Assembly: GCA_903953055.1 (NCBI GenBank)
Contig: CAJBIA010000129.1
Location: 1-64,000 of the forward strand
Direction: 5' to 3'
DNA length: 64,000 nt
Source of the DNA: an uncultured Methylophilaceae bacterium
Lineage (GTDB): Bacteria > Pseudomonadota > Gammaproteobacteria > Burkholderiales > Methylophilaceae
The first letter of the stretch is position 1, and each line of letters starts with the position of its first letter. The notes beneath the pieces are model-generated. The model was not told the origin of the DNA, searched no databases, and saw nothing but the letters and a program-made list of their open reading frames with translations. Of the stretch, positions 1 to 64,000 are shown piece by piece. The translations under genes and the position numbers were made by a program.

Positions 1-54
1 AGTGTTGGTTTCCGAAGCCAAAGGTCGTGGGTTCGACTCCCGCCGGGCGCGCCA
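1..54 (+). tRNA. tRNA-Arg (CCG anticodon), 3' portion only, truncated by window start
   Basis: Anticodon stem-loop TTGGT-TTCCGAA-GCCAA (anticodon CCG), T-arm GGGTTCGACTCCC, 3' end GGGCGCGCCA. Confidence 0.85.
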
Positions 55-60
55 ATAAAT

Positions 61-95
61 AAAAACCGAAGTCATTACGACATTCGGCTTTTTTA
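61..95. terminator. Rho-independent terminator after tRNA-Arg, likely bidirectional
   Basis: AAAAACCGAAGTC-ATTAC-GACaTTCGGcTTTTTT hairpin between convergent units. Confidence 0.7.
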
Positions 96-111
96 TTTAA
101 TCTTTTAGTTC

Positions 112-633
112 TTAATGATGATTTGTATCAGAAATTTTATCCATTATTGCAAATAATACCCCTGACAATATCAATGTAAAGTGTATTCCCACCATCCAGC
201 CCATTTGAGTATTCGTTAGATGCTCAACGCCAACCGTTGACTGATGAACAAAGGCCTTCAATAAATCGATTGCAGAAATAGCCACAATCGAACCAATTAG
301 TTTTAATTTAAGCCCTGAATAATCAACTTTACCCATCCAGCTTGGACGGTCTTCATGATTAGCAACATCAATTTTAGAAACAAAATTTTCATACCCACTA
401 AAAATTACCATAATGAGCAGATTAGCTACCAAAGTGATATCAACCAAACCTAAAATTGACAAAACCACTTCTTGTTCTGGAGCCTCTACAATATGACCAA
501 TGATGTGCATAAACTCTTGCGCAAATTTAATTAACATCAGTACTAAACCACCTACTAGTCCAATATACATTGGAGCAAGCACCCAACGACTCCTGAACAT
601 AACGGCTTCTAAAAATTGTTCAACAAATTTCAT
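112..633 (-). CDS. YqhA family (UPF0114) membrane protein
   Basis: ORF 173 aa; MKFVEQFLEAVMFRSRWVLAPMYIGL... and VDITLVANLLIMVIFSGYENFVSKID match UPF0114 pattern. Confidence 0.88.
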   Translation of the reverse strand: MKFVEQFLEAVMFRSRWVLAPMYIGLVGGLVLMLIKFAQEFMHIIGHIVEAPEQEVVLSILGLVDITLVANLLIMVIFSGYENFVSKIDVANHEDRPSWMGKVDYSGLKLKLIGSIVAISAIDLLKAFVHQSTVGVEHLTNTQMGWMVGIHFTLILSGVLFAIMDKISDTNHH

Positions 634-664
634 GGCTTTTCCTTTTTATGAATCAATGTTGTAT

Positions 665-1573
665 TTATATTTGAATAAACCAATAGTGGTCTAGTAATAG
701 CCCAGCAAATAGGGCCATTAAATAAATGATTGAAAATCGAAATGTACGTTTAGCCAGGTCATCTGAGTACTCACGATACAAACCAACAGCATAGGCCATA
801 AATCCAACATTCAAAGTGACAGAAATTAAGCAGTAAACCAAGCCACTCATTCCTAAACCAACAGGCATCATGGCAACAGCAAATAAAATGATTGTGTACA
901 AAAGAATATGTTGGCGCGTGAATATTTCACCATGGGTCACAGGGAGCATTGGCATGCCGACTTTAGCGTAATCTTCACGTCGGTAAAGCGCCAAAGCCCA
1001 GAAGTGTGGAGGCGTCCAAGCAAAAATAATCAAGAATAAAATTAAAGATTCTGGGGAAACGACGTTGTTAACTGCCGCCCATCCTAAAATTGGAGGCATC
1101 GCACCTGAGGCGCCCCCAATCACGATATTCAACGGGGTCGCTGGTTTTAAAAACACCGTATAGATGACCGCATATCCCAAGAAAGTTGCAAAAGTAAGCC
1201 ACATCGTAAGTGGATTGACATAGGCATAGAGAATAACCAAACCAATCGTGCCGATAATGCTAGCAAATATGAAGGTTTCTTTTGAGCTGACTTGACCTGT
1301 GGGCAAGGGTCTACCACGAGTACGCGCCATTCGTGCATCAATTTCTTGTTCAATCAGACAGTTAAAGGCTGCCGCTGCGCCAGATGCCAAGCCAATTCCA
1401 ATTGTGGCTGCAATTAAAATATCAATTGGAACCATATTTGGGGTTGCAAGAAACATCCCAATAATTGCTGTAAATACAATCATTGCTGAAACACGGGGTT
1501 TACACAATGGAAAGAAATTTTGGAATCGACCAGTAAACTTTTGTAATTGATTGATAGCTGCTACGTTCATCAA
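665..1573 (-). CDS. ctaB: Protoheme IX farnesyltransferase (heme O synthase)
   Basis: UbiA/COX10 family motifs ([23 protein letters not shown]), in cox cluster. Confidence 0.95.
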
Positions 1574-2583
1574 TAATTCCTCTTTGATAATTCTGTAATT
1601 TTAGAGTTAATTACGACAATCGTAATCAACAACAAAGCAGCGCCCATATTGTGACCCACCGCCAAGGCCAGTGGTAAATGTAAAACAAGATTACCAATAC
1701 CAAGACTAATTTGAATAAAAAGCAATATGCATAAAATTACACCAAACGATTTCAATCGTTCATTCTTAATCAACATGATACTCAAAGCACCTAGATAAAT
1801 AAAAGTAACCATCGCGCCTACACGATGCGTCCATTGAATCGCCGTAAATGCAGAAAGCTCTAGTGGTTTTCCTGCCGCTGTTTGACCTAATTCACGTACC
1901 CAATGAAATGCTGTGCCAAAGTCCATATCAGGCACCCACTCACCATGGCATGTTGGGAAGTCAGTGCAGGCAAGTGCTGCATAGTTTGAACTCGTCCATC
2001 CGCCTAAAAATATTTGGGCGAAGATCACCAACAAAGCGCTACGAATCCAAAAACGAACAAGCTCTGATTCAACAATGCGCTTAGAATGGCTTCCGAAGTG
2101 TCGATGGGCAATCCAAGTCAAAATAGCCAATGTTGTCATCCCGCCCATTAAATGAGATGAAACTATTAAGGGCTTAAGCAACAAAGTCACTGTCCACATC
2201 CCAAGCATTGCTTGGAAGCCAATCACAAACAGTAAAGCGGTTGGTAGCCATGGTGAAACGCTGATGTGGCGTTTTGCACGCCAACCCAATAGACACAACG
2301 AAAGCACTAACAGTCCTAGTGTACCAGCCACATAACGATGGGCCATTTCCTTCCATGCTTTGTGAGCCTCGACTGGTTTATTTGGGTATGCCTCTTGGGC
2401 ATGAGATATCGCCGATTGGCTCTCCGGGACAGTGAGCGTTCCATAACAGCCTGGCCAATCTGGACAACCCAACCCCGCATCTGATAATCGAACATAGGCG
2501 CCCAAGACCACAACACAGAGCGCGAGGACTGTTGTCAGCAATGCGATACGTCTAAAAAATGAAAATGAAGCTAAATTTTGCAT
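1570..2583 (-). CDS. ctaA: Heme A synthase (COX15/CtaA family)
   Basis: [22 protein letters not shown] motif, 8-TM-like protein; 4-bp overlap with ctaB. Confidence 0.93.
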
Positions 2584-2584
2584 A

Positions 2585-3229
2585 CTAACCTGCCCATGAG
2601 TATTTCAATAAGCGCACCCAATCTTTACGCATTTCAACTGGCTTTACATTGTTTGAGTAGCTCAGCATCAAATTACCCAACGGATCAACCATATATACCC
2701 GGTCACTCGTATAAGCGGACACACCATCCACGTCAAATTGTTTAGCTAACGCGGCAACATCAGCAGTTGGCTGATTAAGGATAACTAAGTCAGGATATTG
2801 TTTTTGCAAGTCAGCTAAGTCTTGCTGCTTAGTAATTAAAATACGTTGTAAGCGATTCATGTCTTTTTCTAATGAAGCATGAATTTGCCGTGCATCGTGC
2901 AATCTTTTTTGACATGCTGCTTCGCACTTTTCAGCGAGAATAACTGCACTCCATTTGTCATGCCAAAGCATTTTGGATTCCACAGTTGTGTCTAAGGTTT
3001 TTACGTCTTTGAAAGTTTCAGTCAGTTTAATTGGCACCACTGGTTCAATTAAATCTCCGTAACTTTGTCCTTTTGGGTGCCAATCAAAACGATACATTGC
3101 CATAACCACAAATAAGGGGGCCGCAAAGAAAACAACTAAAGCGATCAAGACTATGCGGCCTTTTGTTTGCTGACTTTTTTCTGAGTCGTTAGCTGATAAT
3201 TGATGTTGATCTAGCAATTGATATCCCAC
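2585..3229 (-). CDS. Membrane-anchored thioredoxin-fold/SCO-like protein of the cytochrome oxidase cluster
   Basis: N-terminal TM, CEAAC (CX3C) motif, C-terminal VYMVDPLGNLMLSY; located between ctaA and SURF1. Confidence 0.6.
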   Translation of the reverse strand: MGYQLLDQHQLSANDSEKSQQTKGRIVLIALVVFFAAPLFVVMAMYRFDWHPKGQSYGDLIEPVVPIKLTETFKDVKTLDTTVESKMLWHDKWSAVILAEKCEAACQKRLHDARQIHASLEKDMNRLQRILITKQQDLADLQKQYPDLVILNQPTADVAALAKQFDVDGVSAYTSDRVYMVDPLGNLMLSYSNNVKPVEMRKDWVRLLKYSWAG

Positions 3230-3230
3230 T

Positions 3231-3959
3231 TTAATTAATTGAAGCTTGTTTACCGCGTTTAAATCCTACAAATAAATAAATGCCAAAGGCTGCAAAAGCG
3301 AATCCAAACCACTGGTAAGCATAGCCCAAGTGAGTTGCAATTCGGTCGTCTGGTCTAATCCAATTGCGGACAAAACCACCTTGGTTCTCAGGTGACATTC
3401 TAATTACTACTGGCAACACTTTAATAGGGACTGCTTTTGCGAAAGCATCCATATCCATATTTTGCCATAACGTCTGCCACTGACCCTTCGTTACTTGCGG
3501 GGGGCTCAATGTAAAGAACTTGTTGCTTGGCACCCAGATTTGACCTAAGACCTTTTGTGTACCTGTTGGCACATCAACCTCGGGCAGATCTGCATGATTA
3601 TCCGACGCTACAATCCAACCGCGGTCAACCAAGACCATTTCATCTTTACCATCTATCTTTAGCGGGGTAATGACATGGTATCCAGCCGTTTCTCCTTCAA
3701 CCTGATTATCAAGCAATATTTGATATTCCTTAACATACTCTCCGCTCACTTCAATTTGTTTATATCGCAGATCCTCAAGATTACTCAAATGGCTAGGAAT
3801 AGCTTCTGCTTGATGTGTCGCGCTTGCATCATATTGAGCCTGTAATGCCTGCTTTTGTTCCGCCTTGATGTATTGCCACATCCCTAATTTAATAAACAGT
3901 GGAATACAACATATTGTGACCAATGTTCCGACAAATGAAGGCCTAAATTGATAAAGCAT
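3231..3959 (-). CDS. SURF1 family cytochrome oxidase biogenesis protein
   Basis: Two terminal TMs, LGMWQYIKAEQK, VDRGWIV motif. Confidence 0.92.
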   Translation of the reverse strand: MLYQFRPSFVGTLVTICCIPLFIKLGMWQYIKAEQKQALQAQYDASATHQAEAIPSHLSNLEDLRYKQIEVSGEYVKEYQILLDNQVEGETAGYHVITPLKIDGKDEMVLVDRGWIVASDNHADLPEVDVPTGTQKVLGQIWVPSNKFFTLSPPQVTKGQWQTLWQNMDMDAFAKAVPIKVLPVVIRMSPENQGGFVRNWIRPDDRIATHLGYAYQWFGFAFAAFGIYLFVGFKRGKQASIN

Positions 3960-4040
3960 TGCCGAGCCTGAAGTTAAGTTGAAATTGCAAATTAGTCATG
4001 TGAACCGCATAATGAAAATGTAACGATTTTGGAGAATTTC

Positions 4041-4247
4041 ATGCTTATAAAAATTGCTATCATCCTAGCACTACTAATGATTGTCTTTAGCTTATTTTCG
4101 GCTTTATTTTACCTTGGCAAGGATAAGGGTTCTGGCGAGAGAACTGTTCGCGCCTTAACCATAAGAATCACATTATCCATTCTGCTTTTCGTGCTGTTAA
4201 TTGGCGGCTATTACTTTGGCCTTATTGGTAGCAACACACACCCTTAA
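4041..4247 (+). CDS. Small twin-transmembrane protein (DUF2909 family)
   Basis: ATG at 4041 preceded by GGAG; MLIKIAIILALLMIVFSLFSALFYLGKDKG... Confidence 0.75.
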   Translation: MLIKIAIILALLMIVFSLFSALFYLGKDKGSGERTVRALTIRITLSILLFVLLIGGYYFGLIGSNTHP

Positions 4248-4266
4248 GTTTCAATTTATATGCATT

Positions 4267-4298
4267 AAAAAAGGCGACACATTGTGATCGCCTTTTTT
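4267..4298. terminator. Bidirectional Rho-independent terminator
   Basis: AAAAAAGGCGA...TCGCCTTTTTT hairpin between convergent genes. Confidence 0.85.
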
Positions 4299-4313
4299 AT
4301 GCTTATTTAACAG

Positions 4314-5198
4314 TTACAGCCAGTATACAAATACAAACAAACCCAACCAAACAACGTCAACAAAGTGCCAGTACCAAGCAACGCCTTCAAATCCGAAGTG
4401 ATGATCTGCATCGAAATGACCCTTCATACTACGAATCAAGATAACGATCAGCATCAACGTGCCAAGCATCACGTGAAAACCGTGAAAACCAGTCAACATA
4501 AAAAAGCTAGCACCGTAAGCACCAGAACCTAAAGTCAAACCCATTTCTGTATATGCATGATGGTATTCAACTGCTTGGCAAGCCAAGAAAGAAATACCGA
4601 GGGCTACTGTTAAGAACAAACCTATGACTAGTTGTTTACGGTTGTTCTTCATCAAACCCCAATGCGCCCAAGTGACTGTTGCACCAGATGTTAGCAAGAT
4701 CAATGTATTGATTGCTGGAAGACCCCAGGCCTCCATCGGATTCAAATGTCCGACTACATACTCTTTACCTAATACGACGCCTCCAGGACCTGCTGAAGGC
4801 CATGCAGATGTAAAATCCTTATACATGGTGAAATGCGGGTCAAACGAAGCCAATTCAGGAATTGAAATGACACGCATAAAAAATAGTGCCCCAAAGAAAG
4901 CTGCAAAGAATGCAACTTCAGAACAGATGAAAACAATCATGCCAACACGAAACGATTTATCTTCCCACTTGGTATATAGGCCATTTTGACATTCAGCAAT
5001 TACCGTACCCATCCATTTAAATACCATGCCTAGAATTACCAAAGCACCAACAATCATCATCCACTTACCAGCAGGGAAATTATTGATATTGAAAATAAAG
5101 CCAGATGCTAAAGCCAACAATCCTGATGACAAGATGACAGGATAGGCTACTGGATTGGGTACATAATAATGACCAGCGTTATGTGTTTGTGAAGACAT
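4314..5198 (-). CDS. ctaE: Cytochrome c oxidase subunit III
   Basis: COX3 signature (FICSEVAFFAAFFGALFF; WYWHFVDVVWLGLFVFVYWL). Confidence 0.96.
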   Translation of the reverse strand: MSSQTHNAGHYYVPNPVAYPVILSSGLLALASGFIFNINNFPAGKWMMIVGALVILGMVFKWMGTVIAECQNGLYTKWEDKSFRVGMIVFICSEVAFFAAFFGALFFMRVISIPELASFDPHFTMYKDFTSAWPSAGPGGVVLGKEYVVGHLNPMEAWGLPAINTLILLTSGATVTWAHWGLMKNNRKQLVIGLFLTVALGISFLACQAVEYHHAYTEMGLTLGSGAYGASFFMLTGFHGFHVMLGTLMLIVILIRSMKGHFDADHHFGFEGVAWYWHFVDVVWLGLFVFVYWL

Positions 5199-5285
5199 CC
5201 TTGTTTCCTTTGCACTATTATAATTAGTGTTTAATTATTTAATTTTCACTTGCTTGCTTCTTAAATGCGAGCAATCACAAGCTCC

Positions 5286-5828
5286 CTAATTCGCTGGCTT
5301 TACTGCATTGTAAAATGCGTAAGACAACGTTACCGCTTTTACATCATTTGGTAGATCTGTACTTACATAAAACCTTAGTGGCATTAACTTAGTCTCACCT
5401 GCTTTAAGCTCTTGCCGTTTGAAACAAAAACATTCAATCTTTTTGAAATATGGTGAAGCAAGCCCTGGACTTACACTCGGCACAGCCTGCCCCGCTACAG
5501 TTTCATTTGTATTATTCTTTGCAACAAAATTGACCGTTTCTATTTGGCCTGGATGAACCCTTACGCTAGGCTGCTCCGGGTAGAAATTCCAACCCAAGCC
5601 TGGCATAACGTTACTTGTAAACTCGACGGTTACCCAGCGAGTGACATCCACTTTATTGCTGGTAACATCTGCTGTTGCGTTAGTTTTACCATTTAAGCCA
5701 GTCACTGTGCATAACACGTTGTACAAAGGCACTAAAGCAAAACCAAATAACAGCGCAGCGCCAACAATCCAAAGTAATTTTAAGCCTAACTTTTTATTAT
5801 CTTGCTGTCTTTTTTCGTTACTGTTCAC
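5286..5828 (-). CDS. ctaG: Cytochrome c oxidase assembly protein CtaG/Cox11
   Basis: FVPLYNVLCTVTGLNGKT-like and CFCFKRQELKAGETKLMPLRFYV motifs; GTG start at 5828 (TAGTG overlap with upstream small ORF) preferred over the longer 5864 start. Confidence 0.9.
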   Translation of the reverse strand: MNSNEKRQQDNKKLGLKLLWIVGAALLFGFALVPLYNVLCTVTGLNGKTNATADVTSNKVDVTRWVTVEFTSNVMPGLGWNFYPEQPSVRVHPGQIETVNFVAKNNTNETVAGQAVPSVSPGLASPYFKKIECFCFKRQELKAGETKLMPLRFYVSTDLPNDVKAVTLSYAFYNAVKPAN

Positions 5829-5947
5829 TACTTCCCTATCCAATACATGGCAAGGAAATACCAAGCTAACGCAATACCAGCAAACAGCAAACCTAGCTTT
5901 TTGCTGTTGTTTTTTCTAGACTGATCATTTTGTTGTTTTTTATCCAT
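5828..5947 (-). CDS. 39-aa single-TM cytochrome oxidase small assembly-type protein (below the ORF track cutoff)
   Basis: Manual translation: MDKKQQNDQSRKNNSKKLGLLFAGIALAWYFLAMYWIGK*; stop overlaps the GTG start of ctaG by one base. Confidence 0.75.
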   Translation of the reverse strand: MDKKQQNDQSRKNNSKKLGLLFAGIALAWYFLAMYWIGK

Positions 5948-5955
5948 CTTTTCAA

Positions 5956-5976
5956 GACCGCGCTTATTGCGCGGTC
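5956..5976 (-). promoter_or_regulatory. GC-rich stem-loop between ctaD and the small assembly ORF
   Basis: GACCGCGC-AATAA-GCGCGGTC perfect 8-bp stem (minus strand), no following T-tract. Confidence 0.6.
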
Positions 5977-5998
5977 CTACCTCAATAATTAGCAGTAA

Positions 5999-7591
5999 TT
6001 ACTTAACAATCGGCTGTTCAGTAAAGCTGTGGTATGGAGGTGGTGATGGCAGTGTCCACTCCAGGCCTTCTGCACCTTCCCAAACGCGGTCAGTTGCTTT
6101 TTTACCACCACGAACACAACTAACAATGTTGTAAACGAAGATAAGTTGAGAAAAACCAAGTACGAACGCTGCAACTGTAGAAATCATATTAAATTCTGTA
6201 AATTGAAGCGCATAGTCTGGAATACGACGTGGCATACCAGCAAGACCCAAGAAGAATTGTGGAATAAATGTTAGGTTGAATGAAATTGCAGTTAACCAGA
6301 AGTGCAGTTTACCCAAACGTTCACTAAACATATGACCAGTCATTTTTGGTAACCAGTAATATACACCTGACATCACACCCATCATCCCACCTGCAAACAA
6401 TGTATAGTGGAAGTGAGCAACAACGAAGTACGAGTGATGATATTGCGCATCTGCTGCAACGTCTGCAAGTACTAAACCTGTCAAACCACCAATACCGAAC
6501 AATACAATCCAACCAGTTGCAAATAACATTGGAGTTTCAAAGCTCAACGAGCCCTTCCAAATAGTTGCAATCCAACAGAAGAACAATACTGCGAGTGGCA
6601 ATGAAATTGCCATTGTGCTGTACATAAAGTAGAGCAAGGCTGGAACTGGCATGCCCACTGTGAAGAAGTGGTGAGCCCAAACAACAAGAGCTAATGCACC
6701 AATCGCCCATAGTGAGACCACTTGCGCTTTATAGCCATACATTGGTTTACGTGAGAATGTTTGAAGAATTTGTGGCATGAAACCCCAAACTGGCAACAAT
6801 ACGATGTAAACCTCTGGGTGTCCAAAGAACCAGAACAAATGTTGGAACAAAATTGGATCTCCACCGCCTGCAGCATCAAAGAAGTGCGTGCCGAAATGTC
6901 GATCCGTTAAAAGCATTGTGACCGCGCCAGCTAAAACTGGAATTGTGGCAATCAACAAGAATGCCGTGACTAACCAGCCCCAAGCGAACATAGGCATCTT
7001 CATTAATGTCATGCCAGGAGCCCGCATATTGAGAATCGTAACGATAACGTTGATGGAACCTAGTACTGATGAAATCCCTAGCAAGTGGACTGAAAAAATC
7101 GCAAAATCCACACCAATGCCACCTTGAATTGAGAGAGGGGTGTAGAAGGTCCAACCCGTCGCAATCGCACCATCACCAATTCCAAACAATGCCAAAGTAA
7201 ATGGGAGTGTTAACAGAATAGCTGCTGGCGGCAATAGCCAAAAACCCCAGTTGTTTAAACGTGGTAAAGCCATATCTGGCGCACCAATTTGTAAGGGCAA
7301 CATCCAATTAGCAAAACCAGTGGCAGCAGGCATCAGGGCTGCAAAAATCATCACTAATGCGTGAACACCAATCAGTTGGTTATAAAATTCTGGCTTCATT
7401 AATTGCAAACCAGGCTGAAATAACTCAGCCCGAACAGCTAGAATCATTGCCCCGCCCACCAAAAACATGATCAGTGAGAATGTAAGATACAACGTACCAA
7501 TATCTTTGTGGTTGGTAGTCGTTAGCCAACGCATAATTCCTGTTGGATGATCATGATGCTCATCATGATGTGCTGCTGTTGTAGAACTCAT
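5999..7591 (-). CDS. ctaD: Cytochrome c oxidase subunit I
   Basis: COX1 signature WFFGHPEVYIVLLPVWG..., HHFFTVG, HFHYTLFAGG. Confidence 0.98.
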   Translation of the reverse strand: MSSTTAAHHDEHHDHPTGIMRWLTTTNHKDIGTLYLTFSLIMFLVGGAMILAVRAELFQPGLQLMKPEFYNQLIGVHALVMIFAALMPAATGFANWMLPLQIGAPDMALPRLNNWGFWLLPPAAILLTLPFTLALFGIGDGAIATGWTFYTPLSIQGGIGVDFAIFSVHLLGISSVLGSINVIVTILNMRAPGMTLMKMPMFAWGWLVTAFLLIATIPVLAGAVTMLLTDRHFGTHFFDAAGGGDPILFQHLFWFFGHPEVYIVLLPVWGFMPQILQTFSRKPMYGYKAQVVSLWAIGALALVVWAHHFFTVGMPVPALLYFMYSTMAISLPLAVLFFCWIATIWKGSLSFETPMLFATGWIVLFGIGGLTGLVLADVAADAQYHHSYFVVAHFHYTLFAGGMMGVMSGVYYWLPKMTGHMFSERLGKLHFWLTAISFNLTFIPQFFLGLAGMPRRIPDYALQFTEFNMISTVAAFVLGFSQLIFVYNIVSCVRGGKKATDRVWEGAEGLEWTLPSPPPYHSFTEQPIVK

Positions 7592-7673
7592 CTTTTTCTC
7601 CTTAATGCTACTGATACGCCAAATGTTTAAAAACTTAGATATTAAAAATCATCAATTATTTAAAACCAAAAAT

Positions 7674-8843
7674 CTATCGAAGTGCTTTGACTTGAGCAGG
7701 CTGAAGCATATCACCGACTGAATTACCTAATCCATTGCGCTCGTATGTAATCACTGATGCAATATCGGTATCGTTCAATACTGCTTTCCATGCCGGCATT
7801 ACGCCTTTACCATTAAACACACGGTCTAAATGACCATCTTTTACTAACTTACCTTCAGCATCGAAGATTGGTCCCGTTGCAATTTTGCTGCCATGCAAAG
7901 CTGGGAATGTTGGAGGCAAGCCTTGACCTTCAGCTTGGTGACAAACGGCACAGTTCTTTACGTAAACTTCTTTGCCATGCTCAACCAACTCTTCTTTTGT
8001 CCATGTTTTATCCGCACCAGCTGAAGCAGCTGCCAATTTAGTTTTTTGATCTTCAACCCATTTTGAATAATCTTCTGCAGATACTGCATCAACTACGACT
8101 GGCATAAAGCCGTGACCTTTACCGCATAACTCTTTACATTGTCCGCGATATGTTCCAGGAACATCAACGCGCACCCATGTTTCACGCAAAAAGCCAGGGA
8201 TTGCATCACGCGCAGAACCAAAAGCCGGAACCCACCAATTATGAATAACGTCTGTAGACGTTAAAAGAACACGTACTTTTTTTCCTACTGGCAATACTAA
8301 ATGATTGTCGACTTCCAAAAGATAGTCTTTACCTTTTTCAGCTTTGTTATCGATTTGATCTTGTGGAGTTGTTAAGTTACTGACGAACTTAACTCCTTGC
8401 GCTTCGCCATCCATGTATTCATATTGCCAGCGCCATTGTGAGCCAGTAATTTTGATGACCATGTCAGCATTGGTTTTAGTATCTTCCATCATCACAACGC
8501 TGTGATAAGCAGGAATACCCATTAGAATAAAATCAATATAAAGCAAAATCGCAAATGGAACCAGTGTCCAAAGAACTTGTGATTTTGTACTAGGTCCACT
8601 AAAAGTAGCAGCTTCATGGCCCTTACTCTTTCTATGATTCACGATTGAGTAAATCATAATACTTAGCACCACCAAGAAAATGATCATTACGATAACCATA
8701 AACTTGTTATGAACGTGCAATGTATCAGCCGCCATTGGCGTAGCTGGCATCGGAAAATTCCAAGTATATTCAGCATGAGCAGCCAATGAAATCATTGCTA
8801 ACATCACACCAAGCCCAGCCTTCTTAAGAAACTGCATCACCAT
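7674..8843 (-). CDS. ctaC: Cytochrome c oxidase subunit II with C-terminal cytochrome c domain
   Basis: CuA motif (CKELCGKGHGFM), C-terminal CAVCH heme site; ATG at 8843 preceded by GGGAG. Confidence 0.94.
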   Translation of the reverse strand: MVMQFLKKAGLGVMLAMISLAAHAEYTWNFPMPATPMAADTLHVHNKFMVIVMIIFLVVLSIMIYSIVNHRKSKGHEAATFSGPSTKSQVLWTLVPFAILLYIDFILMGIPAYHSVVMMEDTKTNADMVIKITGSQWRWQYEYMDGEAQGVKFVSNLTTPQDQIDNKAEKGKDYLLEVDNHLVLPVGKKVRVLLTSTDVIHNWWVPAFGSARDAIPGFLRETWVRVDVPGTYRGQCKELCGKGHGFMPVVVDAVSAEDYSKWVEDQKTKLAAASAGADKTWTKEELVEHGKEVYVKNCAVCHQAEGQGLPPTFPALHGSKIATGPIFDAEGKLVKDGHLDRVFNGKGVMPAWKAVLNDTDIASVITYERNGLGNSVGDMLQPAQVKALR

Positions 8844-8862
8844 ACCTACTCCCAAAATCTGT

Positions 8863-9348
8863 TTAAGAAACAACTCCAACACGCTCTTTTAATTGTTTAG
8901 CAAGATCTAAACGCTGATCATTCGTCATAAAGCAACGACCAAAATCTACTTCTTTACCATGCGAGCGGATCAACAACATTTGATCGCCACTTGGCGTAAT
9001 ACGCAAAAGCACTTTCGCCCAATAACGATTAAAAACCATTCGAGTGACAGCCTTGTAGCTTCTTTTCTCTACAGAAACTTCATCACCTACAATCACAATG
9101 CTTTCGTAATCCTTTGAGTGGCAATGGATATAGTAAAACGCATAACCAATCCCTACCAATTCAAGTCCTGCAAAGGGCAAAACAAACCAAGCACCAATCA
9201 AGCTAAAGGCTATTGCAACAGCCAATGAAAATGCAGCAATAATCATTACAGCGTAAACACGACCTTTTGCTGTTAATGAGCTATTTGGTCGCGCAATAAT
9301 TTCAAAATCCGCTGCAACGTGATTCAAAGTCTGCCTTTCAAAAAGCAT
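8863..9348 (-). CDS. DUF2244 domain-containing membrane protein
   Basis: 161 aa, two TMs, upstream of ctaC as commonly seen in proteobacteria. Confidence 0.8.
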   Translation of the reverse strand: MLFERQTLNHVAADFEIIARPNSSLTAKGRVYAVMIIAAFSLAVAIAFSLIGAWFVLPFAGLELVGIGYAFYYIHCHSKDYESIVIVGDEVSVEKRSYKAVTRMVFNRYWAKVLLRITPSGDQMLLIRSHGKEVDFGRCFMTNDQRLDLAKQLKERVGVVS

Positions 9349-9405
9349 TAACTTAAAAAACTAATTTAAATTAAAGCTTTATAGCCATTACTCTTTGTAT
9401 TTAAA

Positions 9406-9436
9406 TTATTACGATTGTAACAACTTGGTTACAATT
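9406..9436 (-). promoter_or_regulatory. Predicted sigma70-type promoter overlapped by a 22-bp inverted repeat
   Basis: Minus strand TTGTAA-N17-TAATAA; IR ATTGTAAC-AACTTG-GTTACAAT at 9414-9435. Confidence 0.45.
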
Positions 9437-9539
9437 GCGTTAAGTTATCATAATGTCTATTCAAACTCAAGCTTAAAAGACAAGGTGGGTAGGCCTTAAA
9501 GCATAGAGAAAAATGTAAAAAGGAGCGCCCTAGCTTTAA

Positions 9540-10250
9540 CTATCGGGCTTGATTAAGACTTTTAATCCATTGAGAATAAACATGGGTAGCGACTTTATTT
9601 AAATTCGCCACCCTCACTTTCAAATGTCTTTGAATCTCCGTAGCTTGCTGAACTGCAGGACTGTCCTTTGAAGCCAAGATCTCATCAAGTCCGCCTGCAC
9701 ACCAAGCCTGGACCATTTCTTCAGTCATTTCAATATGGCATTGAAATGCAAGGACCTTACCCAGTTGATAAGCTTGATTCTGACAATAATGACTTGATAG
9801 CAAATGCTTTGCTTCATTTGGCAATTCAAAGGTTTCTCCGTGCCAATGAAAACTTTCAAAATTAGTCACCCCAAACAAATCTAAAGACAGCTGATCTGGC
9901 GCAACGTTTACTTCACCCCAACCAATTTCTTTAACTGGATTTGCAATGACTTTAGCGCCAAGTGCCTTGCTTATAAGCTGCCCACCCAAACAATGACCTA
10001 GTACTGGCAAATCCAATGAAATTGACTGCCTAATTAAACCAAGCTCTTGCTCTATCCAAGGCAGCTGATCATTGACGCTCATTGGCCCTCCCATCATCAC
10101 CAAGCCGCTATAGTCTGAGATTCCTGATGGAAGAGCATCTCCTTTATCAATACAAATCATGCACCAAGGAATATTCCTCTGATCTAAAAAGGTGCTAAAG
10201 AATCCCGCTCCTTCTGTTCTTGCATGCCTAATCACTAATACTGGTTTCAT
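9540..10250 (-). CDS. Type 1 glutamine amidotransferase (GMP synthase-like)
   Basis: LGHCLGGQLISKALGA nucleophile motif, FQCHIEMT histidine region. Confidence 0.9.
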   Translation of the reverse strand: MKPVLVIRHARTEGAGFFSTFLDQRNIPWCMICIDKGDALPSGISDYSGLVMMGGPMSVNDQLPWIEQELGLIRQSISLDLPVLGHCLGGQLISKALGAKVIANPVKEIGWGEVNVAPDQLSLDLFGVTNFESFHWHGETFELPNEAKHLLSSHYCQNQAYQLGKVLAFQCHIEMTEEMVQAWCAGGLDEILASKDSPAVQQATEIQRHLKVRVANLNKVATHVYSQWIKSLNQAR

Positions 10251-10310
10251 TTAAATCTATTCCCTTTGAGTCGTACTAATTTTATTTAAAAAATTAAATG
10301 AAAGTGAAGT

Positions 10311-11786
10311 TTATGTGCCACAAAATGTTTGATAGCTTTCGTCAAAGCTAGCACTAGGGCCTTGAAGGTATCTTTCATTTTTAGGCATCTGATAAGGCTT
10401 AGAAAGCGCTTCTAAAAAGTCGTAAAATGGTTCCATATCACCTTGATGTGCAGCTCCCAACACTTGCTCTACTATATGGTTTCGTGGGATTAAAAGCGGA
10501 TTATTGCTGTCCATCAATGCCGTCACCTCCTCCGCTAATTGGCTCTGTCTTGACAATCGACCTTTCCAAAGGATTTGCCAATTTTTGAAACCCCCATCAG
10601 CAATCAGTGCAGTATTCAACCGACTTGGGTTCGCTAGATTTCGGAATGTATTTGTATAATCGGCTTGATGTTTATACATCAGCATCAATAAATCTTCTAC
10701 TAGCACCAAGTCGCTAGGCTCGTCATTGAAAAGGCCAATTTTTTTTCTCATTTCGCATAACCAATAATCTCTATATTTTGTTTGATATTGATTTAAAAAC
10801 TTAGTTGCAATGTCGATTGCGTCTTCATGAGTTTCAGCAAGCACAGATAAAAGGCTTTCAGCAAACCGCGTTAAATTCCACTCTCCTATCATAGGTTGAT
10901 TGCCAAAAGCATAGCGACCGTTTGTATCGATTGAACTGAACACAGTTTTTGGCGAATAAGCGTTCATAAAGGCACAAGGCCCATAATCAATAGTTTCCCC
11001 CGCAACACTCATATTATCAGTATTCATTACGCCATGAATGAAGCCAAACCGCATCCACTTAGCAATCAATGATGCTTGTGCATCAATCACCGCCTCAAGC
11101 AATCCAATATATGGCTGAGGATGATTTTCCATGGCCGGGTAATGGCGAATGATGGTGTAATCCGCCAATGCTTTAAGGGCATCTATATTTTCAATCGCCG
11201 CCGCATACTGAAATGTCCCCACGCGCACATGGCTAGCTGCCACCCTGGTCAGGACTGCTCCATTCAAAGGCTCAACCCTGTAAATCACATCACCCGTAAG
11301 CATCACCGCTAGACCCCGTGTGGTTGGCACACCCAAAGCATGCATAGCCTCACTGATCAAATATTCACGAAGCATTGGTCCCAAGCCAGCCAAGCCATCT
11401 CCAGAACGTGAATAAGGCGTAGGTCCGCAGCCTTTTAATTGAATATCAAGCCGCTTGCTATTAGGCGCAATATGCTCACCCAGCAATATCGCTCTGCCAT
11501 CCCCCAAATTAGCAAAGCGACCAAATTGATGGCCTGCATAAGCTTGGGCAATCGGGTCAGCCCCATCTGGAATTTTTCGCCCTGAAAAGCAAGCCCAATC
11601 CGCCGTTTTAAGTGAATCGACATTTAAGCCAAGCTCGCTTGCCAGATGCGAGTTAAAAATCACTAAACTAGGATTTTCAAATTGCTTGGGATTTGAGGGG
11701 GTGAATAAAACTTCTGGTAGTTTGGAGTAAGAATTGTCGAAACAAAAACCAAATTGATCCAGACAAGGCTGATTGGTAGCATTCAT
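10311..11786 (-). CDS. selO: Protein adenylyltransferase SelO (YdiU/UPF0061)
   Basis: YAGHQFGRFANLGDGRAILLGE, GVMNTDNMSVAGETIDYGPCAFM motifs. Confidence 0.95.
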   Translation of the reverse strand: MNATNQPCLDQFGFCFDNSYSKLPEVLFTPSNPKQFENPSLVIFNSHLASELGLNVDSLKTADWACFSGRKIPDGADPIAQAYAGHQFGRFANLGDGRAILLGEHIAPNSKRLDIQLKGCGPTPYSRSGDGLAGLGPMLREYLISEAMHALGVPTTRGLAVMLTGDVIYRVEPLNGAVLTRVAASHVRVGTFQYAAAIENIDALKALADYTIIRHYPAMENHPQPYIGLLEAVIDAQASLIAKWMRFGFIHGVMNTDNMSVAGETIDYGPCAFMNAYSPKTVFSSIDTNGRYAFGNQPMIGEWNLTRFAESLLSVLAETHEDAIDIATKFLNQYQTKYRDYWLCEMRKKIGLFNDEPSDLVLVEDLLMLMYKHQADYTNTFRNLANPSRLNTALIADGGFKNWQILWKGRLSRQSQLAEEVTALMDSNNPLLIPRNHIVEQVLGAAHQGDMEPFYDFLEALSKPYQMPKNERYLQGPSASFDESYQTFCGT

Positions 11787-11933
11787 ATAGCTATAGTTTA
11801 CTATTTTGGTTGGGCATTGTTAATGCTTGGATGAGGTTCCCTAAAGAAAATCCACCAATTATTATGAGGCTTAGGGCATATCGCGTAAAATATGATCACA
11901 TTAACTGATCAAACTCGGTTCAAAATATAGACG

Positions 11934-11962
11934 TAAAAAAAGCTTACCAATCGGTAAGCTCT
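11934..11962 (-). terminator. Rho-independent terminator of tRNA-Leu
   Basis: AGCTTACC-ATT/AAT-GGTAAGCT stem followed by T-run on the minus strand. Confidence 0.8.
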
Positions 11963-11971
11963 TAATTTACT

Positions 11972-12059
11972 TGGTGCCGGGGGGGGGAATCGAACCCCCA
12001 TGAAGTTGCCCTCGCTGGATTTTGAGTCCAGTGCGTCTACCAATTCCGCCACCCCGGCA
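11972..12059 (-). tRNA. tRNA-Leu (CAA anticodon)
   Basis: Minus strand TGCCGGGGTGGCGGAATTGGTAGACGC...CTGGA-CTCAAAA-TCCAG...GGGGGTTCGATTCCCCC...CCCGGCACCA. Confidence 0.95.
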
Positions 12060-12094
12060 GAGAAGGAACGGGATTATAACAAACACTGGCACTT

Positions 12095-13162
12095 ATGCGA
12101 ACTACTGAATTCGATTTTTATTTACCCACAGAATTAATTGCACAATTTCCAACTAAAGAACGCTCAGCAAGTAGATTGCTTAGACTTGATGGAAACAGCG
12201 GCTTAATTAGCCATGAGCACTTTATAGATATCTGCCAGTTCATTAATGCCGGGGATTTGCTGATTTTCAACAATACCAAAGTAATTAAGGCGCGCCTCAC
12301 TGGGCAGAAGCGATCAGGTGGTGCAATTGAAGCATTGGTTGAGCGAATCATTGATGAGCATCACGTTTTGGCGCATGTGCGATCATCAAAATCACCTAAA
12401 CCGGGGGCGCATTTAATATTTGCTAATGCTTTCGAGGCTGAAGTTAAAGCCCGCCAAGACGACCTATTTTTACTTCGTATTAATTCACCAAAACCCATTT
12501 TGGAATTGCTAGATGAATACGGCACGCTGCCTTTGCCTCCATACATTGCTCATGCAGCAGATGAATTTGATGATGAACGCTACCAAACCGTTTTCGCAAA
12601 AAAACCAGGCGCGGTTGCAGCACCAACTGCTGGTTTGCATTTTGATGAGGAGGTCATGAGCCGCTTAAAAGCAAAAGGTGTAAACATCGCTTACGTTACA
12701 TTGCATGTGGGGGCAGGGACTTTTCAACCAGTTCGAGTCGACAATATCAACGAACATAATATGCACTCCGAGCTTTATTCGGTGCCAGTTGAAACAATCG
12801 CCTTAATCGAAGCTACCCAAAAATCAGGTAAAAAAGTCACGGCTATTGGCACCACTGCACTTCGGGCGCTTGAAAGTGCCGCCCGTTCCGGAGAATTGCT
12901 TGCTGGAGATGACGAAACAGATATTTTTATTACGCCAGGTTACAAATTCAAAATAGTCGATAGATTGCTCACTAACTTTCATTTGCCCAAAAGCACCTTA
13001 CTCATGTTAGTGTCAGCATTTGCAGGCTTGAAAAATGTAAAAAATGCCTACCAACAGGCCATCGACCAAAAATACCGCTTCTTCAGCTATGGTGATGCAA
13101 TGTTGATAGAGCGAAACGAAATGGCCGGGAACTCCTTAAAAGATAAAGTGCCTACTCATTAA
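12095..13162 (+). CDS. queA: S-adenosylmethionine:tRNA ribosyltransferase-isomerase
   Basis: [14 protein letters not shown]...; [30 protein letters not shown]. Confidence 0.97.
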
Positions 13163-13193
13163 TTATGTTTTATCCAAAACAAGAAAGCGTTTT

Positions 13194-14081
13194 ATGAAAC
13201 TCGTAAAATCACTATCCGCCATAAGCATAGCTTTGTTAACATTTACTGCACATCAAGCCCAAGCAGCTGTTTTACCTGAAGCGCAGATTGCCGCCAAAAT
13301 CACATTAGCTAAAAAACCAACTTCAAAACCAATGTCGATCGCTTATGTCCCTTTTTACCAACGCTATTACGTTGCCGACGGTGGCTTAGCACCAACGCCG
13401 GGAGATAACGACGCGCCAGTTTCAAAATCTCAAATCCATGTTTATAGCGCCGAAGGCCAATATCTTCAATCTGCTAAGCCTGGCTTCGACAATCGATCGA
13501 TTTATTTTAATCAAGCCAGCAAACAATTAGAAACTGTGACTTACAACATCTCAAGCAATGCGGGCTTTTCACCCAACACCGGCATTTTTTCATTAGATCT
13601 TGATGACAAAGGCAACCTCACTGAAACATCTAAAGATATTTCAGGCTTTAATGCCGCATTTGGAGATGCATCAACTATTCCCACGCACAATCCAGAAACA
13701 AACCTCTATTACGCTAAACAAGGTCGTAGCAATTTAGTATGGGTAGTTGATTTAAATAAAGATGAAAAAATCGAGGAAATCAAACTGGATCTCAAAGCAG
13801 CAGGCGCTCAATTTGACGACATCACTGACTACTATGCTGCTTACACAGGAATTAAAGGTGAAGAGCTTGCGGTACTAGATGTGGATCACAAAGCAGTGTT
13901 GGTGTTCGATATTAAAGGCAAGTTTGTTGGGAAAAGTGTGCTGCCAAGCACATTAAAACTAAGATCTCAAAACCATATTGCTGGCTTAGGCTATACAAAC
14001 GGCTTGTTCTTTGTATACCACGAACCAGAGACTGAATTTGGTGCGTTTTATGGGTTTAAGATTTCTGATTTAGCGAAGTAA
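13194..14081 (+). CDS. Secreted protein of unknown function, possible beta-propeller (weak)
   Basis: 295 aa with clear signal peptide (ALLTFTAHQAQA); repeated YYVADGG / VWVVDLNKD / LAVLDVDHKAVLVFD-like blades. Confidence 0.6.
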   Translation: MKLVKSLSAISIALLTFTAHQAQAAVLPEAQIAAKITLAKKPTSKPMSIAYVPFYQRYYVADGGLAPTPGDNDAPVSKSQIHVYSAEGQYLQSAKPGFDNRSIYFNQASKQLETVTYNISSNAGFSPNTGIFSLDLDDKGNLTETSKDISGFNAAFGDASTIPTHNPETNLYYAKQGRSNLVWVVDLNKDEKIEEIKLDLKAAGAQFDDITDYYAAYTGIKGEELAVLDVDHKAVLVFDIKGKFVGKSVLPSTLKLRSQNHIAGLGYTNGLFFVYHEPETEFGAFYGFKISDLAK

Positions 14082-14113
14082 GCTAAAATAAAAATTCCAA
14101 AACTTTCAACCAT

Positions 14114-14141
14114 AAAAAAACCGCCCGAAGGCGGTTTTTTT
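14114..14141. terminator. Bidirectional Rho-independent terminator
   Basis: AAAAAAACCGCC-CGAA-GGCGGTTTTTTT. Confidence 0.92.
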
Positions 14142-14165
14142 ATTTAAGTAAGAGCACTTACTTAA

Positions 14166-14675
14166 TTATTTGCCGAGTGCGCCAGCAAGTTTACCTGATA
14201 ACAAACCAAACACAGCACCTAGGGCGCCTGAAACAGCGACCAACAAGACTGGGTTAGTTAAATCAGTTGCAGTTACACTCCCTGCATTTGCCGTTTGTAA
14301 TGCATAAGCAGCGGTTGCTGCATAGCCGTACACGTTTGATGGTACAGAAGAAAGAAGATCTACATTTGCAACAATGACTAAGAAAAAGACTGTGACTGCA
14401 ATGTACACTGCCGGACCTACTGGAGCAGCTAAACCTAATGGATTTAACCCAACTAAGTACAAGGCAACACCAGCTAATACGGCGCCATAAACAGTACTTG
14501 CGATAGTTTTTTGCAATGCAGCTGCATCACCGCCATTGTGGAAAAAAGCTCCCCAAGCGATAAAACCAGCCCAAACTAAAACGGAACCAGCTAATGGGCC
14601 TAATGCTAAGAAAGCCCACAGTCCACCAAGCAAAGCGATACTTACAGATAGTGCAGTTACTTTAGACATACTCAT
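14166..14675 (-). CDS. DUF1097 family inner-membrane protein
   Basis: 169 aa, multiple TMs, small-residue-rich; resembles YcdZ/DUF1097. Confidence 0.75.
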   Translation of the reverse strand: MSMSKVTALSVSIALLGGLWAFLALGPLAGSVLVWAGFIAWGAFFHNGGDAAALQKTIASTVYGAVLAGVALYLVGLNPLGLAAPVGPAVYIAVTVFFLVIVANVDLLSSVPSNVYGYAATAAYALQTANAGSVTATDLTNPVLLVAVSGALGAVFGLLSGKLAGALGK

Positions 14676-14958
14676 CTCCTCTAGTTGTACTTCTATTTTT
14701 GCTTCTAGTTAAAATATAAAAAATAGAACAGCTATAGCGACCGGTGCAAAAGCGTTTATTTCGTTGAAGTGCTGTTGCACCATCAAAACCGCTGAATAGC
14801 ATACTAGTACGAAAAATATACAAATGTAAACAATTTGTACTAAAAAAGTAGTGGATGAATCTGACTAGAAAAACAATAAACCATAAAAATTTAATTTAAA
14901 CAGTCGGTTAGGTAAAATTTCACAGGAGGATGTCCGCTTAAAAAAATATATCAGATTG

Positions 14959-16695
14959 CTAATTAACGACTTTGACTTCCTGTGAAGCTAATTCTTTAGT
15001 GATAAATCCAACAATATCATCCAACCTTATCGATTGCGCCTCTTTCAATTTGCGTGCTTGATATTCAACCATCCCCTCTTTCAAGCCACGGTCGCCTATC
15101 ACAATACGATGCGGGATCCCAATTAATTCCATTTCAGCAAACATTACCCCCGGACGCTCACCCCGATCATCCAAAAGCACATCAATTCCGATATCTAACA
15201 AATTATTATATAGTTTTGTAGCAACCTCTTTCACTTCGTCGCTTTTATCCATGCCTATCGGAGCAATTACCACTTCAAAAGGTGAAAGACTAGCTGGAAA
15301 GACTATGCCTCGCTCATCATTGCCCTGCTCAATAGCTGCCCCCACTATTCGTGATACACCAATACCATAGCAACCCATTTCCAATACTTGCGTTTGCCCT
15401 TGTTCATCAAGATAGGTTGCATTCATGGCTTGGGCATATTTTGTGCGCAATTGAAAAATATGCCCAACCTCAATCCCCCTGCATAACGCCAACAACCCCT
15501 TACCATCTGGGCTGGCATCTCCGCCAATCACGTTACGAATATCTGCCACCAAGCTTGGCTCAGGGATATCGCGGCCAAAATTAACACCTGATAAATGCAA
15601 TTTTGGTTGGTTGGCCCCGCAAATAAAATCGCTCATCGTCGCTACCGTGCGGTCAGCAATCACCGTCACATTCTCGCCAACATTGACAGGGCCTATAAAG
15701 CCGGGTGGGCAATCATTCAAGTTTGCCCGCACTTCTTCAGTCGTCGCAAAACGAAAATCTACAAAGCCATCTAATTTGTTTACCTTAATCTCATTTAAGC
15801 TATGGTCCCCGCGAAGCAGGAGAAGATAGAACTTATTATTCGCCATCAAAGCAATAGATTTCACCGTGCGTTGCAAGCTGACGCCCAACAAATCTGCTAC
15901 AGCATCGCAAGTAGTTTGCTTTGGCGTTTCCACCAATTGCATTACTTCGCTCGGCACCGGACGTGATGTGCTTGGTGCCAAGGCTTCAGCCAATTCGATG
16001 TTAGCCGCATAATCTGAATTTGGGCAATACGCTAAACCATCTTCACCTGAGTCAGCAAGCACATGAAATTCATGTGAACCGTCACCGCCAATCGCGCCAG
16101 TATCAGCGCGTACTGCACGAAACTCCAAGCCCAAACGCGTAAACACATTGGAATAAGCTTGGTACATGCGTTCATAAGTTTGCTCAAGCGAAGCTAAATT
16201 AGCATGGAAAGAATATGCATCTTTCATCATAAATTCGCGCGCACGCATTACTCCAAAACGTGGACGAATTTCATCACGGAATTTGGTTTGTACTTGGTAA
16301 AAATTTAACGGCAATTGCTTATAGCTCCTAATCTCACGACGAGCTATATCAGTAATGACCTCTTCATGGGTTGGACCAAAACAAAACTCACGTTCATGTC
16401 TATCCTGGATCTTTAACATTTGCGGACCAAATACTGCCCAGCGACCTGTTTCTTCCCAAAGCTCCTTTGGCTGAATCGCAGGCATTAAAAGCTCAAGCGC
16501 ACCCGCTTTGTTCATTTCATCGCGCACCACTGCTTCTACTTTGCGCAACACACGCAAACCCAAAGGCATCCAAGTGTAAAGACCCGAGCCTAAACGCTTT
16601 ATAAATCCCGCTCGTAACATTAAGCGATGGCTAGCTAGCTCTGCTTCTTGTGGGGCTTCTTTTTGGGTAGCAATAAAAAATTGTGATGCGCGCAT
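14959..16695 (-). CDS. proS: Prolyl-tRNA synthetase with YbaK editing insertion
   Basis: Class II aaRS motifs: [71 protein letters not shown]. Confidence 0.97.
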
Positions 16696-16764
16696 AACGA
16701 CTTCTTTTCAGGTAATAAACAACTAAAGGTTGAAATTTTATAGATTAATTAGATTAACGTCAGC

Positions 16765-17463
16765 CTATTTAAGGCCTTGCATAGTACTTCGCGCCAAACA
16801 TAAATCCGCCCAAGCCTTCACTTTATCTTGGGTGTGAGCTAGCAAGTGTGCTGGGGAATAACTAACAATAACGCTCACCTCTTTGTACTTGTGTACTTTT
16901 CCCCGAAGAGCATCGAGTGAATCGTTTGATTCTAGCAAGCATTGAGCGACTTGCTCACCAAACAATACAATTAGTTTGGGCTGTATTAGCGTAATTTGGC
17001 GATTGAAATATGGTAGTGATAAATACGTTAAATACACGTTTTTGCTTCGCTGCAGCTGAATGGCAATCAGCATTTTATCGAGCAACGCCCCTGCATCATC
17101 TATAAATGGCTGACCGGTTTTTTCGTCATATTCATTTGGCCTATTGCCAACAAATATCCAATCTGCATTTTGGTCGCCAGATCCGATCACATATTGTTTC
17201 AAGTCCGCCCAATTCAAATTAGTCACATCAGATAATGTAGTTTCTTGCTGCAGGGATTCTTTAATCGCCGAACCCGCCTGAATGACTTCTTTTCCCAATA
17301 GATCAACGTTTGTTTCAATTATCTCTTCTGTTTTTATTGGAGTTTGCACATTAATGAGCGCATCTTCCTGGTTGGCCTCAAGAGACGCTTCTTGGGGCGA
17401 ATGCAAGCTCCAAACAGGTAGCAGTTCCAATTCACGCAACATATCTTCACGCGTTAAGCTCAT
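16765..17463 (-). CDS. Family-4 uracil-DNA glycosylase-like protein, apparently degenerate
   Basis: UDG-fold segments (GQPFIDDAGALLDKML; PKLIVLFGEQVAQCLL; LRGKVHKY; SPAHLLAH), adjacent to rimI and tsaB; canonical Cys and catalytic motifs missing. Confidence 0.75.
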   Translation of the reverse strand: MSLTREDMLRELELLPVWSLHSPQEASLEANQEDALINVQTPIKTEEIIETNVDLLGKEVIQAGSAIKESLQQETTLSDVTNLNWADLKQYVIGSGDQNADWIFVGNRPNEYDEKTGQPFIDDAGALLDKMLIAIQLQRSKNVYLTYLSLPYFNRQITLIQPKLIVLFGEQVAQCLLESNDSLDALRGKVHKYKEVSVIVSYSPAHLLAHTQDKVKAWADLCLARSTMQGLK

Positions 17464-17924
17464 AGCGCGACTCCCATTAATATGGCGTTTTCTCGGCCCT
17501 TTTGTGCTGGATAGTAGCCTGGCCGCACGCCCATTTCATTAAACCCTATGCTTTCGTAAAGCGTGATGGCAGAAATATTTGAGGGGCGAACTTCTAAGAA
17601 CATATTAAGCCCCCCTTTTTCACGGCTGATTTGCATCATGTGGTATAGCAAATAACGGCCGAACCCCTTACCTTTTTGACTAGGCGCTACGCTAACATTT
17701 AGCAGGTGCGCTTCATCGAGCGCCATCATTAGCACAGCATAGCCAATCACATTAGCTGCCATCTCTAACACCAAGCACGTGTAGCCAGAATTGATGGAAT
17801 CTGTGAAATTACCGACAGTCCATGGAAAAGGGAAATTAACCATCTCGATTTGTATTACAGCATCTAAATCGGATAGCTGCATTTCACGAAAGCTAAGGTT
17901 GGCAGGCTTTAATTGGACGATCAT
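17460..17924 (-). CDS. rimI: Ribosomal protein S18 alanine N-acetyltransferase
   Basis: GNAT fold; LLNVSVAPSQKGKGFGRYLLYHM; FLEVRPSNISAITLYESIGF. Confidence 0.93.
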   Translation of the reverse strand: MIVQLKPANLSFREMQLSDLDAVIQIEMVNFPFPWTVGNFTDSINSGYTCLVLEMAANVIGYAVLMMALDEAHLLNVSVAPSQKGKGFGRYLLYHMMQISREKGGLNMFLEVRPSNISAITLYESIGFNEMGVRPGYYPAQKGRENAILMGVAL

Positions 17925-17926
17925 AA

Positions 17927-18616
17927 TTAGCGGTTAACCCGTTCGCTCATTTTAAGCGCCACTTTATTGCGGATATAAATTGGGGCAACTTGATGCGCCG
18001 GACTTCCCAATCCGGCTTCAAAAGCTGGTAAAGCTAATGCTGTAATGGATGTCGCCTTTGGATATGAGTTGTGTTCTGGCGTTTGCATTCCGCTCAGTTG
18101 TGTCCCATACACCCCGTGTAAAACATCTGCATAAACTAACCAACCTGTGCCAACACCTACCCAATCGTTACCTGTTACTTTTGGCGCCTCTTCAGGTTTG
18201 AATAAGGAAGGTGGATTTACTTCAAGCCAAACATCACCGCTTTTCTCATAAACAGCATGATAGATTTCACCCATTCGTGCATCAAGACAGGCAATCACTC
18301 GCGTCGCGCCACTTTGCTGGGCTAATACCAATAATGTGCACACTGCGACCACTGGTAAATTGGCACCGAAAGCCAAGCCTTGCGCTACACCGCAAGCAAT
18401 ACGTATGCCTGTAAACGATCCAGGGCCTGCACCAAATGCGATGCCATCGAGCGACTCTAATTCCACCTGAGCTTCATCAAGCAACTCACGCAGCGCTGGC
18501 AAAATCTGTTGAGAGTGGGTTTGCCCCGCATGTATATCGCGCGATAACAAACGGCCATCAAGCCACAAGGCTAATGACAAAAATTCTGTTGATGTGTCAA
18601 TGGCGAGGATTTGCAT
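17927..18616 (-). CDS. tsaB: tRNA threonylcarbamoyladenosine biosynthesis protein TsaB
   Basis: ILAIDTSTEFLSLAL, GAGPGSFTGIRIACGVAQGLAF. Confidence 0.95.
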   Translation of the reverse strand: MQILAIDTSTEFLSLALWLDGRLLSRDIHAGQTHSQQILPALRELLDEAQVELESLDGIAFGAGPGSFTGIRIACGVAQGLAFGANLPVVAVCTLLVLAQQSGATRVIACLDARMGEIYHAVYEKSGDVWLEVNPPSLFKPEEAPKVTGNDWVGVGTGWLVYADVLHGVYGTQLSGMQTPEHNSYPKATSITALALPAFEAGLGSPAHQVAPIYIRNKVALKMSERVNR

Positions 18617-18631
18617 ATATTAAAGCTATCG

Positions 18632-19057
18632 TTATTCGATCTCTATTTTGCCACATACAGGCCGGGTGCGATTAGCTTTGATTTCACCGCGCTGGCTTTT
18701 GGTAGCCAAACGTCTTTTACGCGAGCCCAGCGTTGGGCGCGTTGGCTTTCTAATTTCCGGAGCTTTTGCCACGCTATTCACCAACACATGGAGCCGATCA
18801 ATCGCATCATGTTTATTCAATTCTTGGCTACGGTGCTGCTGAGCTTTAATAATTACAACACCGTCTGAGGTAATACGGGAATCACGAAGCGCCATGAGGC
18901 GTAGTTGGTGAGATATTGAGAGAGATGAAGCGCGAATATCAAAACGCAAATGAATGGCGCTTGATACTTTGTTTACATTTTGCCCACCAGCCCCCTGCGA
19001 GCGCATTGCAGTGAGCTCGTATTCACTTTCCGTGATGATAATGAAGTTAGATTTCAT
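18632..19057 (-). CDS. arfB: Alternative ribosome-rescue factor ArfB (YaeJ family)
   Basis: GGQ motif RSQGAGGQNVNKVSSAIHLRFD; basic C-terminus. Confidence 0.94.
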   Translation of the reverse strand: MKSNFIIITESEYELTAMRSQGAGGQNVNKVSSAIHLRFDIRASSLSISHQLRLMALRDSRITSDGVVIIKAQQHRSQELNKHDAIDRLHVLVNSVAKAPEIRKPTRPTLGSRKRRLATKSQRGEIKANRTRPVCGKIEIE

Positions 19058-19120
19058 ATAAGAATTTTAACAAGAAAAGTGCTCAACAATGTTCTGGCTG
19101 ATAAACTTGCCGCTTGTTTA

Positions 19121-19354
19121 ATGAGTAACTCAGTCATGGCACTTAGCCCTAAGAAATTACTACACTCTAAATGGACTGCGATCAAACCGCAAAACCGCGA
19201 AAAACATTTTATTGTGATAAAGGTATTGCAAGATGAAACAGATCCTCAAATCGTTTCCGAAGTGACTCTAGAGGCTGTACTCAGTAATCGTCATCAAACC
19301 TTGCATTGGCGAAATTTGTCTGACGAAACACTTTGGAAAGCTGGCTGGCTTTAG
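19121..19354 (+). CDS. TIGR02450 family small Trp-rich protein
   Basis: SPKKLLHSKWTAIKPQNREKHFIVIKV...; ATG at 19121 (or 19136); track start extends too far upstream. Confidence 0.8.
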   Translation: MSNSVMALSPKKLLHSKWTAIKPQNREKHFIVIKVLQDETDPQIVSEVTLEAVLSNRHQTLHWRNLSDETLWKAGWL

Positions 19355-19361
19355 CCCTAGA

Positions 19362-19574
19362 ATGCATCCCGAAGACCTTAAAAAACTTGTCTCCATAAAA
19401 ATGCCTTTCGGCAAACATAAAGGCCGCATTATTGCTGACTTACCAGGAAAATATCTAAATTGGTTTGCTCGTGAAGGCTTTCCGCCAGGGGAAATTGGTC
19501 TTTTGCTGCAACTGATGCAGGAAATAGACCATAACGGCTTATCGGACTTGCTTAAGCCTTTGCGTCAGCGCTAG
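19362..19574 (+). CDS. DUF3820 family protein
   Basis: KMPFGKHKGRIIADLPGKYLNWFAREGFPPGEIG. Confidence 0.88.
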   Translation: MHPEDLKKLVSIKMPFGKHKGRIIADLPGKYLNWFAREGFPPGEIGLLLQLMQEIDHNGLSDLLKPLRQR

Positions 19575-21522
19575 CTCTTTCATCCTTTGTGGCCTCAAAG
19601 AAAGCTTGCACCTCTCTCAAAAAGCGTGTGCGTTTGAACGGGGGTAAACTCTGCCAAATGCGTCGACCATAAGACTTAGAAATCAAACGTGGGTCGCAAA
19701 CCATCAAAACACCACTATCGGCTTCATCACGAATTAAACGTCCTGCACCTTGTTTAAGAGTAATCACGGCATAAGGCAACTGATATTCCATAAAAGCGTT
19801 TTTGCCTTCTTCGTTCATTTTATCAATACGAGCAGCAAGTACTGGATCATCTGGCGGCGCAAAAGGCAGTTTGTCGATAATCACACAAGATAGGGCCTCT
19901 CCGCGAACGTCAACCCCCTCCCAAAAACTTTGACTACCAACCAACACCGCATTACCACGTTTACGGAAACGCTCCAGCAGTTCACTTCTTGAGCTTTCGC
20001 CCTGCATCATAAGCGGAAACTCAATGCCATTTTGGACAAACGCTTCTTTCAGTAAAGCATGAATTTCGCGCATCGCTTTTAGCGAAGTACAGAGCACAAA
20101 AGTGCGACCCCTACTGGCTTGAATAACTGGCAACGCCATTGCTGCAACAGATGCCGAATAACCTGAGCTATTTGGTTCAGGCATATTTTCTGGTACATAA
20201 AATAAAGCTTGCTTAGCATAGTCAAACGGACTTTCCCAATACCCAGTATTCGCGTTACTCAAGCCCATTTGGGCAATATAGTGGCTAAAATCACTTTTCA
20301 CAGCAAGCGTTGCTGAGGTAAAAATCCATGCACGGGGAGATGCATTAAGTTGTTTTCCAAACCCCTCTGCCACAGACAATGGTGTGGCATGAAGCTGAAC
20401 GCTTTGTGTAAAAACTTCCACCCAACGGACTAAATTAGAGTTTTCTGCAATAAGCCAACGCTTCAATAGCGTCATTAAAGCAATCGCACGTTGCCAACAA
20501 TTCTCTATTGCAGGATCCCGCATAGCTTGTGTTTCAAGCACCATAGTGAGCGCTTGCATTTTGTCTTGCATGTCAGCAAAAGCAAGGACAAAGTTATCAA
20601 GAGCAAGTGCTTTTTTTACCGGCATTCGTGAGCCTTCATAAGAAAATACCAACCTAAAATCACGCACTGATTTTTCCAGTGCATTTGCGGCTTCTTGCAA
20701 TGCAGGACAATCTTTTGCAGTAGTGATGTATGCCGCCTCGGCATCACGAGCTAACTCTAAAAACTGACTAGTCGATACATCTTCTCCAAAAAATAATCCC
20801 GCTACATCAGGCAATTGATGAGCTTCGTCAAAAATGATGGTATTAGCTGAGGGTAATAATTCCGACACTCCCTCATCACGTAACATCACATCCGCAAAAA
20901 ATAGGTGATGATTAACTACAACAACATCAGCAGCTAAAGCACGTTTGCGAGCTTCCATTACAAAGCAATCTTTGTAAAAATTACATTCTTGCCCCAAGCA
21001 ATTATCCCTTGTCGAGGTTACACTTGGCCAAATAGTAGAGTTTTCTGGCACTTCAATCAGTTCTGCTTTATCACCTGTTTTATTATTTTCAACAAAATTA
21101 CGAATAATATGCACGTAATTAGCATCCTCACGTGAAACAAAACGTCCCTCGTTGGCTGAGCGTTCCAAATGGAAGTGGCAAACATAATTAGCTCGACCTT
21201 TAAGCATTTCAACTGTCACAGGGACTTTGAGCGCATCCCGCACAGCAGGCAAATCACGATGAAATAATTGGTCTTGTAGGGTTTTCGTCCCCGTTGAAAC
21301 GATCACCTTTCCGCCAGAAAGTAGAGCTGGGACCAAATAAGCAAAGGTTTTACCCGTCCCTGTACCCGCCTCAGCCACTAATTGTTTATTTTCTTGAATC
21401 GCGGTTTCAATTGCCAACGCCATTTCTAGCTGTTGTTGACGCGCGCGATATCCGGCGACACTCTGGGCAAGCGGCCCTTTTTCGGAAAAAATAAAATTCA
21501 ATTTTGAATCTGACGCTGACAA
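19552..21522 (-). CDS. yoaA: ATP-dependent DNA helicase, DinG/YoaA family
   Basis: Walker A AEAGTGTGKTFAYLVPA, DEAH, QGAGRLIRDEAD; Fe-S cysteines. Confidence 0.92.
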   Translation of the reverse strand: MSASDSKLNFIFSEKGPLAQSVAGYRARQQQLEMALAIETAIQENKQLVAEAGTGTGKTFAYLVPALLSGGKVIVSTGTKTLQDQLFHRDLPAVRDALKVPVTVEMLKGRANYVCHFHLERSANEGRFVSREDANYVHIIRNFVENNKTGDKAELIEVPENSTIWPSVTSTRDNCLGQECNFYKDCFVMEARKRALAADVVVVNHHLFFADVMLRDEGVSELLPSANTIIFDEAHQLPDVAGLFFGEDVSTSQFLELARDAEAAYITTAKDCPALQEAANALEKSVRDFRLVFSYEGSRMPVKKALALDNFVLAFADMQDKMQALTMVLETQAMRDPAIENCWQRAIALMTLLKRWLIAENSNLVRWVEVFTQSVQLHATPLSVAEGFGKQLNASPRAWIFTSATLAVKSDFSHYIAQMGLSNANTGYWESPFDYAKQALFYVPENMPEPNSSGYSASVAAMALPVIQASRGRTFVLCTSLKAMREIHALLKEAFVQNGIEFPLMMQGESSRSELLERFRKRGNAVLVGSQSFWEGVDVRGEALSCVIIDKLPFAPPDDPVLAARIDKMNEEGKNAFMEYQLPYAVITLKQGAGRLIRDEADSGVLMVCDPRLISKSYGRRIWQSLPPFKRTRFLREVQAFFEATKDERASADAKA

Positions 21523-21663
21523 AGCTGGCTTTCGAAAAGTATGCGATAAAAAGCGAGTCGCAATTGTAATGCTTTTATATTCTGATCTGCGCTCACCACG
21601 ACTTATTTTTTGTTTTTTAAAGCGTACAATTCAATTCATCTTGAAATAACTAATAGGCAAAAC

Positions 21664-22734
21664 ATGCAATACCGCAATATCGCGAATACTGACTTAAATA
21701 TTTCTTCTATCTGCTTGGGTACCATGACTTATGGTGACCAAAATACCCAAGCAGAAGCCTTTGACCAGCTTGATTATGCAATATCACAAGGTATTAATTT
21801 TATCGACACTGCTGAAATGTACCCTGTGCCACCGAAAGCAGAGACTTATACACGCACCGAGACAATTATCGGAAATTGGATAAAAAAGCAGCCCCGCGAC
21901 AAGATTATTCTAGGGGGGAAAGTAGCAGGCCCAAGACGCGGTATGGATTGGATACGTGGCGGCCCACCCAAATTAGATAGAGAAAACATTCGCATGGCAA
22001 TTGAGGGCTCGCTTAAACGTATGCAAACTGACTATATCGACATTTACCAATTACATTGGCCTGAGCGGAATGTTCCAATGTTTGGGCAATATCTATTTGA
22101 CCCAGAAAATGAATATGTTTCAGGCAATCTGGGTGAAGGAGAACGCAAGGAATGGGTTACGATTCGGAATCAATTAGAAACGTTGGCAGCGTTAGTTAAG
22201 GAAGGAAAAGTCCGGTACATAGGCCTCTCAAATGAGCAACCTTGGGGCTTGATGGAATTTCTCAGAATTGCGAGAGAATATGATTTGCCTCGCGTTGCAA
22301 CCGTACAAAACTGCTACAACTTACTTAATCGCGGCATGGAGTTTGGAATGTCTGAAGTTCTATTCCGCGAAAGCGTAGGTTTATTAGCTTATTCCCCTTT
22401 GGCATTTGGGCACTTATCTGCAAAATACATTGATGATCCTGCGGCTAAAGGTCGTGTGACAATGTTCCAAGGCTATGCGCAAAGGTATAAAAAACCTAAT
22501 GTGATTCCAGCAAGTAGGGCTTATGCAGAGTTAGCGAGATCTAATGGCTTAACACCAACGCAATTGGCTTTGTCTTTTGTATATCATCGCTGGTTTGTCA
22601 GTAGCACAATTATTGGTGCAACGACCATGAATCAGCTCAAAGAAAACATCGCTGCCTGGAACACACAATTATCTCCTGAAGTAATGCTTGAGATTGAAAA
22701 CCTACATTTGCGAATGATGAATCCAGCACCTTAA
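21664..22734 (+). CDS. tas: NADP(H)-dependent aldo-keto reductase, Tas-like
   Basis: MQYRNIANTDLNISSICLGTMTYGDQNTQAEAFDQLDYA; AKR motifs; ATG at 21664. Confidence 0.92.
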   Translation: MQYRNIANTDLNISSICLGTMTYGDQNTQAEAFDQLDYAISQGINFIDTAEMYPVPPKAETYTRTETIIGNWIKKQPRDKIILGGKVAGPRRGMDWIRGGPPKLDRENIRMAIEGSLKRMQTDYIDIYQLHWPERNVPMFGQYLFDPENEYVSGNLGEGERKEWVTIRNQLETLAALVKEGKVRYIGLSNEQPWGLMEFLRIAREYDLPRVATVQNCYNLLNRGMEFGMSEVLFRESVGLLAYSPLAFGHLSAKYIDDPAAKGRVTMFQGYAQRYKKPNVIPASRAYAELARSNGLTPTQLALSFVYHRWFVSSTIIGATTMNQLKENIAAWNTQLSPEVMLEIENLHLRMMNPAP

Positions 22735-22745
22735 GTTTTTAACAT

Positions 22746-24662
22746 TCATTTATTGCGCGGAGTAAACTGCAACGGCTGAGGCGGTTGCATTTGAAGCACG
22801 GGTTTACGAATTTTACCCATCACGTGCATTTCGCAAGGCCTGCAATCGAATTTAAGTGTAAATTTGTCATTGCCGTTAATCAAAGTCATCGGCTCGGCAG
22901 TTACAGTGCCTTGTACGCCAATTACGCCCTTAGCCTCTTTTGGGCACATGCCATGACTAAATCGTAAACAATGCTTGGTAATCATCAACGGCACTTCATC
23001 GAGCTCTTGATTCGCTTCATAAGCCGCAGCAATCATTTTCACCCCATGTTTTTCATAAAAAACACGCGCTTTTTTGTTGTAAACATTGGCAAGATAACTC
23101 AAAGTATCTTCAGGATAAATAGCCGGCGGGTTAACTGGCAATCTTTTTTCAGGGCGCTTATAGCTTTCTGTACGCACTTGCGCCAATTGTTCTATGGCAT
23201 TGCGCCTGAGGCCATTAATGGTCGACGCCGGCACGAACCAAGGTTGCGACAAATTCAGTGAGATTGTTTTTGCAACAAAATCAGTGCCGCCCAATTTTGC
23301 CAAATTCTCACGCAAACTCTCTTCAGCTTTTTCAACTTGCTGTGCTGACTGTTTTTCGATCCTACAAAATACCGTCACGCCCAATCCGTCACTATCAGTC
23401 ACACTTAATTCAAAGCCTTCTGGCGTTTCATAAAGCTGCATATCGACTGGGATTTTTCGAATCGCCGAATCTTTCTCCAGTAGGCGCATAAAAGCGTGAT
23501 CACGATTACGGTAAATCGTCATACCACGTCGCATATCTTCTGGCATTTCATTTGGTGTCAAACGCTTTCCTTCAGCTGTGTTGATACGCATACCTACAAG
23601 CTCTTTATGGACATCAAAGAAACACAAGCCATCACCATTATGAAGGTCAATTTGGCTATCAACTTCAAAGTGATCTTTCATGACTTTGGTAACCTTTCCA
23701 ACTTCCTCGCCTGAAAATTTCGGCGTATCAAAAGCGCCAATATCGGCTTTTCGACCATTAACAAAATAATCGGTCGCACTGCGATTGAAAGTTTTTTCAG
23801 GTTGAGGTCTAAAACTAAAAGTCGTTAAGCCTGTTGATGTTTTTGCGTATTCAGGCATATCTATCAAAATCTCATCCAAAAGCTGACGATAATGGGCGGT
23901 CGCATTCTTCACATAAGGTAAATCTTTGTAGCGACCTTCAATTTTAAAAGAGCTAATTCCCGCACCAATCAAAGCACGCAAATTGACACTTTGATCATTA
24001 TCTTTCATTGACAAATAATGCTTGTCGTTGCCAATCACGCGCCCTTGAGAATCTTCTAAACGATAAGGCAATCTGCATTCTTGGGAGCATTCGCCACGAT
24101 TCGCACTTCTTCCAGTATGAGCATGACTTATAAAACATTGTCCGCTAAATGCAACGCACAAAGCGCCATGGACAAAGAACTCTAAATTACATGTGGTCAC
24201 ATCAGAGATTTGCTGGATGGTTTTTAAGTCGAGTTCGCGAGCTAATACAATCTGCGAAAAGCCAACTTGGTCCAAAAATCTAGCTTTTTCAATAGTACGG
24301 ATATCAGTTTGCGTACTGGCGTGCAACTGAATAGGAGGCAAATCCATTTCTATCAAACCCATATCTTGGACAATTAGCGCATCTACCCCTGCATCGTAAA
24401 GCTGATACACAATTGCTCTTGCACCTTCTAATTCATTGTCATGGAAAATTGTGTTAAGCGTAACAAAAACTTCTGCATTAAATCGATGCGCATGTTTTAC
24501 AAGCTTTGCAATATCCTCAACCGAATTGGGAGCCTTTGCGCGCGCGCCATAAGCTGGGCCACCAATATAAACCGCATCTGCGCCATGATTGATGGCCTCA
24601 ATGCCGAAATCAGCATTTTTAGCAGGAGAAAGCAGTTCAAGATGGCGGCGCGTGGTTTTCAT
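22746..24662 (-). CDS. rlhA: U32 family peptidase-like protein, RlhA (YdcP)-type 23S rRNA C2501 hydroxylation factor
   Basis: ELLSPAKNADFGIEAINHGADAVYIGGPAYGAR; ANRGECSQECRLPY; ~640 aa with long C-terminal domain. Confidence 0.87.
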   Translation of the reverse strand: MKTTRRHLELLSPAKNADFGIEAINHGADAVYIGGPAYGARAKAPNSVEDIAKLVKHAHRFNAEVFVTLNTIFHDNELEGARAIVYQLYDAGVDALIVQDMGLIEMDLPPIQLHASTQTDIRTIEKARFLDQVGFSQIVLARELDLKTIQQISDVTTCNLEFFVHGALCVAFSGQCFISHAHTGRSANRGECSQECRLPYRLEDSQGRVIGNDKHYLSMKDNDQSVNLRALIGAGISSFKIEGRYKDLPYVKNATAHYRQLLDEILIDMPEYAKTSTGLTTFSFRPQPEKTFNRSATDYFVNGRKADIGAFDTPKFSGEEVGKVTKVMKDHFEVDSQIDLHNGDGLCFFDVHKELVGMRINTAEGKRLTPNEMPEDMRRGMTIYRNRDHAFMRLLEKDSAIRKIPVDMQLYETPEGFELSVTDSDGLGVTVFCRIEKQSAQQVEKAEESLRENLAKLGGTDFVAKTISLNLSQPWFVPASTINGLRRNAIEQLAQVRTESYKRPEKRLPVNPPAIYPEDTLSYLANVYNKKARVFYEKHGVKMIAAAYEANQELDEVPLMITKHCLRFSHGMCPKEAKGVIGVQGTVTAEPMTLINGNDKFTLKFDCRPCEMHVMGKIRKPVLQMQPPQPLQFTPRNK

Positions 24663-24806
24663 GAAATAGGTACTAGAAAAAATCTAAGAACTATAGCAGT
24701 AATCGGCACTAGCTTCACCCCTGTCACCCCTTCTTTACAACACAAACAACCACAAGCGGTAATAGTTTTTATAGGAAAAACCCTCTCTTCACCATATAAT
24801 ATCCTA

Positions 24807-25388
24807 ATGATAAATTTGAAAAAAATCTTATTAGCCACAGCATTTAGCTTCATGCTGAACATGCCTAGTATCGCGTTAGCGTTTGATTTTCCTTTCTTGT
24901 CACAAAGCAATGATGAGGCATCAACAGCACCAAAGACTACTGTAGAAAGTGAACCGAACAATTCATGGACAAGCACCGCCCAAGAAATCATTCTGCATGC
25001 TCTAAGCCAAACTGGCGTGAAGTATAAATACGGCGGCATTAATCCAGACTCAGGATTTGATTGTAGTGGTTTTGTCCGTTATGTATTCCAAGAAGCAGCT
25101 AACCTAACCTTGCCACACGGCGCCAACGCAATGAGTCAAGTTGGGCAAAAGATAAATGAAAAAGAATTGGAACCTGGGGATTTGGTGTTTTTTAACACCA
25201 TGAAATCTGTGTATTCCCATGTGGGAATTTATGTAGGTAATAATCGGTTCATTCATGCACCAAGTGCTGGAAGTAGCATTAGCGTATCAGACATGAATGA
25301 TAATTATTGGTCAAAACGTTTTACTGGTGCTCGCCGTGTTGATGCAAAAGAGCTTGCAAGTACAGATCTCAATCAGTCCGCAAAGTAA
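24807..25388 (+). CDS. C40 family (NlpC/P60) peptidase, secreted
   Basis: Signal peptide plus GGINPDSGFDCSGFVRYVF / SHVGIYVGNNRFIHAPSAG; ATG at 24807. Confidence 0.92.
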   Translation: MINLKKILLATAFSFMLNMPSIALAFDFPFLSQSNDEASTAPKTTVESEPNNSWTSTAQEIILHALSQTGVKYKYGGINPDSGFDCSGFVRYVFQEAANLTLPHGANAMSQVGQKINEKELEPGDLVFFNTMKSVYSHVGIYVGNNRFIHAPSAGSSISVSDMNDNYWSKRFTGARRVDAKELASTDLNQSAK

Positions 25389-25397
25389 CTAATAAGT

Positions 25398-25679
25398 TTA
25401 TCTATCACTATGTCCAAGCACCCTCTCCGGGTCAATGAGGTCACGGATCAATTGTTTAAGCTCTTTAGACTCGGGAAAACGACCTGTTTCTTTTCTAGAA
25501 AAAATGACTGAGCCATTCAATCGGACCTCAAAAATACCGCCAGAACCAGGAACTAGCGCAAGGCTTGTGATGTCTGTGTTAAAAGTAGTTAGTAGTTCTT
25601 GCGCCATCCAAGAAGCACGTAGCAACCAATGACATTGCGTACAATACTCGATTTCAAGCTGGTTCACTTTGTGTTCCAT
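25398..25679 (-). CDS. SelT/SelW/SelH (Rdx) family protein, CxxC type
   Basis: IEYCTQCHWLLRASWMAQELL; GSGGIFEVRLNG. Confidence 0.9.
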   Translation of the reverse strand: MEHKVNQLEIEYCTQCHWLLRASWMAQELLTTFNTDITSLALVPGSGGIFEVRLNGSVIFSRKETGRFPESKELKQLIRDLIDPERVLGHSDR

Positions 25680-25826
25680 GAGACCTTTATGTGCAAAAAA
25701 TGTTTGACGCCATGTTATTTCAATTGGTTAAACTAGCGCAACACGATATTATCTCAACCATCATTTTAATGTTCCCATTACAGGGGATTAGCAGTTTAAA
25801 AAAGTCAATGAAGGAATTTTTATTTA

Positions 25827-27224
25827 ATGCGTACAAAATTTGAAAAAATCAGTTTAGTGGTCATAGGTGCAGTAATAGGAATCACGCTAAGCCTTAACTA
25901 TCCAGCAGTCGCTGAAAAAGAGACCAAACCCCAACTGCCTTTAGAAGAGCTTCGGACCTTTGCCGAAGTGTACGGCAAAATCAAAAGTGATTATGTTGAA
26001 ACGGTAGAAGATAAAAAACTGATTAACGAGGCAATCAATGGCATGTTAACGGGCTTAGATCCTCACTCTTCATTCTTAGATGTAGACGGATTCAAAGACC
26101 TCCAAGCTGGAACACAGGGTGAGTTTGGAGGCCTAGGTATTGAAGTAGGCATGGAAGACGGTTTGGTAAAAGTCATCTCCCCAATCGAAGACTCTCCGGC
26201 ATTCAAATCCGGAGTTAAATCAGGTGACTTGATAATGCAATTGGACGAAAAATTGGTCAAAGGAATGTCGCTCAACGATGCTGTTAAATTAATGCGGGGA
26301 AAACCAGACACCTCTATCAAACTTACAATTTTACGCAAAGGCGAAAACAAACCGATTTACATCACATTAATACGTGCCATCATCAAAACTCAAAGCGTGA
26401 AATACAAGCTACCTGAGCCTGGCTATGCATATCTCCGAGTTACACAATTCCAAGAGCACTCAGCAGAAGATTTAGCGAAAGCAATCAAGGCATTACGTGA
26501 GCAAAACAAAGTTCCGCTTAAAGGCTTAGTTTTAGATTTACGAAACAATCCAGGCGGCTTGATTACTGCAGCAGTAGGGATCAGCGCTGCCTTCATTCCT
26601 AAAGATGCGCTTGTAGTTTATACAGAAGGCCGAACAGAAGATGCAAAAATGCGCCTAACAGCTAATCCAGCAAATTATTCACGTGGTGGAGAAACAGGCG
26701 ATTTTTTAGCCGACTTACCAGCGGATATTAAAACAGTGCCGATGGTGGTATTGATTAACGGTGGCTCTGCCTCGGCTTCAGAAATTGTTTCTGGGGCGTT
26801 GCAAGATCATAAACGTGCTGTGATCATGGGCACACAAAGTTTTGGCAAAGGCTCTGTGCAAACTATCTTGCCAATGAACAACGGCACAGCTATTAAGCTC
26901 ACCACAGCACGTTACTTCACCCCAAATGGCCGTTCTATTCAAGCAAAAGGGATCGTACCTGATATCGTAGTAGAGGATGCAACTATCAACACCGCTGAAC
27001 AAGGCATGAACTTGCGCGAAGCTGATTTAAGCAATCACTTGTCAAACCCTAAAGAAGCTGAAGCACCTGCTAAAGAAACACCAAAACCGCCAACCCTGAA
27101 AAAAGATGAAAAGCAACTTTCAGATAAAACACCTATGGAAGCTGGTACAAAAACTGATTACCAATTTATGCAGGCGGTTAACTTGCTAAAAGGTATCGAC
27201 ATTTTATCGCCCAGTAAGAAATAA
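25827..27224 (+). CDS. ctpA: S41 family carboxyl-terminal processing peptidase
   Basis: PDZ plus protease domain: GGSASASEIVSGALQDHKRAVIMGTQSFGKGSVQT. Confidence 0.95.
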   Translation: MRTKFEKISLVVIGAVIGITLSLNYPAVAEKETKPQLPLEELRTFAEVYGKIKSDYVETVEDKKLINEAINGMLTGLDPHSSFLDVDGFKDLQAGTQGEFGGLGIEVGMEDGLVKVISPIEDSPAFKSGVKSGDLIMQLDEKLVKGMSLNDAVKLMRGKPDTSIKLTILRKGENKPIYITLIRAIIKTQSVKYKLPEPGYAYLRVTQFQEHSAEDLAKAIKALREQNKVPLKGLVLDLRNNPGGLITAAVGISAAFIPKDALVVYTEGRTEDAKMRLTANPANYSRGGETGDFLADLPADIKTVPMVVLINGGSASASEIVSGALQDHKRAVIMGTQSFGKGSVQTILPMNNGTAIKLTTARYFTPNGRSIQAKGIVPDIVVEDATINTAEQGMNLREADLSNHLSNPKEAEAPAKETPKPPTLKKDEKQLSDKTPMEAGTKTDYQFMQAVNLLKGIDILSPSKK

Positions 27225-27235
27225 ATAATACCCTT

Positions 27236-27258
27236 GAGAGCAAGTCATACTTGCTCTC
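27236..27258 (+). terminator. Hairpin after ctpA, possible weak terminator
   Basis: GAGAGCAAG-TCATA-CTTGCTCTC, 9-bp stem, only a weak T-rich tail. Confidence 0.45.
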
Positions 27259-27296
27259 ATTATTCGTTTTATTAAGACCAAAAATGGTGTGAGCAT

Positions 27297-27920
27297 ATGC
27301 TAGATCGTCTAATTATTGAATTTGACAAAGGCTTAAAAACCTTAGCTGCAAACGCGCATAGCGTTCGCCCACATCCAGACCAAAATATTGCTCAAACCAC
27401 TGAATTAAGCCCAAACGATAAACGTCATGCCGCAGCCTTAATGCGCATAAACCACTGTGGTGAGGTTTGTGCGCAAGCGCTTTATAACGGTCAAGCGCTT
27501 ACTGCTAAGAACTCTCAAACCGTACTTGCCTTAGAGCAAGCCTCAAAAGAAGAAACTGAACATTTAGCTTGGTGCGAAAAACGTATTCAAGAACTTGGTG
27601 GTCGCACCAGCCTCCTTAACCCCATTTGGTATGCAGGTTCATTCACATTAGGCGCCATCGCTGGGGCGCTGGGTGATAAATGGAATCTAGGATTTTTAGC
27701 GGAAACGGAACGTCAAGTAGGGGAACATCTCAATCGTCATTTAGATGAATTGCCTGCCGATGACGATAAAAGTCGTGCCATCTTAAAACAAATGAAAACA
27801 GACGAAGCAGAACATGCAGCCACTGCCATTCAATTAGGCGGGGTAAAGTTGCCAATCCCTGTGCGGTCGGCCATGCAAGGCATGTCAAGGGTCATGACAT
27901 CAACCACCTACTATTTATAG
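27297..27920 (+). CDS. coq7: 2-polyprenyl-3-methyl-6-methoxy-1,4-benzoquinone monooxygenase
   Basis: Diiron motifs [40 protein letters not shown]. Confidence 0.95.
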
Positions 27921-27955
27921 ATCAATCGTAAAAAAGAAAGCGTAAGCAAAGACAC

Positions 27956-28279
27956 ATGAAGAAATTTAGCGAAATTTTAGCCACTTTAGAAAACAGCGAA
28001 CATATTCAAAAGATTGAATTGGCTAAAGCTGATGGGTCAAATGCAGGCGTGATTGAAAACAAACCAGGCAGCCAAGGTTCTGTGAAGGTATATCATCATC
28101 TATTTAAAAAATGGAGCTGCATCAATAAAGATGCGGCAAAAGATGGTTTGAAGATTTATGCAGAACACACACAAGACGCCGAAGAAAATCCGGGCAAGCA
28201 TCCAAATATTGACCGACTATTTGAGGTGATTGAAACAGGTGAGGGGCTCACTGTTTCAATCATTGAATCATCTAACTAA
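27956..28279 (+). CDS. DUF2322 family protein
   Basis: 107 aa soluble protein downstream of coq7; resembles DUF2322. Confidence 0.65.
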   Translation: MKKFSEILATLENSEHIQKIELAKADGSNAGVIENKPGSQGSVKVYHHLFKKWSCINKDAAKDGLKIYAEHTQDAEENPGKHPNIDRLFEVIETGEGLTVSIIESSN

Positions 28280-28282
28280 AAG

Positions 28283-28702
28283 CTACTCAGCTTCTTTTAT
28301 TTCAAAGCTGTGGCTCATTTCCGCAGCTTTTCCCAACATAATCGAGGCTGAGCAATATTTCTCAGCCGACAAGTTGACAGCACGCTCAACTTGAATTGCA
28401 TTTAGGTTATTCCCAGTCACAACAAAATGCGCATGAATTTTGGTAAATACTTTTGGGATTTCATCTGCACGTTCAGCAGTAATTTCAGCAACGCAATTAG
28501 TGATGGATTGACGAGACTTTTTGAGGATCGTCACTACATCAATAGAAGAACAACCGCCCATCGCTACCAATAACATTTCCATCGGACGCATACCAAGATT
28601 TCGTCCACCGATCTCTGGGGAACCATCCATAATGACTGCATGACTAGATTCTGTCTCCCCCATGAAACAGACGTCCTCAACCCACTTTATTCGTACTTTC
28701 AT
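28283..28702 (-). CDS. OsmC family protein
   Basis: RPMEMLLVAMGGCSSIDVVTILKKSRQ; SAEKYCSASIML. Confidence 0.92.
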   Translation of the reverse strand: MKVRIKWVEDVCFMGETESSHAVIMDGSPEIGGRNLGMRPMEMLLVAMGGCSSIDVVTILKKSRQSITNCVAEITAERADEIPKVFTKIHAHFVVTGNNLNAIQVERAVNLSAEKYCSASIMLGKAAEMSHSFEIKEAE

Positions 28703-28726
28703 TGTGTTGCCTTTGTCAAAAATAAG

Positions 28727-29185
28727 CTACTTAATACCTAGCAACTCAACATCAAAAATCAAAGTTGCATTTGGTGGAATCACGCCACCAGCTCCGTTCG
28801 CTCCATAGCCCATATGAGGTGGAATAATCAAGGTGCGTTTCCCGCCCACTTTCATCCCTGCAAAACCTTCATCCCAACCTTGGATCACTTGGCCACCACC
28901 TAAAAAAAATACAAACGGCTCACGACGATCTAAAGAACTATCAAATTTAGTCCCTTTACCATCTGGTTTGCTAGGATCATACAGCCAGCCTGTGTAGTTT
29001 ACAGTCACATTAAATCCAGCCTCTGCTTCGCGACCCTCGCCCATTACTGTATCTTTCTTAACGAGTTCTGTTACATTTTGTGTCATTGCAGTTTCCTTAG
29101 TAGATGTCTTTGAATCGGCTTTACAACCAGTCATAGTGAGCATAGCAATGATTAAAGCACTTGCCATCAACATACTTTTTTTCAT
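28727..29185 (-). CDS. FKBP-type peptidyl-prolyl cis-trans isomerase, lipoprotein-like
   Basis: Lipobox [35 protein letters not shown]. Confidence 0.94.
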
Positions 29186-29255
29186 ACGGCGCTCCCAATT
29201 AAAAAATATTGAATATCATACCCGACATGTTTGCTTCAACCCAATAAAACTAAGT

Positions 29256-30674
29256 TTATTCTTGCAAATATATCCAGTTCAACAAGGCTTCTTGGGCTGG
29301 CTTTGTGGCCTCTGATTTGACTCCATTAGCTATAAATACTACAGACCAATAACGACCTTTTGCATCTAAAAGATAGCCCGCAATGCTTCGTACATTTTCA
29401 AGCGAACCTGTTTTTAAATGCGCGCGACCATACAAAACACCATCTTTACGTTTACTTAATGAACCATCCACCCCATAAATAGGCAATGAAGCTATCAGTT
29501 CAGCCATGACTGGACTGTGGTAGGCATCTCGCAACAACGTACCCAAATGCGAAGCACTAATACGCTCAATCCGTGAAAGACCCGCGCCATTTTCTAGCAC
29601 CATCTCAGAAAAATTAAATCCCTTACTTTCTAGCCACCCTTTAATCACCTGCTCACTTTTACTCGTTGATGCAATTTGAGATTGATCATTTACACGACTC
29701 AAGCTTAAGTAAACCGATCGAGCCATGACATTGTTACTAGTTTTATTCATTTCACGCAGCGTTTCAGCCAAAGTTGGCGAGGCATGTTCAGTTAATAAAA
29801 GTGCGTTCATAGGCACATTAGAAACTATACTTTGAGTTTTATCATGCTGCGTCCAGCGTCCACCAGTTTTCTCCCACGCGCTATAAAAAAGATCGCCAAC
29901 ATATTCACTTCCCTGCCAATTGACATCCAAATACTTGTCTCCGCAACTCACAGGGTATTCGCCACGTATATTTAAGACGCGACCATCACGCTTAATTTGT
30001 AGGCCGTTTTTCCAATCCCCACAATCATCAGCAACAGGCTTAATATCAATACGCTTAATCAACCATTCCCAATTGGGATAAGAAACAACAATTACTTTTC
30101 CATCACTTGGAATCAACTTTAAGCGAACAGCTTGCTGATTTACCATCAATGCTTCGGCTGGAGCGTTATAGACGCGATTCGGCTTGCCATCAAATGCGGA
30201 AGCATCAAAAATTTGCGGCACATATGCACTGTTATCTAAGAAAATTTGACAACAAATTTCATCCATATGAAACTTTTGTTTCAACTCACTCGCTACCTCG
30301 AATAGATCTGCTGTATTAAGGGAGGGATCGCCAAATCCTTTTAACCAAATTCCACCTTGCAACTTGCCTTGTTCAGGAATGTTCAATCCATAAAACTGGG
30401 TTTTCCAGCGATAGGCTGGACCCAACAAATCAAGCGCGGCATAACTCGTTACCAGTTTCATAACCGATGCCGGATTACGGGGAACGTCGGCTTTAAATGC
30501 CAACAGAGGTTGGGCGGCATCTTCTCGCTGCACATAAATACTGACGTTTTCTAAAGGCACTCCCTCTAACTGAAGCGATTGTATGACTGTCATCGGCAAA
30601 CCTTTTACATCATCAGTCTGCGCGAAAGAAACCCCACAAAAAACAGCCAAAAAAATAGTCGTAATTAAGCGCAT
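29256..30674 (-). CDS. dacB: D-alanyl-D-alanine carboxypeptidase/endopeptidase (PBP4)
   Basis: NPASVMKLVTSYAAL (SxxK), KTSNNVMAR (SxN), LKTGSLENVRSIAGY (KTG). Confidence 0.95.
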   Translation of the reverse strand: MRLITTIFLAVFCGVSFAQTDDVKGLPMTVIQSLQLEGVPLENVSIYVQREDAAQPLLAFKADVPRNPASVMKLVTSYAALDLLGPAYRWKTQFYGLNIPEQGKLQGGIWLKGFGDPSLNTADLFEVASELKQKFHMDEICCQIFLDNSAYVPQIFDASAFDGKPNRVYNAPAEALMVNQQAVRLKLIPSDGKVIVVSYPNWEWLIKRIDIKPVADDCGDWKNGLQIKRDGRVLNIRGEYPVSCGDKYLDVNWQGSEYVGDLFYSAWEKTGGRWTQHDKTQSIVSNVPMNALLLTEHASPTLAETLREMNKTSNNVMARSVYLSLSRVNDQSQIASTSKSEQVIKGWLESKGFNFSEMVLENGAGLSRIERISASHLGTLLRDAYHSPVMAELIASLPIYGVDGSLSKRKDGVLYGRAHLKTGSLENVRSIAGYLLDAKGRYWSVVFIANGVKSEATKPAQEALLNWIYLQE

Positions 30675-31975
30675 ACCGCTAACAATTGCTTTGTAGTATT
30701 GAGCATGAAGTCGATTTCATCTTGGCTAATCACGTAAGGGGGCATCCAGTAAACGGTATTACCAATCGGACGAAGCAACAAACCCTGAGCCAAGCCTTGT
30801 TGATAAAAATTTTGTTGGAATTCCTTATTTTTTGTTTTTACATCAAATGCCCAGACCATACCTTTATTGCGAAGATGTTCAATTGGCAAACTATCCCATG
30901 TAGAGAGTTGTTGATTTATATACTCGGTCTTGGTTCTATTTTTACGCAAAACATCGTCTTTTTCAAAAATTGCCAAGGTCGCAAGAGCCGCACTGCAAGC
31001 CAGAGGATTTCCTGTGTAACTATGCGAATGTAAGAACCCGCGTGAAACACTATCATCGTAAAAAGCTTCATAAACCTCATCCGTCGTTAGAGTTACCGAT
31101 AGCGGCAAATACCCCCCAGTAATACCCTTTGAAAGACAAATGAAATCAGGTTTAATGTTTGCCTGCTCGCAGGCAAACATTGTTCCAGTTCGCCCAAATC
31201 CAACGGCAATTTCATCAGCAATCAAATGCACCTGATACTGTGAACAGATTTCTCGTGCACGTTTAAGGTACATCGGATCATACATTCCCATCCCAGCTGC
31301 ACATTGAATTAACGGTTCGATAATAAAAGCGGCAATTTTCGAATGATTTTCTTTTAAATATGTCTCTAAAAAATTAGCGCAACCAAGCGCAAAAGTTTCT
31401 GCGCTTCTATCGTCACCAGTCTCAGCGAAACGAAAGTCTGGTGATGGCATTTGAACACTTTGACGCAACAGTGGCGCGTATGTATCTTTAAAAATTGCCA
31501 CATCCGTCACGGATAACGCCCCAATAGTTTCGCCGTGATAGCTATTTTTCAGACTTAAAAATTGATTTTTTTCTGGCTGGCCAATGTTACGCCAGTAGTG
31601 GAAGCTCATCTTTAGGGCTATTTCAGTGGCAGAGGCCCCATCAGATGCATAAAAGCAATGCCCCAACTGCGTTAATTCCCCAAGCTTTTCGGATAACTGT
31701 ACAACGGGTTCATGAGTAAAACCAGCAAGCATCACATGCTCTAATTTACTAAGCTGTTCGTTAATTGCAGTTTTAATTCGCGGCTCATTATGACCAAATA
31801 AATTCACCCACCATGAACTTACACCATCTAAATAACGATTTCCCTCAAAATCAGTGAGCCATACTCCTTCGCCACTGGCAATCGGCAACAATGGCAAGGT
31901 TTCGTGGACTTTCATCTGTGTGCATGGATGCCACACAGCCATTAGGCTACGTTCAAGTAAATCTTTATTCTTCAA
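30665..31975 (-). CDS. bioA: Adenosylmethionine-8-amino-7-oxononanoate aminotransferase
   Basis: VWHPCTQMKVHE; DGVSSWWVNLFGHNEPRI; FICLSKGITGGYLPLS. Confidence 0.95.
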   Translation of the reverse strand: MKNKDLLERSLMAVWHPCTQMKVHETLPLLPIASGEGVWLTDFEGNRYLDGVSSWWVNLFGHNEPRIKTAINEQLSKLEHVMLAGFTHEPVVQLSEKLGELTQLGHCFYASDGASATEIALKMSFHYWRNIGQPEKNQFLSLKNSYHGETIGALSVTDVAIFKDTYAPLLRQSVQMPSPDFRFAETGDDRSAETFALGCANFLETYLKENHSKIAAFIIEPLIQCAAGMGMYDPMYLKRAREICSQYQVHLIADEIAVGFGRTGTMFACEQANIKPDFICLSKGITGGYLPLSVTLTTDEVYEAFYDDSVSRGFLHSHSYTGNPLACSAALATLAIFEKDDVLRKNRTKTEYINQQLSTWDSLPIEHLRNKGMVWAFDVKTKNKEFQQNFYQQGLAQGLLLRPIGNTVYWMPPYVISQDEIDFMLNTTKQLLAVCA

Positions 31976-32150
31976 AAGAATCTTTCAGCGCTATGAATTA
32001 ATTTTTTAACATAAATTCTGCATTGTTTTTATCAAATCCCACACTCAATGCCTATCTTTAATAAACCAAACCGCCTGCGTACTTATTATCGCTGATTGCG
32101 TTAAATTTAATCAGGCATTTTTAAAGATCTAAGAAAAATTACTGGTAGCT

Positions 32151-32179
32151 CTTGAAATTCGTAGACCTCGCCCCAAAGT
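32151..32179 (+). promoter_or_regulatory. Putative sigma32 (RpoH) promoter of groESL
   Basis: CTTGAAA (32151-32157), 13-nt spacer, CCCCAAAGT starting 32171. Confidence 0.75.
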
Positions 32180-32180
32180 A

Positions 32181-32207
32181 TTAGCAGTCAATGGACTGGA
32201 GTGCTAA
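32181..32207 (+). promoter_or_regulatory. CIRCE operator (HrcA binding site)
   Basis: TTAGCAgTC-N9-GAGTGCTAA, one mismatch to TTAGCACTC-N9-GAGTGCTAA. Confidence 0.9.
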
Positions 32208-32265
32208 AATGCACCCCAAGATTTTTGTTATTCGTTTTTTATTCATTTATTTAAGGAGTTCGTTT

Positions 32266-32556
32266 ATGAAAATTCGTCCTTTACACGATCGCGTAATTGT
32301 TAAGCGTCTAGAAGAAGTTCGTTCAACTGCATCTGGCATTGTGATCCCAGATACAGCAACAGAGAAGCCAGACCAAGGTGAAGTAATTGCTGTTGGCCCA
32401 GGCAAGAAAGATGATAACGGCAAAGTAATTGGACTTGACGTTAAAGTCGGCGACAAAGTGCTGTTTGGTAAATATGCTGGCCAAACTGTGAAAATTGATG
32501 GTAACGAATTTTTGGTCATGACCGAGTCAGACCTTATGGGTGTAATCGAGGCTTAA
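32266..32556 (+). CDS. groES: Co-chaperonin GroES
   Basis: [17 protein letters not shown]...; ATG at 32266 with AAGGAG upstream. Confidence 0.98.
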
Positions 32557-32592
32557 TCGCTTCGAACTTTATAAAGAATTTTTAGTAATTAA

Positions 32593-34251
<1,659 letters not shown>

Positions 34252-34288
34252 TTTTTGCTGAATCATTAGCAAAAAGCTTTAAATTGAG

Positions 34289-34309
34289 AAGCCCCGCAAG
34301 GGGCTTTTT
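34289..34309 (+). terminator. Rho-independent terminator of groESL
   Basis: AAGCCCC-GCAA-GGGGCTTTTTA. Confidence 0.88.
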
Positions 34310-34326
34310 AATTGCCTGCAAACTTT

Positions 34327-34359
34327 AAAAAAAACCCCAACTAAGCTTCTTAGTTGGGG
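34327..34359 (-). terminator. Strong minus-strand Rho-independent terminator
   Basis: Minus strand CCCCAACTAAG-AAG-CTTAGTTGGGG followed by TTTTTTTT; no T-tract in the plus orientation. Confidence 0.88.
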
Positions 34360-34445
34360 CAAAATGCCTAAATAGGCTCCACGCTAAGGGAGGGAAGCGT
34401 GGGACATTGACTTGATAGTTCATTGAACGCTCAACATCTCTGTCG
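34327..34445 (-). ncRNA. Candidate intergenic sRNA (~118 nt) with anti-SD-like hairpin loop
   Basis: ECF-like promoter GGAACT-N17-GTCAGA (34481-34453), hairpin CCACGCT-TCCCTCCCTT-AGCGTGG (34402-34379), second small hairpin at 34376-34365, strong terminator, no convincing ORF. Confidence 0.6.
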
Positions 34446-34452
34446 TGCTAAT

Positions 34453-34481
34453 TCTGACTAATAGCTCCTTACTATAGTTCC
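34453..34481 (-). promoter_or_regulatory. ECF/sigmaE-like promoter for the candidate sRNA
   Basis: Minus strand GGAACT - 17 nt - GTCAGA. Confidence 0.45.
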
Positions 34482-34585
34482 AAAATATTTAACATAAAAG
34501 TAAATTCCCAATTTCTAGCCGCACATAAGCATTTAATCTCACTTAAACTGTTCTCGAAGCAACGGTGACCTGCGATAATCTCCTC

Positions 34586-36793
34586 ATGACAACATCAAAC
34601 CAACCTCAAAACTTACTCCTTAATGGACTCAACAACAAGCAGTTAGAAGCGGTCACGTTACCTCACCAATCTGCGCTGATTTTAGCTGGTGCAGGTAGCG
34701 GTAAAACGCGTGTGCTTACCACCCGGATTGCTTGGCTTATTCAAACTGGGCAAATTTCACCGACTGGGCTATTAGCGGTAACGTTTACCAATAAAGCAGC
34801 TAAAGAAATGCTAACGCGGCTTACCGCGATGTTACCAATTAACACGCGAGGCATGTGGGTTGGAACTTTCCATGGCCTTTGCAATCGATTATTGAGAGCC
34901 CATCACCGTGAAGCTTTGTTGCCTAGCACTTTCCAGATTTTGGATACTGCCGACCAACTTTCTGCCATCAAAAGATTGATGAAAGTAATGAATGTTGATG
35001 ACGAAAAATTCCCACCAAAACAAGTGATGGGTTACATCAACAGCTGTAAAGAAGAAGGTTTACGAGCCCACAGCGTAGATGCTTACGACCCACATTCACA
35101 GAGAATGCGTGAGATTTTTGAAGAGTATGACAAGCAATGCCAACGCGAAGGCGTTGTAGATTTTGCAGAGTTGTTATTGCGCTGCTTCGAGCTTTTAAGC
35201 CGCGATAATAACATTCGGAAGCATTACCAAGACCGATTTAAATATATCCTGGTCGATGAGTTTCAAGACACCAATAAGTTGCAATACATGTGGCTTAAGC
35301 TTTTTGCAAGAGTGAACGAAGGTGATCCTAATAATTGCATTTTTGCGGTGGGTGATGATGACCAATCGATCTACGCATTCCGCGGCGCACGCGTGGGCAA
35401 TATGCGTGATTTTGAAGTGGATTTTAAAGTACAAAATATCGTCAAACTAGAAGAGAACTACCGTTCTCATAGCAACATTTTGGATGCCGCGAATGCAATA
35501 ATAAGCAACAACAAAAACCGCTTAGGCAAAAATTTATGGACGTCGGCTGGAAAGGGAGAGCCTGTAAGGCTTTACCAAGCCTATAACGACATAGACGAAG
35601 CCAGCTTTATTGTTGATGAAGTAAAAATGCTACACAACGAGGGCTGGGGACTAAATGATATCGCCCTACTCTACCGCTCTAACGCCCAATCTCGCGTAAT
35701 TGAACATGCTTTATTTTCAAATAATATTCCGTATCGTGTTTATGGCGGTCTTCGCTTCTTTGAACGCGCCGAAATCAAACATGCGATGGCATATTTACGT
35801 CTGATAAATAACCCAGAAGATGACATCGCTTTATTGCGTGTAATTAATTTTCCTACCCGCGGGATCGGTGCCAGAAGCTTGGAGCAACTTCAAGAGTCAG
35901 CCCGAGCGCAGGACTGCAGCTTATGGCAAGCAGCTATCAACAATGTCGGTAATGGTCGCCCAGGTAAAGGATTAGAAGGATTCGTGGCATTAATTAAACA
36001 AATGCAAAACGATGCCAACGGCTTAACACTGACAGAAATGACTGAAATTGCAACTACGATGTCTGGTCTTAAGAACTATTATCAGCTAGAAAAAGAAGGC
36101 GAAGATCGTATTGCCAATTTAGACGAACTGATTAATGCCGCTGTTAGTTTTATGAATAACAACAGCGACGCACTAGAAGATAATAGTAATGGCCTCACTG
36201 AATTCTTAACCCATGCCAGCCTTGAAGCTGGTGAACATCAAGCAGATGTTGGTACCGATGCCCTTCAGCTAATGACAGTACACGCGGCTAAAGGTCTGGA
36301 ATTCAAGGCCGTATTTATAAGCGGTCTTGAAGAGGGCTTGTGCCCTCACGAAAACAGCTTATACGAGAATAACGGCTTGGAAGAGGAGCGCCGTTTGATG
36401 TATGTAGCAGTAACACGCGCTAGACAACGACTATACCTAAGTCACGCGCAAAGCCGTATGTTGCATGGTCAAATCCGATACGGAATTGCATCACGTTTTT
36501 TAGATGAAATTCCTGACGAGCTATTGAAACGCCTAAACAGCCGCCAGGCTCAAAAGCCAATGATGTCAACCAGTTATGAAATCAACTACCAGAATTTGTC
36601 ATCTACAATTAGCAGTGAGCAAAAGTCTGCCATGCCCTGGAAAATAGGCCAGGCTGTATCACATGCCAAATTTGGGCAGGGAGTAGTAGTAAGTTACGAA
36701 GGAAATGCAAGTGATATGCGAATCCAAATCAACTTTGGACGCGAAGGTTTAAAATGGCTTGCGATGGAATATGCCAAGCTAGAAAAGGTCTAA
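34586..36793 (+). CDS. uvrD: UvrD/Rep family DNA helicase II
   Basis: LILAGAGSGKTRVLTTRIAWLI; VGDDDQSIYAFRGA; LMTVHAAKGLEFKAVFISGLEEGLCPH; ATG at 34586. Confidence 0.94.
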   Translation: MTTSNQPQNLLLNGLNNKQLEAVTLPHQSALILAGAGSGKTRVLTTRIAWLIQTGQISPTGLLAVTFTNKAAKEMLTRLTAMLPINTRGMWVGTFHGLCNRLLRAHHREALLPSTFQILDTADQLSAIKRLMKVMNVDDEKFPPKQVMGYINSCKEEGLRAHSVDAYDPHSQRMREIFEEYDKQCQREGVVDFAELLLRCFELLSRDNNIRKHYQDRFKYILVDEFQDTNKLQYMWLKLFARVNEGDPNNCIFAVGDDDQSIYAFRGARVGNMRDFEVDFKVQNIVKLEENYRSHSNILDAANAIISNNKNRLGKNLWTSAGKGEPVRLYQAYNDIDEASFIVDEVKMLHNEGWGLNDIALLYRSNAQSRVIEHALFSNNIPYRVYGGLRFFERAEIKHAMAYLRLINNPEDDIALLRVINFPTRGIGARSLEQLQESARAQDCSLWQAAINNVGNGRPGKGLEGFVALIKQMQNDANGLTLTEMTEIATTMSGLKNYYQLEKEGEDRIANLDELINAAVSFMNNNSDALEDNSNGLTEFLTHASLEAGEHQADVGTDALQLMTVHAAKGLEFKAVFISGLEEGLCPHENSLYENNGLEEERRLMYVAVTRARQRLYLSHAQSRMLHGQIRYGIASRFLDEIPDELLKRLNSRQAQKPMMSTSYEINYQNLSSTISSEQKSAMPWKIGQAVSHAKFGQGVVVSYEGNASDMRIQINFGREGLKWLAMEYAKLEKV

Positions 36794-36834
36794 CCAGCCA
36801 CTAGCTTTACATACCTAAAGCTTAATAAATAAAC

Positions 36835-37662
36835 TTAGCTGACGAAATCCTCGCCTTTATTATAGTACATAGACAAGAAGCTAAAGTATTGGATTGAAAA
36901 CAAGAATGCTGTTGCCATCAAAGACACAAACATAATAAGCAGCATACCTAAAAATGCGGCAAGGCCTTTAGCAAAAATAGCAACAATGCCAATCACCAGG
37001 CCAAGCAACAACATTACTCCAACAACAGCCAATGTTAACGTTATCCATGCCGTAATCAATGCCGTAATATTATGCAATGCCGCCCAAACGCTATGTCCAA
37101 TAGACTTAAACACTGAATATTGATGATAGGAAATCAATAATGGTGAGTACCAAGTTGCTAACAAAAGAGGGACTTGCAATACCAATAACTTCAACATTAA
37201 CCACCAAAAGCCAATCGGCATTACTTCTTTATCCATCTTTTGGATATCTAGCGCTTGAATATCTCCTTCAGTTAAACCGATCATAACTAATCGATAAACA
37301 AAAAAGGCAACTCCCAAGAAAACCAATTGCTTAACATGCGGCTTCACCCTATGAAAAACTTCTCTTACAGGAGTTGCCCTTTCAGCGTGAGTTTCGCGAC
37401 AAACTCCTATCACCAATGAAGTAAATATTGGCCAGCTAAATGTTAAGGCTAAGCCCAACGCCCCAACAAAAAACAAAATAAAAATTGAGCCGTGCGCTTT
37501 GTTAATACTCTCAATAATTCCTAGCAATAAAATGGGTAGAAATTGGAAAAATACCAGATACAAAGAAGACAGACCCATCCACTTTGCTGGATGTTGCTTG
37601 AATAATTCCAAGCTGTCCTTTACCCAACCTATTCCTAATTTAACTCTTGATGTAAACGTCAT
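36835..37662 (-). CDS. BPSS1780-family-like multi-TM membrane protein
   Basis: VKLGIGWVKDSLELFKQHPAKWMGLSSLYLVFFQFLPIL, ~6 TMs. Confidence 0.7.
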   Translation of the reverse strand: MTFTSRVKLGIGWVKDSLELFKQHPAKWMGLSSLYLVFFQFLPILLLGIIESINKAHGSIFILFFVGALGLALTFSWPIFTSLVIGVCRETHAERATPVREVFHRVKPHVKQLVFLGVAFFVYRLVMIGLTEGDIQALDIQKMDKEVMPIGFWWLMLKLLVLQVPLLLATWYSPLLISYHQYSVFKSIGHSVWAALHNITALITAWITLTLAVVGVMLLLGLVIGIVAIFAKGLAAFLGMLLIMFVSLMATAFLFSIQYFSFLSMYYNKGEDFVS

Positions 37663-37684
37663 ATTTTTCCCAATTTCAAAAGCA

Positions 37685-38635
37685 TTAAATCCACATCGCT
37701 ACAATTTCTGGTTGATGTGCAAGACCCCATTTTAATATTTTCTGGAAATGTTGCGGATCTTTAGCGTGCGTAAGCTCCCCTGCTTGAGGATAAAAGTTAT
37801 CCTTTAAACGAGACAGCCAGAAACGCAAAGCAGCGATCAACAACATACTTGACCAAGCGGATCGTTCCATTTGAACAAAAGGTCTAACGGCATGGTACGA
37901 ACTTAATAATGCTTTTACACGAACAGGATCCAAAGATCCATCCTTGTTGACGCACCAGTCATTAACAGCAATTGCTACGTCATACAAAAAAGCACCACGA
38001 CATGCATAGTAAAAATCAATTACCCCACCTATCTTTTCGCCATCAAACAAGACATTATCACGAAATAAATCTGCATGAATTACCCCTTGTGGTAAAGCTA
38101 GAATATCTAATTCTGACTCACGCCGCATAGTTTCTTTAAGCATCCCTTGATCTTCGTTATCAAGAAAGTCCAGAACTTTATGGGCAGTAGCTACTCTCCA
38201 CTCAAAATCACGAGTGTCATTATTTTTAGCAGTAAAGGTTGATCCTGCCAGATGCATACTCGCCAAAACTTGACCAAGTTCAGCACACTGTGTGACTGAA
38301 GGCTCCTCGATATCGCGACCAACCAAACAAGTAACAATTGCTGCAGGCTTTCCGTTTAATTCGTCCAACTGCATACCATCTAGGCGCTTCACTGGGCGAG
38401 GACAAGGCACTCCACGTTCCGCTAAATGAGTCATTAAGCTTAGAAAATAGGGCAATTCATCAGCGCCATGTTCTTCAAATAAAGTAAGAACATACCTTCC
38501 TGTTGTGGTAGTGACAAAATAATTGGTATTTGAAATCCCTGAAGCAATACCCTTTAGTTCAAGCAAAGTACCAATCGGGTATGAAGATATCCAGGGTTTT
38601 AATTCATCAAAGGAGACGTTAGTAAATACGGACAT
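37685..38635 (-). CDS. thrB: Homoserine kinase (ThrB type II, APH fold)
   Basis: MSVFTNVSFDELKPWISSYPIGTLLELKGIASGISNTNYFVTT; GVIHADLFRDNVLFDG. Confidence 0.94.
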   Translation of the reverse strand: MSVFTNVSFDELKPWISSYPIGTLLELKGIASGISNTNYFVTTTTGRYVLTLFEEHGADELPYFLSLMTHLAERGVPCPRPVKRLDGMQLDELNGKPAAIVTCLVGRDIEEPSVTQCAELGQVLASMHLAGSTFTAKNNDTRDFEWRVATAHKVLDFLDNEDQGMLKETMRRESELDILALPQGVIHADLFRDNVLFDGEKIGGVIDFYYACRGAFLYDVAIAVNDWCVNKDGSLDPVRVKALLSSYHAVRPFVQMERSAWSSMLLIAALRFWLSRLKDNFYPQAGELTHAKDPQHFQKILKWGLAHQPEIVAMWI

Positions 38636-38697
38636 GACAACTTTAAGTTAAACCTAGAGCAAGTTATTGAGGATATTACGCCTTATATTCTTATCAT

Positions 38698-39099
38698 TTA
38701 GAATCTAAAAATAACCCACTTAGGAATAACTAGAGGAGCTGCTGGGCCATCATATCTTGACCACCCTCCGTCTTGATCTTGCTTCATTAAATAATAAGGT
38801 GAGCCGTGAGCGGGCGTGATTTTTTGCATATATAGCTCCCCATGGACACGGTATTCTTCTACCGTAGTTTCACCTTTTTTGACGATAGTCACTTGTGGCT
38901 CATCTGCAGGATTGGCCTCAATAATTCCTGGGGGAGGCAATGGTTCAGGCAATGGCTCTAAATCAGCAGGGGCGGGCTTATTATTAGCCGCTTGAATAGA
39001 TAGGCTTGAAATTGGTAAAAGCAACACTACAAGCAAAAATAAATGATTGAGACGCATACTGTTCCCGCGTTTAATTAGCAAAAAATCATACAAACTCAT
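38698..39099 (-). CDS. DUF2782 family secreted protein
   Basis: Pro-rich, TVEEYRVHGELYMQKITPAHGSPYYLMKQDQDG; start likely MRLNHLF. Confidence 0.82.
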   Translation of the reverse strand: MSLYDFLLIKRGNSMRLNHLFLLVVLLLPISSLSIQAANNKPAPADLEPLPEPLPPPGIIEANPADEPQVTIVKKGETTVEEYRVHGELYMQKITPAHGSPYYLMKQDQDGGWSRYDGPAAPLVIPKWVIFRF

Positions 39100-39139
39100 T
39101 CTATCAAAAACCTATGCACACCGGTAAAGCGTTTTCAAT

Positions 39140-39868
39140 CTACAAATACAACTGTGTCTTTCGTTCTGCAGCTGAGAGCTCAAAGCCACGGGTTTCATAG
39201 TGCTTAAATATCGCAGCAACAACTTCATGCGGGTTATCTATTATTTTAATAAGCCCCATATCATCAGCATCAATCATGCCGTCAGCAATTAGCGTCTGAC
39301 GAAACCAATCGACCAAACCACGCCAAAATTTAGAGCCAACTAAAATAATCGGAATCCGCCGCGATTTGCCTGTTTGTATTAAAGTCATGGCTTCTAGCAA
39401 CTCATCCAAAGTACCAAAGCCACCTGGCATTACAACATAAGCTGATGCATATTTAACAAACATAACTTTACGCATAAAGAAATGCTTAAAGTCCAATCCG
39501 ATTTCCTGATATGGATTAGTTGTTTGCTCGTGTGGCAATTTAATATTAAGACCAACACTAGGTGACAAACCAGGAAAAGCCCCTTTATTTGCGGCCTCCA
39601 TAATACCTGGGCCACCTCCGGAAATGACACTAAATCCGGCATCTGAAATCAAACGAGCAATTTCCTCCGCAAGCTTATAATCGGGGTGTTCCGGCTTAGT
39701 TCTAGCACTACCAAAAATAGAAACCGCAGGGGTGATTTCTTTAAGGCTTTCCGTAGCATCAACGAATTCTGCCATAATCTCAAATACGTGCCATGATTCG
39801 TGCGCCGTTTGATTGCTTCCCTGAAAGTCAGGATCAGCAATTTTTGGTACTTTTTTTGCAACAGACAT
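39140..39868 (-). CDS. TIGR00730 family Rossmann-fold (LOG-like) protein
   Basis: SGGGPGIMEAANKGAF and MPGGFGTLDELLEAMTLIQTG (PGGxGTxxE). Confidence 0.93.
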   Translation of the reverse strand: MSVAKKVPKIADPDFQGSNQTAHESWHVFEIMAEFVDATESLKEITPAVSIFGSARTKPEHPDYKLAEEIARLISDAGFSVISGGGPGIMEAANKGAFPGLSPSVGLNIKLPHEQTTNPYQEIGLDFKHFFMRKVMFVKYASAYVVMPGGFGTLDELLEAMTLIQTGKSRRIPIILVGSKFWRGLVDWFRQTLIADGMIDADDMGLIKIIDNPHEVVAAIFKHYETRGFELSAAERKTQLYL

Positions 39869-39883
39869 AATGTAGACCCAAAT

Positions 39884-42661
39884 ATGAAAACATTGTTGTT
39901 AGTAGATGGCTCATCCTACCTCTATCGCGCCTTTCACGCCATGCCAGATTTACGCAACCGGCAAAACGAACCTACAGGTGCAATTCAAGGTGTGCTCAAC
40001 ATGCTGAGACGTCTTCACAAAGAATACCCTGCCGATTATAGCGCGTGTATTTTTGATGCAAAAGGCAAAACATTCCGCGACGAAATTTATCCTGAATACA
40101 AAGCAAACCGTGCTTCTATGCCGGATGATTTACGTGCACAAGTTAGTCCATTGCATGAAACAATCAAAGCGATGGGCTGGCCGCTTATTATGGAAGAAGG
40201 CGTAGAGGCAGACGATGTCATAGGTGCACTGGCTAAACAAGCAGAACGTGAAGGCGTTCGAGTGATCATTTCTACAGGCGACAAAGATATCGCTCAATTG
40301 GTTAACGAACACGTTACTATTGTGAACACCATGAGTAATGAAGTGCTTGACATTGCAGGCGTCGTCAACAAATTCGGTCTGCCTCCCGAGCGCATTGTTG
40401 ATTACCTTATTTTAATTGGCGACACTTCTGACAACGTTCCTGGAGTTGAAAAGGTCGGCCCTAAAACTGCCGTTAAATGGCTTACTGAATTTGGCACGCT
40501 AGAAAATATTATCGCTAATGCACATAACATTAATGGCGCAGTTGGCGAAAATTTACGTAAAGCACTGCCATGGCTACCAACCGCTCGTGAGCTAATTACG
40601 ATTCGGTGTGATGTGGGCATTCAAGAATCGTTAAGCGATCTTGCACCTCGACCAATGGACAAGCAGAAACTTGCTGAGCTTTTTGAACGTTTTGATTTCA
40701 AATCCTGGCGTCGCGAACTAGATACGATTGGTGGGGAATCAATGAGCATAACGCCACTGACTATGCCAACAAGTAACGGCGATTTATTTGCACCCACTAG
40801 CGAATCTATAAAAACATCAGAAGCTGAAACTCTAATTGCATACTCACCTGTCACCTCACGCAACTATGTAACCATATTAAACTTTTTAGATTTAGAGCCT
40901 TGGCTAAATAGAATTGGCAAAGCAGCGTTGGTTTGCTTTGACACCGAGACAACTTCACTAGACCCAATGACTGCAAAGATTGTCGGTATATCGTTCAGCA
41001 TAGAGGCTGGCTCAGGTGCCTATTTACCACTCACCCATGATTACTTTGACGCACCAGAACAACTCAATTTTGCAGCAACATTGGCTAAAATAAAACCAAT
41101 TTTAGAAAATCCAGCCATCAAAAAAGTTGGTCAAAATCTCAAGTACGATCAGCATGTATTAGCCAATCATGGAATTGCACTTGATGGTATTGCCCACGAC
41201 ACCTTGTTGCAGTCTTATGTATATGAGTCACACAAAACTCACAATATGGATGACCTAGCCATGCGTCATCTGGGGATCAAAACCATTAGTTTTGATGAAG
41301 TTGCGGGTAAAGGAGCGAAACAAGTTGGCTTTAATCAAGTTACAGTAGAGGTGGCATCAGAGTATGCGGCTGAAGATGCGGACATTACGTTGCAATTGCA
41401 CCAAGCAATGTATCCCGCCATTCAATCGAATGAAAAGTTGAGCTTTATTTACACCCACATTGAAATGCCCTCACGAGAAGTGCTTTTCACAATCGAACGT
41501 AATGGCGTCCTCATCGATCAAGGGATGCTTAATAGACAAAGCAATGAAATTGGCATTAAGTTAATGGCCTTGGAAAAACAAGCATTCGAGCTTGCTGGCC
41601 AACCGTTTAACTTAGGGTCCCCCAAGCAATTACAAGAAATTCTGTTTGGGAAGCTAGGCATTAAGCCCACAAAAAAAACCCCTTCCGGCGCACCCTCTAC
41701 CGACGAAGATGTATTGCAAGAGCTTTCATTGGATTACCCCCTACCTAAAGTGCTATTGGAATATCGTGGCTTAGCAAAATTAAAATCCACTTATACCGAT
41801 AAACTGCCAAAAATGATTAACGCACAGACTGGCCGCGTTCACACCAACTACAACCAAGCTGTTGCAATTACTGGTCGTTTAGCTAGCTCAGATCCTAACC
41901 TTCAAAACATTCCAGTTCGCACGGCCGAAGGCCGCCGCATTCGAGAAGCGTTTATAGCGCCTGCTGGAAGCGTGATTGTTTCAGCTGATTATTCACAAAT
42001 CGAACTTCGCATCATGGCTCATCTTTCACAAGACGATGGCATGCTTAGCGCTTTTGCTAATAACGAAGATATTCACCGCGCTACTGCAGCAGAGATATTT
42101 GGTTGCGAGCGCGAAGAAGTAAGCAACGAACAACGACGTTATGCAAAAGTGATTAATTTTGGATTGATATACGGCATGAGCGCATTTGGGCTTGCCCAAA
42201 ACCTCAATATTGAACGTAGTGCTGCACAAAGCTATATAGAGCGTTATTTTACACGTTATCCAGGCGTTCGCGCCTACATGCAAGATACCCGCGAACTTGC
42301 CAAACAAAAAGGTTATGTGGAGACCTATTTTGGTAGGCGTCTATGGGTACCAGAAATTAACAGTAGCAACGGAATGCGCCGTGCCGGCGCTGAGCGTGCG
42401 GCTATTAATGCACCGATGCAAGGCACCGCTGCTGACTTTATCAAGTTAGCCATGATTGCCGTTCACAATTGGATTTTGAGTCAGAAATTAAAATCAAAAC
42501 TAATTATGCAAGTGCACGATGAATTGGTGTTAGAAGTACCTGAAGCGGAATTAGATTTAGTTAAAAGGATGCTGCCGGAGCTTATGGAAAATGTTGCGAA
42601 GCTTGATGTCCCATTACTCACGGAAGTTGGTGTCGGCAGCAATTGGGAGGCGGCACATTAA
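39884..42661 (+). CDS. polA: DNA polymerase I
   Basis: MKTLLLVDGSSYLYRAFHAMP; CFDTETTSLDPM; SADYSQIELRIMAHLS; QVHDELVLEVP; ATG at 39884. Confidence 0.98.
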   Translation: MKTLLLVDGSSYLYRAFHAMPDLRNRQNEPTGAIQGVLNMLRRLHKEYPADYSACIFDAKGKTFRDEIYPEYKANRASMPDDLRAQVSPLHETIKAMGWPLIMEEGVEADDVIGALAKQAEREGVRVIISTGDKDIAQLVNEHVTIVNTMSNEVLDIAGVVNKFGLPPERIVDYLILIGDTSDNVPGVEKVGPKTAVKWLTEFGTLENIIANAHNINGAVGENLRKALPWLPTARELITIRCDVGIQESLSDLAPRPMDKQKLAELFERFDFKSWRRELDTIGGESMSITPLTMPTSNGDLFAPTSESIKTSEAETLIAYSPVTSRNYVTILNFLDLEPWLNRIGKAALVCFDTETTSLDPMTAKIVGISFSIEAGSGAYLPLTHDYFDAPEQLNFAATLAKIKPILENPAIKKVGQNLKYDQHVLANHGIALDGIAHDTLLQSYVYESHKTHNMDDLAMRHLGIKTISFDEVAGKGAKQVGFNQVTVEVASEYAAEDADITLQLHQAMYPAIQSNEKLSFIYTHIEMPSREVLFTIERNGVLIDQGMLNRQSNEIGIKLMALEKQAFELAGQPFNLGSPKQLQEILFGKLGIKPTKKTPSGAPSTDEDVLQELSLDYPLPKVLLEYRGLAKLKSTYTDKLPKMINAQTGRVHTNYNQAVAITGRLASSDPNLQNIPVRTAEGRRIREAFIAPAGSVIVSADYSQIELRIMAHLSQDDGMLSAFANNEDIHRATAAEIFGCEREEVSNEQRRYAKVINFGLIYGMSAFGLAQNLNIERSAAQSYIERYFTRYPGVRAYMQDTRELAKQKGYVETYFGRRLWVPEINSSNGMRRAGAERAAINAPMQGTAADFIKLAMIAVHNWILSQKLKSKLIMQVHDELVLEVPEAELDLVKRMLPELMENVAKLDVPLLTEVGVGSNWEAAH

Positions 42662-42663
42662 TC

Positions 42664-43422
42664 ATGTCTGAAAAAATACCAAACATTGGCATTTATATCA
42701 TCGGAGATGAAATCCTCTCAGGAAAGCGCCAAGACGCACATTTAAGTAAAGCGATTGAGATACTTAAAATAAGAGGCTTATGTTTAAGTTGGGCGGAATA
42801 TTTGGGAGATGACCCAGAGCGCTTAATTTCTTCGTTTAAACGAAGTTTTAATACAAATGATATTGTATTTTCATTCGGTGGTATCGGGGCAACACCTGAT
42901 GACTTCACAAGACAAGCTGCAGGAAAAGCACTCAATCTTCCCATAGAAAGACATGCGGGTGCCGTAGCCGAAATAGAAACTCAATTTGGTGAGGCGGCAT
43001 ATCCAAAAAGAGTTTTAATGGCAGACTTTCCAAAAGGAGCAGATTTGATTCCAAATCCAATTAATCGAGTTTCTGGCTTCAGCCTTAATCAACATTATTT
43101 CATGCCTGGCTTTCCTCAAATGTCGCACCCTATGATGGAATGGGTTCTTGACATGAAATATCAACACACTTTTCACCAACAAGTCATAAGCGAGTCATCA
43201 ATTTTAGTCATGGATGCTGGGGAAAGTCATTTGATAGACTTGATGAATAGTTTTGTTGATAAATACCCGAAGCTTAAATTATTTAGCCTCCCTCGATTAG
43301 ATGAACGCCGCACCATCGAGCTTGGAATGAAGGGAGATGCGACTTTGGCTGAGCAAGCGATCATCGAAATAAAAGCAGAAATAACATCTTTAGGATTTGC
43401 TTGGTCAGAGCTTAAAAAATAG
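42664..43422 (+). CDS. Molybdopterin-binding / CinA N-terminal-like protein
   Basis: IGIYIIGDEILSGKRQDAHLSKAIEIL; FGGIGATPDDFTRQAAGKAL. Confidence 0.88.
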   Translation: MSEKIPNIGIYIIGDEILSGKRQDAHLSKAIEILKIRGLCLSWAEYLGDDPERLISSFKRSFNTNDIVFSFGGIGATPDDFTRQAAGKALNLPIERHAGAVAEIETQFGEAAYPKRVLMADFPKGADLIPNPINRVSGFSLNQHYFMPGFPQMSHPMMEWVLDMKYQHTFHQQVISESSILVMDAGESHLIDLMNSFVDKYPKLKLFSLPRLDERRTIELGMKGDATLAEQAIIEIKAEITSLGFAWSELKK

Positions 43423-43529
43423 GCATTTCTAAAATCAAGCTAAGCTGTTCAAAAAATAAGCTAATTTCGGTTTAAAGAAAGTCTATTTGCATATAAAATA
43501 GACAACCTCCCATCATATTTGAATCGCTA

Positions 43530-44561
43530 ATGCATATAGGTCCGTACAAACTGCGTAACAATCTAGTCGTTGCACCTATGGCAGGGGTAACAGATAGGCC
43601 TTTTCGAATGCTTTGTAAGAAGTTAGGGGCTGGCCTAGCCGTCTCAGAAATGGTTACTTCAAACTCCCTACTTTACGGCAGTGCCAAGACTTTACGCAGG
43701 GCTAATCACGAAGGCGAAGTAGAACCAATTTCAGTTCAAATTGCAGGCGCAGATCCAAAAATGATGGCAGAAGCCGCCAAATATAATGTTGACCATGGCG
43801 CTCAAATCATTGATATCAATATGGGTTGTCCTGCAAAAAAAATCTGCAATGTGATGGCTGGCTCAGCATTACTAAAAGACGAGCCTCTCGTTGCGCAAAT
43901 CCTAAAAGCGGTAGTGGCTGCCGTTAATGTTCCAGTAACCCTTAAAATCCGTACTGGATGGGACAAGCAAAATCGTAATGCTATTGCAGTGGCTAAAATG
44001 GCTGAAGACATTGGTGTGCAAGCTCTCGCCATGCATGGTCGCACGCGAGCTTGCGCCTACATGGGAGATGCAGAATACGACACCATTGCTGAAGTTAAAC
44101 AAGCCACCCGTATACCTATTATTGCTAATGGGGATATCACAACTCCAGAAAAAGCGAAATTTGTATTAGACTACACAGGAGCTGATGCAGTAATGATAGG
44201 CCGTGCAGCACAAGGAAGACCTTGGATTTTTCGTGAGATTGAGTATTATTTATCTACTGGCGCACACATGCCTGCCCCAGAAGTGAACGAGATTCGAAGC
44301 GTTATGTTGGCACACCTTCACGACTTGTATGATTTTTATGGCGACTTAACAGGCATGCGGGTCGCCCGCAAACACATTTCTTGGTACACAAAAGGGCTGA
44401 AAGACTCTGCCAATTTCCGCCACGCCATGAATCAACTGCAAACCATCGATAGTCAATTAGCAGCGATTAATGATTTCTTTAACCATCTGCAACAACAAAA
44501 TATGCGTATTCAATATGCCACTGAAGAAGCAGATGCCACAGGAGAGGTGTTAGCAGCATGA
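43530..44561 (+). CDS. dusB: tRNA-dihydrouridine synthase B
   Basis: APMAGVTDRPFRMLCKKLGAGLAVSEMV; DINMGCPAKKICNVMAGSALL; adjacent to fis. Confidence 0.96.
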   Translation: MHIGPYKLRNNLVVAPMAGVTDRPFRMLCKKLGAGLAVSEMVTSNSLLYGSAKTLRRANHEGEVEPISVQIAGADPKMMAEAAKYNVDHGAQIIDINMGCPAKKICNVMAGSALLKDEPLVAQILKAVVAAVNVPVTLKIRTGWDKQNRNAIAVAKMAEDIGVQALAMHGRTRACAYMGDAEYDTIAEVKQATRIPIIANGDITTPEKAKFVLDYTGADAVMIGRAAQGRPWIFREIEYYLSTGAHMPAPEVNEIRSVMLAHLHDLYDFYGDLTGMRVARKHISWYTKGLKDSANFRHAMNQLQTIDSQLAAINDFFNHLQQQNMRIQYATEEADATGEVLAA

Positions 44562-44794
44562 CAACTAAATGTGAACTAGCAATAAGCGTTGAATGTGCGC
44601 TTAATGAATATTTTAAAGATCTAGATGGCCAGCCCCCACATGCGGTTTACGAGATGGTACTCAATTGTATTGAGAAGCCAATGATAGAGCACATCATGAA
44701 ACGTGCCGGCGGAAACCAAAGCAAAGCGGCTGAAATTTTAGGACTTAATCGAAATACTCTAAGAAAAAAATTACAGCAATACAATATCGAATAA
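44558..44794 (+). CDS. fis: Fis family DNA-binding protein
   Basis: KRAGGNQSKAAEILGLNRNTLRKKLQQYNI; 4-bp overlap with dusB. Confidence 0.96.
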   Translation: MTTKCELAISVECALNEYFKDLDGQPPHAVYEMVLNCIEKPMIEHIMKRAGGNQSKAAEILGLNRNTLRKKLQQYNIE

Positions 44795-44851
44795 GCAAAA
44801 AAGCTTATTTACTCTATCCCATTCAAATAACTATTATCGAAATACTTTATC

Positions 44852-46414
44852 ATGGCCGTCATTAAAAGAGCACTTATAAGCGTTTCAGACAAACAAGGCA
44901 TCCTTGAGTTTGCAAAAAACTTGCAAAGCTTCGGCGTGGAAATTTTATCTACTGGTGGGACAGCAAAGTTATTTCGCGAAAACAATATTCCTGTTTTAGA
45001 AGTGAGCGATTACACTGGCTTTCCAGAAATGTTAGACGGTCGAGTAAAAACACTGCATCCTAAAGTACACGGCGGCATCTTAGGCCGTCGAGATTTGCCA
45101 GAGCACGTTGAAGCAATGCAAAAAGCAAACATTCCTAACATCGACATGGTGGTAGTTAATCTTTATCCATTTCGTGAAACAATCGCCAATCCAAGCTGTA
45201 GCTTAGAAGATGCAATTGAAAACATCGATATCGGTGGCCCAACGATGGTTCGCGCCGCAGCCAAAAATTATCATCACGTCGCCATTGTGACCGACCCCAA
45301 AGATTACCTTGTGATTGCTCGCGAAATGACTTCAAGCAAAGGAGCTATCGGCGCTGAAACACGAATGATGTTAGCAAAAAAAGCATTTTCACATACTGCA
45401 GAATATGACGGTGCGATTAGTAACTACCTCACCAGCTTAACCGCCAATGGTGAGAAGCAAGAATTTCCAAATAAATACTCCACTCAAATCACGAAAGTAA
45501 TGGACCTGCGCTACGGCGAAAACCCGCATCAGAAAGCCGCATTCTACCGAGACACCTCTGTTCCAGATGGTGCGCTAGCAAGCTTCACACAACTACAAGG
45601 TAAAGAACTTTCCTACAATAATATTGGGGATGCTGATGCCGCCTGGGAGTGCGTAAAAACATTTGATGTGCCTGCTTGCGTGATTGTAAAACACGCAAAT
45701 CCATGCGGCGTGGCAATTGGGAATACGATGCTTGAGACATACCAAAAAGCATTTAGCACCGACCCAACTTCAGCTTTTGGCGGCATCATTGCTTTTAATC
45801 GTGAAATTGATTTAACTGCTGCTGAAGCTGTCATTAAGCAATTCGTAGAGGTCGTAATCGCGCCTGCTGTTTCAGCAGAGGCGAAAGAAATTTTTGCAGC
45901 TAAAACCAATATCCGCATTTTAACTGTCCCCCTCGGTAACAAGCTTAATACGCTTGAATACAAACGGGTGGGTGGTGGTCTGCTGATCCAAACTCCAGAT
46001 GACTTAAATGTCACACCAGCACAATTCAAAATTGTAACTAAAAAACAACCCACACCAAAACAACTTGATGACTTGTTGTTCGCTTGGCGTGTAGCTAAAT
46101 TTGTTAAATCTAATGCAATCGTATTCTGTGGTAATGGAATGACACTAGGCATTGGCGCCGGTCAAATGAGCCGTGTAGATAGCACCAAAATTGCCGCCAT
46201 AAAAGCAAAAAGCGCTAATCTTTCATTGCAAGGTGCAGCAGTTGCATCTGACGCATTCTTCCCATTTCGCGATGGAGTAGATGTCCTTGCTGAAGCGGGT
46301 GCTTCATGCGTGATTCAACCAGGAGGAAGTGTTCGTGATGAAGAAGTGATTGCTGCAGCAGATGAACATGGCTTGGCGATGGTGCTTACGGGCTTCCGTC
46401 ATTTCCGTCACTAA
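44852..46414 (+). CDS. purH: Bifunctional IMP cyclohydrolase / AICAR transformylase
   Basis: [51 protein letters not shown]. Confidence 0.98.
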
Positions 46415-46434
46415 TTAAGCATTAGGATTAAATA

Positions 46435-47703
46435 ATGAAAGTCATGGTTATTGGTAGTGGCGGACGTGAGCATGCTTTAGCATGGAAGGTGGCACAAAAC
46501 AAACAAGTCAGCCGTGTATTTGTTGCGCCAGGCAATGCAGGCACTGCGCTCAACCCAGACATGGTAAACATCCCCATCACTGACGTAACCGAATTAGTTG
46601 CTTTTGCAAAGTCAGAACAAATCACACTGACCATTGTTGGTCCTGAGGCCGCACTTTCTCAAGGCGTTGTTGATGCGTTTCGAGCAGCAGGCCTGAAAAT
46701 TTTTGGTCCGACAAAAGCTGCAGCTCAACTTGAAAGCTCTAAAGATTTCGCTAAAGCCTTCATGGTTCGGCACAACATCCCAACTGCTTCTTACGCAACA
46801 TATACAGACGCAAAAGCAGCCCATAACTATGTAAATACACAGGGCGCGCCAATCGTGATTAAGGCTGACGGCTTAGCTGCTGGAAAAGGCGTTATTGTAG
46901 CAATGTCACTAGATGAAGCACACGCTGCAATTGACTTCATGTTATCAGACAATAATCTAGGCGCCGCTGGAGCCCGAGTTGTAATTGAGGAATTTTTAAC
47001 TGGCGAAGAAGCAAGTTTTATCGTTATGGTTGATGGAAAAAATATCTTGCCACTTGCGACGAGCCAAGATCATAAGCGCTTATGTGATGGCGACCAAGGC
47101 CCGAACACTGGAGGGATGGGTGCATATTCACCTGCACCCGTCATTACACCTACCATTCATGCAAAAGTGATGCGTGAAATCATCAAGCCAACAGTTGATG
47201 GAATGTCTGCTGATGGAATTCCATATACTGGCTTTTTATACGCCGGCCTCATGATTAGTCCGAATGGTGACGTTAAAACTTTAGAATTTAATTGCCGAAT
47301 GGGAGACCCAGAAACACAGCCAATTTTAATGCGTCTAAAAAGCGATTTAGTAAAACTCACTGAACACGCAATAAACGGTACTTTAGATAAAACTGAAGCC
47401 GAATGGGATAGGCGAACAGCTCTTGGTGTAGTTATGGCATCAGCTAATTATCCTGATACGCCTCGTATCGGCGATGCAATCACTGGCTTGCCAGTTGGCA
47501 ATGATGACATGCAAGTATTTCATGCTGGCACATCTATTATTGGCGACCAAGTCGTAACAAGCGGTGGTCGAGTTTTATGTGTTACTGTGCTTGGTGAAAC
47601 AGTGAAATATGCTCAAAACTGTGCTTATCAAGCGCTTAATGGGATCAAATTCGAGGGCGCGCAATACCGCAAAGACATTGGCTATCGCGCTGTTAAAGGC
47701 TAA
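46435..47703 (+). CDS. purD: Phosphoribosylamine-glycine ligase
   Basis: MKVMVIGSGGREHALAWKVAQN; QDHKRLCDGDQGPNTGGMGAYSPAP. Confidence 0.98.
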   Translation: MKVMVIGSGGREHALAWKVAQNKQVSRVFVAPGNAGTALNPDMVNIPITDVTELVAFAKSEQITLTIVGPEAALSQGVVDAFRAAGLKIFGPTKAAAQLESSKDFAKAFMVRHNIPTASYATYTDAKAAHNYVNTQGAPIVIKADGLAAGKGVIVAMSLDEAHAAIDFMLSDNNLGAAGARVVIEEFLTGEEASFIVMVDGKNILPLATSQDHKRLCDGDQGPNTGGMGAYSPAPVITPTIHAKVMREIIKPTVDGMSADGIPYTGFLYAGLMISPNGDVKTLEFNCRMGDPETQPILMRLKSDLVKLTEHAINGTLDKTEAEWDRRTALGVVMASANYPDTPRIGDAITGLPVGNDDMQVFHAGTSIIGDQVVTSGGRVLCVTVLGETVKYAQNCAYQALNGIKFEGAQYRKDIGYRAVKG

Positions 47704-47709
47704 AACACA

Positions 47710-48261
47710 TTGAATGCCCGCGGCCTTAGGCATTTTTTAAAGTCTGGCGGGGTCGTTGCATACCCAACGGAAGCAGTTTTTGGTTTAGGCTGCGACCCTA
47801 AAAATCGACGCGCAGTAAAACGCATTTTAGGCATTAAAGGACGTCCTCAAAACAAAGGACTTATTTTGGTTGCTGACTCCTTCTGCCGTTTACAAGCCTT
47901 TGTTGCACCACTCAAGCAATCACAAATATTCACCATGCAGCAATCTTGGCGTGATCCTCAACAACCACATACTTGGATCGTCCCTGCATCTAAAGATTGT
48001 CCTAAATGGCTCACGGGACAGCATAAAAGTCTTGCAATTCGCGTCAGCAGTCACCCGTACACAGCAAAATTATGTAAAGATAGTGGCATGGCTTTAGTTT
48101 CGACCAGCGCAAATCGAAGTGGGCATCAGGCCGCAAAAACAAGCAAAAATTGTCAAAAAAGATTTGGATCATCAGTCAAAACCTTGAATGGAAAAATAGC
48201 GGGCGCCAAAAAAACTTCTACCATACAAGATTTAATGACTGGAAAAATTCTTAGAAAGTAA
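47710..48261 (+). CDS. tsaC: L-threonylcarbamoyladenylate synthase (TsaC/Sua5/YrdC)
   Basis: GGVVAYPTEAVFGLGCDP; KGLILVADS; VSTSANRSG; apparent TTG start. Confidence 0.93.
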   Translation: MNARGLRHFLKSGGVVAYPTEAVFGLGCDPKNRRAVKRILGIKGRPQNKGLILVADSFCRLQAFVAPLKQSQIFTMQQSWRDPQQPHTWIVPASKDCPKWLTGQHKSLAIRVSSHPYTAKLCKDSGMALVSTSANRSGHQAAKTSKNCQKRFGSSVKTLNGKIAGAKKTSTIQDLMTGKILRK

Positions 48262-48264
48262 GCA

Positions 48265-49191
48265 ATGCCTTATCAAGAAATCAAACCAAACGCTGTTTAT
48301 GAGTATCTGCAAAATCTGCAAAATAGAATTGTTGAAGCAGTTGAACTTGTAGACGGTAAAAATTTTTTAAATGATAGTTGGCAACGTCCAGAAGGCGGTG
48401 GCGGAACATCATGTATGTTAGAAGAAGGAAATGTGTTCGAAAGAGCTGGTATAGGTTTTTCCCACGTAAAAGGTCATAAACTTCCGCCTGCAGCAACTGC
48501 AGCCCACCCAGAAGCAGCCGGAAGGGCCTGGGAAGCAATGGGTGTTTCCTTAGTATTCCATCCCCGCAATCCTTATATACCGACTGTACATATGAATGTG
48601 CGATTTTTTATCGCAAAATCTCCAGAGCAAGGTTTAGATAAAGATATTTGGTGGTTTGGCGGCGGCATGGACTTAACTCCTTATTATGGTTTTGAAGAAG
48701 ACGCTATCCATTTTCATCGTGTTTGCCGGGATGCATTAGCCCCTTTTGGTGAGGATTTATATCGTAATTTTAAACAGGATTGCGATAAGTATTTCCACCT
48801 AAAACATCGTAACGAGCCACGTGGAATCGGTGGTATTTTCTTTGATGATTTCAACACGCTTGGTTTTGATCAAAGCTTTGCCATGTTAAAAGCTATTGGC
48901 GATGCTTTTGTAAGCGCTTACTTACCTATCGTTCAACGTCGTAAAGATCTAGCCTATGGTGAGCAAGAGAGAGATTTTCAAGCTTATCGTCGGGGACGCT
49001 ATGTTGAATTTAATTTGGTATTCGACCGTGGCACGTTGTTTGGCTTGCAGTCGAATGGGCGTACAGAATCAATCTTACTTTCTATGCCGCCAATCGTAAA
49101 ATGGAGATATGATTGGAAACCAGAAAGCGGGACCCCTGAGGCCAAACTTTACACTGATTTTTTAATTGAAAAAAATTGGTTGGGTATATGA
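48265..49191 (+). CDS. hemF: Oxygen-dependent coproporphyrinogen III oxidase
   Basis: [37 protein letters not shown]. Confidence 0.97.
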
Positions 49192-49263
49192 AATCCGTTG
49201 CTAATACGAATTTAATTTTTTCATCACTCCCCACCAACTGCTAAAAATATAAAGGGCCAAATT

Positions 49264-50676
49264 GTGTCAAAAAACTTTTTGAAGCAAATTTTCAGGACCA
49301 AACATATCGCAACAAAGCATGACAGTGGCTTAAAAAAATGCCTCACCGCCATAGATCTTACATTACTTGGAGTAGGCGCAATAATTGGTACTGGTATTTT
49401 TGTGCTTACCGGTATTGCTGCTGCCAACCAAGCAGGTCCAGCAGTTGTCTTATCTTTTATCATTTCTGGGACAGCCTGCGCATTTGCAGCTTTAGCTTAT
49501 GCAGAACTTGCTGCAGCTGTAGGTGGATGCGGAAGCGCTTATGGATATAGCTATGTAGCATTTGGTGAAATTGTTGCTTGGATTATCGGATGGATTTTAT
49601 TACTGGAATATAGCGTATCAGTTGCAGCTGTCGCTAATGGTTGGTCTGGTTATTTTAATCACGCTCTTACCGCCATCGGACTAGATTTACCTGCGGCACT
49701 TACCAAAAGTCCGGAATTAGGCGGAATTGTGAATTTACCCGCCACAGGCATCATTTTATTGCTAATGGTAATGCTTATAAAAGGCGCTAAACAAAGTGCT
49801 CAACTTAATACTGCTATGGTATTCATCAAACTTTTAGCCATCATTGTTTTCATTACTCTAGCCTCATTCAATGTGAATACCAGCAACTGGCATCCCTTTA
49901 TGCCTTATGGCTGGTTCAGTACATTGCCTGATGGTAAAACAGTTGGTGTTCTCGCTGGGGCATCCCTAGTGTTCTTTGCATATGTAGGATTTGATGCTGT
50001 ATCGACTGCTGTTGAAGAAGCCAAGAATCCCCAACGTGATGTGCCAATAGGCATCATTGCATCTTTGGGATTTTGCACTTTAATCTATATTTTAGTAGCG
50101 GGCTTGCTTACAGGTATAGTGCCTTATACTTCTTTAGGCGTAGATCATCCAGTTGCCTTCGCCCTAAAGGCTATTGGCTACAACTGGGCATCAGCGTTAG
50201 TTTCTGCAGGGGTTATTGCAGGTTTAACAACTGTTATGCTGGTTTTATATTACGGTTTGACTCGCATAATTCTTGCAATGAGCAGGGATGGTCTAATTAC
50301 GCCTTACCTCTCATTCGTAAATCCAAAAACTCAAACGCCTATTCGCGTAATTGTGATAACAGGCATCATTATGGCAACAGCAGCAGGGTTGGTCCCATTA
50401 AGTGCTCTCGCTGAGCTTGTAAATATTGGGACACTTGCGGCGTTTGTATTGGTTTGTTTGGGTGTGATTGTATTACGAGCTAAACATCCAGAATTATCTC
50501 GTCCCTTTAAGACCCCTTTCAGTCCTCTCTTCCCTATATTAGGAATGCTCTCCTGTGGATCATTAATGATGTTTTTGCCCCAGCAAACTTGGACTAGATT
50601 CATCCTCTGGCTGGGCTTAGGCTTGATTATTTACTTCGCTTACTCAATCAAACATAGCAAGCTTACTAAACAATAA
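49264..50676 (+). CDS. APC family amino acid permease (cationic amino acid transporter-like)
   Basis: GVGAIIGTGIFVLTGIAAANQAGPAVVLSFIISG; 12-TM-like; GTG start. Confidence 0.93.
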   Translation: MSKNFLKQIFRTKHIATKHDSGLKKCLTAIDLTLLGVGAIIGTGIFVLTGIAAANQAGPAVVLSFIISGTACAFAALAYAELAAAVGGCGSAYGYSYVAFGEIVAWIIGWILLLEYSVSVAAVANGWSGYFNHALTAIGLDLPAALTKSPELGGIVNLPATGIILLLMVMLIKGAKQSAQLNTAMVFIKLLAIIVFITLASFNVNTSNWHPFMPYGWFSTLPDGKTVGVLAGASLVFFAYVGFDAVSTAVEEAKNPQRDVPIGIIASLGFCTLIYILVAGLLTGIVPYTSLGVDHPVAFALKAIGYNWASALVSAGVIAGLTTVMLVLYYGLTRIILAMSRDGLITPYLSFVNPKTQTPIRVIVITGIIMATAAGLVPLSALAELVNIGTLAAFVLVCLGVIVLRAKHPELSRPFKTPFSPLFPILGMLSCGSLMMFLPQQTWTRFILWLGLGLIIYFAYSIKHSKLTKQ

Positions 50677-50680
50677 AAAT

Positions 50681-50735
50681 ATTAATCGCAATAAAAAAGC
50701 CAGTCTTTTGGACTGGCTTTTTTATTGCGATTAAT
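50681..50735. terminator. Bidirectional terminator embedded in a perfect 25-bp-arm palindrome
   Basis: ATTAATCGCAATAAAAAAGCCAGTC-TTTTG-GACTGGCTTTTTTATTGCGATTAAT. Confidence 0.92.
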
Positions 50736-50747
50736 CTGTGATTAAGA

Positions 50748-51065
50748 TTAAAGTGATAACACCCAATGAACGATTGTTTTGATATCTTCATCTTTTACTT
50801 GTGGGCTGTTTGCTGGCATTGGAATTGGACCCCAAACACCGCTACCGCCTTTTTTAACTTTCTCAATAAGCTTTGCTTCCATATCTTTGCCTTTGTACTT
50901 AGCTGCTACGTCTTTGTATGCAGGGCCAACTACTTTTGCGTCAACAGAGTGACATGTTAAACAACCACTTTTTTGAGCCAAAGCTTTTGCAGCATCATCG
51001 GCACTAGCTTGACCAGCTAGCATTAATGAACCTACAGCAGCAACTGATAATAATAATGCTTTCAT
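50748..51065 (-). CDS. Class I c-type cytochrome (c551/c552-like), periplasmic
   Basis: Signal peptide, SGCLTCHSVDAKVVGPAYKDVAAKY, PMPANSPQVKDEDIKTIVHWVLSL. Confidence 0.92.
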   Translation of the reverse strand: MKALLLSVAAVGSLMLAGQASADDAAKALAQKSGCLTCHSVDAKVVGPAYKDVAAKYKGKDMEAKLIEKVKKGGSGVWGPIPMPANSPQVKDEDIKTIVHWVLSL

Positions 51066-51327
51066 GCTATCTCCTAATTTCAATTAACTTTGAAAAGCTT
51101 TTAACTACTGCCACTTATAATAATACTCAATATTGATGCTGTTTTGAAAGTATTTTAAAGATTTCTTAACAACTCATCACATTCTGTTATGACAGCCATA
51201 CATTCAACGACTCTACAAAGCCATGCGTTGACATCTGAACTTTGGGAGTTCCCAAGCGGACTATTTAATCCACTTAATACGTCTGGAAGATAAATAACCT
51301 ACGTATCGGTTCATTAAAACCAGTTAT

Positions 51328-52245
51328 TTAGGGATTTAAGGCTTCTAGGCTATATTCTGTCACCATGGTATGCGTTTCATTTGGGTAAATTGTGACACTA
51401 TTTTCCATGGCATTAGCCGACTCTACGCAAATCATTTTTCGCCATTCATCCTTAACTCCCATGTCAGGCATTTGCTCAGCTTTTTCACCCCAAGGCGTCC
51501 AAATAATCGTGGAATGACTACAAGACTTAGTCACGCGAATTTTGCGTGAATAAACCTTATCATGTATTACGACGTCACGCCGGCTATTAATAAATATGCG
51601 ATCAAACTCACTATCAAACTTAACTGGGCCATGCTGAATATTGCGCTCATAGCCAGCGACTTTATCTGAGAAGACCAAGTTTTCTAAACCCGTAACTTGG
51701 ATATTTTCAATATCACTTACATTAAAGTAAGTGTGAAATGCCTCACCTATCATAAACGGATGACTCGCCAAATTAGTGGTCATCATTTCTAGACGCAAGG
51801 TCTCGCCAATATTGATCGCTAACAAAAAGCGATAGTCATAAGATAGTTGTTTTCTTGTCACATCAGTATGGGTCATTTCAAGCAGTAAGCGTGTTGCACC
51901 ATTGGCAAGAGTGCTAGTTTGTAACACTTTCCAAGAAATCACACGGGCAAAACCATGCGGGCAATAGCTACTATCGGTTGGGTGCGCACCAAACCAAGGC
52001 CAGCAAATAGGAATCCCACCACGTATGGATCGGCCAGCTTTATAGCGCGTATTACTAGAAAGCCACAAGACTGGTTGAGCTGCAGCTTTCGGCTGCCAGT
52101 GCATGACATGTCCACCCTGCAAGGCAATCGTAGCATGTGCATGTGCATTTTCTACCGATAAGAACTCTAATCCGTGCTCATCTTCATATTGAACAATACC
52201 AACACCTACTCCAACTTTATTTTGAGCTAACTGCGTATGAATCAT
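51328..52245 (-). CDS. yeaD: D-hexose-6-phosphate mutarotase (aldose 1-epimerase family)
   Basis: GGHVMHWQPKAAAQPVLWLSSNTRYKAGRSIRGGIPICWPWFGAHP. Confidence 0.92.
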   Translation of the reverse strand: MIHTQLAQNKVGVGVGIVQYEDEHGLEFLSVENAHAHATIALQGGHVMHWQPKAAAQPVLWLSSNTRYKAGRSIRGGIPICWPWFGAHPTDSSYCPHGFARVISWKVLQTSTLANGATRLLLEMTHTDVTRKQLSYDYRFLLAINIGETLRLEMMTTNLASHPFMIGEAFHTYFNVSDIENIQVTGLENLVFSDKVAGYERNIQHGPVKFDSEFDRIFINSRRDVVIHDKVYSRKIRVTKSCSHSTIIWTPWGEKAEQMPDMGVKDEWRKMICVESANAMENSVTIYPNETHTMVTEYSLEALNP

Positions 52246-52252
52246 AATTCCC

Positions 52253-54106
52253 TTATTTTTTCTCGATTTGCGAGACATCACGTACCGCACCTTTAGCGGC
52301 AGAAGTGCTCATCGCCGCATAAGCACGAAGTGCGGGTGAAACAGCACGCTCCCGGCTAATCGGCTTCCAAGCTTTGGTACCTTTTGCTTCCATTACCGCA
52401 CGGCGTTTTGCTAAAGTTGCATTATCTATCTTTAGGTTAATTGTGCGATTTGGGATATCAATCTCAATGGTATCGCCCTCTTCTACCAAACCGATTGCAC
52501 CGCCTTCGGCCGCTTCCGGTGAAGCGTGACCAATACTCAAGCCGGATGTTCCTCCAGAGAATCGGCCATCGGTCAGTAAAGCACATGCTTTTCCCAAACC
52601 CTTAGACTTAAGGTATGAAGTTGGATATAACATTTCCTGCATACCAGGCCCACCACGTGGCCCCTCATATCGAATAACCACAACATCACCCGCTACAATT
52701 TTATCATCCAAGATGCCTGCGACTGCATCATCTTGCGATTCAAAAATACGTGCAAAACCCGTGAATTTCAAAATGCTATCATCAACACCTGCTGTTTTAA
52801 CAATACAGCCATCCAGTGCTATGTTGCCATAAAGCACAGCCAAACCACCATCTTGTGAATAAGCATGGGCTTTATCGCGAATACACCCTTCGGCTCTATC
52901 TGTGTCTAATGCTGGCCAAAGCATAGATTGGCTAAATGCAATTGTTGTTGGAATACCCCCTGGCGCAGCCAAAAACAACTTCTTAGCTTCTTCGTTACCA
53001 GACTTCATAACATCCCATTGATCTAAAGCATCACCCATCGATGGTGCATGGACCACTGGCGTATCACGATGAATCACACCAGCACGATCGAGCTCACCCA
53101 AAATGCCCATTACTCCACCAGCACGATGAACGTCTTCCATGTGGTATTTAGCAGTTGCTGGCGCTACTTTACAGACACAAGGTACGCCCCGTGAAATACG
53201 GTCGATGTCTTTCATAGTGAAATTCACTTCAGCCTCATGAGCAGCCGCCAATAAGTGCAACACTGTATTAGTTGAGCCCCCCATTGCGACATCCAAACTC
53301 ATCGCATTTTCAAATGCTTTGAAATTGGCAATTGAGCGAGGTAAAACGCTTGCATCTTCTTGTTCATAATAACGCTTGGTGATCTCCACAATTAAACGAC
53401 CAGCGTTTAAGAATAATTGTTTGCGTGCCCCATGCGTAGCAAGCGTAGAGCCGTTACCCGGCAAGCTTAATCCAAGAGCCTCTGTTAAACAGTTCATTGA
53501 GTTGGCGGTAAACATTCCTGAGCAAGAGCCACAAGTTGGGCAAGCTGAGCGCTCAATAGCCTCAGATTCAGCATCAGACACTTTAGTGTCGGCAGCAGCA
53601 ACCATCGCATCCACTAAGTCTAACTTGTGGACATTGCCTTGCCAATTTACCTTGCCTGCTTCCATCGGACCACCTGAAACAAAAACCACAGGGATGTTCA
53701 AGCGTAAGGCAGCCATCAACATACCAGGGGTGATTTTGTCACAGTTGGAAATACACACTAGCGCATCGGCGCAATGAGCATTGACCATATATTCCACACT
53801 ATCTGCAATCAAATCACGGCTTGGCAAACTATACAACATACCGCCATGGCCCATAGCAATGCCGTCATCCACGGCAATCGTATTAAACTCTTTTGCTACA
53901 CCACCCGCTTTTTCAATTTCACGCGCAACTAACTGCCCCATGTCTTTTAAGTGAACATGCCCAGGCACAAACTGCGTAAATGAATTGGCAACAGCAATAA
54001 TCGGCTTATCAAAATCACCATCTTTCATCCCAGTAGCGCGCCAAAGTGCACGGGCACCCGCCATATTGCGGCCATGAGTAGTAGTGCGTGATCGATATAC
54101 AGGCAT
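52253..54106 (-). CDS. ilvD: Dihydroxy-acid dehydratase
   Basis: [61 protein letters not shown]. Confidence 0.98.
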
Positions 54107-54170
54107 AAAAGCATCCAACAAAATTCAAAAATATAATTTTAAACTACCCAGCCCCAATCGGCATTAGTTA

Positions 54171-54189
54171 TATGACCTTAAAGGTTATA
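54171..54189. promoter_or_regulatory. 19-bp imperfect dyad in the ilvD/lgt divergent intergenic region
   Basis: TATGACCTT-A-AAGGTTATA (one G.T). Confidence 0.3.
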
Positions 54190-54272
54190 AGGGGAATCAA
54201 ATCGCAGCCACGCTTTGTTGCCTTAGATGTAAAATAGACGTAGTCCTTTAACTTTAGATTATCTTTATTTTT

Positions 54273-55070
54273 ATGTTTACACATCCACAATTCGACCCTG
54301 TTGCCATCCACATTGGTAAGTTTGGCATTCATTGGTACGGCCTAATGTATTTAGCTGGCTTCATGGCTTTTTTAACTTTAGGGAAATGGCGCGCATCCCA
54401 TCAATCATGGCGCGGGTGGTCAATTGAGATGGTTGATGACGCTCTTTTTTATGGTGCGTTGGGTGTAATTTTAGGTGGGCGTTTGGGCTACGTGATGTTT
54501 TACCAAGCCAGTTATTTCATGGTGCATCCAATTGAGATTTTTTACGTGTGGCAAGGTGGCATGAGCTTTCATGGTGGGTTTTTAGGGGTATTAGTCGCTA
54601 TGTTATTTTTTAGTCACAAATACCAAAAGCCTTGGTTAGGAATTATGGATTTTATTGCGCCACTCGTTCCTATTGGTTTAGGTGCCGGACGTATGGGAAA
54701 CTTTATCAACGGAGAGCTTTGGGGACGCGCTACCCATTCTGATTGGGGCATGATTTTCCCTAATGTTGATCAAACACTCCGTCATCCTTCACAACTTTAT
54801 GAGTTTGGTTTAGAAGGGCTTTTACTATTTATCATTTTATGGACATACTCAGGCAAGCCACGTGAAACTGGCACCGTCTCGGCCTTATTTTTAATTGGCT
54901 ACGGTAGCTTTAGATTTATTGCAGAATACTCCCGCGAACCAGATGCATTTTTAGGTCTATTAAGTTTAGGTCTGAGCATGGGGCAATGGTTGAGTTTACC
55001 TATGGTGATAGCAGGTTTGGCTATGTACTTCTATCACCGGCATAAAATACAGACCGTTAAACTTTTCTAA
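54273..55070 (+). CDS. lgt: Prolipoprotein diacylglyceryl transferase
   Basis: [40 protein letters not shown]. Confidence 0.97.
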
Positions 55071-55264
55071 CAACAGCGCTTAACTCCAGTCCATTTCTTT
55101 TCCTGCCACTCCTTAAAGAATGCCTCTTTAGTGAGTAGCGGCAAGATTTCACCTTCGGCGTTATTTTGGCGATGCTCTGCGTAATGCTCTAAATAGCGTT
55201 CATAAGCATCATCGCCAGACAATTGCCGTACACAATCCCACAAACCTCTGATTGATTTAAACAA
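55067..55264 (-). CDS. YbdD/YjiX family small protein
   Basis: [42 protein letters not shown]; cstA operon. Confidence 0.9.
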
Positions 55265-55267
55265 AAT

Positions 55268-55570
55268 TTAAACTTCCATGATACCCAAAACTGCTCTCGC
55301 TTCTGCCATCACCGTTGGTTCATCTTTTAAAACATAACCTTTCTCAAGCATTCTGGTCATGTATTGTTTGTTGTATAAGAAAGCAACAATTAATTGCCAA
55401 AGTCCAAAAGTACATAACGTAAAAAGAAAATGAAGTGCAGCAACCCCAAGCTCACCGCGAACCAATGGCACCCACCAACCAAAAAACAAATAAGTCCAAC
55501 TAAATCCAAAATAACCCATTCGAGTGAGCCCCGTTTTTGGATTCTGAATAATTACACCTGTTGCCATCAC
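55268..55570 (-). CDS. HrgC-like small membrane protein
   Basis: NPKTGLTRMGYFGFSWTYLFFGWWVPLVRGELGVAALHF; between cstA and ybdD. Confidence 0.6.
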   Translation of the reverse strand: MMATGVIIQNPKTGLTRMGYFGFSWTYLFFGWWVPLVRGELGVAALHFLFTLCTFGLWQLIVAFLYNKQYMTRMLEKGYVLKDEPTVMAEARAVLGIMEV

Positions 55571-55600
55571 TAATAATCCTTTGTTTGTTTGTCTGAAGAT

Positions 55601-57676
55601 TTAATCGATGCAAGATTTTTGATAAGCGACTTCGGATGAATGTAAGGCCGCCTTTCCAAAATAAGATCGCACCACTAGCCGCAACATATCTAGCACAACC
55701 ACCCAAAGCATAGCGACAAAGAACATGGTGAGCCATGCATCTAATTGTTGATTAAAAATCAATTGCGGGGCAACAACGGCTTTTTCTGGTGACAATGTAC
55801 CAGCAGATAATTTAGTTGACATATCATTTGCTGCAGCAAAAAAGCCTACCCGAATATCTGTGCTAGTAATTTTCTCCCAAGCAGCTGTGCTAGTAATCAC
55901 AATCAACCATATTAATGGCAACCCAGTCACCCATGCAAAATTAAACTTCCCTGACTTGAACAAAATCCCTGTGCCTACACACAAAGCAATTGCCGCAAGC
56001 ATTTGGTTAGCAATACCAAATAGTGGCCATAAAATATTCACGCCGCCATTTGGATCAATCACCCCAATATACAAGAAATAACCCCAGCCAGACACGACCA
56101 GTGCACTTGTAATTAATACTGAAGGCCACCATGAAGTCTCAGACATTTTTGGCCAAATATTACCCAGCATGTCTTGAAGCATAAAGCGACCTACTCTTGT
56201 CCCAGCATCCAAGGTCGTGAGGATAAAAATTGCTTCAAACATTATGGCAAAGTGATACCACATTGCCAATAAACCTTTGCCAAAGAGGCTACCGAAAATG
56301 CTCGCCATGCCCACTGCTAAGCTAGGGGCGCCGCCAGTTCGGGCAAATAAAGAGGTCTCACCCATATCGCTAGCCAAGGTTTTCATCTGATCAACCGTCA
56401 CTGGGAAGCCCCATGATGAAATCATAAATACCGCATCTGCGGCTTCTTTGCCTACAACACCCGCAGGGCTGTTAATTGCAAAGAATACGCCTGGGTCGAG
56501 CACTGTAGCGGCAATCAAGGCCATGATTGCCACAAATGATTCTAGCAACATGCCTCCATAGCCTATCATACGAATATCACGCTCGTTGCTTAATAATTTG
56601 GGTGTAGTGCCTGAAGAAATAAGGGCATGAAAGCCAGAAATGGCACCACAGGCAATCGTAATAAACACAAATGGAAATAATGTCCCGCCAAATATTGGTC
56701 CACTGCCATCAATAAATTGCGTCATGGCCGGCATTTTAATTTGGGGATGCAGGGTAAAAATCGCTACTGTGAGCAACAAAATTGTGCCAAGCTTCATAAA
56801 GGTCGAGAGGTAATCACGAGGCGCAAGCAAGAGCCAAACCGGCATGATTGCAGCCGCAAAGCCGTATGCAATTACCCACCAAGCAAGCGTTAAGCCTTCA
56901 TGGTCAAACAAAACACGAAGCATCGGATGATGATCTATCCACCCACCACTAAACACAGCAAACAATAGCAATACAATGCCAAGTAAAGAAGCTTCAAGCA
57001 CTTCCCCAGGACGAATATGGCGCATATAAAGTCCGACTATCATCGCAATTGGAATGGTTGCTGCCACCGTAGAAGTGGCCCAAGGGCTATGCTTCATTGC
57101 ATTAACGACCACGAGGCCAAGCACAGCAATTAAAATGATCATAATGGCGAATGTGCCGATTAAAGCAGCCGCCCCACCAATTGGTCCAATTTCATCACGT
57201 GCCATTTGTCCTAGACTACGGCCATTGCGTCGCACTGAGAAAAACAGCGTCACCATATCTTGTACGCAACCACCCAAAACTGCACCAAATAATATCCAAA
57301 GCGTACCTGGCAAATATCCAAATTGGGCGGCAAGCGTTGGTCCAACCAACGGGCCAGGACCCGCAATTGCAGCAAAATGGTGCCCAAACACAATCCATTT
57401 ATTAGTCGGAATAAAATCACGGCCATTATCTAGGCGCTCAGCTGGTGTGGCACGAGTTTGATCCACTAACAACACCTTAGTAGCTAGCCACGCCGCATAA
57501 AAGCGGTAAGCAATGGCATAAACACAAAGCGCCGCAGTGATAAACCAAAGTGCATTGATGCTTTCACCCCGATTAATCGCTATGCCACCTACGGCAAAAG
57601 TGCCAATCAAAGCAATCAAAACCCAAACGAATTTTTTTATTAAAGTGTTTTGCATTGTGATTAGGTTTTTCTTCAA
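55601..57676 (-). CDS. cstA: Carbon starvation protein CstA (peptide/pyruvate transporter family)
   Basis: VFGHHFAAIAGPGPLVGPTLAAQFGYLPGTLWILFG; LISSGTTPKLL; start may be ATG 57655. Confidence 0.95.
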   Translation of the reverse strand: MKKNLITMQNTLIKKFVWVLIALIGTFAVGGIAINRGESINALWFITAALCVYAIAYRFYAAWLATKVLLVDQTRATPAERLDNGRDFIPTNKWIVFGHHFAAIAGPGPLVGPTLAAQFGYLPGTLWILFGAVLGGCVQDMVTLFFSVRRNGRSLGQMARDEIGPIGGAAALIGTFAIMIILIAVLGLVVVNAMKHSPWATSTVAATIPIAMIVGLYMRHIRPGEVLEASLLGIVLLLFAVFSGGWIDHHPMLRVLFDHEGLTLAWWVIAYGFAAAIMPVWLLLAPRDYLSTFMKLGTILLLTVAIFTLHPQIKMPAMTQFIDGSGPIFGGTLFPFVFITIACGAISGFHALISSGTTPKLLSNERDIRMIGYGGMLLESFVAIMALIAATVLDPGVFFAINSPAGVVGKEAADAVFMISSWGFPVTVDQMKTLASDMGETSLFARTGGAPSLAVGMASIFGSLFGKGLLAMWYHFAIMFEAIFILTTLDAGTRVGRFMLQDMLGNIWPKMSETSWWPSVLITSALVVSGWGYFLYIGVIDPNGGVNILWPLFGIANQMLAAIALCVGTGILFKSGKFNFAWVTGLPLIWLIVITSTAAWEKITSTDIRVGFFAAANDMSTKLSAGTLSPEKAVVAPQLIFNQQLDAWLTMFFVAMLWVVVLDMLRLVVRSYFGKAALHSSEVAYQKSCID

Positions 57677-58944
57677 GCGATATTAAAAAAATAAGCAACC
57701 CATACAGATGTGACCTGTATTAACAAACAAGGCACGACCTGAGAAGCAAACGCTTTACCACCACTTACAACTGCAGTAATTGCTTTAGAAACTGCATTAA
57801 GTGAAAATGCAGCTAAAATTGGCAATCCAGCATTTGATGCAGCAAGTTGATGATTTGCCACAAATGAGGCAATAGATACTGTAGGTGCGTGCGCATCAAC
57901 CAAACCAACAAATGCTGAGCCTATAACCAAGCCTGCCTGCCCAAACCATTGATTAAGCGCTGCTGAAATAACAAGCACAATAGCGATTATCCCCGCCAAA
58001 AAAAATGCTGTCTTAACGCTAAACGATTGACTAACATTTCCTGACTCAATTACAGGGTGGTGCATGGCATTCAATGTTAACATCCCCCCACAAATCAAAA
58101 TTGCAACCCCGCCAAAAAGCAAGGGTATTGCTAAAGCTTTTAAAGTTGGCTGGCTAATCGCCACTAGAATCAAAGTAATCTGCAAAATTGTTGAAAAACA
58201 TGACAGGACTGCACCCGCTACTGCAGAACCCATCAAATTTGGCATTTCACGAGAACGATGCCCCATTGCACTAATTGTCGCAATGCTAGAAATAAATCCT
58301 GAAACCATACCCACCAATGGCAACCCTATGCGACCTCCAATTACGCGAAGGGCGAGATGACCAAAAGCTCCTATCGCCATTACCAAAATGACCACCAACC
58401 ATAAATTACGTGGGTTGATGGCATCAAATGGTCCCATCGGAACATTAGGCATTAATGGCAAAATAATTAGCGTCGCGCCAGCTAAAATCAAAAAGTCATT
58501 TAACTCATCTTTAGTCAGCACTCCAAGTACAAAACCATGAATCGGTTCTTTGGCTGATAACAGAATCGCAGCAGATACAGCCAAACTAGCTGCCAAAACT
58601 GGCGTAGTAATGGCCAAAGCACCTAATACCACCGTAAATAACAATGAAATCTCCGTCGTTAAGCCCAAACGCTCATCCCTGCGAACATAAAATGCTACCG
58701 AAGCAAATATCGCCACACAAATTAGAGAAGCAAACATCAGCCAAAAATTCATCCAAGAAGTAATCGCCCCCAACATCGAGGCAATCGTAAATGTTCGAAT
58801 GCCTGCCAGCGAGTTATCCGGCTGACCATTAGAAGTTTGCACATGATTTTTACTTCGCTCACGTTCCGCGCCTATAAGCAATCCAATGCCTAGTGCTACG
58901 CCTAAATTTAGTAAAACTGCATTGTCCATAATATTAATTGCCAC
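57673..58944 (-). CDS. MgtC/SapB N-terminal and DUF4010 domain membrane protein
   Basis: LGVALGIGLLIGAERERS; LAGIRTFTIASMLGA; DUF4010-like C-terminal half. Confidence 0.88.
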   Translation of the reverse strand: MAINIMDNAVLLNLGVALGIGLLIGAERERSKNHVQTSNGQPDNSLAGIRTFTIASMLGAITSWMNFWLMFASLICVAIFASVAFYVRRDERLGLTTEISLLFTVVLGALAITTPVLAASLAVSAAILLSAKEPIHGFVLGVLTKDELNDFLILAGATLIILPLMPNVPMGPFDAINPRNLWLVVILVMAIGAFGHLALRVIGGRIGLPLVGMVSGFISSIATISAMGHRSREMPNLMGSAVAGAVLSCFSTILQITLILVAISQPTLKALAIPLLFGGVAILICGGMLTLNAMHHPVIESGNVSQSFSVKTAFFLAGIIAIVLVISAALNQWFGQAGLVIGSAFVGLVDAHAPTVSIASFVANHQLAASNAGLPILAAFSLNAVSKAITAVVSGGKAFASQVVPCLLIQVTSVWVAYFFNIA

Positions 58945-58981
58945 TTTTGTACATCCTCAGATCTATTCATTTAATAAGAGT

Positions 58982-59152
58982 TTACAACAAGCCCAGCCCA
59001 TCTAAAGGCAATGTCTCATTGCCAACAATAAAATGATTAATTAACCCTTTATAAAACTGTGCATCCATAATTGTTGTTAGGGCTTTTTTATGCTGATCGA
59101 AGAGTAGTTGTGGCGTTTGGTCCCTTTTATGTGTCGTGGGATTCAAATTCAT
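58982..59152 (-). CDS. Possible 56-aa hypothetical protein
   Basis: Manual translation MNLNPTTHKRDQTPQLLFDQHKKALTTIMDAQFYKGLINHFIVGNETLPLDGLGLL*; no clear RBS. Confidence 0.25.
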   Translation of the reverse strand: MNLNPTTHKRDQTPQLLFDQHKKALTTIMDAQFYKGLINHFIVGNETLPLDGLGLL

Positions 59153-59181
59153 ATTAAAATGAAAGCATTACATAGTTTCAA

Positions 59182-60375
59182 ATGCTCATGCAAAAAATCA
59201 AACACTTAGTATTAGGTATTACTGGAGGAATTGCGGCATACAAAGCGGCTGAATTGACTCGCCTACTGGTCAGAAATGGCATCACAGTACAAATAGTGAT
59301 GACTGATGCAGCTTGCCATTTTATTACGCCAGCGACAATGCAAGCGCTCTCTGGTAGAACTGTTCATACCAAGATGTGGGATGCAAGCATTCCAAACGGC
59401 ATGCCCCATATTGAACTAAGCCGTGAAGCGGACGCAATTTTAGTCGCACCCGCTAGTGCTGACTTTCTGGCAAAATTAGTCCATGGAAATGCAGATGATT
59501 TACTTTCAACCCTTTGTTTGGCTCGCAACTGCCCATTGTTAGTTGCCCCAGCCATGAATAAACAAATGTGGGAAAGCCCAGCGACAAAGCGCAATGTTGC
59601 TCAACTATTAAAAGATGGGGTGATGATTATGGGCCCTGATAGCGGTGAGCAGGCCTGCGGTGAATTTGGGTTGGGTCGCATGCTTGAGCCAGAAATATTG
59701 TTTAATGATCTGCTATCAAACCTGAATGCTGAGTTGCCCACAAGACCACTAGCTGGAAAGCAAATACTAATCACAGCAGGTCCAACGATAGAAAAAATTG
59801 ATCCTGTCCGCGCAATTACCAATTTAAGCTCAGGAAAAATGGGTTATAGCATAGCTGAAGCGGCGATTGATATGGGAGCAGAAGTAACATTGGTGAGCGG
59901 TCCGACTTTTTTAACCGCACCTCCATCAGCAAAATTTGTAAGTGTAGAAACTGCTTCAGAAATGCTTAATGCCGTCATGGAAAACATTACAAACAAAGAT
60001 ATTTTTATTAGCGTGGCTGCAGTAGCCGATTATCGTCCAGCATCGCAAAGCGTAGAAAAAATCAAGAAAAACAAAAGCTCGCTGAATATTGAACTCATTC
60101 CAAATGTAGATATTTTGGGGGAAGTGGCAGCATTATCAAATGCACCTTTTTGCGTAGGCTTTGCTGCAGAAAGTGAGAATTTATTAGCTTATGCAGAAGA
60201 AAAACGTCAGTCTAAGAATATCCCCCTTATAGTTGCCAATATCGCCAATGAAGCTCTAGGCGCAAATGAGAGCACGCTTACACTGCTAGATGACAATGGC
60301 ACATATCCTTTGCCAAAATCAAGCAAATCAAAGTCTGCTCGCACACTTTTAACTCATATCGCAAACATGCTTTAG
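59182..60375 (+). CDS. coaBC: Bifunctional phosphopantothenoylcysteine decarboxylase / synthase
   Basis: [57 protein letters not shown]. Confidence 0.97.
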
Positions 60376-60400
60376 CTATTTTCAAAAGAAAGTAATTCAA

Positions 60401-60853
60401 ATGAGTTTACAAATCGAACTTAAAATTTTAGATTCCCGCTTAAATGAAAACATGCCTGCCTATGCCACGAGTGGCTCCGCCGGTTTAGATTTGCGTGCTT
60501 GCATTAATGATCCGATTACCATTAACCCTGGTGAAACAACTCTTATACCAACTGGCATGGCAATGCACCTTGCCAATCCAGCTTATGCAGCCATGATTCT
60601 TCCTCGATCAGGTTTAGGCCATAAACATGGGATCGTATTGGGTAATTTGGTTGGTTTAATTGATTCAGATTATCAAGGCCAGCTATTTGTTTCTTGCTGG
60701 AATCGAAGCCAAGAAGCTTTTTTAATGAACCCTATGGAGCGCATGGCTCAATTAGTGATTGTGCCAGTCGTACAGGCGCACTTTACAGTAGTTGATGAAT
60801 TTAACGCTAGCGATCGCGGTGAAGGCGGCTTTGGAAGTACTGGTAAACAGTAA
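60401..60853 (+). CDS. dut: dUTP diphosphatase
   Basis: [38 protein letters not shown]. Confidence 0.98.
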
Positions 60854-60960
60854 ATACATTCGCATCTAGAAAAATATTCGAATTAACTTGAAAATAAACA
60901 CATTTTCATGGTATAAATGCGGTCTTTCGAATTTTGGTATGCAGTATCAGGAGAGTAGTA

Positions 60961-61196
60961 TGGCACGCGTATGTCAGGTAACCGGCAAAAAGCCGATGGT
61001 GGGGAATAACGTCTCTCACGCAAATAACAAAACAAAGCGTCGTTTTTTACCTAATTTGCAAAATCGCAAGTTTTGGGTTGAGAGCGAAAATCGTTGGATC
61101 AGTATGCGTATTACTAACGCTGCACTTCGCACTATCGACAAAAACGGCATTGATGCTGTTTTAGCGGATATGCGCGCTGCTGGCGAGAAGATTTAA
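60961..61196 (+). CDS. rpmB: 50S ribosomal protein L28
   Basis: [37 protein letters not shown] at 60961 with AGGAGAG. Confidence 0.98.
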
Positions 61197-61205
61197 GGAC
61201 TCATC

Positions 61206-61361
61206 ATGCGTGAAAAAATCAAATTAGAATCAAGTGCTGGTACTGGTCACTTTTATACCACTACTAAAAACAAACGCACCATGCCAGAAAAAATGGAAAT
61301 CAAGAAATTTGATCCTGTTGTTCGTAAGCATGTGCTCTATAAAGAAGCAAAATTAAAATAA
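61206..61361 (+). CDS. rpmG: 50S ribosomal protein L33 (51 aa, absent from ORF track)
   Basis: Manual translation [51 protein letters not shown]. Confidence 0.97.
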
Positions 61362-61383
61362 CTGTTACAAGCATCGAATGATT

Positions 61384-61426
61384 TAATCATAAAAAAACCC
61401 GCAATTAGCGGGTTTTTTTATGATTA
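61384..61426. terminator. Bidirectional terminator with perfect 19-bp arms
   Basis: TAATCATAAAAAAACCCGC-AATTA-GCGGGTTTTTTTATGATTA. Confidence 0.92.
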
Positions 61427-61450
61427 TTATTAACATACATCCACAAGTTC

Positions 61451-62794
61451 TTATCGAACATCATCCCAATTAGTCCCAGTGACTAAAGGCTTTTGCTTTG
61501 AAGGCTCAACTTTTTCAGGCTTTACAATCGAAGGATTATCGACCATGCGCACCTCTCTTTGAGGATATGGCACAATAACAGCATGTTGTTTAAACTGGCG
61601 CCAAATTTCTAAGTAAAGATCAGACTGTAAATTAGCATAACCTTCTTCCGGATCGGTTATCCAAAAAGCAAGATTTAAATCAATCCCATTCTCACCAAAG
61701 CCTACAACTTGAACTTCAACAGATGGAGATTCTAATACGCGCGTGTGTGAGTTCGCGGCCTCTCTAACGATCGTAATCACTGAATCAAGGTCACTGTCAT
61801 AGCTAACTTGAATTGGCATCGTTATTCGGCCTTTACGGTCCGTATAAGAGTGGTTAATAAACACCGTAGACATAAGAATTTCATGGGGAATAACCACTTC
61901 TGTTCCATCGAGCTTACGAAGAATCATGTACCGAAATCGTAATTCACTGACCACTCCATAGTGGCTATCTACCGTAACCACATCACCAATGTGGACCGAG
62001 TCGTCAAGCAAGATAGCAAAACCACTAATGTAATTGCTTGCAATCTTTTGCAAACCAAAACCCAATCCAACACCAAATGCGCCCCCAAATACAGACAGCA
62101 AGGTAATGTCTATCCCTACCCCTGATAATGCAATTAGTACAGCAATGACAGAAAGACCTATACGTATAAGCTTTGATAAAACTACACGGACGTTAATATC
62201 AATTCTTTCCACCCGCATCATTCTATTTTCTATCATTCGACTCAATGAAAGGGTCAGAAACAATGTAAGCAATATTGTCAGAATTGCCTGAATTACAATT
62301 AGAGCATTGAGATGTGACTTGCCAACTTTAAATGTAATTTCCTCTAAAGAGTTTAATATTGGCAACCAAAATCCGCTCAAATTTAAAGCAAGAATAGCCC
62401 AAATAACTCTTGATATTAGGCGCTCAATCGAGCGCATCCAGCTACCCTCAGTAAATATATAGCGTAAACCGTATATGCATAATCGAATAGCGACCATTGC
62501 CCACAAAAAGTTTACGCAAAGCATCAACAGGCTCACGTGCTGCCAATGACTTAGAATAATGCTGCAAAGATAAATCAGCACTATTGAAGATAATGGAAAC
62601 AAAATACGATTGAGGCCACCAATTTCTTTTTGCCAAGCTTGAGGCGCATAGGTGATTACATAAGAACGCATTAAGCGACTCAACAGCCATGCACAACCAA
62701 AACTGGCAAAAATAACAGTGAATTGCCAAAGCATTACCGCTGTAGGCAAATCCGCAAGCAACTCAGTCCAAAGTAAATGCATTTCTATATTCAT
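61451..62794 (-). CDS. MscS-family mechanosensitive ion channel
   Basis: GGAFGVGLGFGLQKIASNYISGFAILLDDSVHIGDVV. Confidence 0.94.
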   Translation of the reverse strand: MNIEMHLLWTELLADLPTAVMLWQFTVIFASFGCAWLLSRLMRSYVITYAPQAWQKEIGGLNRILFPLSSIVLIYLCSIILSHWQHVSLLMLCVNFLWAMVAIRLCIYGLRYIFTEGSWMRSIERLISRVIWAILALNLSGFWLPILNSLEEITFKVGKSHLNALIVIQAILTILLTLFLTLSLSRMIENRMMRVERIDINVRVVLSKLIRIGLSVIAVLIALSGVGIDITLLSVFGGAFGVGLGFGLQKIASNYISGFAILLDDSVHIGDVVTVDSHYGVVSELRFRYMILRKLDGTEVVIPHEILMSTVFINHSYTDRKGRITMPIQVSYDSDLDSVITIVREAANSHTRVLESPSVEVQVVGFGENGIDLNLAFWITDPEEGYANLQSDLYLEIWRQFKQHAVIVPYPQREVRMVDNPSIVKPEKVEPSKQKPLVTGTNWDDVR

Positions 62795-64000
62795 CGTAAA
62801 AATATCGCCGCCAAACCCAGAAAAATGAAGAACCCGCCACTATCTGTCATAGCCGTAATCAAAACACTAGAGCCCACAGCGGGATCTCGACCAAGCCTAG
62901 TCATCATTAAAGGAATAATCACTCCCATAACCGCAGCAAGTAACAAATTAATAGTCATCGCAGCAGTCATAACTAGACTTAACGTGCTATTTTGATACAG
63001 CGCAAAAGCAATTAGACCCAAAACGCCACCCCAAATCAACCCATTCAACAAACTAACACCCAATTCCTTTTTAAGAAGAGCCTGCATATTATGGGAAGCA
63101 ATTTGACCAAGTGCTAAGCCTCTAACGATCATAGTGGTAGTTTGGTTGCCAGAATTACCACCAATCCCTGCCACAATTGGCATAAGGGCTGCCAAAGCCA
63201 CAGTCTTTTCTATTGAGCCTTCAAACAAACCAATTACACGGGAAGCAATCAGTGCTGTAACTAAATTAACGGCTAACCATGTCCAACGATTTTGCACTGA
63301 CTTCCATACGGAAGAAAACAAATCCTCTTCTTCACGTAAGCCTGCCATAGATAACATATCACTCTCAGCCTCTTCACGAATGTAATCCATGACCGTATCA
63401 ACGGTTAAGCGCCCAACAAGCTTGTTATTTTCATCAACGACAGGGGCGGTAACTAAGTCGTAACGTTCAAAGGCCTTTGATGCATCATCCGCCAAATCAT
63501 CTGGGTGAAATACAACAGGATCATCCGCCATAATTTCAGCCACGCCTAGATCAAGATCCTTCACGACCAAACGTTTTAACGGAAGTACGCCACGCAGAAT
63601 GTCATGTCTATCCACTACAAAAAGCTTATCTGTATGGTCTGGCAGGGAGCCAATCCGACGCAAGTAACGAAGCGCTACCTCCAAGGTAATATCCTCACGA
63701 ATCGTTAGGATATCAAAATCCATCAATGCCCCTACGGCATTGTGAGGGTAAGCAAGTGCTGATTGCAATCGTTCACGATTCTGAATATCGAGACTTTCTA
63801 ACAAATCATGAAGAACATCCGTTGGTAAATCCGGTGCTAGATCTGCAAGTTCATCAGTATCTAACTGTTCAGCAGCAGCTAGTAACTCCTCACTATCCAT
63901 ATCGGCAATAAGTGTTTGCCGAACAGCATCAGAAACTTCGAGCAGGATTTCTCCGTCACGCTCCGCCTTAACTAGATCCCATACCAGTAAACGCTCTTCC
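62791..64000 (-). CDS. mgtE: Magnesium transporter MgtE, 5' end beyond the window
   Basis: CBS domains; GIGGNSGNQTTTMIVRGLALG; frame stays open from 63900 to 64000 (EERLLVWDLVKAERDGEILLEVSDAVRQTLIAD). Confidence 0.94.
   Translation of the reverse strand, partial: EERLLVWDLVKAERDGEILLEVSDAVRQTLIADMDSEELLAAAEQLDTDELADLAPDLPTDVLHDLLESLDIQNRERLQSALAYPHNAVGALMDFDILTIREDITLEVALRYLRRIGSLPDHTDKLFVVDRHDILRGVLPLKRLVVKDLDLGVAEIMADDPVVFHPDDLADDASKAFERYDLVTAPVVDENNKLVGRLTVDTVMDYIREEAESDMLSMAGLREEEDLFSSVWKSVQNRWTWLAVNLVTALIASRVIGLFEGSIEKTVALAALMPIVAGIGGNSGNQTTTMIVRGLALGQIASHNMQALLKKELGVSLLNGLIWGGVLGLIAFALYQNSTLSLVMTAAMTINLLLAAVMGVIIPLMMTRLGRDPAVGSSVLITAMTDSGGFFIFLGLAAIFLR

Follow-up and report, generated by a model that had tools for sequence, protein, structure and literature searches.

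A predicted small RNA of the anti-hemB family (RF02837), diverged and relocated to the groEL–uvrD gap of a Methylophilaceae genome, as a candidate RpoE-dependent repressor

Does the gap between groEL and uvrD in the window (the whole stretch of DNA analysed, 64,000 nucleotides) hold a separate leftward gene, and what would its RNA do? A first-pass annotation had proposed a stress-inducible small RNA (sRNA) here with an anti-Shine–Dalgarno (SD) loop. All of the elements that it named are found on the minus strand of 34327–34481 when the sequence is checked. The features of the locus are as follows.

32617–34251, plus strand: groEL, neighbour gene, outside the sRNA
34290–34309, plus strand: intrinsic terminator of groEL, separate from the sRNA, sequence AGCCCCGCAAGGGGCTTTTT
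34327–34448, minus strand: predicted sRNA of about 120 nt (RF02837 match and fold)
34327–34404, minus strand: match to RF02837 anti-hemB, the 3' 78 nt of the sRNA (52.2 bits, E 2.7e-9)
34403–34444, minus strand: P0, 5' leader hairpin (fold; absent from the Rfam model)
34379–34402, minus strand: P1, hairpin displaying the putative anti-SD loop (fold and pairing count)
34386–34395, minus strand: P1 loop UCCCUCCCUU, family core CCUCCC, complementary to SD-type GGGAGG/AGGGAG
34366–34377, minus strand: P2, small hairpin GCCU[AUUU]AGGC (fold and homolog comparison)
34327–34360, minus strand: P3, intrinsic terminator with U-tail (fold and homolog comparison)
34453–34458, minus strand: -10 box GTCAGA, spacer 17, conserved in homologs
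34476–34481, minus strand: -35 box GGAACT of a sigmaE/ECF-type promoter, conserved in homologs
34565–36793, plus strand: uvrD, divergent neighbour, start at 34565 or 34586

The terminator claimed for groEL is present as a hairpin followed by a T-run, and the plus strand has no T-tract after the sRNA terminator stem, so that the T-tract is indeed limited to the minus orientation. As groEL has its own terminator and uvrD runs the opposite way, the sRNA is predicted to be a separate leftward gene, a proposal supported by the RF02837 match and the fold. Its predicted start is about 115 nt from uvrD, with transcription heading away from uvrD, and the predicted transcript does not overlap the groEL coding sequence. 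The promoter lies directly upstream of the sRNA with no ORF between them. Elsewhere in the window, a tRNA gene on the plus strand is cut off by the window start (1–51).

The exact 5' end of the RNA (34448) was inferred from the position of the promoter. RNAfold places four hairpins, P0, P1, P2 and P3, in the predicted RNA (34448–34327), with a minimum free energy of -46.8 kcal/mol (z -6.1; none of 200 dinucleotide shuffles equally stable). P0 was missing from the first-pass list. The two smaller hairpins on that list are recovered, P1 as CCACGCU[UCCCUCCCUU]AGCGUGG (34402–34379) and P2 at 34377–34366. The terminator is present with the 8 T described, which end at 34327; its stem (34360–34334) is 12 bp in the fold and not the 11 bp claimed.

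A scan of the whole window against Rfam, the covariance search that had been proposed as a check, identifies RF02837, 'anti-hemB' (Burkholderia RNA 7), at 34404–34327. The match is not truncated (model positions 1–81) and is above the gathering threshold (52.2 versus 49.5 bits); the margin is small because the window copy has diverged, and relatives of the same genus score up to 58.6 bits. The CCUCCC loop on hairpin 1 and the intrinsic terminator of the family are both present, in the same three-hairpin order as in the family, whose B. cenocepacia member is ncS04. The window copy differs in having a shorter P2, in lacking CCCCUU in the terminator loop and in lying by uvrD and groEL, not beside hemB and engB; adjacency to hemB is genomic context implied by the family name and is no part of the Rfam model. 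The window genome has a single copy. By sequence and covariance score, then, the predicted sRNA is no orphan; it is a member of a known, previously described family, in a diverged and relocated form. A literature search on RF02837 found no paper assigning the family a function, and a search on RpoE-dependent sRNAs of Betaproteobacteria found nothing.

Other Rfam families were rejected. The suggested kinship with CcsR/cuckoo RNAs does not hold, as RF00519 (suhB/mmgR), the nearest available model for cuckoo-type RNAs, scores 18.2 bits against a gathering threshold of 41 and aligns to a different part of the RNA, not centred on the anti-SD loop. RF02278 (double-hairpin) reaches 16.6 bits against 50 (E 0.70 at the window locus), and the window element is not a member. 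The NsiR1 and Trp-leader matches are below gathering, with terminator-like similarity only. The MicA, RybB and MicL families have no match in the window.

The six P1 pairs counted from anchored positions are all formed in 83 of 84 homologs, with two-sided (compensatory) changes at each of the six. Swapping the arms between sequences leaves a mean of 46.5 fully paired (maximum 54), and the conservation of pairing is thus far beyond chance. The anchored count was used in place of RNAalifold on the MAFFT alignment, which recovered the terminator only; P1 was missed because its loop varies in length, shifting the stem. Across families the loop CCUCCC is near-invariant, with varying loop length, flanks and stems, which bears out the first-pass description of an exposed loop complementary to the SD core. 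P0 is conserved in position but not in sequence in many homologs, with stems such as AGACGA/UCGUCU, AGAUGGUG/CACCAUCU and AGGUAAC/GUUACCU; its covariation was judged without a formal count, and some loci fold differently there. The terminator loop contains CCCCTT (CCCCUU in the RNA) in 79 of 86 homolog sequences. The window copy lacks it and thus retains a single CU-rich loop, against two in most relatives.

A CU-rich loop may also serve to bind proteins or other RNAs, and one that stays near-invariant across families while its stems vary would suit a binding site for a protein, or a sponge (for instance of Hfq or another sRNA), in place of an SD blocker. We regard this as improbable, since none of the hairpin loops in the fold shows a GGA-loop (CsrA-type) motif, and CU-rich sRNAs of the same bacterial class pair with regions around the ribosome-binding site (RBS) (PMC11722255). 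The reading that we prefer is that P1 presents the loop to SD sequences.

Homologs of RF02837 occur in 80 of 100 relatives, in 127 of 187 Methylophilaceae genomes and across the order; the matches in E. coli, Caulobacter and Deinobacterium, taken as controls, are below the cut-off. The sRNA is almost wholly absent from two small-genome genera of Methylophilaceae (g14 and g16), many members of which keep rpoE. Co-loss of the sRNA and rpoE was not seen among the Methylophilaceae genomes examined, and RpoE retained in these streamlined genomes evidently does not need the sRNA. At all Methylophilaceae loci examined the sRNA is divergent from uvrD, often with groEL at the other side, and the loci of Methylovorus mays and Methylophilales LSUCC0135 have the same uvrD arrangement. 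Most homologs outside the family lie between hemB and engB, upstream of and divergent to hemB (72 loci with both genes opposite the sRNA, 32 with hemB alone); in two other-family loci engB has the orientation of the sRNA.

This positional constancy, at hemB outside the family and at uvrD within it, would be expected if the RNA acted in cis, as an antisense to the hemB 5' region, with the other copies being relics or having taken a new cis role at uvrD or groEL. Several observations make this very unlikely. The Methylophilaceae sRNA has kept its stem pairing and loop sequence at a distance from hemB; the predicted transcript heads away from uvrD and spares the groEL coding sequence; and the near-invariant part is a loop, of which cis-antisense pairing has no need. 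The general function of the family therefore cannot be to act as an antisense to hemB, and a trans-acting loop, which is argued for by structure kept through relocation, fits better. 'Anti-hemB' would then be a label of location and not of mechanism.

Tandem anti-hemB copies about 100–180 nt apart were observed in Nitrosospira briensis (L144, 675–889) and in a second genome (G091:C12, 55859–56125); in the N. briensis pair a sigmaE-type promoter of its own precedes the first copy alone. The Betaproteobacterial hemB-sRNA-engB locus is also present in a record titled as a Klebsiella pneumoniae MAG (L170, 2084–2102), a sign that this contig may be mis-binned.

The promoter proposed in the first-pass annotation, GGAACT-N17-GTCAGA, is conserved well beyond the window. 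Regions of 110 nt upstream of homologs were scanned for a -35 centred on GAAC and a -10 centred on TC, spacers of 15–18 being allowed, and a GAAC(T)-N16/17-TC box is found at 85/85 loci (about 4 expected from shuffles), every matched spacer being 16 or 17. The Methylophilaceae loci (69/69 versus 2.95 expected from mononucleotide shuffles) are related and thus not independent, and the 16 other loci (16/16 versus 1.0 expected, same shuffles) are from different families but are the best-scoring ones. When a second, named set from the genome collection was scanned more strictly, 18 of 79 loci passed (0.95 expected, dinucleotide shuffles). The box-negative loci are largely from Burkholderia, Paraburkholderia, Pandoraea and Comamonadaceae, with upstream regions that look sigma70-like by eye. 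Nine loci, several of them from box-negative groups, were checked and are true RF02837 members. The sigmaE-type promoter of the window copy is accompanied by a gene for RpoE in the genome, scoring above the curated cut-off, which is divergent from and adjoins nadB and has TGAACT-N17-GTCTGT upstream, similar to the sRNA box.

The exact string GGAACT-N17-GTCAGA has a single occurrence in the genome, and the reversed string used as control is no rarer. A search for further GGAACT-N16/17-GTC promoters, which the first-pass annotation had recommended, gave none beyond chance in this genome, and no regulon was found this way.

The RNA could also be transcribed with the housekeeping sigma factor or another one in place of RpoE, so that its expression would be constitutive or growth-phase dependent, with its anti-SD action unchanged. 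The absence of the box in Burkholderia and Comamonadaceae, where upstream regions are sigma70-like, speaks against universal sigmaE-type control. The window also has a TATAGT that overlaps with the -35 region; it is not conserved even within the genus, whereas the GAAC(T)-N16/17-TC box is in all 85 loci. The B. cenocepacia member, ncS04, is the only one known to be expressed as a short RNA and was unchanged in every tested condition (PMC5688073). This could be taken to favour another sigma factor; it agrees with a different promoter in Burkholderia and tells nothing about stress in the window organism. We consider expression by another sigma factor rather unlikely for the window copy. The simplest reading of the upstream sequences is that RpoE controls the sRNA in the window's family and many others and was replaced in Burkholderia and Comamonadaceae. 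The idea of a stress promoter has gained support from this box, and as an RpoE-type sigma factor is what the promoter suggests, envelope stress would be a better first guess for the inducing condition than heat or oxidative stress.

From the computed family membership, covarying structure, invariant loop, conserved promoter and conserved uvrD linkage, we infer transcription, the identity of the sigma factor, a role of Hfq and repression. In this model, to which we assign a probability of roughly two in three, the locus encodes a trans-acting sRNA of about 120 nt, induced by RpoE. Transcription would run leftward from GGAACT-N17-GTCAGA and depend on RpoE or a closely related ECF sigma factor. 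The RNA would be stabilised by P0 and the terminator, with Hfq probably at the U-tail, and P1 would display UCCCUCCCUU for pairing with SD sequences containing GGGAG or GGAGG. Such pairing would block ribosome binding on several mRNAs, giving the envelope-stress response a repressive arm. RBS occlusion is proposed because CU-rich stretches of other Betaproteobacterial sRNAs act at the RBS. The string GGGAGGGA has 12 sites genome-wide (6 in each orientation) and its reversed control has 10, so there is no enrichment.

MicA, RybB and MicL are sigmaE-dependent repressive sRNAs of enterobacteria, and the proposed logic of an RpoE-driven repressor is shared with them. The window sRNA differs in that pairing would be by an internal loop and not a 5' seed. 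CcsR/cuckoo RNAs of Alphaproteobacteria have hairpin loops with anti-SD CU-rich motifs, and the logic of the loop may be similar in the window sRNA. The latter is one gene, in a single genome copy, with a promoter and a terminator to itself; there is no tandem array and no DUF1127 (CcaF1-type) gene between promoter and sRNA, whereas the CcsR array follows ccaF1 (DUF1127) under an RpoH promoter (PMC10253847). The double-hairpin or 'toxic' sRNAs of RF02278 (ncS27, bdhR1) likewise have a CU-rich unpaired stretch complementary to the RBS, and most predicted targets of these Burkholderia RNAs overlap the RBS (PMC5688073). Bordetella S17, likened here by description, also has such a stretch; in Bordetella pertussis it represses BP2158, and pairing at the RBS region was confirmed by compensatory mutations (PMC11722255).

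The relocation, the promoter conserved across families, and the P0 hairpin and CCCCUU loop go beyond the first-pass annotation. Anti-hemB RNAs are widespread across Betaproteobacteria; the cis role that the family name suggests is made unlikely by the relocation in Methylophilaceae. With its conserved sigmaE-type promoter and invariant anti-SD loop, the RNA is a candidate RNA arm of the Betaproteobacterial envelope-stress response, and the promoter seems to have changed in Burkholderia and Comamonadaceae, which would be a natural example of an old sRNA being rewired.

A feedback loop, in which RpoE transcribes the sRNA and the CUCCCUGA loop pairs with the RBS of rpoE mRNA, is a doubtful extension of this model. 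The rpoE leaders of sRNA-bearing relatives often have (T/A)CAGGGAG, and in 14 of 30 genomes the leader has a complement of at least 7 nt to the genome's own sRNA loop (3.0 expected by shuffling). Such complements occur at 4.6% of the ORF starts taken as control, some of them from spurious ORFs, and at none of 10 rpoE leaders of sRNA-less streamlined genomes, which are AT-richer. At the upstream start of rpoE the window genome has CUAGGGAGG. By loop-leader duplex energy rpoE ranks 7th of 402 genes sampled from about 397 kb of this genome, window included; starts were assigned automatically, apparently wrongly for some of the genes ranked higher. Support for direct feedback on rpoE is weak, and we take it as a possibility and a lead, not as a result. 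The rpoE gene of Methylophilaceae often has an in-frame N-terminal extension (L102, about 970–1170, genome contig C99; rpoE loci L223–L251) and a conserved TATACT about 50–110 nt before the core start, which could mark a second start or an internal sigma70 promoter.
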